NCBI RefSeq assembly: GCF_014839805.1
Contig: NC_051134.1
Coordinates: 6,417,170-6,481,169, forward strand
DNA length: 64,000 nucleotides
Source: Manduca sexta
Taxonomy: Eukaryota; Arthropoda; Insecta; Lepidoptera; Sphingidae
Reading direction: 5' to 3'
Part shown: positions 1-64,000 of the stretch, piece after piece
Position numbering within the stretch: the stretch's first letter is position 1
Layout: each line of letters starts with the position of its first letter
Position numbers and translations under genes: made by a program
The notes under the pieces: model-generated
What the model saw: only the letters and a program-made list of their open reading frames with translations
What the model was told of the DNA's origin: nothing
Databases searched by the model: none

Positions 1-360
1 TGCCTCGGTGGCCTAGCTGTAATTGTACACGGTACAAGAACGACTACCGCGCTGAGGTCCCGGGTTCAAATCCCGGGTCGGGCCAAAATAATTGTGACTG
101 GGTTTTTCCATCTTAAAAATTACTCAGTCGCAGCCAGGAGTCAGGTAGTTGGCGGTGTGATACCCCCGTGCCTCGGAAAGCACGTAAAGCCGTTAGTCCT
201 GCGCCTGATCTCTCTCCGGTCATGTCGGATTGCCGTCTCACCGAACTATGAGAGTGAAGGCACAGAGAGTGCACCTGTGTATTGCGCACACACTTGTGAA
301 CTACAATATCTCCTGCGTACCTGGCTAGGCCGAAATTCGGCTAGGAGGAGATTAATCTTA
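1..360 (+). repeat. tRNA-derived SINE, family S1
   Basis: The tRNA-like head has an A box (TGGCCTAGCTG) and a B box (GGTTCAAATCC). It is followed by an unrelated body that recurs at 4,416-4,776 and 14,445-14,830, with shared phrases such as GTGACTGGGTTTTT and GGAAAGCACGTAAAGCCGTT. The first base or two of the head is probably cut off by the window edge. It is not a functional tRNA gene, because the body continues for about 280 bp and is repeated elsewhere. Confidence 0.85.
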
Positions 361-1732
361 TAGCAATAGTTCGTAAAGATTTTGGGATTTTTGTAAGAAG
401 TTAATCTAGAAAACTTTGAAATCCAAATCCGCGAACAAAAGTTATTATATTTTCACGTCTAGGAATATATTATGACAATAGAAATGATATGCGCAATTGT
501 TTTTTTATGTTTGTTCCCAACTCGAGGGTGGTAAATACGCGGATCAACGCGAATAGGGTGACCATATCGCATTAGACACGGAGATGCGCGTGCGTCCAAT
601 CCGCACAATTTATTGCAACGCATGGACACGATAAATCATCATTATACATGAAGATTCGTAATGCGCTATTAAATACTTGATACAGAGATATGTAGTAGAC
701 TTCTTTATGATTTTATGTTTACTATTTTTAGTTTATAGAAATGTTGTGAAGTTGCGGATTTGTTACGTTTTGCATTATTTTAGAGATTACGAAGGGCCTA
801 ATAAATTAGCTTCTACATTATAATTATTTTTCCTTAATAATCGGCTTTGTTGTCGATATTTTTTTGACTGTGTGGGTGTACCTTACATCATAGTCGAATC
901 ATGGATGGAATTAGAACTTAAAGGGGTTTAAGCAGAAAGTAGCAAAAAATTAAATATTTTTTATCAAATGAAATTATACGGCTGGTTTTATGTAGCACTC
1001 TAACAGCAAGTAGATAGATCAATAACTCAATATGACATCAAACCGATTTGATTTGTGGCAGTTCGAAAACTCACAGAAGATGGTGATTTTTTACCATCAT
1101 GTCGTTATTTTTTATTGTATTTAAAAAACCTACATTAATTATATACCAATAAGCCTGAAAAAAATACTAATAATTCTGGAGTCAATACTTATTTTTGACA
1201 AATTATATCGTTTATAAAAACACTGAGGTGTCTAAATTTAAAAAGAAATTCAAGTGACGTAGAGTTATAACGACATAAAACTTCAGTCGTAACTAAACAC
1301 ACAAGATACAAAATAATATACAGCACTACAGAATAAAAAATGCGAAAACCAACAAAAAACGGGTAGATCATGAATTGGAAGTAATTGTCCGGCGACCGCG
1401 CTAATGAGTCGTGAATAATGAAAAATGATCGCGCACGCGTGTCACGACTTTCCCGTAGCCTTGTCACACTACTCGTGTAATGTATAAACAGGCTCGATTA
1501 GACTGTTGATTGATGGTTTTGATATATATTTTTTGATCGTAGCTTCGTCCGCGTAAAAAAATATTTCTATACCAATTTTCTGGTATAAAATAGTAAAGTC
1601 AAAATAGCTGTGTGTCATTGTTGGTCGGTTGTAGGTTTTTGATAGTCGGTACAATTGTAATGTTTAATCAAATCTGTTTAGAAACGTATGAATTTATTTG
1701 AAATATACATAAATCTTCATAATAATTTATAA
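361..1732. other. AT-rich intergenic DNA, nothing recognised
   Basis: Stop codons are frequent in all frames. The open frames here are short, on either strand, and lack coding character. I recognise no repeat family or RNA gene. Confidence 0.5.
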
Positions 1733-1930
1733 TCACTACATAGTATAAAACAAAGTCGCTTTCTCTGTCCCCATGTCCCTTTGTGTGCTTAAATCTTTAA
1801 AACTACGCAACGGATTTTGATGCGTTTTTTTTTAAATAAAGTGATTCAAGAGGAAGGTTTATATGTATAATAACATCCATTAAATAGTGGAGAAATATTG
1901 CACCCGTGCGAAGCCGGGGCGGGTCGCTAG
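1733..1930 (+). mobile_element. Small non-autonomous Helitron, copy H1
   Basis: The element begins TCACTACATAGTA and ends GCGGGTCGCTAG. It is flanked by A on the left and T on the right, the Helitron insertion signature, with no target-site duplication. A short stem (ACCCG/CGGGT) lies just before the terminal CTAG. A second copy with the same ends is at 49,108-49,299. It codes for nothing, so it depends on a Rep/helicase supplied elsewhere. Assignment rests on the termini and the A/T flanks. Confidence 0.8.
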
Positions 1931-2595
1931 TATTATATAAAGTATAAATTAGAGTATCTGCTTCTATTTATTCTATACGTTTGGCTTTTGTTACACACGA
2001 CAGTGAATGCAAGCTCATTACTAATGTTAATTTGACATAATAAAATCTGAAAAGTAGAAAATTCAAATTGGATCACGTCACTCGTGATGCGTGGCTCCCC
2101 TCGTACTTGGGGTCTTCAAATGATCTTTCAAATTATTGGGGCGATAAATAACATTGGCCAGTATTATCGAGTATATATCTTATCATGTGTAAGAGTTGAT
2201 GTGAATGTAGACTATTTTTTAATTCTGTCGGTATTAATTAGCTCATCGTCAAAACTTAGGCAAACTTTTCTGCAATATGCTTGAAAAATGTATATCGCCG
2301 AATCCCTATGGGTTGTGATGGAGCAAGTGAAAGAAGACTTCTCCTGCTCGCGGTTGCGCTCGCGTTACAGCCTGTAGATATCCGAAATAATGTTATTTTA
2401 TATTAGCCAAATTTTGAAAGAGTTACAGTCCCTCCCATTGACTAGTCTATTTAAACATGAACTATATCTTTTTAATATTAGTGTCGGTAATTGTATTACA
2501 CATAATATGTTAGCTCCCAAGGCACTGTCTTTTAGGTTAAGGTCAATGTTTGTTAATTTTCGCAAGTAAAATGCAATAAATATAATGCACCTAAT
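1931..2595. other. Intergenic DNA, nothing recognised
   Basis: AT-rich sequence. The only longer open frame (2,084-2,284) has no recognisable protein similarity and looks like chance. Confidence 0.45.
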
Positions 2596-2880
2596 CATCA
2601 TCAGTCACAGGATGTCCACTGCTCAACATGGGCCTCCACCAAAGATTTCCAGATCTTTTTATTGGATGTTGCGGGCCGCTTCCAATATATAGATGGGTGC
2701 CTGCATTCAGCGATCTTTTGCGACTGTTAGGTGATCTGTCCACTTCATGGTTGACGTCCGACGCTACGCTTGCCAATTCGTGGCCTCTACTCTAGAACCT
2801 TCTTGCCCCATTGGCCATCAGTTCTGCGAGCTATATGTCCTGCCCAATACCACTGCATCTTGCTAATCTGATACATCTAA
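2596..2880 (-). mobile_element. Degenerate 3' end of a non-LTR retrotransposon (RTE/CR1-like)
   Basis: On the + strand the piece starts with a CATCATCAGT run, which reads as a TGATGATG tail on the minus strand. It continues with the phrase GTCCACTGCTCAACATGGGCCTCC, typical of the 3' region of lepidopteran LINEs. The minus-strand translation is broken. A related fragment is at 10,029-10,170. The exact family is uncertain. Confidence 0.5.
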
Positions 2881-3783
2881 TACAGTCGCAATATCAGTTA
2901 CAGCTGTTAAAAATTATACGCAGATAATTTAGCTTTAATAAAACTGTAGGCTACCACAGCGACGGTATTTGTTACATTAATTGAATAATAAATAGTTCTA
3001 ATTTTTATTATACTACATAAATTACACTAATAGGCCTTTTAAAATGTATTGCTAATCGGATTTCGTATGTAAATTACCTTTATGCTAGGCTATTTATGTG
3101 TTTAAGACTCGATACACGTCATTTTCACACACACTTTGCCTTCGATCGCCTCGATAATATGATGATTTGGCATACAACTGAAATGACGTTTTCTTTGATA
3201 AAATATTATTATTCGTAGAAAGCTTTGATTTTACAATAAAGTACCAATTTTTACTTAGATATACGTTTGCACGAAGCACTAAAAATAAAAACCAGTTTTG
3301 CAAAGTTTATCAACCCACTCAAATGACAGATACAGTGGTGCACTGTATTAATCTTGTTCAATAACATTCAATGAGATTTCGGCCGGTAGCGTGACATTGG
3401 CGGTCTCAGCGCTAGCTTATTAACGTTGTAAATGAATACGAAATGAATCCATTATTTCGCAAACAACCCCAGGGTTGGGGTGATCGCGTTTTAGGATACG
3501 GGCCAGCGGTATATCTGTGGAATTATATAGAGTTGTTAATGTGTTAAATTTTATTGTTAATAGATATTTCACTATAAAAAACATTTATGTTAAAAAACAT
3601 TTTAATAACAATATTACAAATATTATGGGTACTTATAAATCACTGTGCAGGTAATGCAATAATTAATCTCTATATTATTACATCGCTTGAATTCATAACT
3701 ATTGTATTATGTCACGACATAGTATTGTGCCCGTGGCGTTGTGTTCAGCATAGAAAATTCTGGCCGACGTGCGTTTTGGCCCT
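2881..3783. other. Intergenic DNA, nothing recognised
   Basis: AT-rich sequence. The open frames (3,094-3,303 minus; 3,587-3,892 plus, partly inside the next SINE) lack coding signs. Confidence 0.45.
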
Positions 3784-3797
3784 TATAAAAGTTACAT

Positions 3798-4057
3798 ATA
3801 TACATTACATCACGCATTTATCACCGACGGGGTATGCAGAGGCGCAACTAGGGCACTCACTTTCGCCAAGTATGTTCCGTCCCATGATGTGAAAGGGGGC
3901 GAGCCTATCCGCCATATCGAGCACAAATTCCAAACTCCGGGCTGATACTGAGCAGAAAAACCCAAATATCACTTTGCCCGACGCGGGATTCGAACCCAGG
4001 ACCTCAGAGCGCTATTGTACCGGGCATGCAATACAACTACGCGACCGAGGCAGTCAG
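3798..4057 (-). repeat. tRNA-derived SINE, family S2, with 14-bp target-site duplication
   Basis: Read on the minus strand, the head is GACTGCCTCGGTCGCGTAG with B box GGTTCGAATCC, followed by the S2 body (GATATTTGGGTTTTTCTGCTCAG onwards). It is flanked by direct repeats TATAAAAGTTACAT at 3,784-3,797 and 4,058-4,071. These define a retroposed insertion. Other S2 copies are at 16,722, 28,283, 45,185, 52,664 and 62,105. Confidence 0.88.
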
Positions 4058-4415
4058 TATAAAAGTTACATCTAACATTTCAAGACATTGAATGCCGTTC
4101 TGTGCCATAGGTATGTATCTACCTATATCAATCTATAATACAAGTAAGCTGTATAATTTCGTATAACAGAGTTGGTACAACCCCTCTATATAATTCCAAG
4201 TCGTTCCGTCCATTAAGGCGCCGTAGGATGTATAATAAATGCGTTACCATATTTTCATCCGCATTACGCGGGTTGTTATTTATTGGCTTAAAATTGTAGT
4301 CATCGCATACATAATGCATCGCGTCGGTCGTAATTACCCCGGGGCCGCTCCCTTCCTTATCCGCGTTCGCATTAGGGCACTCTTGGTTTTCTATTTTGTA
4401 TTTTAATTTCCACCG

Positions 4416-4776
4416 ACTGCCTCAGTGGCGAAGTTGTAATTGTGTTCGGTACAACGACTACCTGAGGTCCTGGGTTCGAATCCTGGGTCAGGCCAAAATA
4501 ATAGTGACTGGGTTTTTTCATCTAAAAAATACTGTCGCAGCTCGGAGTCAGGAAGTGGATGGTGTGATACCCCCGTACCTCGGAAAGCACGTAAAGCCGT
4601 TGGTCCTGCTGATCTCTCTCCGGTCATGTCGGATTGCCGTCTTTCTGGACTATGAGAGTGAAGGAACAGAGAGTGCTGTGTACTGCGCACACACTTGTGC
4701 TCTATAATATATCCTGCGTACCTGGCTGATCTCCGTTGAGATTGGCCGCCGTGGTCGAAATTCGGTCAGGAGGGAT
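4416..4776 (+). repeat. tRNA-derived SINE, family S1
   Basis: The head ACTGCCTCAGTGGCGAAG and B box GGTTCGAATCC are followed by the S1 body, collinear with 1-360. It is full length and ends near GGTCAGGAGGGATTCA. The open frames on both strands here are artefacts of the SINE. Confidence 0.85.
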
Positions 4777-5070
4777 TCATTGTAATTTTGCTATCTCGCA
4801 TATCATAAATGTAGTTTATTAATATATTGTCTACATATTATGGAGTTAAGCAACAATGGAAAAGTAATTTTTATTACGATGGAAACATTACTTAGGTAGT
4901 AAATTTTATCGCCTAGCGTCTACCATTGATGCTTGCAAAATGTTTGAAGGACCCAGGGTTTGGCTTTCAGTTATCACATTCTTCTAGTCAAACATAGCGA
5001 GATATATGTTAGTTTTCTTTGCCATTTTACTATTATTTGTAGCTACTTTTTCAAGCACGGCAAATCATTC

Positions 5071-5252
5071 AGTACCTAGTAAGTGGATTGAGGTCCAGAT
5101 CGAGTGTTGACTGACGAGATATTTATTCTTCACTAGTCGGCACAAATAAGCCTGATCGAAACAGGCTGATTCCGACACGTGTCACATTTACGTTGGTCAC
5201 TATGACAGATTTTACATGTCAAATATATCGCCATCCGGGCTGATACATGTAT
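5071..5252 (+). repeat. Dispersed repeat X
   Basis: This shares with six other places in the window the order: AGTGGAnTGAGGTCCA, then a GTCGACTGACGAGA-like palindromic core, then CAGGCTGnTnCCGA and GGCCACTATGGCGGATTTTA-like segments. Related copies are at 7,725, 12,171, 16,389, 31,163, 49,365 and 56,425. There are no obvious terminal repeats and the class is unknown. Confidence 0.6.
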
Positions 5253-7724
5253 CCATCTACTACTTAAGCTTTAGTCAAACAACGAACGGACGACAGTGAC
5301 GGTATTCTTGAACAGTTGTAATAAACTGATTAGTAGTTAATATAGAATGTCACATAGTCACGAGCGGCGTGGTCCGCTGTTTCGTTTCCCTTTACTATCA
5401 AAAGAAATCTTGCCTAGTATTCCATTATGAACATGGCCCGCGTCGCCCCCGTTTCTCGCTAGATGACACTTCACTTTGCTGACGGCCGGGTGATTAATTC
5501 ATATTTCAGCGGGGTGCCGTCTGTCGAATATTTTATACTTGGTAATTCTTCAGGGGAGTATATTCATTAGGTATCAGTGTTATGATTATTTTACTTGCTA
5601 AATGTGTGATAGTTAAATCAGGTACGACATCGCTCGCTCCCTATCACGATATGGGGCGAAATACAATGAGAGCTCTAGACGCCGTAGATAAATGCGTGAG
5701 TGTGTTTAATCAGGTACGTCTATAGGCTATTTGGTTGCCTAAAGGTCATGGTGAACACTTACCTTCTCGCTATCAACTCGATTACTTTCGAGAGCAATAA
5801 AAACACCAAATAAATATAATATTAGTTCTACACTGTCCTAATAAAAGTCACCGGTCTTCCTTTGTCGAAGAATTTGTTGAGCTTTTTAACCCGTATTTTC
5901 AAAACGTGTATATAATTATTAAAAATTCTTATTATGTTATATCTTCAATAAAGCTTTTCTAACAATGTAAGTACATTGTTTCTATTGTCAACAAAGAACA
6001 CATTCATCCCTAAAATCAAATTCCCAACAAAACAACGAATTAAGCCATCACAAGCACTTAGCAGTAAATCGTTGAATCAGTGGCCTTTGTTTAACCAAAA
6101 CACCTACAAGAAATTGCTGTGCGATTACCAAGAGCAATTAGTTGCCCTCCATGCTCGTTTAATTTAATTAACAGGGTGTTTTGTCTCGTTCGCTCTAGGG
6201 TGTTGTGGTATGTCTGTCTCTCTCTGGCTTGCGGTGACCCAGGGTAGTTAACACGTTGGCTATTGTGCAGTTGTAGTCGACCGCAGGGATGAGCGGGCTA
6301 GTCCATTTGTCTTAGTGTTGTGGTTGGGGAGTTTAGACGTCTTTGGGGCTCCGAGTTGGATGTGTTCGGGTTTTAAACGGATTATCGTTGGGGTTGCGGT
6401 TTTATTAGTTTGATATGTCGAGTTTGAATCTTATGTTTAGTAATTTGTTAAACTTTTTGATAATTTGCCCCTACTTCTATAGAATATAATATATTTATGA
6501 GTTTGATAGAGAACCAAAAACGTTAGATTATTTTTTTTAAATACATGAAACGTATGTGGTTATTATAAAGCGCTGGTCTACAACTAATATTTGTATTTAA
6601 AAAAAAAATATTAATAGGTACATTACTCTCAACGTTATTGGGTAATTTTGCCTCAGAAACGATGTTTAACGTTAGCAGAAATGACTAAAGGAATTAGGCT
6701 GTGGTTCATAATACTAATCGCTGTGGTTTTTTTTAAGTATCAAATCTTGCAATCAATACCTGAAGAAACAGATGAATGGGGGTACTGGAATCCCCCGGCT
6801 TAGTGACTAGAGGAACCTGGAGGAAAGTTTGGAGGATATATTTGGGAAAGAAAGTGTGGGGACAGAAGAAGGAACGCTCTAAGGATCGGAGGAGGGGAGA
6901 AAGCTAGGAAACGTTCGCAAGTCCCTCGTAGGCCTCATGTTGAGAGGCTCCTTTTTCCGCACTTAGCCCGAAGTAGGTCGGGCCGTTGTGCGTGTCATAG
7001 GCCTCAATGTGTACTTACAATCATGAGGTATACACACTTAACCGTGTGACTAGGGCTACGGCAAATGTCCACCCGTGCATGGGCGTGCATTCCGTGTGAA
7101 GACCGAGCACACAAGAATTGCGTCAGAGGGGATGATTGATGCGGTTTGCCAAAGATCTTCGAAGTTCTTACAAAGAGTAGAGAGCAATAGTGGCCATAAA
7201 TATAATATAGATTACACTCTGATAGTGTCACAACAATCCCAATGGAATAAAGTGCAAAACACATTGACCACAATTGATTTAATAACGCCGGATAGTCCCA
7301 AACTTGCCTTTAATTTCCCCGAAGGCCCTTCGGGAGATTTATCGGTTTAATAGTGGTCGAATATGGACGCCACCGGCTATTTTATCAACCACCGACGACT
7401 AAATTAAAGGGTCCGATGTGACTTAATTGCTTTTATATTCGAGCGGATTTAGAGGGAGTTTACGAATAAATATCCTTTTTAGCACGCGTCTGTTTTAGTA
7501 AAACATTTATTTGATGACTACGGGATTTACTATAGTTGATTATAATTGTGTGTGATGGAACTTTTATCTCACAAGGGATGATTTTAAAAAATATATATAT
7601 AGAGTCTACATTAGCCGTTTAATGCTTGTAACATTGTGTTCAAGTAATTAAATCAAAATCATTAGTTGAAGAGAACTTAATGCAAAAAATAGAGGCGTTT
7701 TTAATGCTGATCCTGATAAATATA
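5253..7724. other. Intergenic DNA; only weak open frames and a possible S2 scrap
   Basis: A short stretch near 5,625-5,705 (CTATCACGATATGGGGCG and ATAAATGCGTGAGTGTG) resembles the 3' part of an S2 SINE. A 63-codon open frame at 5,976-6,167 and one at 7,075-7,350 have no recognisable similarity, no splice context and no paralogue in the window, so I do not call them genes. Confidence 0.45.
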
Positions 7725-7818
7725 ACAGGCCGGAATAATTGTGTCGATTAGCAAGAGATGATTATCCCTCATCAATCGATACTATCTGCACCCAACTTCG
7801 CTTAATATGAGGTGCAAT
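7725..7818 (-). repeat. Dispersed repeat X, fragment
   Basis: CAGGCCGGAATAATTGTGTCG and the following GATTATC...TCAATCGATA match the central part of repeat X on the minus strand, as at 12,171-12,372. Confidence 0.5.
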
Positions 7819-10028
7819 GAAGTACTTTGCCGCGACTATAAAAATGCTATAAAAATAGTTGGTATAAGCTATGTCCATCCATTTCTAACGCCTACAAATA
7901 ATTAACAAAGTTAGGAAAGGTAAGAACCAATTTATGTACAAAATGCGGACTATTTTAACAATCCTGTAAGACTCAGCATTGAAACCATGTGAAAAATATC
8001 TCCTTATACGAAGACAAGCAAAGCTTGTAATTTCAGCACAGCTTTGTTATTGCGGTCGCCAATTTAGTGCCGGGATTCCCGGGACAGTGCGAATCACGGG
8101 AGAATTACAGCCGGAGCGGCATTAGCCGGGATTCAGACGGGATAAGTTAGTGTTGTCTAAAGTATGCGAGATCTAGCCACGATAGGCCCAGATTTGTGGA
8201 GTTAATGAAAACATTTAGGATTGAATGAAGAATTATTGTATACATAGATTACTTCACTTCCTTTTCCTTTTCAAGGGTGCGGAGAGGTGTAGTTATAGGC
8301 TTTCTCTAGCTAGATTAAGTCCCATCCAATAGGGGGAACTTGGAACTTTATTAGAGGCGGTCTATTTGGCTTGAAAGAATCTAAAGGAACCTAGATATGT
8401 TGCCGGACTTATTGTTAAAAAATAGGACTACTAATGCTCCATGAGCAGGAATTGACACTTACGCCTTTGGTCTGTAGCCAATTTGAACAATAGTGATACT
8501 GACATCAACAACCTTGCAGATAATGTTTCCTATGTATCATATACAATAGTTTATACCTTAAACTGATTTTGAAACACCAGAGTTTTTTGCCCATTCTTCT
8601 CTGGTGAGAACTGCTTTCCGAAATTTCCAAATATTGACGGAATCTAAATAATGTATAACATTTTCAGGTTCAAATAAATTATTTCATTTTATTTCATTTC
8701 ATTAACGTCAATCTATGATCTACCATTAGTCGAGTCATATCTTCAGATCTTAAAACTATTGTCCAACTGACAGAATGGTCAACTGTCAGTATTACCAGCT
8801 TTCATTTTAACTCGACATTCTTTTTTCAAATTATTTTAAAGTAAACAAAACGCCAGGCCGGAAACGGAAGTTCCTTGTAGACAAATTTCGGGGTGTAGGT
8901 GTATAAATCGTTCATCATTACCCTAAGCTATTAAGGGAAACTATTTAATGTGATTACCATAGTAATACGATGGGGTTTTATAAACTTTTTGGGATTGTTT
9001 ATGGACGTTTATGTTTTGGGATTGTAAGGGATGAACGGGATTTGTAATTTATAGAAAAATATTGTTATTTGCTTGACTGTTTTGATTTTAAAATCTAATC
9101 ATAACATAAATGCCAAAGTTTGTTTGAATGTTTGTTACTCAAACATGCCAAAACTATTAAATGGATCTGTATAAAATTTAATACAGGGATAGATTATAGT
9201 CTGGAACAGTACATAAGCCATTTTTATGCTCGAGAAAGTATTCATATAGCGGAACTTTTATCCCGGAAAAACTATTTCACGTGGGCGGAGCCTAAAGGAA
9301 AATGGGTTATATTTAACTATTTCTGTCGTCTGGTCATCTTTATCGCCGTGGTCGTTGTTCTACCTGTTTGAAAAAATCGTGTAGTCGACTCCCTTAAAAA
9401 GGAGCAACATCAACCAAAATTAGTATTATAAAGCACAAAGATTTCGGCGCCTCTTTGCCTTTAAAGAAATGTCAAGTTTCATATAACCTTCTAATTACGG
9501 CTACGCATTTTTCAAACACATTAATGCTAGCATCATCGTTGGTGGCAGAACAGACTATATGCCCACTAATTAAACAGCCTACTTATCTTTCAAAAACAAC
9601 AAAGCTTACATCATCCTTGGCAGATGTACAGACTCCCTCATGAGACACATACCACCAAACAGAAAGTACTATTGGGTGACCTGCCGGCTTTATGTCGTAA
9701 AAAACAACCCGGTCAGGTCAGGTGAAGATACCATCTATATGTAAATGTTATAGTGTCGTCCGTTTAATCCTGCGCTTCCCTGTTCAAAACGACCGTGTCT
9801 GCATTTACAGGATAGGGTTGTCGCTTGCGTTTTAAAATTTAATAGTTTTAATTATGAAATATTTCATGATAATTATATTCCTGTCTTTATTCTACTACAA
9901 TCGTTTTTGGTCTCCAGCACATTATCTTCCACGTAACTTCGTGTATATTATGTTAGAAAAACTAAATATTTTGGTACTCCACCTAGTACCTCCACCTAGG
10001 ACCTTCAAGTCCCTAATTAATATTCAGT
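7819..10028. other. Intergenic DNA, no gene seen
   Basis: AT-rich. Around 9,170-9,300 there is a degraded dispersed repeat (GGAACTTTTATCCCGGAAAAAC and GTGGGCGGAGCC phrases) of a kind also seen near 24,490-24,690. The open frame 9,120-9,371 is part of that repeat. Nothing else is recognised. Confidence 0.45.
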
Positions 10029-10170
10029 GCCCCAAAACCATCATCACTTCAGCCGGGAGTCGTGCACTGCTGGACATAGGCCTGCCCCATTGAGCGCCAC
10101 AGGGACCGATGCTGGGCCGCCCTCATCCATCGGACTCCGGCGACCCTCACCAGGTCGTCGGTCCATGTCG
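10029..10170 (-). mobile_element. 3' end of a non-LTR retrotransposon ORF2 (RTE/CR1-like)
   Basis: The minus-strand translation gives pieces such as RWTDDLVRVAGVRWMRAAQHR followed by SLWRS and a stop close to a TGATGATG tail. This is the C-terminal signature of LINE ORF2 proteins common in Lepidoptera. Only the last 45 codons or so remain, so this is a 5'-truncated, dead copy. Confidence 0.7.
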
Positions 10171-10638
10171 TGGGGGGGCTGATCTTTACAAACTACTTTT
10201 TACAATCCGTTAATAATAAAAAAATATTCTGTAACACACTATATATTATAGTATTAAAAAGTAAGTACGTATATACTTATTTACAATTATGTTTTTGTTT
10301 CATAAATATGATATAACTAGCTTTTGCCCGCGGCTCCGCCCGCGTTATAAAGTTTTTCAGGCTAAAGTTTTCCGTTATAAAAGTAGTAGTTTCCCGGGAG
10401 CCTCTCAAACTGTCTCCATACCAAATTTCATCTTAATACGTTGGGTAGTTTTTGAGTTTAACACGTTCAGGCAGACAGATGCAGCGGGGGACTTTTGTTT
10501 TATAATATATTTTTTAGTACTTTTTAAGAGGAATAATCCCGTCATACATCATTGTTGCATAACTTTAATCGTTTACGCAGCGCACGCAACGGAAGCTCTC
10601 AAAACTAATAATTTTTCCCCGTTTTTGCAACATGTTTC

Positions 10639-11622
10639 ATTACTGCTCCGCTCCGATTGGTCATAGCGTGATGATATATAGCCTATAGCACTCCAGGAAC
10701 AAAGGGCTATCCAACACAAAAAGATTTTTTCAGTTCAAACACGGTAGTTCCTGAGATTAGCCATTACTGCTCCCGCTCCTATTAGTCATAGCGTGATGAT
10801 ATATAGCCTATAGCACTCCAGGAACAAAGTGCTATCCAACTCAAAAATATTTTTTTCAGTTCGATGTGATAGTTCCTGAGATTAGCCATTACTGCTCCGC
10901 TCCTATTGGTCATAGCGTGATGATATATACCCCATAGTACTCCACGAACAAAGATCTATCCAACACAAAAATAATTTTTCAGTTTGAACCGGTAGTTCCT
11001 GAGATTAGCCATTACTGCTCCGCTCCTATTAGTCATAGCGTGATGATATATAGCCTATAGCACTACACTAATAAAGAGCTATCCAACACAAAAAGAATTT
11101 TTCAGTTCGAACCGGTAGTTCCTGAGATTAGTCATTACTGCTCCGCTCCTATTGGTCATAGCGTGATGATATATAGCCTATAGCACTACACTAATAAAGA
11201 GCTATCCAACACAAAAAGAATTTTTCAGTTCGAACCGGTAGTTCCTGAGATTAGTCATTACTGTTCCGCTCCTATTGGTCATAGCGTGATGATATATAGC
11301 CTATAGCACTCCACGAACAAAGGGCTATCCAACACAAAAAGAATTTTTCAGTTTGGACCGGTAGTTCCTGAGATTAGCCATTACTGCCCCGCTCCTATTG
11401 GGTATAGCGTGATGATATATAGCCTATAGCACTCCACGAACAAAGGGCTATCCAACACAAAAATAATTTTTCAGTTTGGACCGGTAGTTCCTGAGATTAG
11501 CCATTACTGCCCCGCTCCTATTGGGTATAGCGTGATGATATATAGCCTATAGCACTCCACGAACAAAGGGCTATCCAACGCAAAAAGAATTTTTCAATTT
11601 GGACTGGTAGTTCCTGAGATTA
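10639..11622. repeat. Minisatellite, about 8 x 123 bp
   Basis: The landmark GCGTGATGATATATA recurs at 10,666, 10,791, 10,915, 11,038, 11,161, 11,284, 11,407 and 11,530. That gives spacings of 125, 124 and then 123 five times. Each unit also carries CCGGTAGTTCCTGAGATTAG and GAACAAAG(G/A)GCTATCCAAC. Later units are more alike than the first two. The array lies wholly inside Helitron H3. Confidence 0.95.
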
Positions 11623-11630
11623 GCGCGTTC

Positions 11631-11678
11631 AAACAAACAAACAAACAAACAAACAAACAAACAAACAAACAAACAAAC
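11631..11678. repeat. (AAAC)12 microsatellite
   Basis: An uninterrupted AAAC run of 48 bp lies between the 123-bp array and the right end of Helitron H3. Confidence 0.95.
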
Positions 11679-12170
11679 TCTTCAGCTTTATATAATAGTA
11701 TAGATAGTAAGGATTGTCATGTATGAATCGGGGGGAACCTTTTTAATTAGACACTTCATGCAGTATTCTTGTCACGCCATTTCATTGCCAACCCTGCTGT
11801 TAACTGGTAACTAGAGATATGCTGTTTATCCGATAGCATGGCAACAACAATCTTTTCCCACTCCAGTACCTAGATATTTGTACTGTACTGTTACACTTCT
11901 ATATATTAGTTAGTCTGAAATTTTATAAAATTCATATGCTTATAAAATAAATTGAAGACTGAATTGAATTCTGTAGAAAGACAAATCAATGTGTGAAAAT
12001 ATATATATAACTTGTTTTGAAGGGTTGTAGCTTATTAGGTATATCAATGGACTATCTCCTGTCCGTATTCAACGAGCATGCAGTAACCATTACTTAACTA
12101 CAGAGTTAACATATTGATATACTATAAATTTCACAATTGCAAAAAAGAATCAAGCTTATACTTATATGCT

Positions 12171-12372
12171 GGTGGTAGGATATATTTTATATCCACCTGG
12201 ATAGCGACCACCTTATACAAGGTATTAAAACGCGCCATAGTTGTGCACGTAAGGGTGTCGACTTCCAAGATCAGCCGGCATAATTGTGTCGACTGCCGAG
12301 GGGTAATCATCTCTCGTCAGTCGACATTCTATTGGACCTCCACTCCACCTACCATCAGGTGCAGAGGAGTAA
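12171..12372 (-). repeat. Dispersed repeat X
   Basis: This is a near full-length copy on the minus strand. CTGGTGGTAGGATA, GGATAGCGACCACC, GCCGGCATAATTGTGTCGAC and GGACCTCCACTCCAC are the reverse complement of the copy at 16,389-16,628. The 104-aa open frame over it is an artefact. Confidence 0.65.
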
Positions 12373-12575
12373 ATTGTTTGAGCACGTATAAAAAAATACA
12401 CTTTTACCTCATTCCTCTGACTGGGTGACGTTTACAATAGCTATATTATAATTCAGACTATCGTCCATTAACTGACTATTAGATACCAAAACACTGCATA
12501 GTAATTAGGTTAAATTAAAACTGGGATTTTTTTATCATCAATAGATAATGGCGTGGCATGGACTCTGGACTTCTG

Positions 12576-12785
12576 ATAGATTCTTGTTGAAGCAATTGTC
12601 GTGTTGGGGTTCCGAAAAACCTCGCGTAAAGTTGCCAAATTGATGAGAATTACAAGTCGATGTCGGAAGAGTATTTTGACAGATTCTTTCTGAAGCAAGA
12701 ATCGTGTTCGGGTTCAAAAAAAACTTCTCATATAGTTGCCCAAATGATATTAGTTACAAGTCACCGTCAGAAGGACGTTTCTGAA
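12576..12785. repeat. Imperfect two-copy tandem repeat, about 103 bp
   Basis: AGATTCTTGTTGAAGCAA at 12,578 is repeated as AGATTCTTTCTGAAGCAA at 12,681. The phrases CGTGTT(G/C)GGGTTC, AGTTGCC, TTACAAGTC and GTC(G/A)GAAG follow in both copies. No function is evident. Confidence 0.65.
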
Positions 12786-13493
12786 ATGCCGTGTCGATAG
12801 AACTCAGTCTTGAGTACCAAGCCCTATCGCTCGCAAGATCGCAACGTTCCAATTTGCAACCTCATCCCAACCCTCTACAATGACATTATCTCAATACTCT
12901 CATATTAGTATTTAAAAATGATCTCTGCTTACATGGTTATATAATTCATAATAGCTTGGAAAGTTGAGGTTGTTAAGTCGTTGTTAAACTGTTTATTTTA
13001 TAGGGATGTAGTGCTACGCGATTCCCCATTATCGATATAGATAAAGCAAAGGTGTTAAAGATTGAATAAAGCCGCTATTAAGTTGTTTGAGAGTTGGTAC
13101 GGGTTTATCTTTGGATATATCGAATTGCTTGGTAGTGTTGAGTCGGGACAATGCTGTAATTTCGTTAAACAGGGTCACGAAAGCAAATTCTAGACAAGAA
13201 TAGGTTATCTTTGTGAATAATCCTTTTGTTAAGATTCATAGATTTTCCTTTGATATACCTTTCTCTTATATCATTAATCATTTTTTAAATTAATCATCAT
13301 GATTGGCTAGATTTTAGTTATAAAGTAAGGCATACTCCATCCATCATCTTAGATTAGATGTCATAATGCCTAGTAATTACAAGCTAATCTCCTAACTAGA
13401 GCACAGTACTTGGAAACTATTCAACTCATAAACACAGTAACAGGGACCTTTGTATACAAAGTTCGACCGTAGACAATATTATACAGGATTACA
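12786..13493. other. Intergenic DNA, nothing recognised
   Basis: AT-rich, without open frames or repeats that I can place. Confidence 0.45.
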
Positions 13494-13720
13494 GGTCTAT
13501 CATATGTGGGAGTCCGCCTGAGTAGGTACCACCGTAATGTATATTTCTGCCGCCAAGCAGCAGTGTGTAGTCACTGTTGTGTTCCGGTCTGAAGGATAGT
13601 GTAGCCAGTATAACTGCTGGACATAATGAGACTTAACATCTTATGGCTCAGGATGGCGAGCGCAGTGGAATACCAAACAATACTTTGTAATTCAAGGGTG
13701 TGTGTTACACTTTATATGTA
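13494..13720 (-). repeat. Dispersed repeat Y
   Basis: This is the reverse complement of the copy at 49,968-50,275. Shared phrases include GGGAGTCCGCCTGAGTAGG, CCGCCAAGCAGCAGTGTGTAGTCACTG, CAGTATAACTGCTGGACATAATGAG and GGATGGCGAGCGCAGTGGAATACC. Other copies are at 53,921-54,110 and 63,611-63,745. The class is unknown. Confidence 0.65.
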
Positions 13721-14444
13721 GCAGTAGTGCAGGGTAAGATTTTTCGAAAGGGAACCCGTACTACAAATATGCATTAATGCGGACGGCAAATCGTTCAATA
13801 ATAGACTTTATATACGTTACGAAAAGAAAACCGACAGGAATTGAGTTATGTGGAAGTTGGAACATAAGATATGTAGTAGGTACATTGAATGTGACAGAAT
13901 TTGTTAGCAGTATAAGCACTTGGAGCATCCTTTTTAACTGGTCTAAGCGTTTAGCAAATAAACTTAGCAAATCAGTAGGTAAGTGAGATATCGTCGAAGC
14001 ATCAAAACTGGCAAGTTGCATTTATTGCGATGCAGACGTTAATAAAAGCTATGCCTAACTAACGTCACCCGTAATTCTACGCGATCTAGTTAACGAATGC
14101 TGTGTCTGATGGTGTAAATGTGAACGTAGAGCGATTTTTCTGCTGTAACTAAATCAGTTTGAATTATATATTGCCTTTTTTATTAATGTGTAAATTCTTC
14201 TTCTTCTTCTTTGATTATTGCCAACGAGCTTGATCATGAAGTTATTCAGCCAATGTCGCGTTGTTATAGACTGCAGATTTCTGAAGTATCGTGTATCAGC
14301 TACCCTCCAAAAATAAAAATAATGTGTAAGTTATATCTAGGTGTTGTGCACAATGTGACCTTTAGTTCAGAAAAGACTCCACGCGGGTGGACCATGTTCA
14401 CAAACAAATTAGATCAGAGAAAAACGGGAGATATTAAATCTATC

Positions 14445-14830
14445 GGCAGTCGTAGTTGTAATTGTACACGGTACGAGTACGACTACGGCGCTGAGGTCCT
14501 GGGTACGAATCCCGGGTCAGGCCAAAATAATTGTGACTGGGTTTTTTCATCTTAAATATTAATCATGCGCAGTTCGAAGTCAGGAAGTTGGCAGTGTTAT
14601 CATCAGGGTATCCCCTCGCGCCTCGGAAAGCACGTAAAGCCGTTGGTCCGGCGCCTAATCCCACCCCGGTCATGTTGAATTGCTGTCTTACCGAACTTTG
14701 AGATTGAAGGAACAGAGAGTGCACCTTTGTATTGCGCACATTCTTGTGCACTAGATTATCTCCTGCGTAGCTGGCTGATCTCCGTTGAAATTGGCCGCCG
14801 TGGCTAAATATTCGGCTAGGAGGATTCAAT
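14445..14830 (+). repeat. tRNA-derived SINE, family S1 (diverged head)
   Basis: The body is collinear with the copies at 1 and 4,416 (GTGACTGGGTTTTTTCATC, GGAAAGCACGTAAAGCCGTTGG, GGCTGATCTCCGTTGA). The B box is mutated to GGTACGAATCC and part of the A-box region is lost, so this copy is older. Confidence 0.8.
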
Positions 14831-15035
14831 GTCTATGTGGCGCACCTCATCGACGTTTGGTAAAACCGCCACCGCTCTTACCTCACGCACCGCCCGGCAT
14901 AATTCACGCGAGTCGCGAGCGTGTAAGTACACGTTAACTAAAGCGGGAACACGCGGCGATATATTCGCGCTGAGCGGCACTTACCGCGCTTATCTCGCGA
15001 GTAAATCGTTACCAACGCGTATTTGTTCTACTGTA
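14831..15035. other. Local CpG-rich patch
   Basis: Just after the S1 SINE there are about 200 bp unusually rich in CG dinucleotides (CACGCGAGTCGCGAGCGTG, ACACGCGGCGATATATTCGCGC, CTTATCTCGCGAG) inside AT-rich DNA. An 88-codon open frame (14,829-15,095) covers it, but I recognise no domain. It could be an exon, a regulatory patch or a repeat fragment. Confidence 0.35.
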
Positions 15036-16388
15036 AACGTCGTAGGGGAGGACAGTATGGTGATATTGATTATTGACTTGTATAATAAGAATTGATTTAT
15101 ATTGATTTTCCAACCTAAGGATTCAAAATATAATTACGAAGCAGTGGCGACGGGTCCATACAACCCGATGCTTATCAGCTCACCTTTAAAATTTAATTAT
15201 TATTAGTTTGATTTGCAGGCCATATTCATGCATTTATAGAGAATTTAATGTTCCGCCATTGTTTCGAAGGTAAGTGATGTTAGCAAACTACGCCTTACAG
15301 GTAGTGGTGAAGTATCTATACCCTCAGTAGTAGAAGATGTCCATGCCCAAGAAGTTGTTCTATATGTACTTAGTACTACAAGGCTGGTATTATTAAAGAG
15401 TGCATAGTCAAGCTATATTATATATCAGTTATATAAACTGAGATTTGAATGTTTAGGAGTGATTGAATTGCGTACGCATCACGACTACTATTGAAGTATC
15501 GATTTCAGTCTACAATAAACGATTATAAAAGGTTACATTATTGGAGTTAACAGGGCTGGTAAAACATGGCGCCTTAAAAAATCGGTGGTTGTCGGCGTAT
15601 ACAAAATACTCTACCAGCATAGGCAAGACCCGGTGTTGTGAGAAAATCGAATATATTTCATAGCTTAAAATGATAACCAAGTTCCATTACTGTCTGCCCA
15701 TACTTAATTCGTCGCGATGTTTCACGATTCCGTATAATGTAGATTGATTAGCGGATATTAACCGTTTGATGGTTTTGAAGTGTACTTGAGTCGATTCAAA
15801 GCTTTTACGAGTATATAGGCGTTTGAATATTGACTCAAGTCTATACGGATTCATGTTACACATAGTGATTTATATTACAGTTAAATAAAACATAATTGAT
15901 TTATTATCTTTCATTAGACATAAATATAAATGTTTTAGATATTAGAATCATCATTAAAATTAAACTACTTTTTCGGATTTACCCATGATAAAATCCGAAA
16001 AAGTAATTTAATTGGCTCCGCACCCACTGGTCCCCTGAAATTCGTACCCACTCGTCCCATGAAATATTTTTAGTGCCTACTGGTCCCCTCCTATGAAGAA
16101 TTTCTTTTGAGCTCTTTGACTGTGGTACAAACGCGTGCTATTTTTTTGCTTATTTATAGTCTAACATATACGTAAACATAAGAAACCAGAATCATTATAA
16201 ATAAAAAGAAAACCATGTTTTCATTGTAAATGCTTTGTAGCCGCTATGAAGGGTAAAATTTTCCAAAAGAATCTGTCACAGCATATACATAGGTTCTAAT
16301 ATGTATGAATGCAGTCCGCATATCGTTGTAATGATAATTCGATTTTTACGTAATTATATAAAGGTAGTCGGCAAGTATCGGATTATAT
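15036..16388. other. Intergenic DNA, nothing recognised
   Basis: AT-rich. A short inverted repeat lies near 15,972-16,010 (ACTTTTTCGGATTT and AAATCCGAAAAAGT). No gene is supported. Confidence 0.45.
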
Positions 16389-16628
16389 GGACCTTTTGCT
16401 ACTGGGCTCCACTGCATCTGATAATAAGTGGAGTGAGGTCCAATAAAATGTCGACTGATGAGAAATGACTTCTCGACAGTCGACACAATTATGCCGGCTT
16501 GTTGGAACCGGATGAACACAGGCTGCTCCCGGAACGTGCCACACTTACGTGGGCCACTATGGCGGATTTTAATACCTTGTGTACGGTGGTCGCTATCCGA
16601 GCGGATATAGAATTTGTCCTACCACCAG
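16389..16628 (+). repeat. Dispersed repeat X, best-preserved copy
   Basis: The copy runs from the GGACCTTTTGCTACTGG region through GTGGAGTGAGGTCCAATA, a palindromic GTCGACTG...CAGTCGAC core and GGCCACTATGGCGGATTTTA to CCTACCACCAGCA. It serves as the reference for the other X copies. Confidence 0.65.
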
Positions 16629-16721
16629 CAAAATTTAATATTCAAGCTCCATGTATTTAACGCAAAACTGTAATAAGTTTTGGGTGAATATATAAAAAAC
16701 ATAAGCACACATCAATTTATC

Positions 16722-16929
16722 CCTGAAGCAGAGGTGCAACCAGAGACTCACTTCTCGTCATGTATTTTCCGTCCCATGATAGGGGGCGAACCCATCATGG
16801 GTAAATTCCAGACTCCGGACTAATACTAGAGGAATACCCAACATCACTTAGTCCAACACGGGATTCAAACACGGGACCTCAGAGCGTTGGTCGTAGCGGG
16901 TATGCAGACTACGCCACCGACGCAGTATA
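16722..16929 (-). repeat. tRNA-derived SINE, family S2 (diverged)
   Basis: Read in reverse it has the S2 head (GCGTCGGTGGCGTAGTC), a decayed B box and the S2 body as far as GCACCTCTGCTTCAGGGATAAA. Its tRNA end is immediately joined by an S3 SINE that inserted into it. Confidence 0.75.
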
Positions 16930-17259
16930 ATATAATATATCAGCCCTGTATTATATACTGTCCCACTATTGAGCATGGGCCTCTTCTACTATTGAGTGGG
17001 AATAGGCCTTAGTCCACCACGCTGGCATAGTGCGGGTTGGTAGACTTCATACACCCTCGAAAATTCCTAATAGAGAATTTCTCAGGTATGCAGGTTTCCT
17101 CATGATGTTTTCCTTCACCATTAAAGCAAGCGATAATTCACAAAGAATTCACACATAACTTTATAGAAAAGTCAGAGGTGTGTGCACTTGGGATTTTTGA
17201 ACCTGCGGACATTCGGCACTCCGTTCCACAACCAACTAGGCTGTCGTGCAAACGCCGCA
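16930..17259 (-). repeat. tRNA-derived SINE, family S3, nested at the end of an S2 SINE
   Basis: On the minus strand the head has an A box (TAGTTGG context) and a decayed B box, the body carries GGTGAAGGAAAACATC and GTGGACTAAGGCCTA, and the tail is ATT-rich. The direct repeat CGACGCAGTATA at 16,918-16,929 and 17,260-17,271 is the target-site duplication, placed exactly in the S2 head. Confidence 0.85.
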
Positions 17260-17271
17260 CGACGCAGTATA

Positions 17272-20200
17272 TATATATTTAAAAGTAATACGTACGTATG
17301 TTACACACCGGTTTATTTATAGCGATAGATTAGTAAGTCTATGCAATAAGGAAGTAAATGTTAAGTTACGAGCGAGGGCTTACAAGCGGATCGCTAGTTT
17401 CGGCTTACGTATATCCATGTTTATTTATGAAGGAATTGTAGAAAAAATTGGATCTTTTTTACAGTTAGTAGGTTGATCTTGGATTATATAACGTTTTGTT
17501 TAAGGGATAGGCACAGTTGTATTATACACACATTTTGCGGGCGGTTTCAGGTTTCATGTGATAAAGGCATGTAAGAGACATGCTTTTATCCTGCCTTTAC
17601 AGCCTAAGTACAATTACTGCACCAACTCTGAGCAGAAAATCCAATGGTTTTGCCCAACCCGGGGAATATACCTGTCGCCTCAGTATAGCAATAATACACT
17701 ACACTACCACTGATACTGTCGCGAACACGCCGTCCCTTTCATACTGTAGGTATTATATGATTTATAAACAAAAATAATCTTTTTCGCAACAGTATTATAT
17801 CAGGAAGTAATTAGGCTTTCAATCTCTCTCTCTCTCTCTCTTTGTCATGCTAATTTGCATGAATATTTTACCGCAAATGGATGGTAAGAAGACAGTCAAA
17901 AGTACCTGTCTACTGGTCTGTGCGAACTTTTGGCGCACTTGATCTATGCTCTCTGGTGTCCATATTTTTATGTTACAAAGTGCTCAACTGTACGCGGAAG
18001 AAGTTTGTGGAAAATTCATCACTCTTGTAACTTGAGGTGACTTAAGTGCACGTTCCTAGCCAGTTGAGTTTGCACCTTAATTCGAGACAAAAAAGCTGGT
18101 TTTTGAATGGTATATCTGTATTGTCACTGGCGGGAATTGAGTACAGCTTGTTGAACGGAGGAGTCGGGTACGAATGTGATAGTCTTGGGACGGTTCCTTT
18201 TGATTCGGTACATTGAGTCAGTCTTTACTATGTAATTTATGAGTAAGATTTGTTCAATAGGAATGGATTATTATAGAATTAAATATTTAAATTATATCTT
18301 CTTTACATTACCGGTAAAATTTCATAGAAATCAATATTATTTTTAGGCAAAATAAAGAGCAGTATATGGTCAATTCGATTATACCCAAAATCAAAACGAT
18401 CTTTAAAGAGACACAAATCTTTTTTTACGAACACGAATCAATCGACCCAGGTCATTTGAACGTACCACTTCATAGTTCATTGTTGTCTTCCCTAAACTAG
18501 ATGTATGGAGGTATATTAATCCAGACAGACGTGCCGCTCTTGTGCAGGGTGGAATTATTGAAATGGCGTGAAAATATGACTTGTTATTTATGACCAAGTC
18601 AGGGCTGCCACCGCGAGCCATTTCAGTTGGACGTTTGTCAAGTAGTTCAGGTTTTAAGTAAATTGTGTTTTTTATGGGCGGATCTGTTTCTTTGAAAGTG
18701 GAAATGGTGGCTTGTGACTGTCTAGGTATATTATTCTTAAGCATTTTTGAGCAGTAGGTTGTAATATTACGTAACGATACCGGGGCCCACGACTTTTTAT
18801 AAGGGATTTAATGGAGCGTAAATAAAACATGTCCTACTCGATGACAGATCCAAAAGGGGGGAGGCGTGTTTAGGGCGGGCCTCACACGTTTTATTGACAA
18901 ATAAAGATATACACATGATATATTACAAAGGTAAATGAGCTAAGCTTATTTAGTTAGTAATCATCACATGTCGAACTACTTGCAAATGTTTGATAAATTT
19001 ATGACTGGAAAAAACGAAATAAAATGCTAAAGTAATGAAAGTGGAAGAAAATGATATCGGGCTCTTTTAACAGCAATGCTAAGACGAATAAGTCACTCGC
19101 CTTATACTAAATAATGTAAACACCACCATTATACTAAATACAAAACATCAACCGTAAAAACGCCAACCAAAACCTGATAATAAAATAGAAACCATGAACA
19201 CCAAACCCAAATTGCATCTCCCGTCGATACCAATCCAAAAACATAAAGATCAGTGGATTTGTGAGTTTATTGCGTCGTTACCCGCCCGTTCGTACCAGAT
19301 CTTTCCCGACGTCAAAATTTATTTGACAATTATTAAGGTGTCCGCATTAAGCAGGCATTACCGGCCGCCATCGAAAGGAAATTCATGTTTTTCTTTGCGT
19401 GTTTTCGTCTATAAATCAGTGTGGATGCAGACACGTGCCAACTATTAGCTAGCCGGTGGATTAGAGTATTATTCACCATGGTTCGAGGATTTATTTTATT
19501 AGGAACGCTTCGGTTTACGATCTGCTAGGGTTGGTGCTCTGTTTTTGTACAGCGTGTTTTAAAATTATTCAAAACAACCTTCATTAAAAAGCTGTAATAA
19601 TGTAGCTAGTAATATTGCACGCATATATAATAAATAATTGGAAATTATTTTGCTGAGATTTTATGACTGAACAGAACGTTGTCAACCCCATCTGTTAAAT
19701 CCAAGCCTGAAAAATGATGTCAGAATAGTCACAGCTTCCTAATTTGGATTGGAATCTAATTGGGATTAGAAACCAAAGACCTGAAGCAATAAGTCGAGGT
19801 GTTTCAAATTATAACCCAATACTTCTTTATCCTCCCCCACTACAAAATACCATAACGCCGCAACGTCACACTCCACTGCGCTGCAACTATCAAGGAAGCG
19901 AATAAAAAACTACAACCCAAATGTTTGCAAAGGGGCTACAAGACGAATGCGTGAAGTGAATTTAATAGTTTTAGTAGGGGCCCGCATTCCCCGTAAATCT
20001 GGTTTATGTTTGTACAATAATTATTGCTTTATACGCTCGGATAACTGGCATCCTGTTATTGAATGTTGCTATAAAATATTATTGATGGCAGCAATAAAAC
20101 AATCTTTATGTACGTCTGTCTACTTTTTTCATGGTTCGTGCAGTTTGTTCAGAGTTTGCTCGGAATTCGATTTATGTGTTTGGGTTTAGATTTCAGGTAT

Positions 20201-22487
20201 TTTTAACCCTTGATGGAAAAAGAAGGGTGATATAAGTGTAAGGTGTGTGTCTGTATGTTTTTCTGTTGCATTGTAGTATCCAACCAAATGGACCGATTTT
20301 AGTAAGGTTTTTAGTTTAAACGCTGATTTGATCGAGATGATTCTTAGATATAATTTAGGAAGATCTCTTCAAGCGTCTGGAGATCTTCAGCTTTTTTTAA
20401 TTATCGTAGATCAGATTGATTTGAAATTCGGTATATTGTTACTTCGGTAGTATTTCTAAGCCATGGTGACCTTGAGCTGATGTTGCATCATGTAATCTCC
20501 GGGATATCCAACTCCTCAGCGAGTTATAGCAGATATAGCGTGTTTGGACTCATAAGAATGATCTCAATGAGTACGTTATAGTAAACGGTGATGATTGAGG
20601 CCTAGAGAAAAATGAAATTTAAAAAGATTGAAAATTAAAATAACCCTGGAACATAAAAAACCTCTAACAAATAAAATAAAAATGTTTTTCCTTTCAGTAT
20701 GTGATATGTAGCTAGTAATATTTATAGGAAATATACAACCGTGGAATGCGATAAGACTGCCAATTATACTATTGTCTTAATTTTATTATTATTCCTATTT
20801 TATGTTTGTACTTTCACCTTTGATGTACAATAAAGTGTAATAAATAAATAAACCGCAAACTCGTACGTGTTTTCATTTATAATGCAATGCACAAAAATCA
20901 GTTATGGTCAGCAGTCCCGTATCTCTGATACTCCATATCCTAGCGACGCGTCTGTTATTTTTCACTCGTCCTTTCTGGTCGTATTTTTAGTGCCAGCGCA
21001 TTAGCCGACAGTAATTGCCGCGACCTGCCGTTGTAAATCATACGAGCTTGGACCTCTTACATATCGCAAATAGAACTACAACTGCTATTGTTATATTTTT
21101 AACATGGGCCTTTTCAAGTCGGCGCCATTTTTTGTGCTATTCTATTTTCACCATAATTCCTATATACTTACCTATATGTCCTAAAGTAAGTAAAGAGTAT
21201 ATATACCCTTCACAGACCTCATTGTCTTCCTATATGGAAAATATTTTTTTGGTGTTTTTGAAAACTATGTGGTTAAATGCCTGGCCATAAGCATACCAGA
21301 AAAATAAGTTATACGTTTATAGCCTAAAAAAAATGGTTAGGAAACAGAAAAGGTTAGAGCCTCCGGTATTTCCAATTATATATATTTAATTGGCCCTTTG
21401 TCGCTATTATAATTGTGTAAACCGTAGCTTTAAGTTTTCCACAATCAATAAAATAATACGAAACACGATAGCAAACTGTCAAAATGTCGAACCTCTTGCA
21501 GTTCGAGTGCATTTATGCTGTAGACAAATATGTCCACAGCACAGCTCCCGCTATAATGATATAGGTTATTAAACCAACAATATAAAATACGCAAAAACCT
21601 AGATAATGATCTAGTAGTAATTCCAAACAAAAACTATAGAACAAAGTCATCGGCAATCATCAATTTTGAAATGACTTGTATAAAAAAGGGGACTAGCCTC
21701 GGGCGGCGTGGAGGTGTAATTTGGGGGGGAGTCCATACCATTACCCACCGAGCTTTGTGATTACACCGATGTTATTATCGACGTAAATTGGCACGCCAGT
21801 GTACCTTTTAAGACAATAATGACAGACCCCGGTCTTGTTAAAGTAGACGAGTGTTAAATGTGTTGTTTTTTGCGTCTTGTTTCTTGTGAAATGTTTTAGA
21901 GTCATAAAAACAATAAATAGGTATCAGGTATTAAGGATCTTTAGGGGTTCGTCAAATACAACGCGTACCTAGATAGAAATAAAATTTTAATAACGTCGTG
22001 GTAAGTGTCGCTTCGTATTAAAACTTTTATAGTTAGACCCGTTAAAACAGAATGGATGCTAGTAATGTGTGTGCGTCACGAAGTCATCGAGGTGATGCTT
22101 TCATTACGAATTAACGACGCGGCATATTAAAATATATAATATATGATGCTTACCGAGTTAACATAATAATATAGCAATTACACGCGTTTCTTATTTCTTC
22201 TTACGCTTTTTATTTAAGGATCCTATTTTGTTTGTCAGAAAGATCAATTTTTTTTTGGAATATATTAATATTTAAATATCCAAAAATCTCAGCAGAAATT
22301 GATAATTAGTCGAAATTCTTTATCTATATATTGTAAAGATGCGTGATATGATGTGGAATGATGCCCTCTGACCGCCGGATAGAAATTTCACTTGAATAGA
22401 ATAAACATTGATATTTATAATTATGGATACAATAACCCTATTGATTTATACATATTATACCTTATGCTAATATATAATTATAATTAT
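17272..22487. other. Long intergenic stretch with minor repeats
   Basis: It contains a TC microsatellite (17,823-17,841) and a decayed S2-like scrap near 17,612-17,710. An AT-rich segment at about 20,690-20,862 ends TGTACAATAAAGTGTAATAAATAAATAAA-like and resembles a LINE 3' terminus. A minus-strand open frame at 18,403-18,744 (113 codons) has a faint FLYWCH-like phrase (RGGSPDLVINN), too weak to call. No gene is supported. Confidence 0.4.
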
Positions 22488-22800
22488 TTCTGCCCTGTAT
22501 TATATACTGTCCCACTGTTGGGCACGGGCCTCCTCTACTACTGAGAGGGAATAGGCCTTAGTCCACCACGCTGGACTGTGCAGATTGGTAGACTTCACAC
22601 ACCCTCAAAATTCCTATAGAGAACGTCTCTGGTATGCAGGTTTCCTCACGATGTTTTCTTTCACCACTACAGCGAGCGATCATTCACAAAGAATACACAC
22701 ATAATTTTAAAAACAGTCTGATGTGTACTCTTGTATTTTGAAACTTCAAACATTTGTCTCGGCAGTCTGTTCCACACCCTAGTAGACTATCGCCACTTCT
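22488..22800 (-). repeat. tRNA-derived SINE, family S3
   Basis: This copy is collinear with 16,930-17,259 and 46,711-47,030: CAGCCCTGTATTATATACTGTCCCACTG, GGCCTTAGTCCACCACGCTGG, GCAGGTTTCCTCACGATGTTTTC and GGCAGTCTGTTCCACACC. The head has lost its B box. Confidence 0.85.
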
Positions 22801-25085
22801 ATACTACTACATGATACCTTATTTTATAAGTACTGCCCTTCTGATACCGCATTACGATTAGAATCATCTCAAAGCATAGCGCTACTGTCGATCCTTCCAA
22901 TTACAGACCGGCAATCTAACAAAGAACAATGAGAAATGTTCTTTTATCTGTCAATCAACTTTGATTGTATCGAACGGTTACAAGACTTAGATGCTGTCGA
23001 AGAACTTGTAGTAATATGATTGAGTGAAACAAAGATTAGTTTACAAACAGCATGTTTAAATTTGTTTTATTTTTAAGTTGGAAATAATTTATGCTTCAGT
23101 CACGTCAGGGTAAGGACTGTATCGCTTATTTGAACGAGAGATGTTTTGTTTATTTTTTGGAGTCCTCAAGTACTACTGTATACGAAATTTCTGAACAAGA
23201 TGCAGTGTTCCGTTTTAAAGGATATAGTAACCAGTGTAGTTATTTCTCAATGAATATTATGACATTCAGGGCCAGTTTAATTAACGTATTAAACACCTTA
23301 TATCGGTAATATTCATTTAGAAGACTTCCCTACCGCCATTGTTATACTAAAACGCTCGAGCACGCAACCACAATAAGAAAAACAGATGGCGCTAGTATTT
23401 ACATATAATAGTATTTTATTTTTTGACATTTGTACATAATATCGTCATACTATGTCCACTTATGTATTTTAGAATGTAATTGGTGCAAACCGTTTTAATT
23501 TAATGAATAAATATAATATTTTTTGTTACAATTTAAAGACATACATACATAGGGACTACCTGGCTTTATCAGACTGTTGTCAGTATTTTTTTACCAAATA
23601 GTCCTAAGATTATATAGAGCAAACATTGAAAAGATTGTCATACAAAAAAATTGCGCTCATGCTATGATTACTCAATCGACTGTGAAATAGCAAAACACCA
23701 ATGTAAAATACTTCATATTTTTTTACCATATCGTGATCTGCATGTTTTTAAGTAGCATATTTTAAGTAAATGTTTTTTATATATCTAAGGACGCTCGACA
23801 TATTGTTACACGTACATTTGAAATAAGACAACGACTCATTACGAATTAGTAATATATTTAGGAACACAAATTCGATTTTGATGCCCTGTCTATAACTTAT
23901 TATACTGTTTAATATATTAAGATTTAACTAAACTTCTGGTTAAGTTATATTCATAGGGTTTACTGTTACTGTCTTTGTACCCTCAATTAGCTAGCACAAA
24001 TACTTTTAAAAGCAATCGACATCACTCGAAACGATAATACAATCTCTTTCATTCCACTTCATTAGAGCCGCTTTAATGCGCTGGTTGATTTTGTTATTTA
24101 TCCGGTAGCAGATTGCGGCGATGTACGGTCAGCATAAAAAACCTTATTTAATTAATTGACTTATAAACTTTTAAATTAGATATCCAAAAGCATGAGAGCT
24201 AATGGTCTAAAGGATACTTAAAGCAGGTTTAAAGCGAAAATAAGAGTTCCAGACAAAAAAAGAAGAGGCAATTGAGCAAAACATTCCTGTTGGTAGTAAC
24301 CATTGCTTACCAGTAATTGGTCGATCGATGGTAATAGTCAAAAGATTCCGCTGTTAAAATGCATCCGACATAAAAATTCTTTATATTTTAATTTAGTGCT
24401 ATGTGTCTTTAATTTAGATACATTCACTGGTACATGTGTAAACCGACATCCAAAATTATTTATAAATTTGTACATATTTACATAAAACAAAGTCCCCGGC
24501 TTCATTTGTTTGATTGCGATATACTCAAAAACTATCAAATGGATTACGACAAAATTTCTTATGGAGACAGTTTCAGATTCTGGAAAAGACATAGGCTACT
24601 TTTTTCCCAGAAAAGTATGTAGTGGGATTTCGATCTCGGAAAAACCCTATCATGCAGGCTAAACAGCGAGCAAAAACTAATTTACAATGCAAGCAAGATG
24701 TTTGTTAGAATACAGCTGCTCATCAACCTGAGGTTTACAATCGATTCCGATTCAATTAATATAATTACAAACATTATATAATTCTAAAATAAATATTTCA
24801 TTATTTCCGTTCATGTCAACCCTACTAGTGATATCACAGAGATCGATAGCGGCGGCCGGCAGCGGTATCAGTTCTGTGATATGATACATTTGACAGCCCC
24901 GAGATACCTTCGATAATACTGACAGCTGTCTGGGACGGCATCACGTCCAATGCTGATAACAATTTACCGACTAATGAAAGCTGATTGCAAAAAGCTACTT
25001 AATCATTGGGCATTAGATATATCTTTTTTAGGGTTATGAACGTAGTCTTAGAACAGCATTTTACGAATTTTGAAATTGCATTGCC
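22801..25085. other. Intergenic DNA, no gene seen
   Basis: AT-rich. The stretch 24,490-24,690 is a degraded dispersed repeat (ATAGGCTACTTTTTTCCCAG, GTGGGATTTCGATCTCGG). The open frames here are short and unconvincing. Confidence 0.45.
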
Positions 25086-25099
25086 TATGGCGAAGCTAA

Positions 25100-25429
25100 A
25101 ACCGGCGATAGACTAGTTGGTTGTGGAACGGACTACCAAGATGAATGTCCGCAGGTTCGAAACCCAAGGGCACACACCTCTGACTTTTACATAATTATGT
25201 GTGTATACTTTCTGAATTGTCACTTGCTTTAACGGTGAAGGAAAACATTGTGAGGAAACCTGCATACCTGAGAAGTTCTCTACAAGAATTTCGAGGGTGT
25301 GTGAAGTCTACCAATCCGCACTAGGCCAGCGTGGTGGACTAAGGCCTAATCCCTCTCAGTTGTAGAGGAGGCCCGTACCCAACAGTGGGACAATATGTAA
25401 TACAGGGCTGATATTATTATTATTTATTA
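25100..25429 (+). repeat. tRNA-derived SINE, family S3, with target-site duplication
   Basis: The plus-strand copy shows the element in its own orientation: head CGATAGACTAGTTGG, B box GGTTCGAAACC, body, then an ATTATTATT tail. It is flanked by TATGGCGAAGCTAA (25,086-25,099) and TATGGCGAATCTAA (25,430-25,443), a 14-bp duplication with one difference. Confidence 0.88.
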
Positions 25430-25443
25430 TATGGCGAATCTAA

Positions 25444-28159
25444 GTAAGGTACTTTGTTAGTTTTTACAGGAATATATCACTGATCAGGGTTCAGAGTGTC
25501 CCCTGGCCCCGATATAAGTATGATATTTACCAACAGACTTATTTTTCCACCTACCCTCCTTTCACTCCAATATGCCATTTCAAAGTGAACGATTTAACAC
25601 AAAACTAAATTATACCAGGCGTACGGTAGTTGAAACTATCTTAGAAACAATCATTATGGAAATCACCCATAATACTACATTTTTTTTATCTGGAAAGGCG
25701 TATGCCTAGAACAAACGCTAAAACAAGGTAAATAGACAGCTGTGTACCTGGAATTTTATAGGAAGTAGGGTAATCGCTCAAGGGCTTTTGAGGTTTATCT
25801 GAAGATTATCTCCACTACACTGACAGTATCGTGGGACGCATGTTGTCTGAACCATCGCGTTTATTCCTTATTTTCCTACCTTGTTTATAAATGTTTGCCT
25901 GCGTCCCAGTAAATTGTACGCACAATATTTTCTTTATTTCTTACTTTCCGGTGATTATTGGCTCCATCGACATAATCTTATAGTGGTGTTAAGTGGACCT
26001 ATAGAATAGCTTTTGATTGCAGCTCTGCCCTGAAGGTCTTATCTTAGAAAAAAAGGCAACATAACGTACCTCACTCAGGGAGAGAATACCTTCATTAAGA
26101 GATTTTTAGGTTAAGGTATAATTAGGTTTGTCTACTTAATGTCAGATAGGAATTTGGAATTTGCATCCGATATGATGATAGATTCTCTCCTCATTATATG
26201 CAATGTGGGTACACCAGTTGCACCTCTGGCTACACATTCGGTAATAAAAGGTGTGAATGTGTGTATGTACTTTTGCTCGAAAGAAACACAATTTATATGG
26301 TATATTTTAAGAGATATACAACTACATCAAAATAATTGGCAACCTTTCTGCAATATCAATTTATAATAACGACTAATATGATGTAATAAATAAAACAGTG
26401 CGTATCGCGCGACACCCACAATCATTCGCGTCAGAACGTTGCAACTGACAACCGACAACCGACACTATAACTGAGCTATAATTTACGCCTCGCTGACATA
26501 TCAATGGAGCTGTCAGGTTAAACAGCTGTGCCCTACATAAAGTAGTCGATGTTTTACAAACGGTCAATCGTATTGATTAGCTATTTTGTGAAACGTATAA
26601 TACATTATTGCTCGCGAATTCGTTCGTGTTAAAGACCTATCCCGGTTAAATAGTTAACATTATATTATCATAGTTTGTACTTAATCGTCTTATCGGTTTC
26701 CGAGTTAACTATTCACAAACATCGAAACTTTATGTTTACAAAATTTAGATTTTTGTAACATGAGGATTATTTTAAGAGAAAAAAAAACATACATTTCGAA
26801 TTTACATACACATTCAGTTTTATTTCAATAGATTTAATAAACTAATTTATTTTTTTAACATATAAATTGTAGATTATTCTGATCACATATATTTCATTTT
26901 TTATATCAATAAAGCCCAGTAATAACGCTGGCTTTAATGTCCTCCAAGCCAACACACAACAGTAGAAGTCCACTGCTGCTTATTGGTAGAAGTAGACATT
27001 GCAGTGATCCTACTCAGCCGACCCCTCGCATACGAAATACCCACCACCAGGCAGGTGCTGTCATTACATAACAAGATAAAAAAAATACCGCGACTGTCAC
27101 TCTGAGTGTTTGTATAGGAAGCAGTTGACTACTTAGACCCCACTAGGGTGGCCCGCTACTGTTTATTTGAAGTAGTCCAAGAAATATCAGAGTGCAAAAA
27201 AGTGCTTTGTAATAACATTTTGTTAAGAGATAAGTTTTCACTAATGCCTTGAGAATAAATCAATATTTTCTGAATCAAATTAAATTGTGTATCTTTAAAA
27301 ATACTTTTTGTAGTCCATAATAAAAAAAAATATAAATAATACCCTTCCCCGTTTCCTAAACTTTACTTCAAAGCCAGCGCATCCACGACTCTGTTGGGGT
27401 TCAAACGTTTAAGAGCAGTAATATTTCCATCAAGTTATATGTTGTCACCTACCACCTTAGTCTAGTCTAATTAACATTAATACACGACGCTGCCATATCC
27501 CAAATTGCGTGTTCAAAGAGGTAAGAATTATGTAGAGACAATTTACAAATTGTAGGGTCATTGTTATTATAGCCACCGCAGTAGAGCGATGTCATGAGGA
27601 CGAATGTAAACAGAAGTCGACCACCGTGCGTTAGGCACCTAAATCAACACGAATGATCCACGTCAAAGTCTTCATTTGTGCTCAAGTGATCTGCAAATAA
27701 ATCCTACGTTTATTTTGAGATTTAAAACTGCTTTTTATAAATCAAATTACCGGTTACGAACACCCACAATGGAGATCATTAGGTCTGTGAAGTCATTTGA
27801 AACTTCATGGCCGTATATCTTATATGTTTAGAAATACGTTTCTATTTTATTTAAATCAAGCTAATCATTTAAAGGTACGATAGTTTTAGTTTTCGCTTTA
27901 TCTGATTGTGAGGTGCGATCGTCTAAGTTCGGACGGAATTTCAACGAGTTGATAGGAGACTAGAAAATTGATTTTTTTGTTATAAAATATTTACGTCTAG
28001 CTGGCCTTTTATACTGAAATAATTGAATCATCTTATTTTTTTTCCGTGTAAGCTTACAAATTCGTGATAAAATCTTTATTAAAAGTTTAGACTGCCTTGT
28101 TGACGTATGTATTACAATACGCCCGTAATCTTGAGGTCTTTAGTTCGATTTTCGGTACC
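25444..28159. other. Intergenic DNA with repeat fragments
   Basis: It holds an S2 SINE body fragment (26,136-26,265: GGAATTTGCATCCGATATGATG onwards) and a repeat Y fragment (26,936-27,060: CACTGCTGCTTATTGG and GACATTGCAGTGATCCTAC). The rest is AT-rich and unassigned. No exon with homology to the downstream channel genes was found here. Confidence 0.45.
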
Positions 28160-28262
28160 ATTAGAGTGATATAGGGACTAAGGCCTATTCCCTCTCAGTA
28201 CTAGAGGAGCCCCGTGCCCAACAGTGGGACAGAATATAATACAGGGCTGATATTATTATTAT
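28160..28262 (+). repeat. SINE S3, 3' end only
   Basis: GGACTAAGGCCTATTCCCTCTCAG through CAACAGTGGGACAGAATATAATACAGGGCTGATATTATTATT matches the S3 tail. The tRNA head is missing, as in a 5'-truncated insertion. Confidence 0.75.
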
Positions 28263-28282
28263 AGAGTAATATTGGATTATTC

Positions 28283-28440
28283 TACAGTATCAGCCCGGAG
28301 TCTGGTCTTTGTGCCTGATATATTTATAAGGTTGAACCTCCATCACATCATGGGGCAAAATACAAAGGAAAGGGATTGCATCAGTTGCGCCTCTGCCTTC
28401 CCCTCCAGGGATAAAACACGTGAGTGTATGTAACAAAAAG
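28283..28440 (+). repeat. SINE S2, head missing
   Basis: It begins at CAGTATCAGCCCGGAGTCTGG and runs to GGGATAAAACACGTGAGTGTATG, collinear with the S2 body. The tRNA-like part is absent. Confidence 0.7.
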
Positions 28441-28586
28441 ACCAAAATTATGCAGCCCTTTACTGATTGTCTTTGGAACGCGAAATGTCAGTATGTGGCA
28501 CTAAGCCAGTCCCGAAGGTAAACGGTGCGTAAATTAGGTATTTTTGTTGTAGTAGAGCGCATTATTCATTTCTATGATCCATAATT

Positions 28587-28720
28587 AAACCACCCTGGGG
28601 AATTAAAGGGAAGGTTAGGTAATAATATTACACTATTAGTTAATGAAATTGCCTTAATTGATACGTGTATTCTGCATTTGTAAACAGCGAGCACTGCGGA
28701 CAGCACGCACGTTCGGGAAA
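28587..28720 (+). promoter_or_regulatory. Conserved upstream / 5'UTR block of pickpocket copy A
   Basis: The 130 bp before the ATG closely match the 140 bp before the copy B ATG (47,068-47,209): AACCACC(C)nGGGAATTAAAGGGAAGG, ATTGATACGTGT, and GTTCGGGAAAATGGAGT across the start codon. The match stops upstream at different SINEs in the two copies. It probably holds the core promoter and 5'UTR. I see no clear TATA box and cannot place the transcription start. Confidence 0.55.
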
Positions 28721-31700
28721 ATGGAGTAAGTGTTAAAATGATTTATTATTTTCTATTTCACTGTATAGTAGCCACACCATCTTTATATCACGTATTTTTA
28801 AAGATTAGGCAAATGCGCAACTGTTACACCATGCAAGCCTTCCTATTCCAAAATTTATAATAACAACCCCATAATACATAAATCCCTACTCGATACAACT
28901 AATGTACTATTATCGGTTCGTGAATGATGCGACCTGGATTTCAATCTTAGACTTTCATAGTTAACACTCATCACAATCAAGGTACGAAGCCGCTAGACCT
29001 CTAGGGAAAAGTACTATGAGTGCCATTTGCTAGAATGGAAGTTCTACAATATGCGTTTACGACATTTGCTGTTGCCTGCAGCTTATGGGTTGCAATAAAA
29101 CACTTTTAATCTGTTATTATTTCTCTCCATGAATTGTGGACTTCTTCTACACAATAAATGTATGTATATACATCGGAGATCTCTTTATATAAGTTCTAAT
29201 TCCAATAATTGTGCTTGCCAATATAAATCATTAGCAATCAATAGCAATAAGTACGACGTATACAATAAGTAATAAAGTGCCATTTATTAAAAAAAAATAT
29301 TAAAAATTCTAAATTTTCCTACGAGAGCAAAATAGGGGACTATCCGTGTGACAAATTACATCCAAACCTGTTCAGCTATTCCTGCATTTGCTTCTAACAT
29401 GCTTCGGTATAAACTTTTGTATTTATAGTATTCGCTTAATTATCTTCTGTACAGATAGATGTATATCGAAGGTTTTGGTTTATGCGTTACTTCCAAAGAC
29501 ATTAATCAGTAAAATTAGTTATAGACCGGGCATCAGAATCAAATTTGTGGTCCAAAGTTATTACCAATTCGTCATAAATCATTTTATTTAAAATGTCCGT
29601 GTAACAAAATATCACAGCGTCCTTTGATATTATTTCAATAATAACATATTTACAGAAAATATGCTAGTATGCATTAAAAATGTTTAAATCACACATACGA
29701 AGTATTTTGTGTTAGTGTTTTGCTATTTTACTTAGACTGAGTAACCATTGGTTGAGAGCAAAATGTTTGTATGACAATCTTCCCAATGTCCGCTCCATAT
29801 TTAAATTAAACTATTTTACGAATTTTATCGCGGTTTTAATATTTTACTTTTCTCCCGACGTTTCGAAGACTTTGCAGCCTTCATGGTCACTGGGGGGACT
29901 GAGGTGTTGTTCATCCGCAAAGTCAAAGTTACAATATCTACCTACATTTTCTAAATATACAACGAAACGTCGGGAGAAAAGTAAAATATTAAAACCGCGA
30001 TAAAATTCTTAAATAGTTTAATTTAAATGTTTAACATTCGCGTAAACATAAGAAATCATTATTGTCCGCTCTATATAATTTTAGAACTCTTTGGTTTCTT
30101 CTAACTACTATCAAAATATACACACACTTTTACTATCGCATGCTCGTGTAGCCAGGTTGTAGGTTAGCTTTTACAACCTATCAGTTCAGGTCAGCCCTCT
30201 TGGGACGAAATTATTAATTATAATCAGTTAAATTACTGCGATAGTTTTTAGTCAGGCGTTGACCTTACTCTATCACTTCATTATATTTTCAATGAATAAT
30301 GGCACCAGAATATACAAACTAATTAATATGCTTGAAACATTAACAAATAGGCGCATATTCCACAATATAGTATTGAACCTATGCTGAGTTGTATGTCAAC
30401 CTCAGCTTTGAAAGGGTTTAGGTGTTATCGCATTAAATATTTTAGGATAAGATGAATATTTAATGAATATGCAAGTTTTTATATATAACAGTCATTGAGT
30501 TTTTTCAAACATTATCTGCCTACATTGATAGGTGAAGGCAAGCCAAAATTTTAGATCATTCACTATAAATACCAGATCATTTTTCGTGGACCTTCTTACG
30601 AATTGTGAACTCCCATTTTCTGGTCATACCAACGTAGACCCCGGTCGAGTCTCCCGTGGACCCCTTGAGGTATCAATGCGTTACACGAAGATAACTGTGC
30701 GGGACCGTCGCAGTGCAATGCCATCTTAAAGCTTCTTCTTGTGCAATGGGGTTAAAAATACCTTCGAACTCTAAAGGCCGCGGCAAGCATCTATGACAGC
30801 AGGAGAATAACCACGCGATTTCTCGTCCATCTCGGAGTCGCTTAATTAAATTATTTGAGCGCACAGACCCCCAACCTATGACCCCTTCAAAGCCCCATTT
30901 ACTCAACTCTTATGAAAGCAAAGAATGAAATCGCTGTGGATTTTTTTAGATACATACGACCCACATGTTGCGGGCCTGTTTAATATATACCTATATATAT
31001 TCGTTTTAGATGTAACAGCTTGTCCGTTTTATAAACATATTTGCAAGTAATATAAAAAAAATACATAAATAATTACGGTGCAAGTCACACCTTTGTTGGT
31101 TCTGAGACCGTTTTCGACTATGTCCCTTCTAATAATTATTGTGAATTTTGTATTATTTATTTCATTCGAAGTAGGCTCTAGAGTCTATACTCTGTTAACT
31201 GACGAGAGACAATTGTCCTTCGCCAGTCGGCACAATGATACCAACCTGTCTGAATCGGATTTACACAGGCTAATGTCGAAACACGACACACTTAAATAGG
31301 CCATCATAACGAGTTTTACCACTGTAAGAGCGGTTGTCCCTATCCGGGTGGATATATCACCAGCAATTTTTATATTTATAGGCATGAAGAGGGAATTGAT
31401 ACGGTGTACGGTAAAGTCTGCATACGGAAGCAAAGGAAACAAAGACGAAAATTGCTTGCGAGTGAACAGCTGCAGGACTTCGCCAGGAATACGACTCTGC
31501 ATGGACTTAGATACGTCGCAGAAAGAGGAGTCACTGTCGTTGAGAAGTAAGTAACAGATGCTATTTGTCTCAAATTGGCGAACTCGTATTCGGAATACAT
31601 ATGGAAGATCATCTCAATTTTTAAAAAAAGCTTCTGTAAGCTAAGCTATAAGAACCAGTTCATTCTTTTATATCTTTAACCATATAACCTCGAGATGCAC

Positions 31701-34700
31701 TCACCACTGCGAAGGTGCGCGACATGACGTTCAAAAATTTACTGATATAATAATTTTCCTCTTGCAGATTTTTTTGGCTGATTTTGTTTTTGGTGAGTGT
31801 GGGCGTCTGTTTGTATCAGATACACAACGTTTGGCTTAAATGGGAAAACAGTCCGGTTATTGTGTCTATCAACGAACGGCTAGTTCCAGTGTCTGAGGTA
31901 AGTTATAAGAGATTATTTTGATTCATTTATGTTTTGATACAACCTCTGTTCATTAATGTAACGGATTGGGCGGTGAAGTCCAAGGATCGGCTCGGAGTAA
32001 TGTTAATCATCTCAAAATACTATTCTGAACCATATTACAATAATTATAAAGAATAAATTTCAAAACTGTCTGTGTATTCGGTCCAGGTGCCGTTTCCTTC
32101 GGTTACGATATGTCCACAAAGGAAGATTTCAAAAGACTATAACTATGGAGAAGAGAAGGAAAAAATGCACGGAAATATTTCAGAAATGTAAATATAATAA
32201 TATTTTTGTACTTAAGTTTATAAATTAATTTATAAATGCCCCTCTTGTGAAATCACTTTCTCTTAAAAATTAAAGACTGAACCGGTAACAAGAGTTTCTT
32301 ATGAAGATTTTGAAGACCATCTTCATATCAAGTACGTCTATAGGAACTATCACGTCTCATTCTATTTTTTCACTTATTCAATAAAGTAATAACACTCTCA
32401 TGTAGAACAAGAAGAAATATGGTATTATTTGTAACATATTTATGATCATTGGGTATCACGGAGTCAATTTAACGATTGCCAGATAAGACGTCATAAAACG
32501 TGACGTTATTGTTAAATTAGTGTAAAGGCTATCAGAAAGTATTGTACGAAACACATTGTGCATCCCAATTTGGTGCTAATACCTACTGCCGCCTGGCTCT
32601 AGGTTAGCTTTACTGAGCTTTCTTAAAATTTTCTATCCTACTGAACTGTTTATATCTGTATACCTATTATGACTCGCCTCATTACACAGCTTGTACTGAC
32701 GTCACCATGTTGACGCAGTGTCCATGTCAGAGTGTTCCTTATTTTTTTTATATCTAAGTATACTTATGTCTAAAATATAATTTAATGTGCTAATAATATG
32801 TTCCTTTAAGTCTACAGTATCTGTGTTCTTCTTCTTAAAATCTTTTATTACAAATTCTTTCAGATCAGACGATAACCGGAAAAAATTTGAAGATATCTCA
32901 CTCATTTGCAGCGAAGACGATATCTTCGAAGATACCTCTGCAATGTGGTTGGATCGAAACTATTCGGATAGTGAAGTGGTGGACCACATTGATGAGGTAT
33001 AAAAAATGAATGCATTTGTTAGCATTTTTATTTTATTATTTGTTATTAGTTACGGTTAGCAGGCTAACTGACTTCAGCGACATTGTTTTAAATGTTTGGA
33101 TGTTTGTTAAAAGTAAAAGCAATGGATTTTTATTTCTGAATAATACACATTGAGATTTTTATGCAGGAAAAGATGTTTGACGAGGGTGAAATCGTGAGCA
33201 ACCCCTAGTTGCCTGTAGAATGTAAAGACGGGAAGCAAATAACTTCTACTAGCAGTCAGGCTGATCTGATTTCCAGAAATTAAAAAATTCAAAATATTTT
33301 TTTTTGCAAGTGATCGATGAAATAGGCAACAGGTGGCTTTTATGAAAGTAAGAAATGCGAATAACCCATTAACAGCAGCAATACTACCTAAATTTGGAAT
33401 TACAAAGCACTGCATGACTGGGTGTCATGGTTGCTGTATTCACTCTTGAATAATGTTTATAGTACTTTTCCTATAAGTAACTTAATGTATATATGTATAA
33501 AATTTCGATTAGGAAAACTGTGTCACGTCCATTTGTCTTCCATCATATCATTTAACGAAGACTAAATTTACTGCAGCTTCAATTTCGCTAGTCTATAAAA
33601 GACGCGAATTTGTCTGTGTGTGTTATATAAAATATATATGTAAAATGTAGTACCTTTTTTTGTAAAACAAACTTTTTCATTTTCATTACAGGTAATAAAT
33701 TGGCAACACGTGATGCTGAATCTAATGTCTGAGTGCAAGTGGCGACACGAAACATTGTCATGTTTCGACATTTTTAACAGAGTGTACACACAAGAAGGCA
33801 TTTGTTTCAACTTTAACGCATTAGCCGCGGAGGATTTATTTCGTACGAAGCAGTGAGTAGTGATTTTATAACCAACTAGGTTTTGTTGATGGTTTCGCTT
33901 GATTAATTCTTCAGTTACCTCAATCTTATCTTTACTTTTCCCTAGCCCTAGAAGTTATTCAGTTTCAGTTATTAAACCTGGGACTTTGACTTTTAGGTGT
34001 CCGTCAAGCTGGCCCGCCCCTTCTTTAGTATATCTATCGAATATACCTACTTTAGAGGCTTAATGCACTTACAGCCCTAATATTAAATTTTCTTATTTTT
34101 TAAATTATATGGTTAAAAATGAATGGTTTTAAACTATATAATATTCAGAAACGACTATTAAAATTTAACATAATATACAATTTCCAAAAAAAAAAAAATA
34201 CAAATGAGAGGATATTTTGATAGATCTAAGTTTAACAGATGTTTCTATTTAATGATTAGAAACAAGTTTTACATGATTGATTACTTAATATAAAGATTTT
34301 AGTCTAAAATTTCCTCTTAAAATTATAAAATTTCCAGGATGCAACAGAAGTACAGTTATATAGAATCAACTGAACCTCTGAATAAATGGAGCATGGAAGG
34401 CGGATATGTGGACGATTCCTTCAATGATACATATCCCAGGAGAGGACGGGTGAGCTTCTGGTCATTAATGTTACTAGGTGTTATTCTGGTGGAGTACTGG
34501 AGTGTTTATCTTGTGGTCCCGGAGCACCACCAAGGCGCAGATGAAGACCAACTTGGGGTTTTTAGACGGTAAAAAATCTGTATACCTTGCTACCACTGCT
34601 ATCATTGCGCCATACCATTGCGCCATCCGCCCGACTGTCACTCCGTCAAGTTCAACTGCATATATCCAGTCTTTATAATGAAAATCACATCAAATGTGGA

Positions 34701-37700
34701 TTAGATAAACATCGGTTTTATCTATAGGGAGTATAAGACGATTCATATAATCAAACAAAACCTACGTGAAGAAGTCGTCTTCTCTTGCATTGCATATAGT
34801 AGTTGCGGTTGCCGGCGGTTCAAATATTTTCAAATGCCGTCAACGTTCTAAAGACGTGGATCAGTTACCACTTACTGTCAGTCGACTTCTTGGTTGTCTG
34901 TCTGATCTTCTAAAAGGAGAATTTCATTCTTTTATTCTACTAGTATGATAAAATCTAACCTGATGTTAAGTATTATTTACGTAATATAATATCCACCATC
35001 GTGAACTGCTATTCTTTAGCCTTTAGCGCCATGAATCTGATGGTAAGTATAAACTACGTAATATAATATCGACTATCGTGAACGGCTACTCCTTAGTCTC
35101 CAGTCTTACGCCATTTCTTCCAAGCTACTCCTGAAACCCACCAGGCATCTGCTCGTGTTATTTATTCATTGCTATAAAATATTATATTTTTCAGCAAAAC
35201 GGAGCCGAACCAGATCTTGTCATCTTATTCATTGAGGATAAATCTGGACTAGATGAGGAATGTAACGCACTTTACTCAGGATATAAGGCTAGTGTTAGAT
35301 AATACAAATCTGCTTGCTTAATATTTAACGTAGGAGCCATACTAGCTACACATATGACTTCAGTACAAATAACTGCATCAACTAAAATAGTAGTTTTACA
35401 TATACATCAAATATCAAAGTGATGCCACAGTTTGCAGTAAAATTTCGTATGGCGAGTGAAATTAACGGAGATAAGATCGTAAGAGGGTATAACAAAAAGA
35501 TCTGGTGTTCAGACATCTTATACTGAATCATTATAATATGCTAATTGCTAATACCTTTCTTAAGATCGACAGCGAAACTATGTTCTATGTTTTTGTTGAG
35601 ACCACGAATTATAATAGTATTTAATACAGGTATACGTGCAGCACCCCGCGGATATGCCGCAGTCATCTCTCTACTACTACGCCATGCTGCCAGAGCAGAC
35701 TTCCTCTTTTGCTCTCAAGTACAACGTGGTGGCAACATCTAAGGAGGTCAAAGATTACACTCCAGAAATGTGAGTGGTAAAGCTTTTTGGTTAGGTTTTA
35801 TACAGCCTTGTGTCAGCAGTCCTTTTTAAATCTTGGTGTTGGCACTAGACGACTTACGGCAGTAGCATGCCATGTATACAAGACCTGATCTTTTGACTTC
35901 CAAAATATCACTAGATATGCTGGTAATAGACATAAAATTTTATGTTACAAATAAAAATACATAAATTTTGTATACTGCACCGATATGATAAATAAGCAAA
36001 TACTTTGTTATAACATATTAAGCTATTCTGGTTTTCCAGGGTATATATTATTATTTTTTACTACACTCAATTAAAATGTTTATGGTACGTTGCGTTTAAC
36101 AATAGTATAATAGTTCTGCGACCTGAGCACAGTCAGACCCATAGCAAGAAAGAGTAGTTAAAAACTAGTGTCACAAGGAGATTGCTTCTAAAGAAAGTAA
36201 TACACATAATAATAATTAAAGTTGGAGGTCATAAACCCTCCACAATTTAATAAAAAAAAATAAGGTCTGTATAAAACATAGGCGGTAGTGTAGAATATGC
36301 ATAAGCAGTATTAAACGTATATGCGAAAACAACAGACAAGAGACAGGCTAAAAGAGGACTTATTGAGGCGGGCGAACTGCCTTTCCAGAAGTTTCCTTGG
36401 GATTTTAGTATTGCGGTCTTCTGAGGCGGTACTCATGTGAAGTCACTCGGGAAGCAAATGTCTCAAATAGTATATTGAATACAATTAAAATAAATATTGT
36501 TTATGCCTTTAGAATAGTTTGTATTTGGTATCACCGCCCGTTCCAGATCCACTATTTGGTACTTTAAGCCAGAGTAAATGGGGTTTCAAAAAAGGAGTTA
36601 TATTGTTGCGTATAAATAAGACAATGCTCAGTACATATTATTAATATATTGTAATAAAACCAACTAAAATTCTACAGAAGTGTATTTAAATGTTGCAGAC
36701 GGCACTGCTACTTCCCCGGGGAGCGGGATCTTCGCTATTTCAAAGTATACACGGAGAACAACTGCAGGCTCGAGTGTTTGTCTAACTACACATACAACAT
36801 GTGCGGCTGCGTGGGTTTCTATATGCCTCGTAAGTAATAATACACAAAAAGAAGTTGAAGGGTATTTTGCGGTTTCTGTTACTCTAATTGTTGTATTCAT
36901 TTTATTGTAGATAACACCAGTGATCGGATTTGCACCGTACAGAGCAAACATTGTATGGAATCAGTAATAGGTAAGTATACATTATATTTCTTATCCGATT
37001 ACTGGTTTGTTTTGTCTGAAATAATATACATGCATTGTGCAAAGGCTTAAGTCATTCATTGTCTAATTAATAAGTAATATTTTAGAAAAAATAGCGGAAA
37101 CAGAGACGGCGGGAATCAAGTCAAGATTGTGCAACTGCTTACCTGCTTGCAACACCGTGGAATACGATGCCGAGATTTTGAAGACGAAGTTTAATATCAA
37201 ACACTACTTAATGAGCAAGAAAGACAAGGACTCTGTCGCGTTTTGGAAGAAGTAATTAATTATAATTATTGTTATTTCAGTGTGTCGAATGGTACGTAAC
37301 TAAATTAAGGCAGCGACCCGAGGATGCTGTGGATTTAGATTATGGAAGTAGTTATTGACGTGTTTTATATTATAGACACGAACGTTCATATAAAATATTT
37401 GTTTAAAATCTGAAATAAAATGGCAATTAAAATGTCACTGTCATAATCTATTTATTCACTTAAATAACAAATAATTTTACTTATTTCACTAATATTTTTA
37501 TTCAGATCCAAGTTTGCACTTAGACTAGCGTTTTTTTTTATATTATGAGCGCACTCCGTACATAGCTGTAAGCATCAATATTGACGGGGTGCAACGCAGA
37601 AAACCTCCACGCGTGTCCGATTGCTGTCGGTCCCTTATGGATACGTCCGGGGGGAAGGTCAGTCGTCGGGCCGGTGCACCCTGGGCACAGTCAATAATCT

Positions 37701-40700
37701 CTCCGCGGGGGGCGGGAAAGGAGGGATTGTTGGCTGTGGCTAACTTTCTGCCGGGTGGGGCTGGGGGATAGCCCTGATGGCCTCCCATATGGCGCTCTGC
37801 GCTAGCAGAGTCCATGATGGGAGGCAGGGAGGAGTACGACCACGTGGTCGAGTGGGCGTGGTCGATGCGGTCCTTGCGGCACTACTGCCGCAGAGACCGC
37901 ACCAGTAGAGGTCGCTTGCCCCTGAAATAAGGGGTAAGCGAGGGAGTAGTAGCGGGCTCGGTGTTCACTAACCCTGTCACCGGGCTGGCGAAAGGGGAGT
38001 GGTCCCTCTTTCGCCGCCGCCAAATCTCGTAACCCCAAACATGATCAAGTGTCTCTGGCGTAAGCGTCAGACACACTTGATCTACGGGGACCGAGGGTTC
38101 ACTGGCTTAACTGCCTGGACCGCGAGGAAGAAATCCTCTATAAAAATTACCCCAAATCCCCAAGCGGCGGCGCACCGTGAGGGGTTGTAAGCTTGGCTAA
38201 TGGGTAGCTTGATTTAGTCGCTAGTGCGAACCACAGTATTTTGAGCCAGTACACAAAGTTTTTACTCGTGGGAACAAAAATGGAATCACAAATTAAAACT
38301 AAAGACGCACAGGGGGAGGAGAAAGAAGGAGCCGGGACCAATAGGTGCCGAGGAGGCCCACGTCCCGTAGGGGACAAACAGTCCGCCGAGGAATCGCGCG
38401 GGCGAACTCCCAAGGTGGGGAACGTCCGCGTGATGAAGTCGCGGCCGAAGAGCGAACGCGGGGTGCTGGGTCAGACTCTGACTCAGCATCCAGCATGGTT
38501 AGCGGATGGAGCTCAGTCGCGGGCACCAGATCTATGGAGATCAAGACGGCAGCGGCGGAGCCATTCCGGAAGCGGATCAGGTGCAGGATCGGGGATACGT
38601 CCTCCGAGGGCGGCGAGGCAAAGGCTTCGTGCGTCGCTCCCCCGGAAACGGGGCGGATCCCACTCCGCGTCTCGCGGAGCGAAGGTGAAGGGTCGGGCCC
38701 TCAAAGAAGCGAGGGACAGCGGGAAGCTCGCCGAGGAGGGCGGCACCCGATCGCCGCACGACCTCAAAAGGCCGAGAAGAAAAGGGCCAAATTTGAGGAG
38801 GTCGTGATGGCGGCGATTGCGAGTGTCCGCCAAAAGAAATTGCGGTCCTCGAAAGAGAAGGCTGCGCAAGAGGCCGCGGCCTCCATTATGGCGGCAGCAG
38901 CGGCCACCTTCTTGGAGTCGGAACCCGAGTCGGGTAACGAGGGGATGAGGGCCGATATCGCCCGGCTATCGACGGAGGTTGAGCGTCTCTCTAGGGAGAA
39001 CGCGGAACTCAAGTCCAGCCGGGCCTCAGCCCTCGTTCAGTCCTCTCGTCCTGTAGAGACGTCTCCAGAGGTGAGTGCGGTGCAGCCGGCGGACAGGCAA
39101 CAACTCCTGAGCCTGATACGAGAGGGCATCCGCCAGGAGATCGGTGCCCTCTCTGCCCGGTTCGCGGTTCTGGAGGGCATTGTCCTCCGGCCACCTCTGG
39201 CGGGCTCCAAGAAGGCTGCGTCCTACGCGGCCGCCGCGGCTCCGCAACCCACGCCGGGGACGTCCGGCCCGACGAGCCAAAACTCAGGGCCATCCACGAG
39301 GCCAACGAAGCCGTCGTCGTCGTCTCCGCCGCCTCCGCCTCCGGCCTCCCAGAGGACGCTCGCAGCAGATAAGCCCAAAAAGGCGAAGGCTGCGCGGAGA
39401 GCGGCGAAGCCGGCGGAGCTAGCAGAAGACGGCTCCCCCACCTACTCTCTTGCCTGCTGATGATGCCGGCTGGACAGTGGTGGGGGCCAAAGAGACCCGA
39501 CGCACGGAGCGGCGGAAGGCGCAGCGGCAGCGCGCCAAGGAGAGGAGCGTCGCCAATATGCTTCGCGCCCCGAAGTCCGCAGCTGTAGTCGTCACACTAC
39601 AGCCGGAAGCGGTAAAGAAGGGCGTGACATACGCGGACCCTCCTTTCCAAGGCAAAGGGGTTAATCAACCCCGCGGAGCTTTGGGATTGCTGGGGGGTTG
39701 CGGTTAAGAGTAACCGCAACCGGAGCCCGGAAACTCGAGCTCCCGGGAGCTAGTAGTGGCCCGGTCGCGGACGCCCTAGCTGCAAAGCTACGGGCGGCGT
39801 TTGATGCGGCCGAGGCTAGAGTGTCCAGACCCGTAAAGAGCGTAAGCTTGCGCATATCGGGTCTGGATGACTCCGTCACAGTGGAGGAAGTGGTGGCCGC
39901 CATTGTCGGGACCACGGGATGCTCAGCTGAAGAGCTGAAGCCGGGAGCCCTACGTCCCGACTATGCAGGTATGCTGGCCATCACGGTCAGTTGCCCCGTG
40001 ACGGCGGCCAAAGTGGTGGCTGAGGGCCGGAGGCTTTTGGTGGGCTGGGTGTCGGCGCAGGTTAAGCTGCTCGAGCCCCAGCCTCTGAGGTGTTACCGAT
40101 GTCAGACCGGACATCACGTCGGGGTAAGGTGCACCTCGGAGGTCGACCGCAGCGCGTTGTGCTTCCGCTGCGGTCAGCCCGGTCATAAAATCGGCTCGTG
40201 CACCGCCGACAAGCCGCACTGCTTAGCTTGTGCGGCGGTTGGCAAGCCAGCCGAACACCGGGCGGGGAGTAGAGCCTGCGCCGCTCCCGCCAATACCGGG
40301 GGCAAACGCCGGCCCACGGCCTCCACTGCCGCTTCCGCCGCGGCTCCCGCTAGCGCTGCCGCTGCTACTTCTGGAGAGAGCGCAATGGAATGCCATTAAT
40401 GGCCCCATTGCGCTTTCTCCAGGCGAACATCAACCACTGCGCCAGAGCTCAGGATCTCTTGCTCCAGAGCATGGCGCGGTGGTCGATTAATATCGCCGTG
40501 GTCTCCGAGCCGTACTTTGTCCCGCCCAGGAATGACTGGGTGGAGGACCTGAGCGGCTCGGTGGCCATCATCGCGTCGGCCGCCGCCGGTACCCTGACCC
40601 ACGAGCGGGTGAAGAGGGGCCAGGGTTGTGTCGCAGCTCGGTTCGGAGGGATAGTCGTAGTGGGGTGCTACTTCTCTCCGAGCCGAACTCTCGCCGAGTT

Positions 40701-43700
40701 CCACAACTCCCTCAGGGAGCTGAGTGACGTCGTCGTCGAGTACGGTTCGCTTCCCGTCGTCGTGCTGGGGGACTTCAACGCCAAGAGCCAGGCTTGGGGT
40801 TCCCGGTACACGGATGTACGGGGGCGAATGGTTGAGGACTGGGCCTTGGAGGTTGGCCTGGACGTCCTCAACAGGGGTTCCGTCGCCACGTGTATGCGGA
40901 TGCGGGGTGAGTCCGTGGTGGACATTTCGTTTGCCAGCCCCGCATTGTCGCAGCGTGTTGTCGACTGGCGAGTAATGGAGGCGGTGGAGACGCTGTCGGA
41001 CCACCGGTATATCCGGTTCGACGTCTCCACCGATCCCTCGAGCGCGCCAGTCCGACGGGCCCCAAGTGGTCCACGTTGGGCGTTGAGACAGCTGGACAGG
41101 GAGCTCCTCCTGGAAGCCTCCATCGTCCAGTCCTGGGTGCAAGCACCGGTCAGGCCGGACGATGTGAATAACGAGGCCGACTGGTTCCGGGAGGCTATGT
41201 CCTCTGTCTGCGACTCGGCAATGCCCCGAGTCCGCCGAAGCCAAGCGCGGCGCAAGGTGTACTGGTGGTCGCGGGAGCTGGCATCGCTCCAGGCGGCGTG
41301 CTATGCCGCGCGACGCCGGTACACCAGGTACCGCCAAATCCGCATCCGGCCTGTGGATGCGGTGGCTCGAGAGGCGGAGCTATACCAGGGGTACAGAGAC
41401 GCAAAGACGCTCTCTCGGGCGCGATTCTAGAGTCTAAGAATCGCGCCCACCAGGAGTTGCTGGAGTCTCTTGACGCAGACCCGTGGGGACGTCCTTACAA
41501 AATGGTGCGGAGCAAGCTCCGCATCTGGGCGCCCCCACTGACGCAGAGTCTCCGGCGGGAACTGGTCGAGGGCGTCGTTGGCGCTCTGTTCCCTGCGCGA
41601 GGGGAGCACGCTCCTCCGCCCATGGCTCCGCCCCCGGCGGCGCCCGGCATGGACCACGACGACGACGTCACTGTTCCCGCGGTGACCGGGGTAGACTTGA
41701 GGGTGGCGGTGGCCAAGATGAAGGCCAAGAACACCGCCCCAGGGCCCGACGGCTTGCCTGGAAAAGCCTGGGTCCTGGCCTTGGGGGCTCTCGGGCCTCG
41801 ACTTCAGAGGTTCCTCACGGCATGTTTGGAGAGGGGCCAGTTTCCACTTCGTTGGAAGACGGGGAAACTGGTCCTCATCGCGAAGCATGGGCGCCCCGCG
41901 GACAGTCCGTCCGCATACCGGCCCATCGTCCTGCTCGACGAGGTGGGCAAGCTCTTCGAAAGAGTTATTTCAGACCGCCTCGTCGAGCACCTGACGAGGG
42001 TTGGGCCGGATCTTGCGGACAGCCAATTTGGCTTCCGCAGAGGGCGCTCTACTGTGGATGCCATCATGCGCGTGAGGTCTCTCGCGACGGGGATGCTGTT
42101 TCCCGGGGTAGGGTCGTCTTGGCGGTGTCGCTTGACATCGCCAATGCCTTTAATACCCTGCCCTGGAGTTGTATCAGGGAGGCACTCCGGTATCACCGGG
42201 TGCCGGCCTACCTCCGTCGCGTTGTCGGGGCCTACTTGACGGATAGGGCCGTCATTTACCCCGGTCGCCAAGGGGAATGGATCAGGCGAGAGATGTCGTG
42301 CGGTGTTCCGCAGGGTTCGGTTCTGGGGCCGCTCTTGTGGAACATCGGATACGACTGGGTGCTGCGCACCGACCTCCCGAGCGGCGTCAGCGTGGTATGC
42401 TACGCTGACGACACGCTAGTTTTGGCTGACGGGGGGTCGCATCAGGCGGCGGTCGACGCGGCTACAATTGGGGTTGCGACAGTCGTTGAGAGAATCCGAC
42501 AACTGGGACTCGAGGTGGCGCTGCACAAATCCGAGGCCATGTGCTTTCATGGCCGGGGAACGCGCCACCTCCGGGTCTCCAGATCACGGCAGGAGGGGTT
42601 CACATCGGCGTCGGGTCGACGATGAAGTACCTGGGACTCGTCCTCGACAGCCGGTGGAACTTCAAGGAGCACATCCGCCTTTTGGCTCCCAGGTTGGTAA
42701 AATTCACCTGCATAATGCGGCGTCTTTTGCCAAACCTGGGGGGGCCAATGCTCCCTGCCGGCGGCTCTACGCAGGAGTCGTGCGGTCCATGGCCCTGTAC
42801 GGTGCCCCCGTATGGTCCGCAGCTGTGGCGCGGCGGCAAGGCCGCTTTCTGAACGCGCCACAAAGAGCGATGGCCATACGGCTGATACGGGGATACCGCA
42901 CGATCTCCTGCGAGGCGGCGGGCCTCCTTGCCGGACTACCGCCATGGGGTCTCGAGGCGAAGGTCCTTGCGTCACTATATGTGTGGCGCGGGGAGGCGCA
43001 TAGCCGGGGCGTAGCTCCGCTACCGCGACAAATTGCCGCGCGGCGGACGGAGCTCCGGCAGAACCTCATGGCGGAATGGCGACAACGACTGTCGCAACCC
43101 TTGGCTGGGCACGCCACGATAGCGGCGGTAAGTCCCTCTTCGAGGTGTGGCTGACGAGACGTCACGGCGTCCTCTCATTCCGGACGACGCAGGTACTGAC
43201 CGGTCACGGCTGCTTCGGCAGGTACCTGTATCGGATCCGGGTGGAGGATACGCCCGCGTGTTTTTACTGTGCGGATCGGCCGGAGGACACGGTGGAGCAT
43301 ACGGTGGAGGTGTGCCCAGCTTGGGCTGAGCCCCGCCGTGTTCTCTCAACGGCCATCGGTGGCGGAGACCTCTCGCGTCGGGGCCTGGTAGAAGCCATGC
43401 TCCGGGGCGAGAGAGAGTGGGACGCAGTCACCTCCTTCTGCGAGGACGTGATGCTCGCAAAGGAGGTGGCGGAGCGGATACGGCGCCAAAGCGCCCAACG
43501 TCCCATCCGCCACGGCAGACGCACAAGACGCGGGCGTCAAACGTCTGCTGAGGATCGTCGGCCTCCGTAGGCGCGGACCGTCGGGTGACGAGCATTGGGT
43601 AGCCCGTCGCCCGAAACACCCCAACGGCCCGTGTGTTCGGCGCGTAGTGTTCCACGCGCGCCTCGAAGAGCAGTGTCAGAGTAATTTGCGGGGCCCTTTA

Positions 43701-43855
43701 GGGCCGGTGCCTGCCTAGGTCTCAATGCCACCGGATCTTGGACCTAGGCACATAGGCAAAGGATGGGAACACCGTAGGTTCTTAGTCGGTAAAAGTCTGA
43801 CACGCCCTCCCGCCCATCCCAAGGCGGGAGATAGTCAACTGACGATTTACCTACG

Positions 43856-43886
<31 letters not shown>

Positions 43887-44770
43887 ATCAATATTGACAC
43901 CGTACTAAAATCAGTTTGAATGGTTAACAGTTCAATTCAGTTGAACACAGTGAATGATCGGAACGCCAATTTTAGTACGTAGTACATATATTTCGATGGA
44001 AGTGGTGATCATAGCATTATAAGGTACGTGCGTGCTTGCTTGCGTGCCTGCATGTGCGTGAGTGTATATATATATTTATGAAAGAGGATCTATAGCACAA
44101 CCTTAGATTCGTTAATATTTGATTTGGTCGTCAACATGAATGCGTGGCTGAGCATACCCCAATGAGGTTATGTTAAGCAGATATCCAAGTTTATTGTGCT
44201 GGTGTATTGTTTAGGCCATTTCTTATCGTTTAAGCTATATATAGGCAACGTCGGTAGTTTTATACACCTACGCATAATAAAAGAATTGTATACTTTACTC
44301 TACAGCTACACGTTTTCAAGGCTGGAGATGTATTTCAAGAGCCCTCGCTTCGTGTCCATGCGCCGCTCGGAGCTGTTCGGTCTGACCGACTTCATCGCCA
44401 ATTGCGGAGGGCTGCTGGGCTTGTTCTTGGGGTTCTCCTTCCTCAGCCTCGTCGAGATCATCTACTTCCTGACCCTCAGGTATTGTATAGTATTGTAACA
44501 AACTTAGGTTTATCCGACTCAACCGACCAATCCCTTGAAAGGTTGGTGCCACTTTCTTGAGAACTATAAAGAATGATATTCTAATTTCTTATTTCATTGA
44601 TTCATATGAATTATTATTTATATGTTTAGCCATTCTTTTTAGAAAGACATTTTAACTCCATTATTTGCCTTTAAATACTTATCGTGCCTTATTTTTTCAG
44701 ACTTTGGTGCGCATTTAAGCGCGATATGAACAACGAAAAACAAATAAAAATAGAATATAAGAGAAATTAA
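28721..44770 (+). CDS. Pickpocket (DEG/ENaC) sodium channel subunit, copy A, 14 coding exons, 553 aa
   Basis: Amiloride-sensitive-type cation channel subunit with two membrane spans, acting at the plasma membrane, usually of sensory or epithelial cells. Exons: 28721-28725, 31382-31546, 31768-31897, 32087-32187, 32864-32996, 33692-33852, 34338-34449, 35195-35287, 35630-35769, 36678-36829, 36911-36970, 37086-37251, 44306-44479, 44701-44770. All phases close (1,662 nt) with no frameshift. The HG gating motif is at residues 42-43 (TTLHGLRY), TM1 at about 58-75 and VPFPSVTIC at 101-109. Next come TQEGICFNFN, a cysteine-rich extracellular domain, and TM2 at about 503-528 with GFS filter residues 515-517 inside LGFSFLSLVEIIYF. 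The tail is 23 aa. Exon 8 has a GC donor, the exon 10 acceptor is shifted relative to copy B, and intron 12 carries a 6.3-kb retrotransposon. The family is certain; the exact orthologue (ppk28-like is possible) is not. Confidence 0.92.
29799..30028. mobile_element. Fold-back MITE-like element in intron 1 of copy A
   Basis: Two near-perfect inverted arms of about 65 bp (29,799-29,865 and 29,963-30,028) include TATCGCGGTTTTAATATT and CTCCCGACGTTTCG with their reverse complements. They enclose a spacer of about 97 bp. A related half element lies in intron 2 of copy C (about 60,110-60,240). It is probably a non-autonomous DNA transposon. No coding sequence is present. Confidence 0.75.
31163..31374 (+). 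repeat. Dispersed repeat X directly before exon 2 of copy A
   Basis: GTTAACTGACGAGAGACAATTG, CAGTCGGCACAATGATACC, CTATCCGGGTGGATAT and CACCAGCAATTTT match repeat X. It ends only about 7 bp before the exon 2 start and therefore supplies or abuts the acceptor region. Remnants occupy the same place in copy B (49,365-49,500) and are not seen in copy C. Confidence 0.65.
37572..37585. repeat. Target-site duplication, left
   Basis: GCATCAATATTGAC is identical to 43,885-43,898. It abuts the first base of the retrotransposon. Confidence 0.95.
37586..37751 (+). ncRNA. Predicted HDV-like self-cleaving ribozyme at the retrotransposon 5' end
   Basis: All helices of the nested double pseudoknot can be paired by hand. 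P1 is 37586-37592 with 37676-37682 (7 bp, with a G-T wobble at the cleavage-site pair). P2 is 37596-37602 with 37745-37751 (7 bp). P3 is 37603-37605 with 37673-37675 (3 bp). P4 is 37688-37704 with 37720-37736 (17 bp including wobbles). J1/4 is GGGCA (37683-37687). J4/2 is TGGCTAAC (37737-37744), with the expected catalytic C at 37740. L3 starts TCC but is expanded to 67 nt, which is unusual. Cleavage 5' of G37586 would free the RNA exactly at the element/target boundary, as known for R2 and some other non-LTR elements. Activity is inferred, not shown. Confidence 0.8.
37867..38082 (+). promoter_or_regulatory. Three strong hairpins in the retrotransposon 5'UTR
   Basis: Hairpin 1 (37,867-37,900) has stems GCGGTC/GACCGC and TGCGGCA/TGCCGCA around loop CTAC. 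Hairpin 2 (37,912-37,941) pairs TCGCTT/AAGCGA and CCCCT/AGGGG around a 6-nt loop. Hairpin 3 (38,043-38,082) pairs GATCAAGTGT/ACACTTGATC with further inner pairing around loop TAAG. They lie between the ribozyme and ORF1 and could serve translation, RNP assembly or RNA stability. The role is inferred. Confidence 0.6.
38280..40399 (+). pseudogene. Retrotransposon ORF1 (gag-like, zinc knuckles), frameshifted
   Basis: Nucleic-acid-binding ORF1 protein that packages element RNA. The start is ATG 38,280 (MESQIKTKD). The reading continues in another frame after a shift between about 38,345 and 38,450, shifts at the C5 run near 39,436, and shifts back near the G6 run at 39,690. The N-terminal half is charged and low-complexity. 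A coiled-coil-like stretch (RLSTEVERLSRENAEL) is at about 38,970. The C-terminal half has an RRM-like region, then three zinc knuckles starting at about 40,091, 40,160 and 40,217 (CYRCQTGHH, CFRCGQPGH, HCLACAAVG). It stops with TAA 40,397-40,399, overlapping the ORF2 ATG. No in-frame nonsense change was seen inside the segments. Confidence 0.85.
40399..43570 (+). pseudogene. Retrotransposon ORF2 (AP endonuclease - reverse transcriptase), frameshifted
   Basis: This enzyme nicks the target and copies element RNA by target-primed reverse transcription. The likely start is ATG 40,399 inside TAATG; ATG 40,390 is in the same frame. Span about 1,057 codons, normal for R1-clade ORF2. The endonuclease region has LQANINH, SEPYFV, GDFNAK (about 40,768), SVVDISF and SDHRYI. 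The RT region has AYRPIVLLDEVGKLFE, motif A SLDIANAFN, motif B GVPQGSVLGP and catalytic YADD at 42,401-42,412. The C-terminal finger is CFYCADRPEDTVEH (43,259 onwards). Frame changes lie near 41,400, 42,095, 42,560, 42,742 (G7 run) and 43,125. Catalytic residues are intact on both sides of the breaks. Confidence 0.9.
43712..43750 (+). promoter_or_regulatory. 3'UTR hairpin of the retrotransposon
   Basis: TGCCTAGGTC (43,712-43,721) and GACCTAGGCA (43,741-43,750) form a perfect 10-bp stem with a 19-nt loop, about 107 nt before the poly(A). 3'UTR structures are recognised by the reverse transcriptase in several R-type elements, so a similar role is possible here. Confidence 0.5.
43857..43884 (+). 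repeat. Retrotransposon poly(A) tail, 28 nt
   Basis: An uninterrupted A run follows CCTACGT and directly precedes the right target-site duplication. It may include one or two A residues from the target. Confidence 0.9.
43885..43898. repeat. Target-site duplication, right
   Basis: GCATCAATATTGAC directly after the poly(A) is identical to 37,572-37,585. Confidence 0.95.
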
Positions 44771-44852
44771 TCAGAATTGCGGCGTGCGTCATATACATGA
44801 GTTTGTTGTGTACCTTTAAGCTTTCTTTGTAAATTATAAATATTTAGTGTAT

Positions 44853-44858
44853 AATAAA
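44853..44858 (+). terminator. Polyadenylation signal of copy A
   Basis: AATAAA lies 83 nt past the stop codon, in the same setting as in copy B (ATAATAAATGTATT in both). Confidence 0.7.
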
Positions 44859-45184
44859 TGTATTTGCGATTATCATGTACTTATCTTTTAGTTTTGATTT
44901 GTTATTACCCAAATGCGGCTGTATAAAATCGATGACCGATTCCTGATCAAGGGACCCATGTCTTAGTCATGTGTTATTCTCTCAACAAATTATAATAACA
45001 CGACACGGAGTCCTGTCGTGTTTCTTGTCATATTCTAAGCACATTGCTAACGTTATGGTATGCAGGTCTGGTCAGATTTTTTGAGATGGGGAATTAAGGG
45101 CAGCCACCTTAAACGGTATAGCTAGAGGAACACATTCTTAGAAGACCGTCTATCATTTTTGAAGTTATTAAGAATTGCATTCAT

Positions 45185-45381
45185 GGACTCCTCGGTGGCG
45201 TTGTTGTACGGAATGCGCCATACGGCATTGCTCTGGGGTCCTGGGTTCAATTGGTTTGGCAAATTGATATTTGGATTTTTCTACTCAGTATCAGCTCGGA
45301 GTTTGGAATTTGTGCCTGATATGATGATAGGCTCGCCCCTATCTCATCATGGGAGAAATACGTGACGTACGTGCGTTTGTG
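45185..45381 (+). repeat. tRNA-derived SINE, family S2, with 9-bp target-site duplication
   Basis: Head CTCCTCGGTGGCGTTGTTG, B-box remnant GGTTCAATT and the S2 body to ATACGTGACGTACGTG. Direct repeats TGCATTCAT are at 45,176-45,184 and 45,382-45,390. Confidence 0.82.
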
Positions 45382-45390
45382 TGCATTCAT

Positions 45391-46150
45391 AGATTTTAAA
45401 CAGTGTAGTCCGCAAGAATTTGGATAATTTACGTAAAAACTTTTGTGATGCCAGTGATCCTGTTGCTTGTAAGGCTCAAAACACTTTAAGGGATTATCTG
45501 AGGTTTGGGTACTTTTAAGGTAAGGAATCAAAGAATACATTCTCCATGTTTTTATTTTTGGAAATGCGATACCAATACTCTGTTAGTGTCCCACGGAGTG
45601 TTCGATCCTTATAAGCAACAGAATCGATTTTTCATTGTTTTGAATGACGAGACGAGCGAGACGTTCGCCTAATGACGATGACGACGCGTTAACCTGCGTA
45701 AGCCGATCGTTCCTTCTATCGACTTCAAGAATAGGGTAGTGAGCGACTTTGTTTTAAATACATTTATCTAAAATGTATTTTATTCAAAATCTATCGGAGA
45801 AAGAATTTTCAAAATCCAAACAATAATAAATAAGTTATAAAGGTTTGAAATTTTGTGGAAAGGGAAGCTGTCAAATTAAAATAATAATGAAATGTATCGT
45901 TACCCAGTGCCACCGGCCATAACACTACGTAAGTGAGAAAAGGACAGCGCGATAACCACACCACGCCCACTTATCCTCACAAACATATTTCTAATATGAA
46001 TAACTGCTTTATTTTTCAACCAATTTTGATGCTGATTTCATAGAATAATTTCTTTTTTATAATAAACTAAATCAATTCTTTAAAATAATAAACTGAATCA
46101 AACAAGAAACTACCCTATTCCCTCATTGAGCCACGATGACAATACAACAG
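45391..46150. other. Spacer between copies A and B, mostly unassigned
   Basis: It contains a short repeat Y fragment (about 45,634-45,680, TTGAATGACGAGACGAGCGAG). The rest is AT-rich with nothing recognised. Confidence 0.45.
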
Positions 46151-46312
46151 CCACCTCATTCCGGCCGAAGGAGGAACCACCATAGATGAGCTTATAACCC
46201 TGACCGATTTTCCAGGATTTGTTGCTCTTCCTCCACGTCCCTTACAGAAACGTGACCCGAAGTCTTTCAAGTACATCGGCGAGCTCTCAGCCTCATCCGG
46301 TGAAGAACTGTT
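46151..46312 (+). other. Unrecognised exon-like open segment between copies A and B
   Basis: One frame stays open from after TGA 46,137 to a GTAAGT donor at 46,313 (54 codons from the CAG at 46,148-46,150). It contains phrases such as HLIPAEGGTTIDELITL, FPGFVALPPRPLQKRD and FKYIGELSASSGEELL. Composition looks coding, unlike its flanks. There is no in-frame ATG inside, so it would be an internal exon, a fragment of a displaced gene, or a transposon piece. If not spliced, it ends at TAA 46,314. It is not similar to any pickpocket exon here. I do not recognise the protein. Confidence 0.4.
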
Positions 46313-46710
46313 GTAAGTAATTGGTATATGTGTTCTGACTTATTTATAAAATTAAGTTAGAAGATGTGTTATTGACACGAGTGTTTATTTCAAAGTAAAA
46401 TATGATAAAATAAGTAACTAGGCAAACAACAACATTCAAATATTTACAAAAATAGAACACATTAAAAAGAATATTGGTCACAACAAAGGTTACATTCTAC
46501 AACAAGAACCACTGTTGAGGGTAGCGAAACGAAACTTTATCGGTACTCGCATCTTCGTCCGTACCATGCGCAGTAGCCCAAGACCACTTGTTACAGGCTT
46601 AGGGCGAGGGGCCTGCGCTTCGTTTTGCAGCGTAGTGTAGCACGTGCAGGCGAGGTAGCCTTGGACCCTGAATGTGGTAGGACTCCACACACCCCAATTA
46701 TCATCGTCTT

Positions 46711-47030
46711 CAGCCCTGTATTATATATTGTTCCACTGCTGGGCATGGGCCTCCTCTACTACTGAGGGGGATTAGGCCTTAGTCCACCACGCTGGCTAAG
46801 TGCGGATTGGTAGACTTCACACATCCTCAAAATTATTATAGAGAATTTCTCAGGTATCCAGGTTTCCTCACGATGTTTTCCTTCACCGTTAAAGCAAGCT
46901 ATCATTCACAAAGAATACACACATATTTTTTTAGAAAACTCAGAAGTGTGTGCCCTTGGGTTTTGAACCTGCGGACATTTGTCTCGGCAGTCCGTTCCAC
47001 ACCCAACTAGGCTATCGCCGCTATACCACC
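46711..47030 (-). repeat. tRNA-derived SINE, family S3
   Basis: CAGCCCTGTATTATATATTG, GGCCTTAGTCCACCACGCTGGC, GTTTCCTCACGATGTTTTCC and GGCAGTCCGTTCCACACCCAAC match S3. It lies immediately upstream of the conserved 5' block of copy B. Confidence 0.85.
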
Positions 47031-47067
47031 TTATATATAATATTATTTAGTTTTTATGTTTCATACT

Positions 47068-47209
47068 AAAACCACCCGGAGGAATTAAAGGGAAGGCTAG
47101 TTTAAATAATATTATACTACATTATTAGCTAATTAAATTGCCTCAATTGATACGTGTGTTCTACATTTGTAAACAGCCAGCAATGCCGGCAGCACGTAAG
47201 TTCGGGAAA
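47068..47209 (+). promoter_or_regulatory. Conserved upstream / 5'UTR block of pickpocket copy B
   Basis: It aligns with 28,587-28,720 of copy A (GGAATTAAAGGGAAGG, ATTGATACGTGTGTTCTACATTTGTAAACAGC-like, TTCGGGAAAATGGAGTGAGTG) with scattered differences. Copy B alone has an additional in-frame ATG at 47,183, nine codons upstream of the shared start. Confidence 0.55.
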
Positions 47210-50200
47210 ATGGAGTGAGTGTTTAATATTTTTCTTTTTCACTGTGCAGTGGTCACACAAAATATATATAACGTATTTTTTAAGAGTTAGGCAGATGCGC
47301 AACTGGTGCACCTTTGCTTCACAAGCTAATTCCTATTCCAAAATGTATAATAACCAGCGTTTCACCATGTTATACAGAAATCCCAATCCGATACAATTTA
47401 TCTGCCATTATCGATTCCTTAATGATGTGATCTGGACCTCGATCCTAGCCCCTCAAGATTGACACTAGCTAGACCTTTGTGGAAATGTATTGTGAATGTC
47501 CTTTGCCAGAATGGAAGTCCAACAGTATACTTTTACCACACTAGCTTTTGCAATGCATTGCATTTGCTTTTTAAGTGTTAATATTGTTTCTTTCCATAAA
47601 TTCTACACTTCCGTTTCATTATTATTAAATTATAATAGTAATAATAATACCAGCTCACTGCAGAGCATGAGCCCCTTTTATTAATGAAAGGGTCCACAAA
47701 CCTGCGCTTGTGCCAGTTCGCAGACTGCACATACCTTAGAAATTTGTATTAATTTTTTTTCACATGTGTATATTTCCTCACAATATTTTGCTTCACCCTG
47801 ATATAATATGCTAAGACATTGAAAAGTCAGAGGTATATGCCTTGGGTTTTGAATATGCTGAGAGAATATTAGTGAATATAAGAGAGATGAATACTGTTCC
47901 GTAAATGGTTGTTTTTTCAAGACTTGAAATAAATTTTAGGTTATTTTTTTTTTACTCCCATTAAGCTTTAAGTGAAATGTCTATTTAAAATTGTTTCCAC
48001 AAAATTTGAACTCCTCTCTGACGCCTTAAGGGATGAATTTCGACATTTATTACTATGTATGCACATAGAACGTAAGTGTTTTTTTCTAACTTTAGATTTC
48101 TAATTCTGGGCGTTGATGGGTCAATGAGTGAATTTCTTTTCATATATTTGTTTCTCGCGGCTTTGCCTGAGTGAAAGGCCACTGTTGGTATTAAATTTCA
48201 ACTGTGTACTTTTACACGAAAAAAAGTTTATAAAGCAAAGTATATGTATACTGGTCACATATCATATAATCTGTTAAAATGGATAATTTATTCTAAGTTT
48301 CAATCTCAATTTGCTATTCTTAAGTTCAATTCACTGTTGTCTATATTATAATTTTACACAATCATTTTATTCTAGAATTTATTTATGTAATTAAAAATTA
48401 TACTATATTCGTTACTTATTGAATTGTAAATAACTTTGCATATGACCATCTATAATTTGTAATGACATTTAGCATTAATAATATGTATCTCAATGTTTCA
48501 TTTTGTCGATGTATACTGGTGATCCTATAAATAAATATTAGTACCTCAAATTATCGTAGCGATCCATCGCACAATATATACCATGCCAGCGCCATCTAAT
48601 AAAAAAAAAATATAAAAAGTTAAAAGTTTTCGTACGGAAGCAAAATACGAGAACTATCCATACATCAAAATCTGTTCAGTTATTTCTACGTTTACTTATA
48701 ACAAACGTTCAAATATTACACAAACTGATAGTTTTAGCAAGATTATGTTCTGTACAGATAGATGTATATACAAGGTCTTAGTTTATGCGATACTTCTAAC
48801 AAATATTGAAGCATATATACATATTTACTAACATATGCTTATGTACCCAAATTGTAGCCTAGTTTTTATGACCACTTGTCAGTTGAGGTCAGCCCTCCTG
48901 GGGATGAAATTACTAATTATAAAATTAAAAATAACCGCGACAGTTTAATGTGAATTTATAATTTGACACAAGAAAATAAAATGCTGATTAATAAGCTTCA
49001 GTTAATAGGGGCACATTAACATAATATAATATTGAACCTATACTCAGTTTCATGTCGAACATCCAGACCTTTCAAAGGGTTTAGGTCCTATCAAATTAAA
49101 TATTTTATCACTACATAGTATAAAACAAAGTCGCTTTCTCTGTCCCTATGTGTGCTTAAATCTTTAAAACTACGCAACGGATTTTGATGCGGTTTTTTTT
49201 AATAGATAGAGTGATTCAAGAGGAAGGTTTATATGTATAATAATAAAATCCATTAAATAGTCAGCATTGCACCCGTGCGAAGCCGGGGCGGGTCGCTAGT
49301 ATAGAATAATAGTACAATAGATTAAGTATATTTCATGACTCAATGACTAATGACCTCTCTGTGGCTGATGGTGTTCGGTGTAGGGTCCAGCCAATGCCAA
49401 CGAAAGATGATTATTTCTCACCATTTGGCACAAATACACCGGCCTGTTTCAATCAGATATACACAGGCGGATTTCAAATCACTTTATGTACCACTTGTAA
49501 GGATTTTTAACACTGCATTTACATTTGTATCCAGTTGTAAATAAAAAATAACAATTCATATTTATAGGCACGACGAGGGGCTCGATACGGTGTACGGTAA
49601 AGTCTGTCTACGGAAGCTAAGGAAAGAAAGGCGAAAATTGCTTGCGAGTGAACAGCTGCAGGACTTCGCCAGGAATACGACTCTGCATGGTCTTGGATAC
49701 ATCGCACAGAGAGGAGTCACTATTGTTGAGAAGTAAGTAACAGGTGAAATAATTAACATAATTCTATATAAATGAGTTAAATCTAAATGCATTAATCTTG
49801 TTTGTATCTTTCTATTTGACAATGGTTACAATAAAGAGTATTTGTAATTGTATTTATAAATGAGGAGTTGTCAAACTTGGTTAACAAGGGTGCATTATTT
49901 GATGTGTTGACCTATACAGTATATACCCTTGAACCGCACTCACGACTCCAAGGGTCGGGACATTTTTTGTTGCTTTGAATGACGAGACGAGCTTGCCGTT
50001 CGCCTGATGGTATGCGATACGACCGCCCATAAACAGCAGAAACTCCATCCGAAACCTTGAATTACAAAGTATTGTATAGTATTCTACTGCGTGGAAACTC
50101 TCACCATCCTGATTCATGAGATTTTAAGTCTCATTATGTTCAGTAGTTACACTGCCTACAATGTCCATCAAACCGGAATACAACAGTGACAATACACTGC

Positions 50201-53200
50201 TGCTTGGCAGCAGAATTAGATATTGCGGTGGTCCCTACCCAGGCGGACTCTCACATATGAGATGATGTCCAAAGATTGACTAATTTATTTATTTACTAAT
50301 AAAGACACAAAATAGAATAAAGCCAAGGAAAACAATAAAAATACAAATTCAAAAATATGCTAAACTAGACTATACTCCAAAGCATGTGCCTAATGGTTTA
50401 CATCTTCCAGAATCTTTTGGCTGATTTTGTTTTCGGTGAGCGTGGGCGTCTGTGTGTACCAGATACGCAACGTGTGGATTAAATGGGACAGCAGCCCGGT
50501 TATAGTGTCTATCAACGAACGGCTAGTTCCAGTGTCTGAGGTAAGTTTGTAAGAGATTATTTATTTCATTTGTGTTTTGATAGAACAATTGTTCACATTT
50601 ACGTAACAGATGGACTGGTGATGTTCCAGGATCAGGTCGGAGAAATGTTAATCATCTCAACCCACTATTATGAACTCAATTACATTAATAGTAAAAATAA
50701 ATTTCATAACTGTGACAACATATTTAGGTTTTAAAATCCTAATATTTGGTCCAGGTGCCGTTTCCTTCGGTGACTATATGTCCACAGCGGAAGATTTCAA
50801 AAGAATATAACTATGGAAAAAAGAAGGAAAGAATGCAGGGAAACATTTCGAAAATGTAAATATATTACTATTATTATCATATTTTTCTATATTTATAAAT
50901 TCCTCACTTGTGGAATCGCTTTTCTAAAAGTTAAGGACGTTTTCCCGAATACAGAGTTTGCTTATTGAGATCTTGAAGATCATTTTCATATCAAGGATGT
51001 CTATAGGAACAAGCATGCCTCATTAGATATATTTTTTTGAGTCATTCGATAACGTAGTAACATTTTCATCTAGAAAAAGAATAAACATGCTATTATTTGT
51101 AACATCTTTATAAAAATTGGGAATGGTGAGTTTAAAGATTGCCAGATAAGACTTTATAAAATGTGAAATTATTGTTAAATTTGTATAAAGGCCATCAAGA
51201 AATATTTTGCGAAACACAACGTGCATTCCAATTTGGTGCTTATGTTCTTCAAAATATGTGGTAACGGAATTTCACTCCATCTGGTTCTAAGTTCTAGTCT
51301 TAGCGAGATTTCATCCAATTTCTTAGCTTACTGAAATGTTTACTTTTGGATAATTGTTGATTCAAATCATTACAAAGCTTGTGCCGCGGTCACCTAGTTG
51401 TCGCGGTCTGTACACGGTGCCTATGTCAGTGTGTTTCTATTTTCTTTTTATAAGTATAGTTATATTTAACACATAATTTGTTGTGGTAATGGTCCTTTAA
51501 GTCAACTGCGACAATAAATGTTTATTTCTTTTAAAAATGTGTTATTATATTTTTTTTAGATCTGACGACGATCGGAGAAAATTTGAAGATATCTTACTCA
51601 TTTGTAGCGAAGACAATATCTTCAAAGATACTTCTAAAATGTGGTTACATCGAAACTATTCGAACAGTGAAGTGGTGGACCACATTTATGAGGTATAAAA
51701 ATGAATGCATACTTATATTATTATTTTTTATTGATTACGGTAAGCATGCTATTAACGTCAGTGGCATTTTTTTAAACATTTGGATGTTTGTTAAAAGTAG
51801 AAACCACGCAACTTATTTTTATCTCAGAAAATACACGTTGAGATTATCCAGGAAAAGATAATATTTCACTTTCATTTGCCTCTAAAATGTGTAAATTTCG
51901 AATTAAAAACAGCACCACGTGTCTGGGTTTGCCATCGTTGCCGGTTTCACTATAACTCGGCTATTACCGCTGAACAATGTTTTAAGTACATCGAATAATT
52001 ACTAAAATGCGTACGTATAAAATATAAGTTTGAAAAACTGCGTCGCGGCCTATCGTCCTCCATCATCATTATCGTATGGCGTTATATTTATAGTTATAAT
52101 AGGTATTTTATATATTTATCTTCTTTCTGAGTGTCATATTACCGTGATGCACCTACCATGATTATCTCTGCTCCACCCTAAGGTTGGCTGGTAGAGAATG
52201 CCTATGGCATTAAGTCCCCCTGTATACATTTGTATATTAAGTGCAATAAATAAAAATAAATAAATATATTCTGGTATAATAATTCATCAGATATAGATAT
52301 CTGATTCGTCCTCTATCACATGATGGAACGAAAACTAAATTTATTGCAGCCTCAGTTTAGCTAGTCTATAAAAGACCGTGGTCTGTGTGTCTTATAAAAT
52401 AAGCAAGATGTCTTTTCTGTTTTTCGTTAAACAAACTATTTCATTACAGGTAATAAAGTGGCAACACGTGACGCTGAATGTCATGTCTGAGTGCAAGTGG
52501 CGACACGAAACATTACAGTGTTCCGACATTCTGAGCAGAGTGTACACTCGAGAAGGCATTTGTTTCAACTTTAACGCATTAGCCGCGGAGGATTTATTTC
52601 GTACGAAGCAGTGAGTAGTCATTTTATAACGAACTAGGTTTTGTTGGTGGTTTCGCTTGATTACATACATACATAACATCACGCATTTATCCCCGAAGGG
52701 GTATGCAGAGGCGCAACTAGGGCACCCACTTTTTGCCAAATATGTTCCGTCCCATGATGTGATAGGGGGCGAGCCTATCGCCATATCGGGCACAAATTTC
52801 AGACTCCGGGCTGATACTGAGCTGAAAAAACCCAAATATCATTTTACCCGACCCGGGATTCGAACCCAGGACCTCAGAGCGCTATTGTACCAGACATGCA
52901 ATACAATTCAACTACGCCATCGAGGCAGTCTGCTTGATTATCTATTAAGTTTTCTCGATTCTGTCCTGAATAACTTTTCGTAGCCCTAGAAGTTATTCAG
53001 TTTCTGTTATTAAGGCTAGGATATTCGACTTTTAGGTGTCTGTCAAGCTGGCCCAACCCTGTTGCTTAATATACTTTACATCAATCGAATGTCCTTCTTT
53101 TAAGACGCATATTCATGTAAGAGAGAAATTGTAATTGTTATTGTGTTCTGAACTATAAAGTGATAAAAACATGATTGTTAAACTATAACTATTTTTTTTC

Positions 53201-56200
53201 TGTTCAAAACTATGAGTATTTCATTTATTAAATCCAAATGAGGATGTTCTGGAAGATCCTAACCTGAACATCTGTTTGTACTTCAGGAATAGAAAATAGT
53301 TTTACATAAAGATTTTAAATTTAGTCTTTATATTCTTCTTAAAAAGTTATACAATTTACAGGATACAAAACAATTACAGTTATATTCAAACAAAGAAATC
53401 TCTGAATAAATGGAGCATGGAGGGTGGATACGAGGCCGAGTCCTTCAATGATACATATCCCAGGAGAGGACGGGTGAGCTTCTTGTCACTAATGTTACTA
53501 GTTGTTGTTCCCGGGACCTTCTGCATGTCCTGTTGTAGACTTTATTGACACATAGCTAAAGGTAATAATAAAATTAAACACTTACCTTTAGCAAGAATTT
53601 TGAGTTCCGCTCTGCTATTGTGTTCATTTTGGTAATGTCTTTGAATATTTATATTACAGAGGAAAGGCTTACCATCTTAAAAATATTTAACAGTTCTTCG
53701 ATATCTTCTTGAGTTTGAGATAGGAGAATTGTCATTGTGACCTTCGCTTAAAATTAACTGATTCTAATAGTCCCGGTGCATTGAATTCTAAATAAGCGTT
53801 TAAATTATGATGACGGTAAAAAGAAGTCAAAAATAGTGCAGTTGATTCAATCCGCCTGGCTGTCGTTTCATCAGGGTTAACTGATTTTAATAGTGTTTTA
53901 AGTTTTTTTTTATTTCTTTGAATGAGGAGACGAGCTTATCGTTCGCCTGGTGGTAAGTGATACGATCGCTCATAAACAGTAGAAATACCATCCAACACCT
54001 TGAAGTACAAACTATTGTTTGGTATTCCATTGCGCTCGTCATCCTGAGACATGAGATGTTAAGTCTTATTATGTCCAATAGTTACTCTGACTACAATGTC
54101 CTGCAACGTTTCTCTGAATCATTTTAAAGTTGTTAGAAAATAAGTTTGGTTTTATCTATAGCGTGCATGAGCCGATTTGAAACATCTATTTAAATATAAC
54201 CGACGTGGAGAAAAGTCTTTTGTAGTATTTCAAGTAGATACCGGCGGTTCAGAATTTTTCAAAAGCCCTCAACGCTTCAAAGACGATGTTCAGTTGCCAC
54301 TTATCGTCAGTTGAATTCTTATTTTTTTCTGATCTTCTAAAAGGAAACATTATTTTTTCCTATTAGCTTGACAAAAAATTACATCGAACCTGATGGTAAC
54401 TATAATTTACCTTATATAATGTCAACTCTCGCGAACGACAAGACCTTAATCGCCAGAGTTACGCCGCCTTTTATTCCTCGCTGCATTTTAAATCGACCAT
54501 GCCAGCGGTCAGCTTGTTTCCTAAATTCCTTACTATAAAAATATTATATTCTTCAGCAAAACGGAGCCGAGCCAGATCTAGTCATTCTAATAGTAGAGGA
54601 TAAAACTGAATTAGACGAGGAATGTAACGCACTCTACTCAGGATATAAGGTTAGTGTTAGATAATATAAATCTACTTATTTAATATTTAACGTAGGTCCT
54701 ACGTTACAGACCTATTTGTCTATAACACGAAAATCTGTATCAACAAAAATAGAAGTTTGAGATCTACATAGGAAATTAATGTGATGCTGCAGTTTGCAGT
54801 GATGTTTCGCATATAGAATAATCTTTTTATGCAGATAAGAAGTAAAGGGGGAATGAGACAAGGATGTGTTCAGTCATCTTATGCTGAGTCGTTCTATCTT
54901 AATTCTTATTCCCTTCCTTTAAGTCGTCAGCGAAACTATGTTTTCAGTTATTTGTTGAGATCACGAAATATTGTGGTATTTTAATACAGGTATACGTGCA
55001 GCACCCCGCGGATATGCCGCAGTCATCTCTCTACTACTACGCCATGCTCCCGGACCAAACTTCCTCTTTTGCTCTCAAGTACAACATGGTGGCAACGTCA
55101 GATGAGGTCAAAGATTATTCCGCTCAAATGTGAGTGGTGGAGTTGTTTAGTTAGGTTCTTATAAATCTCGGTGTTGGTACTAGACGATTTATGTCGGTAG
55201 CATAACATAAGATCTGATGTCTCGTCAAAATGTGTGCGAAAACAATAGACAAGGGACAGTATAATAAAGAACTTATTGCGGCGGGCGATCTGCCTTTCCA
55301 GAAGCTTCCTTGGGATCCCAGTATTGCGGTCTTCTGATCCGGGGCTCATTTGTAGGCAGGCGGAGCCGAGTGTGTAAAATATGTTGGACACAATTAAAAT
55401 AAATATTGTAAATGCCCTTGTAATAGTTTAAATATGATGTCAACGTCCGTCCCAGATCTACTACTTAACGCTTCTAGCTGGAGTGAATAGGGGTTTGGGA
55501 AAAGGCAATGTATAGTGCATAATACTAATATATTATTTCAACCAACCAGATTTTCAAGAAATGTTTTTAAATACTGTAGGCGGCACTGCTACTTCCCCGG
55601 GGAGCGGTATCTCCGCTATTTTCAAATATACACGGAGAACAACTGCAGGCTCGAGTGTCTGTCTAACTACACATACAACATGTGCGGCTGCGTGGGTTTC
55701 TATATGCCTCGTAAGTAATCACGCAAAGAGGTAAGTTAACGGGTCTTTAGCAGTTTTTTTTTAATTTAATTGTTGTATTAATTTTATTGTAGATAACACC
55801 AGTGACAGAATCTGTACTATTCAGAGCAAACCTTGTATGGAATCAGTAATTGGCAAGTATAAATATTTCCACATGTGCAACGCTTTAAGTCATAAATTAT
55901 AATCTTATTAATAACTATTATTTACAGAAATAATAGCGGAAGCAGAAACGGCGGATGTGAGATACACATTGTGCAACTGTTTACCTGCTTGCAACACCGT
56001 CGAATATGATGCCGAGATTTTGAAGACAAATTTTAATATCAAACACTATTTAATGAGCAAGAAGGACAAGAAATTGGACTCGTTTTGGAAGAAGTAATTT
56101 ATTATTATTTAATTAATTATTTTTGTTTTTAGTATGGTGATTAATCGTCCGTAACTAAATTAAAGTGACGACCTAACGAGGGCCGTAAATTTAGATTATG

Positions 56201-58459
56201 GAAGTAGTTAGTGATCATATAACTGTACGTGCGTTCCTTGCTTTGCGTTTGTTGCTTGCGTGCCTGCGTGTGCATGAGTTTATGTATATGTGTATATGGA
56301 CTCCGAGCTATAGCATAACCTTAGATCCATTAATATTCGGTTCGGCTGCCAACGTCAACACATAGCCGAGTATTCACCATATTTTTTGCTTTTTATTTTG
56401 TGATAGCGCCACTGTACACAAGAGTAAAACTTGCCATATTGGTCGCATGGCGCGTTCTATCAAACTGTGTAGGTACTTATATCCGGTTTTAAACAGGCCG
56501 GCATAATTGTGTCGACTGGTCCTCGCCAATTATCTCATAATAATGATCATAATCATCTCTCGTCAGTCGACCCTATCTGGACCCTACTTCACTTGCTATC
56601 AGGTATAGTCACTACTCAGTACCATTTTCCCGTACTCGTGTAAAAAAATGAAATAATAGATGAATTACAGCTACAGATTTCATGTTAAATATAAATTGTG
56701 GCGGGTTCGGGCGCCACAGATAGGTTGTAGAAGAGACAATTAGAAACCCGGGGTTATTACGTGCTATGAGATTTATTGTTGCACCTACGCGTTACACTCG
56801 GCACTGGTTGCTGGTGTTAAGCAACACGAGTCACTGGCTTAGGGAACTCTGAATCAGGCGAACGGCACGTAGATACTGCCCGTGGCTGTCCAACTGCCTG
56901 GCGAGCTGCCACCGGAACTAGCCAAGTAAAATTAAAATAATCTCTAAGACTCCGCCACAAATTAATTTAATCTTCAATGAGGCTATTGAACAGATATCTA
57001 AGTTTACTGTGCTGGTGTATTATATACCACTACATATCGTTTAAGCTATATATGTATATAAGATAAAGGCGGTAGATTTGTACACCTATGCTCAATACAA
57101 GTAGTGTATACTTTACAGCTACTCGTTTTCGAGGCTGGAGATGTATTTCAAGAGCCCGCGCTTCGTGTCCATGCGCCGCTCGGAGCTGTTCGGTCTGACC
57201 GACTTCATCGCCAACTGCGGAGGGCTGCTGGGCTTGTTCTTAGGGTTCTCCTTCCTCAGCCTCGTCGAGATCATCTACTTTCTGACTCTCAGGTATTGTC
57301 TAGTATTATAACAAACTTAGGTTTGTCCGACTCAATTAATGCTTTGTTAATATCTGTACCCAATGTGAAAGTTGGGAAATAGCTAACTTTTAGAATCAGT
57401 AGCACCACGATTTTATGTTCTAAATATTATATTGGCACAGCCTCGTCGGGGAATACCACTGTCTCAAGGAAAAAACAAAAATGGGGACTATTGATTTTCA
57501 TATCTGCAGTGATATACCTAAAGGTCTAAAATTCCCCTTAATTTTTTCCATATCAGACCTGCACTGTATAATCCTTCAGGATTTGTAGGTTATTATGGTG
57601 AATACTTAGGAGACTTAATTACTCGTTAGCCAAAATTACATATAAGGATCATTTACCAAAAAGTGCCGCCGATCGATTAAGTTTGTCAATTTAAAAATGT
57701 ACGAAATATTATAATTTTAAACAAAAATATATTTATCTTATTTAGTTTGGGAGGAATACAAAGTCGATTTTTTTTGTTTAAATAATGAATTAATAAGGAG
57801 TTCATTAATGCCTTAACTAAAAAAACCATGCAGCGAGAATCAATATACTCTCTGAAGGCGGTTTGGACTGCCACATCGAAGTCGAATTATTTTCCTTGTA
57901 AAAAGTTATCCAAATTAAAAAACAAGTGATGATGTTGGCACAAGGTCCGGGGAGTGCGGAGGATGATTGTGATTTAGACACGAATTCTTTAATTGACTTT
58001 ACAGTGTGACTAGTCGTGTTCGGATATGACAGGCTAAGGACAAGGGTTACAAATTGTATTTGTTGAATTGGATATTGTTTTATTTACATTATATTACATG
58101 ATTTGTAAAGATAAAGTTTCAATATTTAAAAAAATGTATATAAGTAAGAAACAATTTTAACGCAAATAAAGTATTTATTAAAAACACTGACAGGGTTGGG
58201 CCCCACTTTCTTGACTAAGACCTCAAAGAATAATTCTTTTTTCTTATTTCATTGATTCACATGAATTATTATTTATATTGATAGCCATTCTTTATTCGGA
58301 AAACATCTTACCCTAAATAAATTAGTTAATTTTTATTTGCCTTTAATTACTTATCATAGCTCCATTTTTTTCAGACTTTGGTGCACATTTAAGCGCGACT
58401 TGGAGAACGAAAAAAAGAAAAAAGTAATAATTAAGAAACCTTCAAATTACGGCGCATGA
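47210..58459 (+). CDS. Pickpocket (DEG/ENaC) sodium channel subunit, copy B, 14 coding exons, 561 aa
   Basis: Tandem paralogue of copy A with the same 14-exon structure. Exons: 47210-47214, 49568-49732, 50411-50540, 50755-50855, 51560-51692, 52450-52610, 53362-53473, 54557-54649, 54990-55129, 55550-55710, 55793-55852, 55928-56093, 57119-57292, 58375-58459. The total is 1,686 nt and all phases close. It retains the HG motif (TTLHGLGY), VPFPSVTIC, REGICFNFN, GYKVYVQHPADMP, the cysteine-rich block and the TM2 filter LGFSFLSLVEIIYF. Exon 10 is 9 nt longer than in A, and the tail differs (lysine-rich, ending NYGA). The exon 11 donor is GC (GGCAAGT). An in-frame upstream ATG at 47,183 could add nine residues. 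Exon 13, encoding the TM2 pore, differs from A at only a few sites. Confidence 0.92.
49108..49299 (+). mobile_element. Small non-autonomous Helitron, copy H2, in intron 1 of copy B
   Basis: Same termini as H1 (TCACTACATAGTA ... GGGTCGCTAG), with A and T flanks. In copy A the aligned spot (ATTAAATATTTTA at about 30,435-30,450) is uninterrupted, so this copy inserted after A and B separated. Confidence 0.82.
49365..49500 (+). repeat. Dispersed repeat X remnant before exon 2 of copy B
   Basis: AGGGTCCAGCCAATG, AAAGATGATTATTTCTCACCATTTGGCACAAAT and CACCGGCCTGTTTCAATCAGAT match repeat X, in the same relative place as 31,163-31,374 in copy A. Confidence 0.55.
49968..50275 (+). repeat. Dispersed repeat Y, fullest copy, in intron 2 of copy B
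   Basis: TTTGAATGACGAGACGAGCTTGC, CGACCGCCCATAAACAGCAG, GAATTACAAAGTATTGTATAG, CACTGCTGCTTGGCAGCAG and CCCAGGCGGACTCTCACATATGAG are shared with the other Y copies. It has no counterpart at this place in intron 2 of copy A, so it is a later insertion. Confidence 0.65.
52125..52262 (+). mobile_element. 3' end of a non-LTR retrotransposon (severely 5'-truncated)
   Basis: CCTAAGGTTGGCTGGTAGAGAATGCC and TGGCATTAAGTCCCCCTGTATACA precede GTGCAATAAATAAAAATAAATAAAT. This matches, from memory, the 3'UTR style of lepidopteran LINEs whose tails end in TAAA repeats. It lies in intron 5 of copy B. Confidence 0.55.
52664..52931 (-). repeat. tRNA-derived SINE, family S2, with target-site duplication and an empty site in copy A
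   Basis: Minus-strand head GACTGCCTCGATGGCGTAG, B box GGTTCGAATCC, full body and a CATACATACATA-type tail. GCTTGATTA is duplicated at 52,655-52,663 and 52,932-52,940. Intron 6 of copy A reads through the same place with a single TTTCGCTTGATTA. Confidence 0.9.
53921..54110 (+). repeat. Dispersed repeat Y in intron 7 of copy B
   Basis: GAGGAGACGAGCTTATCGTTCGCCTGGTGG, CTCATAAACAGTAGAAATACC and CACTTCATCCTGAGA-like segments match repeat Y. The 3' part is missing. Confidence 0.6.
56425..56612 (-). repeat. Dispersed repeat X in intron 12 of copy B
   Basis: GGCCGGCATAATTGTGTCGACTGG, CATCTCTCGTCAGTCGACC and GGACCCTACTTCACTTGCTATCAGGTAT match repeat X in reverse. Confidence 0.6.
56698..56958. mobile_element. 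Solo-LTR- or MITE-like element with 5-bp target-site duplication
   Basis: A 261-bp GC-richer insert starts GTGGCGG and ends CCGCCAC, an inverted repeat, with AAATT on both sides (56,693-56,697 and 56,959-56,963). Counting one flanking T and A gives TGTGGCGG...CCGCCACA, which also fits LTR ends. It lies in intron 12 of copy B, the intron hit by the retrotransposon in copy A. Confidence 0.55.
57340..58195. mobile_element. About 850-bp insertion of unknown type in intron 13 of copy B
   Basis: Intron 13 is 221 bp in A but 1,082 bp in B. The flanks align (AACAAACTTAGGTTT on the left; CCACTTTCTTGA and ATTTCATTGATTCA on the right) and the extra DNA lies between. It contains CGTCGGGGAATACCACTG, TGCACTGTATAATCC and GCAAATAAAGTATTT near the right end. 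No target-site duplication or family was identified. Confidence 0.5.
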
Positions 58460-58522
58460 TATACACATGTGTGTTATATACTTTTAAGCTTGCTTTGAAA
58501 AATAATTATTATTTACTGCAAT

Positions 58523-58528
58523 AATAAA
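58523..58528 (+). terminator. Polyadenylation signal of copy B
   Basis: AATAAA lies 64 nt past the stop, in the same sequence context (ATAATAAATGTATT) as in copy A. Confidence 0.7.
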
Positions 58529-59212
58529 TGTATTAAATTATCAACTAATGCTATTTTTTGTTTTAATTATTTAGTACCCGTCTACAGCTGTATAAAAATT
58601 ATGGTTATTTCAGACTATATACATAGTAAAGTAACACTCGCCACCTAAAGCCTAATTTACACCCGTGTTTAATAAACGATCTTAATGTTCAATCCGATTC
58701 CGAGAATGAACCAATCAAAATAATTTATTTGTACGCATGTCAAAAAACTTTGTTTTGATTGGTCCATTTTTGAAATAAATCGAAAAAGCGGTTAGGGCCG
58801 TTTATTCAAAATGGCGGGTAGACGGAGCTATTATTGTATGCAGTCATTGATAGTAACTTCTTTTTAATATCTGTAAAAGTAGTTGCCCTTTCTATATCAA
58901 TATCACTTTGCCCTACCCGAGGATAGAATCCGGGACCAGCATTGCAGTCGTATCGTAATACAACTACGCCAACGAAGCAATCAGTATAAGTACATACACT
59001 AGTGCTTTTAGAAATATCATGACATCATGACCTGGTCGTTAAGGCTAAATTTACATTCCATAAACATAATTACTTACTGACACAGTAAATTGAAAGGGTA
59101 ATATGGTCCCAAGCGAATTCATTGAAACACAGCACAATAATTAGAGCTTCAGTATCGCATTGGTACACAGCAGTTGGTGCTGGTAGGACGTCTGTGAAGA
59201 GAGAAGCGAAAA
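58529..59212 (+). other. Short spacer and probable promoter of copy C
   Basis: Only about 750 bp separates the copy B stop from the copy C ATG. It holds an inverted CCAAT pair (ACCAATCAAAA and TTTTGATTGGT, about 58,707-58,773) and a minus-strand S2 head fragment (58,895-58,985). The start of copy C follows. TTCAGTATCG (about 59,149) contains a TCAGT initiator-like motif, 59 bp before the ATG. The promoter assignment is inference. Confidence 0.4.
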
Positions 59213-62200
59213 ATGGAGTGAGTTTTAAAAATAATCTCCTAATTGCTTTTACCCTTGATTCCGCCCGTGCTGTTGTCCGATGCAGATTTAAAACGTAAGA
59301 GATAGCACTTAAAGTCTAATTTCGCATTAGTGAAGGAATATTTAGAATCGGATTAGTAGTTTCAGAGACACGAACTTGATTGTTACTTAAGTTTGTTTTG
59401 CTTTTACCTTCTTAATAATTCTTGATAACCAATGGTGTAACTATTGTTTCTTCATACCATCCAAGAAACTGCTTTAGGGGATGAAATTAAAAAATATATA
59501 TTTTAGTCTAGTCTTGATTTCTGATGTCTTAGGCTGACATACTCTATGCAGTATCATGCAGAAATAGTTGCTTAAAATTCTGATGTTCAAAATCGGGCTA
59601 GTGATCTACTACCCTCCGCATTCTGTTCTGTAACAAAATTTACTACCTACCTTTCTGACATTTTTACAACATGTTATTTTTGTATTTGTAGGGATGACAA
59701 TGGGATTGCTACGGTATACAATAAAGACTGCTCTCAGAAGCAAAGCAAACGAAGCAAAAAGGCCATTTTGGGTGAGCAGTTTGAAGACTTTACCAAAAAC
59801 ACGTCGCTGCATGGCCTCAGATTCATTACGGAGAGAGAAGCCACGATTGTTGAGAAGTAAGTAACAGATGCTGTTTGTCTCAACATGATGTGAAGAGTTC
59901 GCTTATATATGGATCATTCGCAGATTATTTTTATTTTTTAATCGATTTGTATGTTTAGGGGGATTAACATTTCTTCGTAATACCACTGCATACTTTAAGA
60001 TACTGAGCTCATTTTGCACAGATCAGACCAACAGCCATTTTTTTTTATTTTTGTTATTGTGAAATGTAGGTAGATATTGCAACTTTGACTTTTCGGACGA
60101 CCAACACCTCATTTCGTCCGGTGATTATGAAGCTTGCAAAGTCTCCGAAACATCGGGAGATAATTAAGATATAAAAACCACGATAAATTTCGAAAACTAA
60201 TTTTATTTCGATGGCTAATATTTGCATAAACATAAGAAATTGTTATCCACTCAAGTCCCCAATAATTATAAGTAATTGGAATATTTTGTAAACGTATGAA
60301 ATTAAGCAGCTGGATCAAAAAGATGAAACCAGCGAAGGATTACGCTTAGATTTAGGGATTAAAATTACAGGCAGTTTTTAAGACAGGTTATATAAAAACC
60401 TCAGTGATATTTTTATTCTTTAAATTAAAGTATGAAGAATAGGGGTTCGTATGTTGACTGAAGTCGCAGTCACGCTTCCGAAGTTCGGGACATTATTTCT
60501 AAAGACTGACTGATATGATAGTTTTGCTCTTCCAGAATGTTTTGGCTGATTTTGTTTTTGGTGAGTATGGGGGTCTGTTTGTACCAGATACGCAACGTGT
60601 GGATTAAATGGGATAGCAGCCCGGTTATAGTGTCCATCAATGAAAGACTAGTTCCAGTATCGGAGGTAAGATTATGAGAGGTTATAACATTTCATTTGTG
60701 TTTTGATACAACTTCTGTTCACATTAACGTAACATACTGATTGATTGGATCCAATGAGAATGCTTGCACTTTATACCAATCATAATAAAGAGTATTTTAA
60801 TAATTGTCAATTTTAAAATTGTATATTTTAAAATCTTAATGTTTGGTCCAGGTGCCGTTTCCTTCTATTACGATATGCCCACAACGGAAGATTTCAAAAC
60901 ACTACGACTACGCAAAACAGAAGCAAAAAATGTATGGAAACATTTCGGAAATGTAAATATTATATTCATATTTTGTCATGAAGTTTATAAATTTCCTAGT
61001 TGTGTAGTCGCTTTCCCTAAAATATTAAGGCGATCGAACGAGGCACAAGAGTTTCCTTTATAAAGATCTGCAAGATATTCTGATCTCAAGATTGTCTGAC
61101 CAAATAATTATGTAATTTATTTTATATTAGATAAGTTATTAGTGTCAAAGGCTTTCGAAAAATAAATTGATTAAATAATTAACAGGGATGGACGGGGGTT
61201 GTAGCCCTTCAGGATATGATTCTCCCTACTAAAGGTTAACACTTCACTTTGATTTTCACAACCAGTCGAGCCGAGGACAAGGAACTGGAGAATTGTGTTA
61301 TTTTACAATAACCATTAGGAGCGACCTAGACTCTTTATAACTTAATTTCTATTTAACATTAACATGAAATTTGTTTTATTTGAGAATATTAAGTATGGAG
61401 AAGTTAGATTAATTGTGGCCAGACCAAACGTTATGATTTGTGACGTTATTGTTAAATTTGGGTAACGGCTATCAATTACGCAATACTTTGTGCATTCTTC
61501 TAGTGTATCTAATGAGGTCATTACGTTCTTCGAAATTTAATCATGGTAACAGATTACGTCATTTGGCTCTCGGCTCTAACTTTACCGTCATTTCATTCAA
61601 CTTCCCAACTGCCTGAAATGTTTATTTCTATACAATGTATTTTATAAATTCTTTTAGGACGGACTACCAACGCACAAAATTTGAAGACATCTCACTCATT
61701 TGCCACGAAGGCAATTTTTTCAAAGATATCTCTAAAATGTGGTTAAATCGAAACTATTCGGACAAGTGGTTGGTGAGAAACATTGACGAGGTATATAAAA
61801 TGAATTAATTTATTGGTATCCTTTATTTTATATTAAATGAAGGTTGGTAGTCTAATTATTGACTTTAGCCAATGATGCAGCGTGATATATTTTTGAATAT
61901 TTGGATCTTTGTTAAAAGTAAAAGCAGAGGTTGGGTAACCGATTTATTTCGCAGAAAAGAATGGGATTATTGTCTAAAAATAATAGTTCACGGAGGTGAA
62001 GTCTAGAGCGACACCAGGTTGCCTATAAAATGTAAAGGCTGCGACGAGATCATTTTAGAAATCTACTACTAGCTAGACTGATCTGATATGTAGGTGTTTT
62101 TGGTCAGTATCAACCTCCAGTTTGGAATTTGTTCCCAATATGACGTTAAGCTCGCCTTATCACATCGTAGGAGGGAACACGTAGGCTATTAATGGTTGCC

Positions 62201-63484
62201 CTGCTTGCATCTCTCCCAGCCCCATTCGGGATAAAGGTGTGACATGTGTTAATAAAAAATATGTCTCTATGCACGTCGCCTTTCCTTTTTTTTCTTAAAC
62301 AAACTTTTTCATTACAGGCAATGAACACGCATCGGATGATGGTGTTTTTTAAGTCTGACTGCAAATGGCGACAGGAATCATTTCTATGTTCACATATTTT
62401 GCACAGAGTGTACACACAAGAAGGCTTGTGTTTCAACTTTAACGGATTAGCCGAGAACGATTTATTTCGCATGAACCAGTGAGTAGTCATTTTATAGCGA
62501 ACAAGGTTTCATTAGTGGTTTCGTCTGATTATTTAGTTTTCCTGTCCTTTCCTTACAATTAAGCAAAGAATATTCTTCGAAACATCATTACTTATTTTTA
62601 CTAATATTTTATAAGTCGTTGATTGATATACGATAACTATTCGATTTTTTTTTTATGAAAGAAAAATTGTTAATTTTTATTCTGAATTATAGAATAATCA
62701 ATTACGAATATTCAACTATAACATATGTTACATAGGTTTTTTAATAGACAATGACACTACCGATTGTACTTGAAATAACACAACACCGCTTTATTTACTA
62801 CCGAAACACAAAATAAAATCACAAACACAGTAGCACGTGAATGTTACTGCAACCCTAAAGTACTCAAATGCACAAACAATACACTACTACACACAATCTA
62901 CGGTATTCGCTGTGATATCGCTCGTTGTTATCGCTCTTGATCGCGTTATAAACACAACTGACTCGCGGCGGCCGCGCGCGCACCTTTTATTCCCGGTCGC
63001 GATATCTGTGGAAGATTCTCGAAAGATCCGGAATGGTTGACAATTCTCTAGTAAAATTAAGGTCCATTATCGCGTTTCCACGACATTTTGGAAAAATCGA
63101 GATCTTTTGAGAATGTTCCTTCACCGAACCTTCCTTATTCGGGTAGGTGCTATTATCGGCGAGTATCATTGGTGTAATAATATATATTTTTTATGAACAA
63201 AACAATAAGTATATCTTTATTTAATATTAAATCGAAACGAGAATCTTTTGGAAGTTCCCAGCCTAAGCAAATGTTTCTACTGGAGGATTAGAAAACAGAC
63301 ACTTCATTTTCTTATTATAAATATTTTGTGTTTAATCTTAATATTCTACTTTTAAAAATTATAAAATTTCAGAATACAACAAAATTACAGTTATATACTA
63401 ACATATGAAACTTTGAATAAATGGAGCCTGGAGGGCGGATACGAGGACGAATCCTTCAGTGATGCATTTCCTAGGCGAGGACGG
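59213..63484 (+). CDS. Pickpocket (DEG/ENaC) sodium channel subunit, copy C, 5' seven coding exons (partial)
   Basis: Third paralogue, cut by the window end. Exons: 59213-59217, 59692-59856, 60536-60665, 60852-60952, 61658-61790, 62318-62478, 63373-63484, identical in phase and length to A and B (807 nt, 269 codons). It has the HG motif (TSLHGLRF), TM1 (FWLILFLVSMGVCLYQI), VPFPSITIC, TQEGLCFNFN and KWSLEGGYEDES. Exon 8 onwards, with the cysteine-rich core and TM2, must lie beyond 64,000. It is more diverged from A and B than they are from each other. Intron 1 is only 474 bp, against 2.4-2.7 kb, and lacks repeat X. Whether it is intact cannot be judged here. Confidence 0.88.
60110..60240. mobile_element. 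Half of a fold-back element in intron 2 of copy C
   Basis: CGAAACATCGGGAGATAATTAAG, ATAAAAACCACGATAAATTTCG and GCATAAACATAAGAAAT resemble the right arm and right flank of the element at 29,799-30,028. The left arm is not evident. Confidence 0.5.
62105..62256 (+). repeat. SINE S2, head missing, in intron 5 of copy C
   Basis: CAGTATCAACCTCCAGTTTGGAATTTGT through CCCCATTCGGGATAAAGGTGTGACATGTG matches the S2 body. No tRNA head is present. Confidence 0.65.
62740..63180 (-). mobile_element. Probable solo LTR (minus strand) in intron 6 of copy C
   Basis: A GC-richer block has minus-strand promoter-like order: ATAAAAGGTG (63,000 region), then AGTCAGTTGTG, a TCAGT initiator about 30 nt further on. 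An AATAAAGCGG polyadenylation signal lies near the far end. The ends on the + strand, CAATGACACT and GTATCATTG, are inverted. The order TATA, initiator, AATAAA is that of an LTR. Boundaries and target-site duplication are not settled, and no internal retroviral-type genes are present. Confidence 0.45.
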
Positions 63485-63610
63485 GTGAGCTTCTTGTCAT
63501 TAATGTTTATATGTTTTGTTCCTAGCACCTCGCGTGTGAGGTAGTGATGATATGGCCGAAATATTCAAAGATTTTTAGCGCACTCAAGGATATTCTATTT
63601 TAGATTTTCA

Positions 63611-63745
63611 TGGCTTTCATATGACTAGACGAGTATACCTTTTGCCTGTTCTTAAGCGATACGATTACCCATAAATAGAAGCAACACCATCCAGAACTGT
63701 GAATTACAAACAACTTAGTGGCATTGGACAGCGCTCGTCGTCCTG
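63611..63745 (+). repeat. Dispersed repeat Y fragment in intron 7 of copy C
   Basis: TAAGCGATACGATTACCCATAAATAGAAG, ACACCATCCAGAACTGTGAATTACAAAC and CAGCGCTCGTCGTCCTGGG match repeat Y. The remaining DNA to 64,000 is unassigned. Confidence 0.55.
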
Positions 63746-64000
63746 GGGCCTTATTCTCTATCCCGCACGTTATTTAAACAGTGCGTAACAAGCACGTAAC
63801 ACAACGCGTCATGTTTAGGACTATAGAAATTTGGCTTACAGAAAACCATTCCACGTACATTTCTCGGAGATAACATGACACGGCCGCGTTACGCGTTTAC
63901 ACTATCATACAGAATAAAGGCCCTGAGCGGTATGGTGGTATATCTCACGATGCGCAGTTATTATACTGGGTAGTACGTCCTTCAAACCGGAATATATCGA

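Follow-up and report, generated by a model that had tools for sequence, protein, structure and literature searches.

A putative HDV-like ribozyme carrying a 60-nt insertion at the 5' end of an R1-type retrotransposon of Manduca sexta

Introduction

The locus considered here raises the question of how a retrotransposon lying within a host gene might obtain RNA that begins exactly at its own first base. The earlier note on this DNA, a stretch of 64,000 nucleotides from Manduca sexta (the window), proposed that the 5' terminus of an R1-clade-like element coincides with a complete HDV-like ribozyme fold, which frees that end from a host transcript. We examined the proposal by structural description, chance controls and comparison with genome copies and related families.

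Results

The element and its host gene

Outside the candidate ribozyme, the element comprises the following features.

37570..37585, + strand: target-site duplication, 5' copy, AAGCATCAATATTGAC (14-16 nt)
37752..38345, + strand: strongly structured stretch after the ribozyme, probably the 5' leader (MFE -266.2 kcal/mol, z -8.2)
38241..40399, + strand: ORF1 region, its frames broken in the window copy
40390..41430, + strand: start of ORF2, APE-type endonuclease (Pfam PF14529, 4.9e-21; PDB TRAS1 1wdu, 7e-13)
41265..42625, + strand: reverse transcriptase, split over two frames (RVT_1 in both, one slightly below the Pfam cut-off)
43857..43884, + strand: poly(A) tail
43883..43898, + strand: target-site duplication, 3' copy, AAGCATCAATATTGAC (14-16 nt), the first two A's of which are indistinguishable from the poly(A) tail

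As had been proposed, G37586 stands directly after the duplication at 37570-37585. No Pfam match was obtained for the ORF1 region in the two frames scanned. TRAS1 was the sole PDB match of the endonuclease, and the reverse transcriptase of one genome copy (L023) is 54% identical to a protein named Bombyx R1, with 67% of the query aligned. Judged by sequence, the element thus shows the combination that characterises the R1 clade, namely an APE endonuclease with a reverse transcriptase related to R1, TRAS and SART, the latter two being R1 families according to an excerpt of PMC10088271.

The element lies in sense orientation within an amiloride-sensitive sodium channel gene, for which Pfam ASC matches, all on the + strand, occur upstream (36658-36834 and 37067-37252, the second slightly below the Pfam cut-off) and downstream (44328-44486). 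This orientation makes co-transcription from the host gene possible; of the proposal that the channel gene supplies the transcript, the sense position inside the gene is thus observed, and the co-transcription itself we infer only as a possibility.

The fold at the 5' end

A scripted helix table confirmed all of the helix and junction coordinates given in the earlier note, together with its candidate catalytic C.

37586-37592, + strand: P1 5' strand GGGGUGC, pairing with GCACCCU (7 bp, terminal G-U); G37586 is the first base of the element and the predicted first base after cleavage
37593..37595, + strand: J1/2, AAC
37596-37602, + strand: P2 5' strand GCAGAAA, pairing with UUUCUGC (7 bp)
37603..37605, + strand: P3 5' strand ACC, pairing with GGU (3 bp)
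37606..37612, + strand: L3 core UCCACGC, identical to the entire L3 of relatives L062 and L070
37613..37672, + strand: 60-nt insertion between the L3 core and P3', missing in all eight relatives with a ribozyme
37673..37675, + strand: P3 3' strand GGU
37676-37682, + strand: P1 3' strand GCACCCU
37683..37687, + strand: J1/4 GGGCA, its first two G able to pair with the CC of L3 (P1.1)
37688..37736, + strand: P4 hairpin, 17 bp (strands 37688-37704 and 37720-37736; fold z -5.7)
37737..37744, + strand: J4/2 UGGCUAAC, including candidate catalytic C37740
37745-37751, + strand: P2 3' strand UUUCUGC, closing the pseudoknot

By helix table, comparison and descriptor alike, P1, P2, P3, P1.1 and P4 occur in the order required for a nested double pseudoknot. 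J4/2 contains GGCUAA, i.e. C followed by N-A-A, and C37740 occupies what we take to be the position of the HDV-like catalytic C. The L3 core holds the CC for P1.1, plus a U and a G matching the HDV reverse-wobble pair. The best pseudoknot-free fold (-78.6 kcal/mol) pairs the P2 and P3 bases differently, against -65.6 for the nested part of the HDV fold plus -7.3 for P2.

Descriptors and covariance models

In the window, both strands included, a strict HDV-like descriptor matched once; 1500 dinucleotide-shuffled versions of the element (one strand, 9.4 Mb) gave no match. A looser version (GGCNAA) also found just 37586 within the window and had no match in 6000 element shuffles (one strand, 37.8 Mb). 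Both descriptors were written after the candidate was known. Applied to 55 sources, the descriptor found the window, L001-L008 of the same family and the relatives L060, L064, L065 and L070, and nothing else, four of the eight relatives discussed below not satisfying it.

The earlier note had named the lack of a covariance-model match as grounds for rejection, and at the Rfam gathering score a scan of the window formally returned this outcome. With permissive settings RF00094 aligned end to end at 37584-37752 with 15.3 bits (cut-off 50; E 9.2), a match that is no evidence on its own because the scan ranked five unrelated families ahead of it by E-value (0.59-7.6). The relatives, which are without the insertion, reached 35.0-43.2 bits with RF00094 (best E 0.00044), much more than the window element but likewise below the gathering score.

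Related families in the same genome

We sampled 14 stretches upstream of related endonuclease genes in Manduca sexta. A model built from the window family alone (model R1), the E-values of which are rough, matched eight of these at the corresponding place (26.9-34.3 bits, E 1.2e-5 to 3.3e-7), its highest score on presumed non-ribozyme sequence being 12.6 bits (E 0.28). The remaining six gave no ribozyme match; nor did model R1 match the upstream stretches on contigs C1081 and C3006, where the endonuclease is closer to that of the window family. Scans of viral and genome contig collections yielded no relatives save two remote reverse transcriptases (21-25% identity).

The eight relatives, at 50-63% endonuclease identity, all carry GGC[UGC]AA in J4/2 and an L3 of 7 nt, either TCCTCGT or TCCACGC, and six of them contain CCTCCTCGTGG, named in an excerpt of PMC5035012 as the best conserved sequence of Drosophila and zebra finch R2. 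Relative to them, the window element differs on both sides of P2 at two of six counted pairs (1 and 5) and of P4 at four of seven positions (pairs 2, 5, 6 and 7), with pairing mostly kept; imperfect pairs in the relatives comprise G-A in P4 (L066, L068 and L069), C-A in P4 (L062) and U-U in P2 (L062). In nearly all of these differences the window element stands on one side and all relatives on the other, and each may therefore stem from one event. Within the window family, no pair had changed on both sides in the 11 of 19 copies compared, the family being too young for covariation. It is this comparative evidence that we regard as decisive for the ribozyme assignment, and with it the HDV-like fold proposed for the 5' terminus of the R1-type element is supported.

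Two of the relatives, L064 and L065, begin directly after TTAGG telomeric repeats and are taken, by target, as SART; both carry the ribozyme. The window element itself is not SART, since no TTAGG repeats were found next to any of the 19 copies when 20-40 nt of 5' flank were examined, and since an endonuclease tree of 24 rows places it in a separate branch (100/100) with P0001, P0002, P0007 and P0008, the latter three being relatives from Helicoverpa, Parnassius and Danaus. L074, which comes from the telomeric contig C44, falls in that tree among other Manduca families (99/99).

The insertion in L3

The L3 had been described as enlarged to 67 nt. This is indeed the span from P3 to P3', but a simple enlargement is rejected: the window element retains a 7-nt core followed by 60 extra nucleotides before P3', and alignment with four of the eight relatives opens a gap of exactly 60 columns. 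A hairpin fills 37615-37671 (-28.6 kcal/mol, z -3.2). No second match to the insertion, which might indicate its origin, occurred in the window or in the 19 relatives' loci searched. A short L3 running straight into P3' is usual for the HDV-like class, none of the sources consulted describing it as defining. According to an excerpt of PMC3386971, the U-G pair in L3 marks HDV-like ribozymes, and in the antigenomic HDV ribozyme the next base bulges out and shows little conservation. The insertion site adjoins the position of that base, and the inserted hairpin may point away from the core.

Genome copies and alternative readings

All 19 genome copies found, the window copy included, start at the same G (G1). 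Ten have an exact duplication of 12-18 nt ending at the base that precedes G1; in L013 and L026 it has one mismatch, and near matches occur in L020 (two mismatches) and L017 (different C-run length). Six copies have changes expected to damage the core: the candidate catalytic C is T in L020, and P2 is altered in L019 and L023, P3 in L027, and P4 in L025 and L026. We read these as decay after insertion of those copies.

Identical 5' ends would likewise be given by a precise transcription start site, and it may be asked whether the 60 nt crippled an ancestral ribozyme, the 5' end now arising from an internal promoter starting at G1, as in other LINEs. That L3 has 7 nt in every relative found suggests that an insertion there could be harmful. 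However, all 166 nt are identical in 10 of the 19 copies, and P1, J1/4 and the first six L3 bases differ in none (the seventh differs in L027), so the lineage went on spreading with the insertion in place and the core next to it unaltered; we consider a crippled ribozyme unlikely. Less probable still, and in our view very much so, is that the structure mainly belongs to a folded leader that lets ORF1 be translated without a cap, cleavage being secondary: the sequence following the ribozyme is itself strongly structured, and in some R2 families the HDV-like ribozyme has a part in initiating translation (PMC5035012, excerpt), but a leader role does not account for a fold whose end coincides with the first base of the element in all 19 copies found. 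Chance pairing, despite a GC-rich leader and the lack of an Rfam gathering match, is rejected by the descriptor shuffles and contradicted by the conserved core, models and paired changes of the relatives, and is barely credible.

Discussion

We consider it highly probable, from sequence comparison, that the R1-type element carries at its 5' end an HDV-like ribozyme, insertion included, that cleaves itself and frees the RNA end. Once transcribed, the first 166 nt would fold into a canonical core of P1, P2, P3, P1.1, P4, the heptaloop UCCACGC and the C in J4/2, with a 60-nt hairpin set between L3 and P3'. With cleavage predicted immediately 5' of G37586, the RNA of the retrotransposon would be released, precisely at its own 5' end, from a host transcript begun upstream; at this locus that transcript could be the pre-mRNA of the channel gene.

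What is new in this finding is the inserted hairpin. Whether this is a natural, active ribozyme with a 60-nt hairpin domain at the L3/P3' boundary, the most constrained part of the fold, we judge to be evenly poised. Were it so, the hairpin may be a domain with a peripheral or regulatory role, L3 then being a site that tolerates insertion; a large structured one stands here in a loop that has 7 nt in each of the eight relatives. The insertion lowers standard-model scores, so similar ribozymes could stay unannotated. As the same genome holds insertion-free relatives, both beside telomeric repeats and dispersed, natural sequences of the two kinds allow a test of how the insertion affects cleavage. 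Ribozyme processing of the 5' end is suggested to be common to at least two R1-type lineages differing in target choice.

The founding paper on the SART and R6 ribozymes is reportedly that of Ruminski et al. (2011, J Biol Chem). The earlier note did not know such ribozymes to be standard for the R1 clade; a ribozyme in this clade is not new, because HDV-like ribozymes are already listed for SART and R6 (2024, eLife, PMC11620745; families in PMC10088271; both in excerpt). Our literature search found no paper joining 'R1 clade' with ribozyme and Lepidoptera; among the matches listed, nothing fitted Manduca with ribozyme, telomere or SART, or described an L3 insertion, though such a search cannot show that none was published.

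Among known systems, the SART ribozyme (L064, L065) shares its place and its P1, P3 and J1/4 sequence with the window element, and its L3 is similar; its copies, however, have a 7-nt L3, whereas the window family has the insertion and different P2 and P4. SART is telomeric, in contrast to the dispersed non-telomeric targets and separate endonuclease branch of the window family. The ribozyme of R2 (R2/R4 superclade) detaches the 5' end of its element from a co-transcribed RNA, as predicted here, and a CCUCC-CG core is common to R2 ribozymes and to the window element (PMC5035012, excerpt). R2 targets 28S rDNA and in most species is cleaved upstream, within rRNA (PMC3774820, excerpt). The cut predicted for the window element falls instead right at the start of the element, a placement also described for Drosophila R2, R4, Dong, Baggins and L1Tc (same excerpt). 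Mosquito Agam-2 ribozymes (P1.2 domain) likewise bear a peripheral hairpin on an HDV-like core, in J1/2 rather than between L3 and P3' (PMC4908430, excerpt). The genomic and antigenomic HDV ribozymes (RF00094) have the same double-pseudoknot topology, L3 U/CC/G signature and GGCUAA J4/2; their L3 is short and without insertion, and the window element scores far below the RF00094 cut-off.

An HDV-like fold at the 5′ end of the element

A scripted helix table placed every part of the HDV-like fold where the earlier note had put it, within the 166 nt that open an R1-type element. This element is inserted in sense between exons of a sodium channel gene, with Pfam ASC matches before and after it on the same strand (three in all, one slightly under the Pfam cut-off). 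A 14-16 nt duplication borders the element on both sides. Its products would be an APE-type endonuclease and a reverse transcriptase (RT), but the reading frames are broken in this copy.

37586-37751, + strand: HDV-like ribozyme candidate
G37586 to poly(A) tail (43857-43884), + strand: element

Downstream of the ribozyme, 37752-38345 forms a series of strong hairpins (z -8.2), possibly relevant to translation or packaging. The RT region contains a perfect 18-nt inverted repeat (42471-42488 and 43083-43100, 594 nt apart), both arms of which occur in 17 of 19 genomic copies, L014 and L027 being the exceptions.

A strict descriptor, composed with the candidate already known (7 bp in P1, 3 bp in P3, at least 5 bp each in P2 and P4; YCC opening L3, GG in J1/4, GGCTAA in J4/2), matched once across both strands of the window and never in 1500 shuffles of the element; a looser form (GGCNAA) had no match when 6000 shuffles, 37.8 Mb in all, were searched on one strand. 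The Rfam search proposed earlier gave no match in the window at gathering scores. Under permissive settings RF00094 (HDV_ribozyme) aligned over its full length to 37584-37752 (15.3 bits, E 9.2), jumping a long stretch within L3, and because five unrelated families had lower E-values this match proves nothing alone.

Copies of the window family

Including the window copy, 19 genomic matches to the 166 nt were found, all starting at base 1. Their 5′ flanks differ, save for a flank common to L009 and L012, and for L010, L013 and L024, which are inserted at similar sites in copies of one repeat family. An exact duplication of 12-18 nt runs up to the base before G1 in 10 of the 19 copies; duplications with one mismatch (L013, L026), two mismatches (L020) or a differing C run (L017) were also observed, and none was clear in L009, L012, L014, L019 or L027. 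T precedes G1 in 14/19 copies which, with the repeat-family insertions, suggests a loose target preference. The 3′ end of the element has 239 candidate places in the genome, and all 40 that were scored matched, so most copies are probably 5′-truncated.

All 166 nt are identical in 10 copies; among the nine with changes, six (L019, L020, L023, L025, L026, L027) carry core-damaging ones. L020 has C155T, altering the candidate catalytic C, and provides a natural control in which the ribozyme is expected to be dead. No two-sided pair change was found within the family (11 of 19 copies counted, 10 distinct), and the family alone therefore cannot prove the fold.

Related elements and covariation

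The endonuclease has at least 137 genomic matches (117 of 1159 candidates scored). At 14 places, where endonuclease identity ranged from 39% to more than 80%, the upstream stretch was examined with a model built from the window family alone; it identified a ribozyme in eight (L060, L062, L064, L065, L066, L068, L069, L070; 50-63% endonuclease identity to the window) and none in L061, L063, L067 or L071-L073. An Rfam scan of these stretches, covering all but L072 and L073, scored the same eight at 35.0-43.2 bits with RF00094 (gathering score 50 bits) and seven of them at 21.9-34.9 bits with RF02682, likewise under gathering score. In L064 and L065 the element start abuts TTAGG repeats, as in SART elements; such repeats are absent from the 45 nt 5′ flank of the other six.

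L064 2450-3001, contig C44: TTAGG repeats and SART-like element, HDV-like ribozyme directly after the repeat
L065 2450-3001, contig C368: TTAGG repeats and SART-like element, HDV-like ribozyme directly after the repeat

For comparison with the window, L064/65 and L066/68/69 were each counted once, and P4 was aligned from the helix base because the rest of its sequence is hardly alignable. P2 pair 1 is G-C in the window versus U-A in relatives (U-U, broken, in L062), and pair 5 is A-U versus G-C; since P2 is the pseudoknot helix, both changes speak directly to the HDV topology. P4 pairs 2, 5, 6 and 7 show two-sided changes, pair 2 being a one-sided G-U in L064/65, and P1 shows only one-sided changes (pairs 1 and 4). 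Further pairs are broken at P4-4 in L062 and P4-3 in L066/68/69. Almost every paired change sets the window apart from all relatives, and each may therefore be a single event.

At E 0.001 the endonuclease had a single relative in the PDB, TRAS1, and the RT of copy L023 is 54% identical to a protein named Bombyx R1. An endonuclease tree (24 rows), which contained no labelled R1, TRAS or SART references, joined the window family to Manduca, Parnassius, Danaus and Helicoverpa proteins (100/100); the Manduca protein in this group, P0001, shares a contig with copy L015 and is possibly a gene model of the family. L074, from a telomeric contig, clusters with other Manduca families (99/99); these include dispersed ones, L057/L060 and L050/L062 at the least. 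Judged by these separate branches, a single genome has the putative ribozyme in two lineages of R1 type. The position of L074 among these families also suggests that telomere targeting was gained or lost within a ribozyme-bearing lineage.

A 60-nt insertion at L3/P3′

The enlarged L3 noted earlier (67 nt) resolves into a 7-nt core and 60 further nt: in all eight relatives L3 is 7 nt (TCCTCGT or TCCACGC) with the P3′ GGT immediately after, whilst the window reads TCCACGC, 60 nt, GGT, and alignment with four of the eight leaves a 60-column gap. The 60 nt fold as a single hairpin of -28.6 kcal/mol (z -3.2), a stability equalled by 1 of 200 shuffles. The base right after the L3 G is described as bulged and poorly conserved in the antigenomic HDV ribozyme (PMC3386971), so an insertion at this position could spare U21-G26 and P1.1. 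Its counterpart in the window family is the sole L3-core base to vary in a copy (C27T, L027). A limited literature search turned up no account of an insertion at L3/P3′.

Proposed mechanism and comparison with known ribozymes

From sense insertions, the element RNA would most likely free its own 5′ end from host transcripts by self-cleavage. This predicted mode would fit the variety of targets that the element uses, since little upstream sequence is required by an HDV-like ribozyme.

R6 is a member of the R1 clade. SART and TRAS are given as R1 families (PMC10088271), and SART and R6 are listed with HDV-like ribozymes (PMC11620745); a location at the 5′ terminus of R1-type elements, which the earlier note did not know to be standard, is thus already known. 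Mosquito ribozymes are described with extra domains in J1/2 (PMC4908430), whereas the extra domain of the candidate ribozyme here lies at L3/P3′.
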